Both the position numbers and the translations under genes were made by a program. Below are positions 1 through 15,419 of a stretch of DNA of 15,419 nt, in pieces. The DNA comes from an uncultured Hippea sp. (GTDB lineage Bacteria; Campylobacterota_A; Desulfurellia; JAADFJ01). The notes beneath the pieces were generated by a model. The model worked only from the letters and a program-made list of their open reading frames with translations. It made no database searches and was not told the DNA's origin. The DNA lies in contig CAJVZA010000049.1 of assembly GCA_913009315.1 (NCBI GenBank), positions 1 through 15,419 of the forward strand, in the 5' to 3' direction. Position 1 is the stretch's first letter. Every line of letters begins with the position of its first letter.

Positions 1-77
1 TTTTTTTTTTTCAAGCAGAAGACGGCATACGAGATATATCAGTGTGACTGGAGTTCAGACGTGTGCTCTTCCGATCT
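1..77. other. Illumina TruSeq adapter contamination plus poly-T
   Basis: This is not genomic sequence. Bases 12-35 match the Illumina P7 flow-cell primer (begins CAAGCAGAAGACGG). Bases 36-43 are an 8-base index (ATATCAGT, read as ACTGATAT on the other strand, which I recall as TruSeq index 25). Bases 44-77 match the index-read/adapter stem ending in GCTCTTCCGATCT. The 11 T's in front are the poly-A that Illumina reads produce after running off the end of the adapter. Read on the minus strand the order is insert, adapter, index, P7, poly-A, exactly what adapter read-through gives. The contig should be trimmed to start at base 78. Confidence 0.98.
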
Positions 78-240
78 TTCTTTAGTGTATCACAGGCATC
101 CTGTGCCTGTGTTCTCTTTTCTTCTGTTCCGCATTTGAGAAAAAGGTTAAGAAAATCTTCTCCGGACTTTCGACGCCTTATGCAGACAAACAGATTTATA
201 AATGCAAGTTACAAGTTAATAGAAAAAAGATTCTGACCGA
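78..240. other. Contig-edge stretch with no recognisable gene
   Basis: These 163 bases lie downstream of lspA and run into the adapter. One plus-strand frame is open from the edge to a TGA at 234-236 (52 codons) and would converge on lspA, with four bases between the two stops. One minus-strand frame is open from 208 to the edge (43 codons) but has no ATG, GTG or TTG start. Neither translation resembles a family I recognise, and both are short enough to be open by chance. An inverted repeat lies at 91-111. With only this fragment I cannot say whether it is intergenic or the end of a neighbouring gene. Confidence 0.5.
91..111. repeat. Perfect 8-bp inverted repeat (hairpin)
   Basis: CACAGGCA (91-98) and TGCCTGTG (104-111) are perfect inverted copies separated by five bases, so either strand could form an 8-bp hairpin. 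On the minus strand, the direction of the operon, it is followed by an A-rich stretch rather than a T run, so it is not a standard intrinsic terminator for lspA. On the plus strand it is followed by a pyrimidine-rich, T-rich stretch. Function unknown. Confidence 0.5.
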
Positions 241-261
241 TTAAGATTTTTCATGGGAATC
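222..261 (-). terminator. Weak candidate intrinsic terminator after lspA
   Basis: On the minus strand, GATTC (261-257) and TGA (253-251), near the end of lspA, can pair with TCA (236-234) and GAATC (233-229). This gives a bulged stem of about 8 bp with a 14-base loop, followed directly by six T's (228-223). The stem is AT-rich, has a three-base bulge and includes the last lspA codons, so stability would be low. It is the only stem-plus-T-run I see downstream of the operon's last gene and may mark its end. Confidence 0.25.
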
Positions 262-765
262 ATTCATAAGGTACATCTTTATAAAAAAGAGGACGGCACC
301 TGTTGTTATTGCAGAATCTGCAATATTAAATGCCGGCCAATAAAAACCTTCTATATGAAAATATAAAAAATCTGTTACCCTGCCCTGAAATATTCGCTGC
401 CACAGATTGCCTAAAGCGCCTGCAAGTATCAACGAAAATGCTATATAATAACGACTGTTTGCCTTGATAAACAGTTGGTATCCTACGATCAAAACAAAGG
501 CGATAGAAACGATTATCAGAAGATAGCGAAGCATCCATTCGGGCAAAAAAAACGATATGCCGAACGCTGCAGATGAATTTTCGATATGAACTATATCAAA
601 GAAATTTCTTATGACCGGTATTGGAGACGTTATCCCCAACACCAGTCGTTTTGTTACTAAATCAACTAATAAAACTGAAACTATTATTGCAGCAGAGACA
701 ATTTTCTGCCTTGAACTATTATCCGACCTCAAGCTCTTTGAAATAAATAAGAGCCATTTGAGCAT
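241..765 (-). CDS. lspA: Lipoprotein signal peptidase II (prolipoprotein signal peptidase)
   Basis: This is the inner-membrane aspartyl protease that cuts the signal peptide from diacylglyceryl-modified prolipoproteins just before the lipidated Cys. At 174 aa it has the usual size and four hydrophobic segments. The catalytic pair is visible: Asp132 in VTDF and Asp150 in FNIADSA, 18 residues apart, close to the spacing I recall for the Pseudomonas enzyme. The conserved HIENSSAAFG segment is at 60-69 and GALGN at 116-120. Odd: the Asp of the usual GNLxDR motif is Gln123 here (GNLWQR). The start is uncertain. The ATG at 765 has a close GGAG but overlaps rplQ by 47 bases. A TTG at 732 (163 aa) would overlap by 14 bases and give a more typical N-terminal length. 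It is the last gene of the operon; its placement after rplQ suggests cotranscription with secY and the ribosomal genes. Confidence 0.93.
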   Translation of the reverse strand: MLKWLLFISKSLRSDNSSRQKIVSAAIIVSVLLVDLVTKRLVLGITSPIPVIRNFFDIVHIENSSAAFGISFFLPEWMLRYLLIIVSIAFVLIVGYQLFIKANSRYYIAFSLILAGALGNLWQRIFQGRVTDFLYFHIEGFYWPAFNIADSAITTGAVLFFIKMYLMNDSHEKS

Positions 766-1084
766 TATCTCCAGGTCTTCTGCCGGTTCTTATAATATGA
801 GTAAATCCGCTGTTTTTGTCGGAAAAATCAGTTTTAGCTTTTGCAAAAAGTTCGTTGATAATCTTTTTATCCGGAATTTTTGACAATGCCTCACGTCTTG
901 AAGACAGATCACCTCTTTTTGCCAGTACAATAATTCTATCAATAAATTTAGAAAGCTCTTTCGCTCTTGCAATAGTTGTTTTGATCCTTCCCTCTTTGAT
1001 GAGTGCTCTTGCAAGAGACCTCAATAAAGCCATTCTTACAGATAATCTACAGCCAAGTTTTTTGTTAGCCTTTCTATGTCTCAT
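719..1084 (-). CDS. rplQ: 50S ribosomal protein L17
   Basis: L17 is a large-subunit protein near the polypeptide exit tunnel rim. The 121-aa product starts MRHRKANKKLG, the conserved L17 N-terminus (MRHRKxGxKLGR), continues through the core RxALLRSLARALIKEGRIKTT and ends with the typical MALIYFKELEV segment. Full length for the family. The ATG is preceded by AGAGG five bases away. It begins 9 bases after rpoA, the standard rpoA-rplQ end of the alpha operon. Its 3' end overlaps the lspA start region, implying translational coupling to lspA. Confidence 0.98.
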   Translation of the reverse strand: MRHRKANKKLGCRLSVRMALLRSLARALIKEGRIKTTIARAKELSKFIDRIIVLAKRGDLSSRREALSKIPDKKIINELFAKAKTDFSDKNSGFTHIIRTGRRPGDNAQMALIYFKELEVG

Positions 1085-1093
1085 GATATCCTC

Positions 1094-2026
1094 TTATTCC
1101 TCGTTTCTTAATGATAAATCAAACTTGGCAAGTGAATCTTTTATTTCATTCAACGATTTTTTGCCAAAATTCTTTTTTGCCAGAAGATCACTATCGCTTC
1201 TTTCAACAAGCGCTCCAATGGTCACAATACCGGCGTTTCTCAAACAGTTTGCAGCTCGCACCGACAACCCCAACTCGTCTATCTCTCTTTTCAAAACCAT
1301 ATCGTTTTCAGCTTTCAGGCTATCACGTTCTTCCGAAACCTGCTCGCCTAAAATTATATCAACATGCTGCTTAATTATGGATAGAGCATTATTTAGAGCA
1401 TCAGAGGGAGCAACCGCTCCATTTGTCGTAATTTCAATCTCAAGACGTTCGTAGTCCAGGAAACCTTTTATCATAGACTTGCCTGAGCGAAATATAACAT
1501 TTCTTACGGGAGAAAAATTTGAATCCATAGGAATCCACCCGGGTTCTTTATTGGCAATGTTGAGATCCGCCTTCTTGTATCCCACTCCATATTCTACAAC
1601 TCCTGAAATCTTTAGTTTTACGCTATCCTCAGCAGTTGCAATATAGCTGTCTTTGTTGATCACACTAATATTGCCGCATTCTATGTTTTTTGCGGTTACG
1701 ACACCACCCTTGACATCTATAGAAACAATTTCAGATTCTATATCAGGAACATCAGCTGTAAATACAACATTTCTTAAGTTAAGTATTATATCGAGTGCGT
1801 TTTCTTTAACAAAATTAACAGGAGAAAATTGAGAATCCACTCCGGCTATTTTAACTTTTGTAAAGGCATATCCGCCAATAGAAGATAAAAGCACTCTTCT
1901 GAGTGCATTACCAATTGTTATGGAATATCCTCTTTCTAAGGGTTCTATGACAAAACGTCCAAAACTATCGGTTTCCGTTTCCGGAACTCTCTCCATACCG
2001 TTAGGTAACACTATCCCTTTAATCAT
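1094..2026 (-). CDS. rpoA: DNA-directed RNA polymerase alpha subunit
   Basis: The alpha subunit dimerises to scaffold beta and beta' and contacts promoter DNA and activators. The 310-aa product has the N-terminal assembly domain (about 1-230), with RGYSITIGNALRRVLLSS at 32-49 carrying the conserved beta-contacting arginines, and a linker. The C-terminal helix-hairpin-helix domain is at about 245-305. In it, LSVRAANCL holds Arg257 and Asn260, equivalent to E. coli Arg265 and Asn268 that bind UP-element DNA, and FGKKSLNEIKDSL is at 287-299. The length is close to that of Gram-positive alphas, slightly shorter than E. coli. The ATG has AGGAG five bases upstream, and this SD overlaps the rpsD stop codon (TAGGAG), so the two are probably coupled. 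The presence of the alpha-CTD implies that UP-element promoter recognition is possible. Confidence 0.99.
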   Translation of the reverse strand: MIKGIVLPNGMERVPETETDSFGRFVIEPLERGYSITIGNALRRVLLSSIGGYAFTKVKIAGVDSQFSPVNFVKENALDIILNLRNVVFTADVPDIESEIVSIDVKGGVVTAKNIECGNISVINKDSYIATAEDSVKLKISGVVEYGVGYKKADLNIANKEPGWIPMDSNFSPVRNVIFRSGKSMIKGFLDYERLEIEITTNGAVAPSDALNNALSIIKQHVDIILGEQVSEERDSLKAENDMVLKREIDELGLSVRAANCLRNAGIVTIGALVERSDSDLLAKKNFGKKSLNEIKDSLAKFDLSLRNEE

Positions 2027-2034
2027 ATACGCTC

Positions 2035-2658
2035 CTATCTTGAATAGTACTCCACTATCCTTGAAACATCAAAGGAAGGTGTTATTTCGGAAGGTTCATC
2101 TATAACAGAAACAGTCCAGTTGTCTTGTGATTTCATCCATGCCGGCAAAGCTCTGACTTTCAGATGTTCAGCAACTTTTTCCTTTAACTGGTTTGTTCTG
2201 TATCTATCAATCACGGAAATTTTGTCATCGGCCTTGATAAGTATTGATGGTATGCTCACTCTTACATCGTTCAATTTTATTATCCTATGTGCCACCAATT
2301 GGCGTGCCTGACGCCTTGATGAGGCAAAACCGGCTCTAAAAACTGCATTATCAAGCCGTCTTTCAAGCAATATAAGAATATTATCACCTAAAATACCTTT
2401 CTGTTTCTTTGCCTTTTCTACATAATTCTTAAACGGCTTTTCCAGCATTCCATAAATATATTTTGCCTTCTGTTTCTCTATTAGACGTTCTTTGTAACCT
2501 GAGCTTCTTGAGCGAGATAAGTTTTTGCCATGCTCGCCCGGCGGATATTTACGTCGCTCAAAAGCGCACTTTGGAGAATCGCATCGTTCTCCTTTCAAAA
2601 AAAGTTTACTTCCTGCATGACGACAACGCGAACATCTACTCTCTAAATATACAGCCAT
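2035..2658 (-). CDS. rpsD: 30S ribosomal protein S4, zinc-binding form
   Basis: S4 is a primary 16S rRNA binder that nucleates 30S assembly, and in many bacteria it autoregulates the alpha operon. The 207-aa product has the N-terminal four-cysteine site Cys9, Cys12, Cys26 and Cys31 (CSRC ... RCDSPKC), followed by YPPGEHG. The S4 RNA-binding domain lies near residues 95-155 (RLDNAVFRAGFASSRRQARQLV). The Cys cluster marks the zinc-containing type rather than the Cys-free type. The ATG has a good SD (AAGGAG, 8 bases). It lies 20 bases after rpsK. I saw no obvious S4-type pseudoknot operator ahead of rpsM, though this cannot be excluded by eye. Confidence 0.98.
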   Translation of the reverse strand: MAVYLESRCSRCRHAGSKLFLKGERCDSPKCAFERRKYPPGEHGKNLSRSRSSGYKERLIEKQKAKYIYGMLEKPFKNYVEKAKKQKGILGDNILILLERRLDNAVFRAGFASSRRQARQLVAHRIIKLNDVRVSIPSILIKADDKISVIDRYRTNQLKEKVAEHLKVRALPAWMKSQDNWTVSVIDEPSEITPSFDVSRIVEYYSR

Positions 2659-2678
2659 CTATTTATCTCCTTCTTGCA

Positions 2679-3077
2679 TCATACTCTACGCCGCTTGGGC
2701 GGTCTGCATCCATTATGTGGTATAGGTGTAACATCTGCAATATCCTTCACTTTTAATCCAAAAGCAGCCAAGCCCCTAACCGCAGCATCTCTTCCAAAAC
2801 CCGGGCCGTTAACTCTTACCGAAATATCCTGCACACCGAAAGCCTGAGATTTTTTTGCAACATCTTCAGCCACCATCTGAGCAGCAAACGGAGTTCCCTT
2901 CCTTGTGCCTTTGAATCCAACCACTCCGGAGCTTGACCAGCATAAAACAGCTCCCGATCTGTCTGTTATTGTAACGATCGTATTATTGAAGCTTGACTGA
3001 ATATATGCAACAGCACTCAGAACGCTTCTTTTCTTAATCCTTTTTCTTCTTGTACTTTTCTTAGCCTTTTTAATCAT
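2679..3077 (-). CDS. rpsK: 30S ribosomal protein S11
   Basis: S11 sits on the 30S platform beside the mRNA exit (E-site) region. The 132-aa product has a basic N-terminus ([15 protein letters not shown]), then the core [28 protein letters not shown] and [16 protein letters not shown]. It ends in the near-invariant [18 protein letters not shown]. Full length. The ATG lies ten bases after the rpsM stop with a weak SD (AGG about nine bases away), so ribosomes finishing rpsM may feed it. Canonical alpha-operon position between rpsM and rpsD. Confidence 0.99.
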
Positions 3078-3087
3078 ATTATCTTAC

Positions 3088-3456
3088 CTACCCCTTAGAC
3101 TTTCCACCTACAGTTTTTCGTTTTCCTTTCCTCGTCCTGCTGTTTGTCCTGGTTCTTTGACCTCTTACAGGCAAACCGCGCCTATGTCTCAATCCTCTGT
3201 AACTGCCAAGATTCATAAGATTTTTTATATTCATAGCAACGGATCTTCTGAGATCCCCCTCTATTTTATACTCATGAAGAATCTTGTTTAATCTATTGAT
3301 TTCCTGATCAGTCAGATTGCCGGTTCTTGTGTCAGGATCAACATTTGCCTGCTTTAGCACCAGCTTGCCGAGCGTAGGTCCGATTCCATAAATATATGTA
3401 ACCGCAACTTCCATTCTTTTGTTTCTTGGGAGATCAACTCCACCTACACGAGCCAA
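3088..3456 (-). CDS. rpsM: 30S ribosomal protein S13 (TTG start)
   Basis: S13 lies in the 30S head, forms bridges to the 50S and touches the P-site tRNA through its basic tail. The 122-aa product begins with the family N-terminus [13 protein letters not shown] and contains the helix-two-turn-helix region (YIYGIG). It ends in [25 protein letters not shown], the conserved tRNA-contacting tail. The start is a TTG at 3456. It is fixed by the conserved N-terminus and by an AGGGG SD seven bases upstream, inside the last codons of rpmJ. It begins four bases after the rpmJ stop. Confidence 0.98.
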
Positions 3457-3460
3457 CTAT

Positions 3461-3574
3461 CTACCCCTGCCTCTGTTTATGTTTGGGGTTTTCGCATATC
3501 ACTCTTATCACGCCCTTTCTCCTGACGACTCTGCATTTTGTGCACATTTTTTTAACCGATGCCCTAACTTTCAT
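3461..3574 (-). CDS. rpmJ: 50S ribosomal protein L36, zinc-binding form
   Basis: L36 is a 37-residue zinc-ribbon protein of the large subunit that helps organise 23S rRNA. The small frame translates to [14 protein letters not shown] followed by [20 protein letters not shown]. Zinc ligands Cys11, Cys14, Cys27 and His32 are all present, so this is the C+ form and not the zinc-free paralogue. The ATG at 3574 has AGGAG seven bases upstream, just after the infA stop. Its position between infA and rpsM is the classical one. Confidence 0.97.
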
Positions 3575-3587
3575 ATCCGTTCTCCTA

Positions 3588-3806
3588 TTATTTAAATCTG
3601 TAAATTATTCGGGCTTTATCAAGACTGTACGGTGAAATAGCCAGTTTAACGGTATCGCCTGGCAAAATTTTTATATAGTGCATCCTCATTTTTCCCGATA
3701 CATGCGCAAGTATAATCTTCCCGTTGGGAAGTTTGACTTTAAACATAGCATCGGGAAGCCTTTCGGTAACCTGCCCGTTGATCTCTAATGCTTCCTCTTT
3801 TGCCAT
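3588..3806 (-). CDS. infA: Translation initiation factor IF-1
   Basis: IF-1 is a 72-aa OB-fold protein that occupies the 30S A site during initiation and stimulates IF-2 and IF-3. The sequence matches the family end to end: [40 protein letters not shown], then [20 protein letters not shown]. Residues of the usual SGKMRxxxIxILPGDxV core are intact. The ATG is preceded by AGAGG four bases away. It lies 15 bases after map and 13 bases before rpmJ, the common map-infA-rpmJ cassette. Confidence 0.99.
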
Positions 3807-3821
3807 AATACCTCTACAAAT

Positions 3822-4574
3822 TCAATTTATTCGCGTTAGCAGTTTAACACCATCTTCAGTAATTGCAACAGTGTCTTCGAAATGACTGGATCTCTTATGA
3901 TCCTTTGTCGCCACGGTCCAACGATTCCTCTTTACATACAGATCGCTTTCCCCCTCATTAATCATAGGCTCAATAGCTAAAACCATCCCTGCAACAATCC
4001 TCACACCAGCAGAATCACTCCTGTAATTGGGGATCTGAGGATCTTCGTGAAGCTCCTTGCCTATTCCGTGTCCTACATATTCACGGACAACGGAAAATCT
4101 GTTCTGCGTTGCACAATTTTCTACTGCAATACCTATATCAGAAATGCGGTTGTCTATGTTTGCGCTGTTTATACCTCTATCAAGACATTCTTTAGTGACC
4201 TCATTTAACTTTCGAGCGGCAGCATCGGCACTGCCGACTATCAGAGTCCTTGCAGTATCGCTATAATACCCATCATATATAAGCCCAAAGTCCAAACTGA
4301 CCATGTCGCCATTTTTTATTATGCGCTTTTTTGACGGTATTCCATGAACAATCTCATCATTCACCGAAACGCAGATTGCCTTTGGAAATCCTGCATATCC
4401 CAAAAATGCAGGTACCGCACCGACCTCTTTGGATTTCCAGCGAGCCATACGGTCTATCTCCAGCGTAGTTATGCCCTCTTTTATCTGATCGGTAAGATAG
4501 TTCATTATCAGACCGGTCATTTGACCGACTCTGTACATTTTCTCTATCTCGTTATCGGATTTAAGTACAACCAA
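3822..4574 (-). CDS. map: Methionine aminopeptidase type I (TTG start)
   Basis: It removes the N-terminal Met from nascent proteins with small second residues. The 250-aa product is a type I enzyme without an N-terminal zinc extension. All five metal ligands are visible: Asp95 (SLDFG), Asp106 (YYSDTA), His169 (GHGIG), Glu202 (AIEPM) and Glu233 (FEDTV). The substrate-contacting His77 (NDEIVHGIP) and His176 (LHEDPQIPNY) are also present. The best start is the TTG at 4574, with AGGAG seven bases upstream overlapping the adk stop. An ATG at 4578 is out of frame and stops after five codons. The start region holds a tandem GGTT duplication, described in the findings. Confidence 0.97.
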   Translation of the reverse strand: MVVLKSDNEIEKMYRVGQMTGLIMNYLTDQIKEGITTLEIDRMARWKSKEVGAVPAFLGYAGFPKAICVSVNDEIVHGIPSKKRIIKNGDMVSLDFGLIYDGYYSDTARTLIVGSADAAARKLNEVTKECLDRGINSANIDNRISDIGIAVENCATQNRFSVVREYVGHGIGKELHEDPQIPNYRSDSAGVRIVAGMVLAIEPMINEGESDLYVKRNRWTVATKDHKRSSHFEDTVAITEDGVKLLTRIN

Positions 4575-4584
4575 CCATAATCTC

Positions 4585-5226
4585 CTATTTTAAGTTTCCG
4601 GCAATATTTTCAAAAATCTTATCGGGAGTACCATTGCCGTCAATTTCTATAAGCGTACCGCTTTTTCTATAATAATCAACCAGCGGTGACGTTTTCTGAT
4701 TGTATGTGCTTAATCTGCTTTTTACAGTCTCTTCGTTGTCATCATCGCGTAAAACCAGCGAGCATCCGCAGTGGTCACAAACGGCATCTTCTTTTGGGGG
4801 ATTAAAATAGATATTATAAACAGACTTGCATTCAGGACAGCTTCTTCTTCCGGAGATTCTCCTAATGATCTTTTCTTCGGGCACTGCTATATTTAAAACA
4901 TAATCAACGTTTTTACCCTCGTTTTTAAGCATATTCTCCAGTGCATCCGCCTGCTCTACCGTTCTTGGAAAGCCGTCAAGAATAAAACCGTTTTTACAAT
5001 CCTCGCAGTTCATTCTATTTTTCATCATTCCAATAATTACGGCATCCGGCACAAGCTCGCCCTTTTTCATATATTCTTCAGCTTCTTTTCCAAGATCAGT
5101 ATTATCTTTTACCTCTGCTCTCAAAATATCTCCTGTCGAAATTTCAGGAAGCGCATATTTTTCAGAAAGCATCTTTCCCTGCGTTCCTTTTCCGGCACCC
5201 GGTGCACCTAAAAGTATTATTATCAT
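4585..5226 (-). CDS. adk: Adenylate kinase, long form with four-Cys LID
   Basis: It catalyses ATP + AMP to 2 ADP and keeps the adenylate pool balanced. The 213-aa product shows the P-loop GAPGAGKGT (7-15), the AMP-binding STGDILRA (30-37), the DGFPRT motif (84-89) and RDDDNEETVKSRL in the LID to core region (160-172). The LID carries Cys130, Cys133, Cys150 and Cys153 (CPEC ... CDHC), the pattern of the zinc-binding LID known in Gram-positive and many other bacteria. The ATG has AGGAG seven bases upstream, placed across the secY stop. It is in the conserved secY-adk-map arrangement. Confidence 0.99.
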   Translation of the reverse strand: MIIILLGAPGAGKGTQGKMLSEKYALPEISTGDILRAEVKDNTDLGKEAEEYMKKGELVPDAVIIGMMKNRMNCEDCKNGFILDGFPRTVEQADALENMLKNEGKNVDYVLNIAVPEEKIIRRISGRRSCPECKSVYNIYFNPPKEDAVCDHCGCSLVLRDDDNEETVKSRLSTYNQKTSPLVDYYRKSGTLIEIDGNGTPDKIFENIAGNLK

Positions 5227-5229
5227 ATG

Positions 5230-6522
5230 CTATCTCCTTGCCTTTTTTATCATTCCTTTGTAATCATGCATAAACAGATGTGATTCAATCTGCATAATAG
5301 TATCAAGCGCAACCTGCACAACAATAAGCAAGGATGTGCCTCCAAAAAAGAACGGAACATTAAAGCGCTGTATAAAAACCCACGGCAGCACGCATATAAT
5401 TGAAAGATATATACTGCCGGCAAAGGTCAGTCTGTCAAGTATGGAATCTATATACGCTGCAGTTTTCTTGCCAGGCCTTATTCCCGCAATAAATCCTCCA
5501 TATTTCTTCAAATTATCCGCCACCTCGGTGGGGTTAAAAATGATTGCCGTATAAAAATAAGCAAAGAAAAATATCATCACAACATATAAAATCGAATAGA
5601 TCAGTCCTCCGGGCCGCAAATAATCTGAAATATTCTGAAAAAATCCCGTATGCACCATCGTAACGATAGTGGCCGGAAAGAGCAGAATCGAGGATGCAAA
5701 AATGGGAGGTATAACACCCGAAACATTAACCTTTATCGGCAAATAACTTGACTGGCCGCCATAAAGTCTATTGCCGACCATACGCCTCGGATATTGAATT
5801 TGAATCCTTCTCTGGGCAAGCTCAACATAGCAGACAAAAAATATAATGCCTATCATCAATGCCACAACAATCACAAGAAAAATGACCGAAAGCTCTCCGG
5901 CGCTTATCAGGCGGAATGTATTGCCGATTGCTGCAGGCAACCTGGCCACAATACCGGCAAATATGATAAGACTGATGCCGTTTCCAATACCGCGCTCGTT
6001 AATCTGCTCTCCCATCCACATAAGGAACAGCGTTGCAGTTGTCATAGTAAATATTGTAGAAAGAACAAACGAGCTCCCCGGAACAATAACAACAGGCGCT
6101 CCTCCGGCCCCTCTCATTTGCTCCAGTCCAAGCGCAATACCTACCGACTGAAGAACCGCTATTGCAACCGTAAGATACCTTGTATATTCTGTAATTTTTG
6201 TTCTTCCCTCTTCGCCCTCTTTTTTAAGTTTTGCAAGTTCGGGAAAGACACCCGCTAAAAGTTCCATTATAATTGCAGCACTAATATAAGGCATAATTCC
6301 AAGAGACATTATCGAAAGCTGCTTGAGTGCACCTCCGGTAAACAGGTTAAACAGGCCTAAAACGGTATTCTGAGAACTATTAAAAATATCCTTGAAAACA
6401 TTTATATCTATCCCCGGTGTAGGAACATGTATACCGGCTCTAAATAGGATAAGCATTCCTACCGTAAAAAATATTCTTTTATTTAATTCGGGAAGATTAA
6501 GAAATTTATCGTATCCGTTCAT
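5230..6522 (-). CDS. secY: Protein translocase subunit SecY
   Basis: This is the channel-forming subunit of the SecYEG translocon in the inner membrane, used for export by SecA and for membrane protein insertion by SRP. The 430-aa product has the usual length and ten hydrophobic segments. Family hallmarks visible are FRAGIHVPTPGID after TM1, LFNLFTGGALKQLSIMSLGIMPYISA (plug and TM2), and the region around EGRTKITEYTRYLT. Also present are YVELAQRRIQIQYP in a cytoplasmic loop and GGFIAGIRPGKKTAAYI in the large loop with the conserved Arg-Pro-Gly. The ATG follows the rplO stop by six bases with only a weak SD, suggesting coupling to rplO. Last gene of the spc block. Confidence 0.99.
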   Translation of the reverse strand: MNGYDKFLNLPELNKRIFFTVGMLILFRAGIHVPTPGIDINVFKDIFNSSQNTVLGLFNLFTGGALKQLSIMSLGIMPYISAAIIMELLAGVFPELAKLKKEGEEGRTKITEYTRYLTVAIAVLQSVGIALGLEQMRGAGGAPVVIVPGSSFVLSTIFTMTTATLFLMWMGEQINERGIGNGISLIIFAGIVARLPAAIGNTFRLISAGELSVIFLVIVVALMIGIIFFVCYVELAQRRIQIQYPRRMVGNRLYGGQSSYLPIKVNVSGVIPPIFASSILLFPATIVTMVHTGFFQNISDYLRPGGLIYSILYVVMIFFFAYFYTAIIFNPTEVADNLKKYGGFIAGIRPGKKTAAYIDSILDRLTFAGSIYLSIICVLPWVFIQRFNVPFFFGGTSLLIVVQVALDTIMQIESHLFMHDYKGMIKKARR

Positions 6523-6528
6523 TACAGG

Positions 6529-6963
6529 CTATTCCAGCACGCATCCTGCGGTTATCAACTTTTCCCTTGCAGCCTTTGACATATGAATACTTTCTATTTT
6601 CAGCTTCTTATCTATAGTTCCATTAGCAAGAATCTTTATATTCGAACCTTTTTTTGAAATCAATCCTACCTCATATATTGATTGCCTGTTAACCAGCGCC
6701 CCCTCCTGGAATCGCTGCTTCAGATCATCAAGAGAGATAACCTCAAAGTTTATACGGTTTGGAGAGTGAAAGCCTCTTTTAGGCACACGTCTGATCAACG
6801 GCATCTGTCCGCCTTCAAAATAAGGACCTTTAGTACCTCCTGAACGAGATTTCTGTCCTTTGGTGCCTCTTCCGGCAGTAGTTCCATGCCCGGAAGAATC
6901 GCCCCTGCCGATTCTTCTTATATCTTTGCAAACTGTTTTTGAAAGATTACTAAGCGTTATCAT
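6529..6963 (-). CDS. rplO: 50S ribosomal protein L15
   Basis: L15 is a late-assembly 23S rRNA binder. The 144-aa product carries the glycine- and arginine-rich N-terminal tail RIGRGDSSGHGTTAGRGTKGQKSRSGG, then FEGGQMPLIRRVPKRGF and a C-terminal globular domain ending in AAREKLITAGCVLE. Full length. The ATG at 6963 has GGGG six bases upstream, and this SD lies inside rpmD. The first 14 bases of rplO overlap the end of rpmD in another frame, so the pair is likely translationally coupled. Confidence 0.98.
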   Translation of the reverse strand: MITLSNLSKTVCKDIRRIGRGDSSGHGTTAGRGTKGQKSRSGGTKGPYFEGGQMPLIRRVPKRGFHSPNRINFEVISLDDLKQRFQEGALVNRQSIYEVGLISKKGSNIKILANGTIDKKLKIESIHMSKAAREKLITAGCVLE

Positions 6964-7150
6964 TTTTATCCCCTATGCTATTATATGAAACAAGAAACGA
7001 AATCTTATTTATCATACCTCTTATCTGCGGAGTATCTTTCAGCACAACACTGCTTCCCGTTTTATGCAAACCTAAGCTGTGAGCAACAACTTTAAACCGT
7101 TTGTCTTTTCCGGCCAAGCCGCGCACAAGCGTAATCTTTATCATACTCAT
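6950..7150 (-). CDS. rpmD: 50S ribosomal protein L30
   Basis: L30 is a small 23S rRNA-binding protein. The 66-aa product contains IKITLVRGLAGKDKRFKVVAHSLGLHKTGSSVVLKDTPQIRGMINKI, the L30 ferredoxin-like fold signature. It is slightly longer than the common 58-60 aa because the C-terminus (YNSIGDKNDNA) runs into the rplO start. The ATG at 7150 overlaps the rpsE stop as ATGA. A second in-frame ATG at 7144 would give the shorter, more typical MIKITLVRG start. Neither has a clear SD, so re-initiation after rpsE is the likely mode. Confidence 0.95.
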   Translation of the reverse strand: MSMIKITLVRGLAGKDKRFKVVAHSLGLHKTGSSVVLKDTPQIRGMINKISFLVSYNSIGDKNDNA

Positions 7151-7632
7151 TTAGAGTCGCCGAATTTTCGTCTCTGATTTGCAATATCAGTATATGTTCT
7201 GAGCGATTTGAGTGCCTCGACTGTTGCATGCGCAACATTAGATGGATTATTGGTAGCCAGCGATTTGGCAACAACATCTTTATAACCGGATGCCTCAAGT
7301 ATTGCCCTCATGGTTCCTCCCGAAACGATACCCGTACCTTTTTTTGCAGGCCTTATCATTACCCTGCCCGCTCCACATTTTATGACTATTTTATGAGGCA
7401 GTGTTCCTTTTACTATAGGAACTCTGAAAAGATGCTCTCTTGCCTTTTTTGCAGCCTTGCTTATAGCATCCGAAACAAGCTTTGATTTTGCTCCGGCAAC
7501 TCCTACCATTCCGCTCTTGTCGCCTACCGCTACAAGTGCATTAAACCTGAATCTTCTGCCGCCCTTAACCACCTTTGCAATTCGTCCGACATGAATCAAA
7601 TACTCGCTAAAATTATCCTGTTCTTTTTCCAC
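7147..7632 (-). CDS. rpsE: 30S ribosomal protein S5 (GTG start)
   Basis: S5 contacts the mRNA entry channel and influences decoding accuracy. With the GTG start at 7632 the product is 161 aa. The double-stranded-RNA-binding-like N-terminal domain (LIHVGRIAKVVKGGRRFRFNALVAVGD) is followed by the C-terminal domain with GAGRVMIRPAKKGTGIVSGGTMRAILEASGYKDVVAKSLATNNPSNVAHAT. The GTG is chosen because AAGGAG lies five bases upstream. An in-frame TTG at 7647 would overlap rplR and lacks an SD. An out-of-frame ATG sits at 7634. It follows rplR by 11 bases and overlaps rpmD by four. Confidence 0.96.
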   Translation of the reverse strand: MEKEQDNFSEYLIHVGRIAKVVKGGRRFRFNALVAVGDKSGMVGVAGAKSKLVSDAISKAAKKAREHLFRVPIVKGTLPHKIVIKCGAGRVMIRPAKKGTGIVSGGTMRAILEASGYKDVVAKSLATNNPSNVAHATVEALKSLRTYTDIANQRRKFGDSK

Positions 7633-7643
7633 ATAAACTCCTT

Positions 7644-8003
7644 TCAAAATTTTAGCCCTACTTTTCTTGCGGCATCAGCCAGCGCCTTGACACACCCATG
7701 ATATTGATAACCCGATCTGTCAAATACGACTTCTTTCACGCCTTTTTCAATTGCTCTTTCTGCAACCAATGTGCCAACGGCTTCTGCAGCGGCAATTCCG
7801 GCACCTTTGATCTTGACAAATTCTTTTTCTAAATTTGATGCACTTGCGATGGTTTTTCCGTCAATATCGTTAATAAGTTGAGCGTACATATACAAATTAC
7901 TCTTAAAAACCGATAGCCTCGGTCTCTGCGCTGTTCCGCTCACTCTGTTTCTTAATCTCCTGTGACGCCTTATCTTTCTTGCTTTTTTGAGTTCAACCGA
8001 CAT
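7644..8003 (-). CDS. rplR: 50S ribosomal protein L18
   Basis: L18 binds 5S rRNA and, with L5, carries it into the central protuberance. The 119-aa product shows the basic N-terminus ([40 protein letters not shown]-like core) and the ending [28 protein letters not shown], near-diagnostic for bacterial L18. Full length. The ATG has GAGG five bases upstream and lies seven bases after the rplF stop. Standard spc position between L6 and S5. Confidence 0.98.
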
Positions 8004-8010
8004 CTCTACC

Positions 8011-8550
8011 TCACTTACCTGCAGTTTTACCTACTTTCCTTCTTACCTTTTCATCACTATATCTAACACCTTTACCCTTGTACGGCTCCGGAGGTCTCAG
8101 CGACCGAATATCGGAAGCAACCTGACCCACCTTCTGTTTGTTTATGCCGCTCAGGGCAATCGACATCCCTTTTTTATCAACCTCACATTTTACATCAGAG
8201 GGAAGATTATATATCACAGGATTGGAATAGCCAAGACTAAGAGTCAATTTATCTTTTTCCAATACCGCATGATATCCTACGCCGACAAGCTGCAGCGTTT
8301 TTTTGTAACCTTTCGAAACTCCGGTAATCATATTATCAATCAACGCTCTCATAGTACCGTGCATCGCCTGATTTGAGAGCGATTCATCGGTTTTGACCAT
8401 CAAAATATCATTATTGATTTCAATCAAAATACCAGGGAAAATGTCCAAAGACAAGTTTCCGTTTTTACCTTTTATTTCAATCTTTTTCCCATCACTCACT
8501 ACAGAAACATCTTTTATTATTTCAACCGGTTTGTCGCCAATATGACTCAT
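8011..8550 (-). CDS. rplF: 50S ribosomal protein L6
   Basis: L6 lies near the factor-binding centre and the base of the L7/L12 stalk. The 179-aa product has the two repeated L6 domains. The N-terminal half includes [31 protein letters not shown]. The C-terminal signature [30 protein letters not shown] is essentially the bacterial consensus. Full length. The ATG is preceded by GAGG about eight bases away. It follows rpsH by 24 bases. Confidence 0.98.
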
Positions 8551-8574
8551 AAAATATACCTCACCTTTTTACAT

Positions 8575-8955
8575 TTAGAAAATCTGGCATATCAGTTCGC
8601 CGCCTATCCTTTCTCTTCTGGCCTTTTCGGTAGTCATCAAACCTTTGCTCGTAGAAATAATTTCTACACCCAATCCGTTATACGGCAATATAATCTCATC
8701 AAAAGATTTATAAATTCTCAGGCTCGATTTGCTTATACGCTTAAAAATTCTAAAAGTAGGACGGCCATTCTTACCATATATCAATTTAACATCAACAGAT
8801 AAGCCGTTTTCGCTATATCCATCAATATAACCTTCATCTCTCATAATCTTCAAAATATTTTTTACCATATTGGAATTGCGCAGAGTAACAGATTTACGTT
8901 TCATCATCGTTGCGTTTTTTATCCTTATTATAGCATCACTTATTGTATCCTGCAT
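8575..8955 (-). CDS. rpsH: 30S ribosomal protein S8
   Basis: S8 is a primary binder of the 16S central domain and, in E. coli, the feedback repressor of the spc operon. With the ATG at 8955 the product is 126 aa. MQDTISDAIIRIKNATMMKRKSV matches the family N-terminus (DxIxDxLxRIRNA), and the C-terminal part has ISTSKGLMTTEKARRERIGGELICQIF, the conserved RNA-binding end. A TTG nine bases further upstream is in frame but would overlap rpsN, so the ATG two bases after the rpsN stop is preferred. The SD is weak, consistent with coupling to rpsN. I could not identify an S8 operator by eye. Confidence 0.96.
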   Translation of the reverse strand: MQDTISDAIIRIKNATMMKRKSVTLRNSNMVKNILKIMRDEGYIDGYSENGLSVDVKLIYGKNGRPTFRIFKRISKSSLRIYKSFDEIILPYNGLGVEIISTSKGLMTTEKARRERIGGELICQIF

Positions 8956-8957
8956 TG

Positions 8958-9143
8958 CTACCAACTCGCCTTTCTTACACCGGGTATCTCACCCCAGCTT
9001 GCCATTCTTCTAAAACAGATTCTGCACAATCCAAAACGTCTGATATATGCCCTTGGTCTTCCGCATACGGAACATCTGTTATATCCTCTTACTTTATACT
9101 TTGGAGTTCTTTTACTTTTTTCTATTAACGTCTTTTTTGCCAA
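8958..9143 (-). CDS. rpsN: 30S ribosomal protein S14, zinc-binding short form (TTG start)
   Basis: S14 helps assemble the 30S head. This is the short 61-aa zinc-binding type: Cys24, Cys27, Cys40 and Cys43 (CSVC ... CRIC) sit in [26 protein letters not shown], and it ends in the conserved [11 protein letters not shown]. The start is a TTG at 9143, supported by a strong AGGAGG five bases upstream and by the family N-terminus AKKTLIEK. It begins 12 bases after rplE and ends just before the rpsH ATG. In genomes with zinc-independent variants the paralogue usually sits elsewhere; none is here. Confidence 0.98.
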
Positions 9144-9155
9144 ATTTACCTCCTG

Positions 9156-9707
9156 CTATTTTCTAAACGGCATACCTAAGCCTGAAAGTAATGTCTTCCC
9201 TTCTTCTGCAGTTTTAGCAGTCGTAAGAAACGAAATAGACATTCCATGAATCTTTGATACCTGGTCATACTCTATCTCAGGAAAAATAAGCTGCTCTCTT
9301 ACTCCGACGCTAAAATTTCCTTTCAAATCAAAACTCTTAGTAGAAGCACCTTTAAAATCTCTAACCCTCGGCAATGAAAATGTCACAAAACGATCAAAAA
9401 AATCGTACATTCTCCTGGATCTCAAGGTAACCATACATCCTATAGGCATATCCTTTCTAAGCTTAAAGTTTGCGATCGATCGCTTCGCACGGGTAAGAAC
9501 GGCTTTCTGACCGGTAATCTGCGAAAGCTCATCCGTTGCCGCATCAAGCAATTTTATATCGTTAATGGCTTCACCCATTCCGACATTGATAACAATTTTA
9601 ACAAGCCGCGGCACTTCCATAATATTTTTATAACTAAAGCGCTTCATCATTTCCGGCACTACTTCTTCTTTATATCTTGTCTCTATTCGTGATCTATATT
9701 CAGCCAT
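9156..9707 (-). CDS. rplE: 50S ribosomal protein L5
   Basis: L5 binds 5S rRNA and contacts the P-site tRNA and the 30S head. The 183-aa product shows [16 protein letters not shown], then [33 protein letters not shown], the RVRDFKG segment and the ending [27 protein letters not shown], all bacterial L5 signatures. Full length. The ATG has GGAG six bases upstream, overlapping the rplX stop. It is preceded by L24 and followed by S14, the typical order. Confidence 0.99.
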
Positions 9708-9710
9708 ACT

Positions 9711-10043
9711 CTACTCCGTTAAGAGATCTTCGTTGCATTTTTTGCAGAATCTTACTTTTCTGCCATCTTCAAGAAATCTGATACCTATCCTTGTTATCTT
9801 ATCGCAATGAGGACATTCAAGTTGTACATTCGACACAGAAATAGGCATCTCTTTATCTACTATACCGCCTTTACTTTTTTGGCTTGCCTTGAGATGCTTT
9901 TTTACCATATTTGTATTTTCCACAATCACTCTCAGATTTTTGCCATGTTTAAAACTTATTATTTTCCCGGTTTTGCCTTTCTCTTTACCGGAAATAACCT
10001 TCACATTATCATCTTTTTTTAATCTTGTTTTTATCTTAGGCAT
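9711..10043 (-). CDS. rplX: 50S ribosomal protein L24 with C-terminal zinc ribbon
   Basis: L24 is an assembly-initiator 23S rRNA binder located near the exit tunnel. The 110-aa product has the N-terminal KOW motif (DDNVKVISGKEKGKTGKI, about 11-28) and the central TNMVKKHLKAS. The C-terminal extension carries Cys77, Cys80, Cys100 and Cys103 (CPHC ... CKKC) around RIGIRFLEDGRKVRFC, the pattern of L24 types with a Cys4 ribbon. The E. coli type lacks these cysteines. The ATG has a GGGAAG-like SD about six bases upstream. The 40-base gap to rplN is the longest in the operon and I see no promoter or operator in it. Confidence 0.97.
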   Translation of the reverse strand: MPKIKTRLKKDDNVKVISGKEKGKTGKIISFKHGKNLRVIVENTNMVKKHLKASQKSKGGIVDKEMPISVSNVQLECPHCDKITRIGIRFLEDGRKVRFCKKCNEDLLTE

Positions 10044-10083
10044 ACCATACTTCCCGCTATTAAATCATAAAAATTCTGCATTA

Positions 10084-10452
10084 TTACAACACCTCAGGTG
10101 CAAGCGATATAATTTTCATATATCCCTTTTTTCTGAGTTCCCTGCCTACAGGTCCAAAAACACGTGTTCCAACAGGCTCTTTTTGATTGCTTACAATAAC
10201 AGCAGCGTTATCGTCAAACTTTATATAGCTGCCGTCATCTCTTCTGACTTCTTTACTGGTTCTGACAACAACAGCCCTTATTACATCGCCTTTTTTTACC
10301 TTTCCGTTAGGAATGGATTCTTTTACCGAAGCAACAATCAGATCTCCGAGAGAAGCGTATCTTCTTTTTGAACCTCCGAGAACTTTTATGCAGCCAATCT
10401 GCTTTGCTCCGGAATTATCAGCAACCTTTAATCGTGTCTCCTGCTGAATCAT
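10084..10452 (-). CDS. rplN: 50S ribosomal protein L14
   Basis: L14 forms intersubunit bridges and is the docking site for the silencing factor RsfS in many bacteria. The 122-aa product begins [17 protein letters not shown] and includes [45 protein letters not shown]. It ends [23 protein letters not shown], an unmistakable L14. The ATG at 10452 overlaps the rpsQ stop as ATGA, with GGAG eight bases upstream within rpsQ. This couples the S10 and spc blocks with no visible break between them. Confidence 0.99.
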
Positions 10453-10703
10453 TGAACACTCTCCTGAATCAAACCTTCAACTATAAAGTGTTTCTTTTTG
10501 CTGAGCGGTCGTATCTCTCTGATTATAACCTCATTACCTTCTTTATATTGGTTCCGGACATCATGAGCTATATAACGCTTCTTTCGGCTTATTACCTTTT
10601 GAGTGCGTTTATCTTTAATGCGTCTCTTCACTAACACAACCACAGATTTATCCATTTTATCACTTACCACAACACCTTTCAATCTTGTCTTGTTATCATT
10701 CAT
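10449..10703 (-). CDS. rpsQ: 30S ribosomal protein S17
   Basis: S17 is a primary 16S rRNA binder with an OB fold. The 84-aa product has [40 protein letters not shown] and the ending [19 protein letters not shown], matching the family along its length. The ATG at 10703 overlaps the end of rpmC by eight bases (ATGAATGA), with AGG about nine bases upstream. Its stop overlaps the rplN start by four bases. The tight overlaps on both sides argue for coupled translation of L29, S17 and L14. Confidence 0.98.
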
Positions 10704-10893
10704 TGTTTTCTACCTTTTCATTTAAAGCTGTAAGAGTTCGCGCAAGATCCCTCTTAAGCTTTCTTATCATCATCGGATCTTCTATATTTTCTCCGCTCTT
10801 TCTCAGCTTAAGAGTAAAAATTTCGCTTCTCAGCTCAACAGATTTTTTTTCCAGATCTTTTTTATCCATATTCTTAAGTTCTTTATAATTCAT
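10696..10893 (-). CDS. rpmC: 50S ribosomal protein L29
   Basis: L29 is a two-helix protein at the exit tunnel rim, close to where SRP and trigger factor dock. The 65-aa product reads [34 protein letters not shown] in its first half and has the signature IEDPMMIRKLKRDLARTLTALNEK. The ATG at 10893 is preferred to the GTG just upstream because AAGGA is six bases away. It shares one base with the rplP stop (TGATG). It overlaps rpsQ by eight bases. Confidence 0.96.
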   Translation of the reverse strand: MNYKELKNMDKKDLEKKSVELRSEIFTLKLRKSGENIEDPMMIRKLKRDLARTLTALNEKVENNE

Positions 10894-11312
10894 CACTGTT
10901 CCTTAGAAACAATTTTAACAGCGATAGGCAGTTTGCTGGACGCAAGCTTCATCGCTTTAGCCGCTGTCATTTCATTGACACCGCCGATCTCAAAAAGAAT
11001 CCTCCCAGGCTGAACAGGCGCCACCCAAACCTCAGGAGCGCCTTTACCTTTGCCCATCCTGGTTTCTGCAGGCTTTTTTGTAAGTACCTTATCAGGAAAG
11101 ATTCTTATCCATATCTTACCTGTTTTTGCCAAGCTGCGGTTAAGTGCAACCCTTGCAGCCTCTATCTGCCTCGCAGTAATCTCAGCCCAGTCCAAAGCCT
11201 TCATACCGTAATCCCCGAAGCTGACTCTGCTTCCACCCTTTGCGTTACCGTCCAGCTTTCCTCTTCCGCGCTGCGATTTTCTATATTTAGTTCTTTTAGG
11301 CATTAATAACAT
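10893..11312 (-). CDS. rplP: 50S ribosomal protein L16
   Basis: L16 is a late-assembly protein that helps shape the A site and the peptidyl transferase region. The 139-aa product opens [22 protein letters not shown], an L16 start like MLLPKRVKYR with one extra Met. It continues through [55 protein letters not shown]. Arg85 in ETRMGKGKG corresponds to the arginine that YcfD hydroxylates in E. coli. The ATG at 11312 has GAGGTGA upstream at workable spacing. The internal ATG at 11303 has none. Confidence 0.98.
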
Positions 11313-11333
11313 AACGACTCACCTCTAAAAAGC

Positions 11334-12002
11334 TTATTTCCTATCTGTTTTGGCCTTGTACGGCTCATTTGCTGCCTTCTTGTTGTTACCGGATCTGCAG
11401 ATCCATACCTTTACACCAATTACACCGGCTAAAGTCATTGCCTCCGCAAAACCGTAACTTATATCTGCTATAAGAGTATGAAGTGGAACACTTCCTTCCA
11501 TCACCCATTCTCTCCTTCTCATCTCAGCTCCGCCCAATCTTCCGGAGCACGCAATCTTTATTCCCTTGGCACCATTTTTTCTCGCAAGCATTACCGCCCT
11601 TTTCATAGCTTTTCTATAAAAAACCCTTTTCTCAAGCTGCAAAGCTATGTTTTCAGCAACAAGCTGTGCATCCAAATCTATCATTGGCACCTGCTTGACA
11701 TCAACAGAAAATTCATAGTTTGTATATTTTTTAATATATTCTTTAAGTTTCTCTATTTCGCCACCCTTTCTTCCTATGATAATTCCCGGTCTGGAAGCAT
11801 AAATTATAGCATGAACGCGATCGCTCTTTCTCTCAAGAACTATAGAGGAAATGCCTGCATAATAAAACTTTTTCTTTATAGCATCTCTAATCAATATATC
11901 TTCGGATAACCATGCTCTGTAGTTCTTTTTATTGTACCAATTTGAAAGCCAGCCTTTATTAATGCCGATGCGCAGTGAAACAGGATTTACCTTTTGACCC
12001 AA
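11334..12002 (-). CDS. rpsC: 30S ribosomal protein S3 (TTG start)
   Basis: S3 lines the mRNA entry tunnel and contributes to ribosomal helicase activity. The 222-aa product begins GQKVNPVSLRIGINKGW, the invariant S3 N-terminus. It carries the KH domain with GRKG at 77-80 (IIIGRKGGEIEKLKEYI) and ends with the C-terminal domain RRREWVMEGSVPLHTLIADISYGFAEAMTLAGVIGVKVWI. The start is a TTG at 12002, fixed by this N-terminus and by AGG seven bases upstream within the rplV stop region. An ATG at 12007 is out of frame and stops after six codons. Confidence 0.98.
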   Translation of the reverse strand: MGQKVNPVSLRIGINKGWLSNWYNKKNYRAWLSEDILIRDAIKKKFYYAGISSIVLERKSDRVHAIIYASRPGIIIGRKGGEIEKLKEYIKKYTNYEFSVDVKQVPMIDLDAQLVAENIALQLEKRVFYRKAMKRAVMLARKNGAKGIKIACSGRLGGAEMRRREWVMEGSVPLHTLIADISYGFAEAMTLAGVIGVKVWICRSGNNKKAANEPYKAKTDRK

Positions 12003-12006
12003 AACA

Positions 12007-12345
12007 TCACCTCCCTATTTTCATCGTAACTTTTATGTTGCTAAATCGTTTAAGTATCCTATATGCTCTTCCCATAGCTCTGGGTTTTATCCTCTTTATG
12101 CGCATTCCATCATCAGCAGTAATGTTAGATACGATTAATCTGTCTATATCAATGCCCCTGTTTTCGGCATTGGCAACAGAGCCATACAATAGTTTATACA
12201 GGATAGCCGCAGCCTTCTTAGGCATCAGCTTAAGTATTGTAAGTGCGTCTTCTGCGTTTTTTCCTTTTACATGATCTATTATAACTCTTACTTTTCTCGG
12301 AGCAATATGTGCTCCTTTCATATAGCTCACAATTTCATCAGCCAT
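12007..12345 (-). CDS. rplV: 50S ribosomal protein L22
   Basis: L22 sends a beta-hairpin into the exit tunnel, where macrolide resistance and SecM-type stalling residues map in E. coli. The 112-aa product contains APRKVRVIIDHVKGKNAEDALTIL, then KKAAAILYKLLYGSVANAENRG and the basic hairpin RIKRIKPRAMGRAYRILKRFSNIKVTM. Full length for the short bacterial form. The ATG lies one base after the rpsS stop, with AGGA seven bases upstream inside rpsS. It ends four bases before the rpsC TTG. Confidence 0.98.
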   Translation of the reverse strand: MADEIVSYMKGAHIAPRKVRVIIDHVKGKNAEDALTILKLMPKKAAAILYKLLYGSVANAENRGIDIDRLIVSNITADDGMRIKRIKPRAMGRAYRILKRFSNIKVTMKIGR

Positions 12346-12346
12346 C

Positions 12347-12628
12347 TTACTTTCCTATCTTTTTCTGCACAACACCGCGGTGACCCCTGAAAGTCCTCGT
12401 CGGTGCAAATTCGCCTAATTTATGTCCAACCATCTCTTCTGTGATATAAACAGGTATAAATTTATTTCCATTGTGCACTGCGAAGGTTATCCCTACAAAT
12501 TCCGGCATTACCGTAGAGCGTCTCGACCATGTTTTAATAGGTTTTTTCTTCGTTTCATGCTGCATTTTCTCAACTTTCTTAAATAATTTATCATCAACAA
12601 ACGGTCCTTTTTTTATCGATCGCGGCAC
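12347..12628 (-). CDS. rpsS: 30S ribosomal protein S19 (GTG start)
   Basis: S19 sits in the 30S head with S13 and forms part of an intersubunit bridge. The 93-aa product is [21 protein letters not shown] at the N-terminus, then [53 protein letters not shown], a complete S19. The start is a GTG at 12628 with a perfect AGGAGG five bases upstream that overlaps the rplB stop (TAGGAGG). No in-frame ATG exists nearby, and the family N-terminus starts at this residue. Confidence 0.98.
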
Positions 12629-12637
12629 AATTTCCTC

Positions 12638-13456
12638 CTACCTTCTCTTAACTATATATTTATCTGTTTGTTTATTTTTTCTTGTCCGATGTCCCTTTGT
12701 AGGTTTACCCCATGGAGTCACCGGATTTCTCCCAGTTCCCATCTTTCCTTCACCGCCTCCATGCGGATGATCAACAGGATTCATCGCATTTCCTCTTACA
12801 TGAGGTCTTCTTCCGAGATGCCTGCTGCGCCCTGCATTTCCCAGTGAAATATTAGAATGATCACTATTGGACACCTGTCCGATAGTAGCCGTACAATCGA
12901 GAGAAACTATTCTTACCTCACCTGAGGGCATCTTAAGATGAGCAAATCCCGACTCTTTAGCAAGCAGCTGAACAATAGTCCCCGCCGCTCTCGCTATCTT
13001 TCCGCCACCTCCGGGTTTCAGCTCAACATTATGTATAAAGCTGCCTGATGGAATAGTTCTGAGCGGCATGCTGTTGCCTGTTTTGATTTCAGACTGCTCA
13101 CCGCTTGCCACCGTATCTCCTTCCTTTAACCCGCCCGGAGCAATAATATACCGCTTATCGCCATCCACATAGTGTATTAAAGCAATCCACGCGCTTCGAT
13201 TAGGATCATACTCGATAGCAACTACTTTTCCATCAATTCCTTTTTTAGCTCTTTTAAAGTCGATAATTCTATATTTTCTTTTATTTCTACCGCCCCTGTG
13301 AAACGATGTTATAACGCCCCGGGCATTACGCCCGCCAGTCTTTTTCAAAGGTCTGGTTAAGCTCTTTTCAGGCTTTTTAGATGTCAGTTCACTAAAATCA
13401 CTAACCGATATAAAACGGCGGGATTTTGTATACGGCTTATAAAGTTTTACTCCCAC
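12638..13456 (-). CDS. rplB: 50S ribosomal protein L2 (GTG start)
   Basis: L2 is one of the most conserved large-subunit proteins, needed for subunit association and peptidyl transferase activity. The 272-aa product starts [14 protein letters not shown] and has [29 protein letters not shown], the SH3-like and OB-like core. The invariant C-terminal segment is [23 protein letters not shown], where His230 matches the functionally important E. coli His229. It ends [16 protein letters not shown]. The start is a GTG at 13456 with GGGAGG four bases upstream, directly after the rplW stop. Confidence 0.99.
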
Positions 13457-13466
13457 TTGGCCTCCC

Positions 13467-13745
13467 TTATAACTCCTTTATCTCTTCGCCTTCTTTCAAG
13501 GTTACTATCGATTTGATTCTTAGTTTTCTGAAACCTTCCCCGTTTTTGAAACGCTTCTTCTTGCGCGGAAGATTTATTATATTAACCTTCTTTACCTTTG
13601 CCTTAAAAAAGGTTTCAATAAAACGTTTAATCTCATTTTTAGTGGCATCGGGATCAACATAAAAATGCAGCTTCCCATGTTCGGAATCTTTAACGGATTT
13701 CTCTGTTAAAACCTTGCCTTTAACAATAGAATATTTATCCTTCAT
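13467..13745 (-). CDS. rplW: 50S ribosomal protein L23
   Basis: L23 surrounds the exit tunnel and is the docking site for trigger factor and SRP. The 92-aa product has [55 protein letters not shown], the L23 core with a short basic loop, then [19 protein letters not shown]. Of normal length. The ATG overlaps the last 11 bases of rplD, with GAGG seven bases upstream inside rplD, pointing to coupled translation. Confidence 0.97.
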
Positions 13746-14379
13746 CGTGCAGCCTCTTTTTCAGTTCGTTTAGAGCAGTTTGAGTAATCAGAATGTTAGG
13801 ATACTTCATAACTGAGTTTAATGTAACCGAGCTGACGTTTACCAATTCAACATTCTGTATATTTCTGAACAGAAGTCTTTTCTCACCATCATCTACATTA
13901 ACAATCATAAGAATCTTTCTGTCAATACCTATATTTTTGAGGAAACCGTCGGCCTCTTTGGTTTTCTTGAATCCAAATTCACCTGTTACACAAAAGGTAT
14001 CTTTATGCCTTAACGATACCCCTATCGCAAAGGCCTTCTTTCTTTCTTTTCTATTTATTTTCTGATTATACGATCTGGGATTCGGCCCGAAAGCAACTCC
14101 TCCATGATAGCGTGTCGGAGAACCTGCGTCTCCCGCTCTTGCATTACCTGTACCTTTTTGTCTATACAGTTTTCTCGTGCTTCGGGTAACTTCACCTCTG
14201 GTTTTTACAGAGCTTGTTCCCTGCCGCAAATTGGCCTGTTCGGCAACTATAACACGGGACAGTAATTTATCATAGTCTTTGCCGTCAGTTTCTGCTATAC
14301 CGAGCTCTAAATCATCTAACCGGTTTGCATTCCAATCATAATGAGCGATTTTAACCATACTATTATCCAATTTAGACAT
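13735..14379 (-). CDS. rplD: 50S ribosomal protein L4
   Basis: L4 extends a loop into the exit tunnel, and in E. coli it represses the S10 operon by attenuation and translational control. With the ATG at 14379 the product is 214 aa. It includes the tunnel-loop signature RQGTSSVKTRGEVTRSTRKLYRQKGTGNARAGDAGSPTRYHGGVAFGPNPRSY and a C-terminal domain with VELVNVSSVTLNSVMKYPNILITQTALNELKKRL. The start is uncertain. The ATG at 14379 has AAGGA close upstream. An ATG at 14391 overlaps rplC more and has no SD. An ATG at 14358 best matches where homologues begin (VKIAHYDWN) but lacks an SD. No L4 leader target can be recognised here. Confidence 0.97.
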   Translation of the reverse strand: MSKLDNSMVKIAHYDWNANRLDDLELGIAETDGKDYDKLLSRVIVAEQANLRQGTSSVKTRGEVTRSTRKLYRQKGTGNARAGDAGSPTRYHGGVAFGPNPRSYNQKINRKERKKAFAIGVSLRHKDTFCVTGEFGFKKTKEADGFLKNIGIDRKILMIVNVDDGEKRLLFRNIQNVELVNVSSVTLNSVMKYPNILITQTALNELKKRLHDEG

Positions 14380-14974
14380 TTTCCTTTCCATGTTTTTTTA
14401 TCGTTACAAGTGATCCGCAAGCTCCCGGTATAGCACCTTTTATATATAAAATATTGCTCTCATTAATTATCTTGATAATTTTAAGATTTTTTACCGTAAC
14501 TCTGTCGACTCCCATGTGACCCGGCAATTTTGTTCCCTTTACTACACGGCCGGGAAATTCGCAGTGTCCAATAGATCCGGGCGCCCTGTGAAACATAGAT
14601 CCATGACCTCCGGGTCCACCGTGGAAACCATGTCTTTTTATAACACCTGCAGTACCTCTTCCTTTAGAAACACCGCTCACATCAACCTTTTCACCTTCCT
14701 GAAAGATTTCTGTCGTAATTTTGTCACCCGTCTTGACAGGAAGATTCACATTTATCTGCTTCAAAAATCTAACAGGTTTTATCTTCGCCTTTTTAAAAAT
14801 GCCTTCCATAGGCTTATTTGCAGACTTCTTTCTTCCGAAACCGATAACAACTTTAGAATTATCGACAATATTAACAACAGGACATGGTCCAGCCTCAACT
14901 ACAGTAACCGGTACGGCATATGCACCATCGTAAACTTGTGTCATACCAATTTTATATCCCATTAAAACAGACAT
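14372..14974 (-). CDS. rplC: 50S ribosomal protein L3
   Basis: L3 is an early-assembly protein whose loop approaches the peptidyl transferase centre. The 200-aa product starts SVLMGYKIGMTQVYD (consensus GKKxGMTQxF) and has VSGVSKGRGTAGVIKRHGFHGGPGGHGSMFHRAPGSIGHCEFPGRVVKGTKLPGHMG, the diagnostic L3 loop. His137 occupies the place of the Gln that PrmB methylates in E. coli (SIGQ), so that modification is not expected. The ATG has AGGAG five bases upstream, overlapping the rpsJ stop (TAGGAG). It overlaps the rplD start. Confidence 0.98.
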   Translation of the reverse strand: MSVLMGYKIGMTQVYDGAYAVPVTVVEAGPCPVVNIVDNSKVVIGFGRKKSANKPMEGIFKKAKIKPVRFLKQINVNLPVKTGDKITTEIFQEGEKVDVSGVSKGRGTAGVIKRHGFHGGPGGHGSMFHRAPGSIGHCEFPGRVVKGTKLPGHMGVDRVTVKNLKIIKIINESNILYIKGAIPGACGSLVTIKKHGKENV

Positions 14975-14982
14975 CGTTTCTC

Positions 14983-15291
14983 CTATAGCTTAATCGTAAT
15001 GTCAACACCACTTGGAACATTAAGTTTGGTAAGAACATCAATTGTTTGGGGGGATGCATTCTCAATATCTATCAAACGAGATCTTCTTCTCATCTCAAAC
15101 TGTTCCCTCGATTTTTTGTCAATATGAGGCGAACGTAAAACCGTATAGCGTGTTATCCTTGTTGGAAGCGGAACAAGCGCCTTGATATTGCCTCCGGTTC
15201 TTCCCACCATTTCTACTATACTTCTTACAGTTTCATCAAGAATTTTTGCATCAAACGATTTCAGCTTCAATCTAACAATTTTTTTCATCAT
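14983..15291 (-). CDS. rpsJ: 30S ribosomal protein S10
   Basis: S10 is part of the 30S head and, as NusE, also of transcription antitermination complexes. The 102-aa product reads KKIVRLKLKSFDAKILDETVRSIVEMVGRTGGNIKALVPLPTRITRYTVLRSPHIDKKSREQFEMR and ends in LNVPSGVDITIKL, full-length S10. Two consecutive ATGs (15291 and 15288) are possible. The AGGGA SD formed with the tuf stop is immediately before the first, so the second has slightly better spacing. Only three bases separate it from the tuf stop, so there is no room for an S10 leader regulator. Confidence 0.98.
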   Translation of the reverse strand: MMKKIVRLKLKSFDAKILDETVRSIVEMVGRTGGNIKALVPLPTRITRYTVLRSPHIDKKSREQFEMRRRSRLIDIENASPQTIDVLTKLNVPSGVDITIKL

Positions 15292-15294
15292 TCC

Positions 15295-15419
15295 CTACTT
15301 TAATATCTCACTGACAACACCTGCGCCCACTGTTCTTCCACCCTCTCTTATTGCAAAGCGTGTCTCTTTCTCAAGAGCAACGGGACTTATCAGTTCAGCT
15401 GTCATCTCTACATTGTCTC
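15295..15419 (-). CDS. tuf: Elongation factor Tu, C-terminal 40 residues (partial)
   Basis: EF-Tu delivers aminoacyl-tRNA to the ribosome. Only the 3' end is in the window. The 40 complete codons read [20 protein letters not shown] then [20 protein letters not shown], the end of domain 3 that is nearly invariant in bacteria, followed by TAG. The 5' part lies beyond base 15419. Its stop overlaps the rpsJ ribosome binding site, so tuf is almost certainly cotranscribed with the S10 block. This is consistent with a str-type cluster (rpsL, rpsG, fusA, tuf) upstream, which cannot be seen here. Confidence 0.97.

Follow-up and report, generated by a model that had tools for sequence, protein, structure and literature searches.

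An untrimmed Illumina TruSeq index 25 adapter at the start of a contig from an uncultured Hippea sp.

The closest described system is an Illumina library adapter, and Table 1 of PMC10000876, which lists oligos, gives ACTGATAT as TruSeq Adapter Index 25. Surface primers of the form T10-P7 and T10-P5 have been used in one study (PMC11123353), and this user study was all that our literature search returned on the T10 spacer, a statement by Illumina itself not being found. A second point of comparison is the family of REP/REPIN repeats, which consist of a short extragenic palindrome present in many copies per genome, with copies located beside a RAYT transposase gene. The window, meaning the whole 15,419-nucleotide stretch analyzed here, is an entire contig (C49), so the contig truly ends at base 1. 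Positions 1-77 are a sequencing adapter artefact of the ordinary kind in which the DNA of the organism is not involved. The adapter parts and the features just inside them are as follows.

1..1, + strand: outermost T, one position past the T10 spacer; either noise or run-off, although it could be templated
2..11, + strand: ten T, probably copied from the T10 spacer on the P7 oligo grafted to the flow-cell surface (229 adapter ends; PMC11123353)
12..35, + strand: Illumina P7 flow-cell sequence, exact match
36..43, + strand: index ATATCAGT (reverse complement ACTGATAT), TruSeq index 25, which is the 6-base ACTGAT followed by AT
44..77, + strand: TruSeq read-2/index stem, exact match, the final T of which pairs with the A-tail of the insert
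78..161, no strand assigned: truncated copy of a dispersed REP-like repeat (~84 bp), genuine genome, with a hairpin CACAGGCA-TCCTG-TGCCTGTG at 91-111
241..765, - strand: lspA (signal peptidase II; PF01252, E 1.4e-33), the first intact gene inward of the adapter and unaffected by it

Positions 12-77 were compared with CAAGCAGAAGACGGCATACGAGAT followed by eight bases and GTGACTGGAGTTCAGACGTGTGCTCTTCCGATCT, and there were 0 mismatches. All 58 fixed bases of the adapter are thus matched exactly, the index between them is a catalogued one, and the P7 site (24 bases), the index (8 bases) and the TruSeq stem (34 bases) occur in the correct order and spacing. Read on the reverse strand, the sequence runs from the insert through AGATCGGAAGAGCACACGTCTGAACTCCAGTCAC, ACTGATAT and ATCTCGTATGCCGTCTTCTGCTTG to poly-A, with the adapter facing outward at the contig end and the insert inward, and window positions 1-11 are all T. 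The adapter pattern was seen in none of 200 shuffled sequences, even with up to 3 mismatches permitted, and its chance expectation over the whole window is ~10^-31. No evidence against the adapter identity was found.

The same adapter recurs throughout the assembly, which comprises 96 contigs and 1.74 Mb and is 87.6% complete. Fourteen full P7-side adapters were found at the ends of 12 contigs, within ~180 bases of the end, and all 14 carry the index ACTGATAT while adjoining a different insert each time. One more P7 copy, truncated, lies at the end of contig C50, and 12 full P5-side adapters occupy further contig ends; within the assembly, none of the copies is internal. One index combined with different adjoining inserts indicates a single untrimmed library, unlike what a genomic element would give. 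That bases 1-77 are genomic after all, for example as a natural or engineered insertion, is therefore extremely improbable, since the sequence is common to several unrelated contig ends, is never internal and is missing from relatives. The adapter stem was absent from all 40 other genomes searched. A genome of the same genus (G001), whose DNA is ~94% identical over the window stretch, has ordinary genome in place of the adapter at the orthologous position of its contig C48, with AATCTCAGC-TTCTTCAGTGTATCACAGGC..., and the stretch there reads ...AATCTCAGC TTCTTCAGTGTATCACAGGCATCCTGCCTGTG... with the genome continuing. The original prediction had named an untrimmed P7/index/TruSeq adapter at positions 12-77 of the contig end, which, coordinates included, is borne out by the exact match, the recurrence with one index and the absence in relatives. 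It had also held that another assembly of the same organism showing bases 1-77 as genome would speak against an artefact, and the matching place in G001, which is without the adapter, favours the artefact.

This fault is not particular to the present genome, as it was found in more than 100 other public contigs, from MAGs and IMG/VR together, among the matches listed. In four isolate records (L055, L063, L069 and L071, from Klenkia terrae, Mycolicibacterium houstonense, Streptomyces specialis and Streptomyces mexicanus), large scaffolds carry adapter sequence deep in their interior, partly beside runs of N.

The T run was examined in 229 adapter ends drawn from this genome, other MAGs and IMG/VR. 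After the adapter, A makes up 93-100% of bases at positions 1-10 and then 75%, 67% and 66%, and the step from 93% at position 10 to 75% at position 11 occurs on both the P7 and the P5 sides. Illumina's grafted oligos carry T10, and such a tail on P5 and P7 accounts both for the ten-base step and for the cases in which P7 is joined to sequence other than adapter. A run of T10 or longer together with P7 was found joined to other sequence, without index or stem, inside contigs outside this assembly, namely of Paenibacillus sp. GM2 and four IMG/VR contigs (L119, L133, L141, L176 and L201), as though DNA had been fused directly to the flow-cell oligo. The T run could instead be purely a base-calling homopolymer produced after the end of the template, as four-colour instruments often call a missing signal A and enrichment for A (46-75%) persists beyond position 10. 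This is unlikely given that the step falls sharply at exactly ten positions on the P7 and P5 sides alike, and the five records in which T10+ adjoins P7 point to a physical T10-P7 oligo. Thus, T2-T11 are probably templated, having been copied from the T10 spacer of the flow-cell P7 oligo, and only T1 is run-off. The view that all 11 T are a run-off homopolymer therefore probably fails for T2-T11 and perhaps survives for T1. The advice on trimming is unchanged by this refinement.

Taken together, the best explanation, to which we assign a probability of about 99%, is untrimmed short-insert read-through via the index 25 adapter, P7 and the ten-T spacer, kept as the end of C49. A bacterial library fragment would end at base 78 on the + strand, and its insert would be shorter than the read. 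Read 1, lying on the - strand of the window, would cross the insert and continue into the TruSeq adapter of the P7 side, which carries index 25, then over the P7 site to the ten-T spacer of the oligo anchoring the cluster on the flow cell, and finally into noise. The reads would have gone without adapter trimming, and the assembler would have kept the adapter tail as the end of the contig. Directly observed are the adapter identity, the recurrence of one index at contig ends, the absence in relatives and the ten-base poly-A step, and from these we infer the short insert, the missing trimming and the surface-oligo spacer as the source of the ten T, together with coverage and read orientation.

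The index had been expected to identify the library, but it falls short of doing so. In a scan of the GTDB collection, from which the window's own records were excluded, at least 40 contigs with index ACTGATAT were among the matches listed, every one from MAGs of SRA run DRR093004, while contigs with index 27 among those matches came from DRR093003 and DRR093005. DRR093004 is a metagenome of a massive sulfide from the Southern Mariana Trough (PMC6946796). The P7-index-stem string with index ACTGATAT was found in none of the IMG/VR contigs, which likewise agrees with this run as the source. Against it, index 25 is a stock kit index, the GTDB-collection evidence comes only from the matches listed, and the P5 error profile differs. 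A T-to-G variant of the P5 read-through, GTAGCATT for GTATCATT, occurs in 4 of the 11 full ends here (36%; contig ends of C15, C16, C22 and C28 of G000), compared with 8 of 726 full ends in DRR093004, in eight MAGs (1.1%; Fisher p 1.3e-5). The excess may stem from another run, another oligo batch or a systematic error. Because the index is stock, the matches listed are incomplete and the variant rates differ, the index by itself is a lead and not proof; assigning the run by it is suggestive only, and DRR093004 as the source library is a possibility that we hold at somewhat below even odds. It is quite likely that the ten-base poly-A following adapters in public contigs, as a copied flow-cell spacer, can serve to recognize such ends, and that the index combined with the spread of adapter variants can test from which run a MAG came.

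Just inside the adapter, the sequence at 78-161 is a repeat with 13 long copies elsewhere in this genome, plus more partial ones. Its hairpin ATCACAGGCATCCTGCCTGTG (z = -3.66) has 38 sites in G000, with up to 2 mismatches, and 14 in G001, while no site was found in G002 or in three other genomes of the class; the repeat is limited to part of the genus. In copy number and palindromic form it agrees with REP/REPIN repeats, the 38 sites in G000 being many copies per genome. It differs from them in that copies beside a RAYT gene were not found, as neither repeat motif lies within the six loci around Y1_Tnp genes of G000, and it is for this reason named only REP-like. The copy in the window has an extra TG in the hairpin (CATCCTGTGCCTG, ~101-104) that is unique among the 27 copies read. 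With the adapter junction 26 bases away, this extra TG could be a sequencing error and needs read support. The caution that bases from 78 onward may have low support is plausible for fine detail, but these bases are genuine genome, given a flank at lspA that matches the relative at 94% and, at 78-161, a member of a repeat family found in the genus. An overlapping contig starting at base 78, proposed as a check, does not exist in this assembly, and the search revealed the dispersed repeat instead. The repeat was also considered as a general cause of adapter-bearing ends and rejected, as the hairpin repeat lies within 150 bases of only 1 of 27 such ends, that of the window; a second repeat motif was found at one other of the 27.

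No real gene is touched by the adapter. Three frames of at least 25 aa extend over base 77 (1-138, 61-138 and 63-236), and all are spurious, none being plausible. The gene neighborhood is ordinary: by the order read from the sequence, the alpha, spc and S10 ribosomal operons come after lspA. Neither an Rfam nor a tRNA scan of the window gave a match, a search with rpoA found no relative in viral contigs, and in plasmids only short rpoA pieces were found. At the right end, 15293-15419 stops in tuf and has exactly 127 bases in common with the end of C46 (16,237 bases), the other end of which also matches, at 99%. This right end is an ordinary repeat break, the assembly graph being interrupted at the duplicated tuf gene, and the 127-base overlap likely reflects assembly with k = 127.

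The importance of these observations is one of data hygiene only: the 77 bases should be trimmed, along with no fewer than 26 other adapter ends of the assembly (13 full P7, 12 P5 and 1 truncated P7). When set beside Illumina TruSeq index 25 read-through, the sequence, the index, the order of the parts and the position at a contig end are all identical here, and there is no difference of substance.
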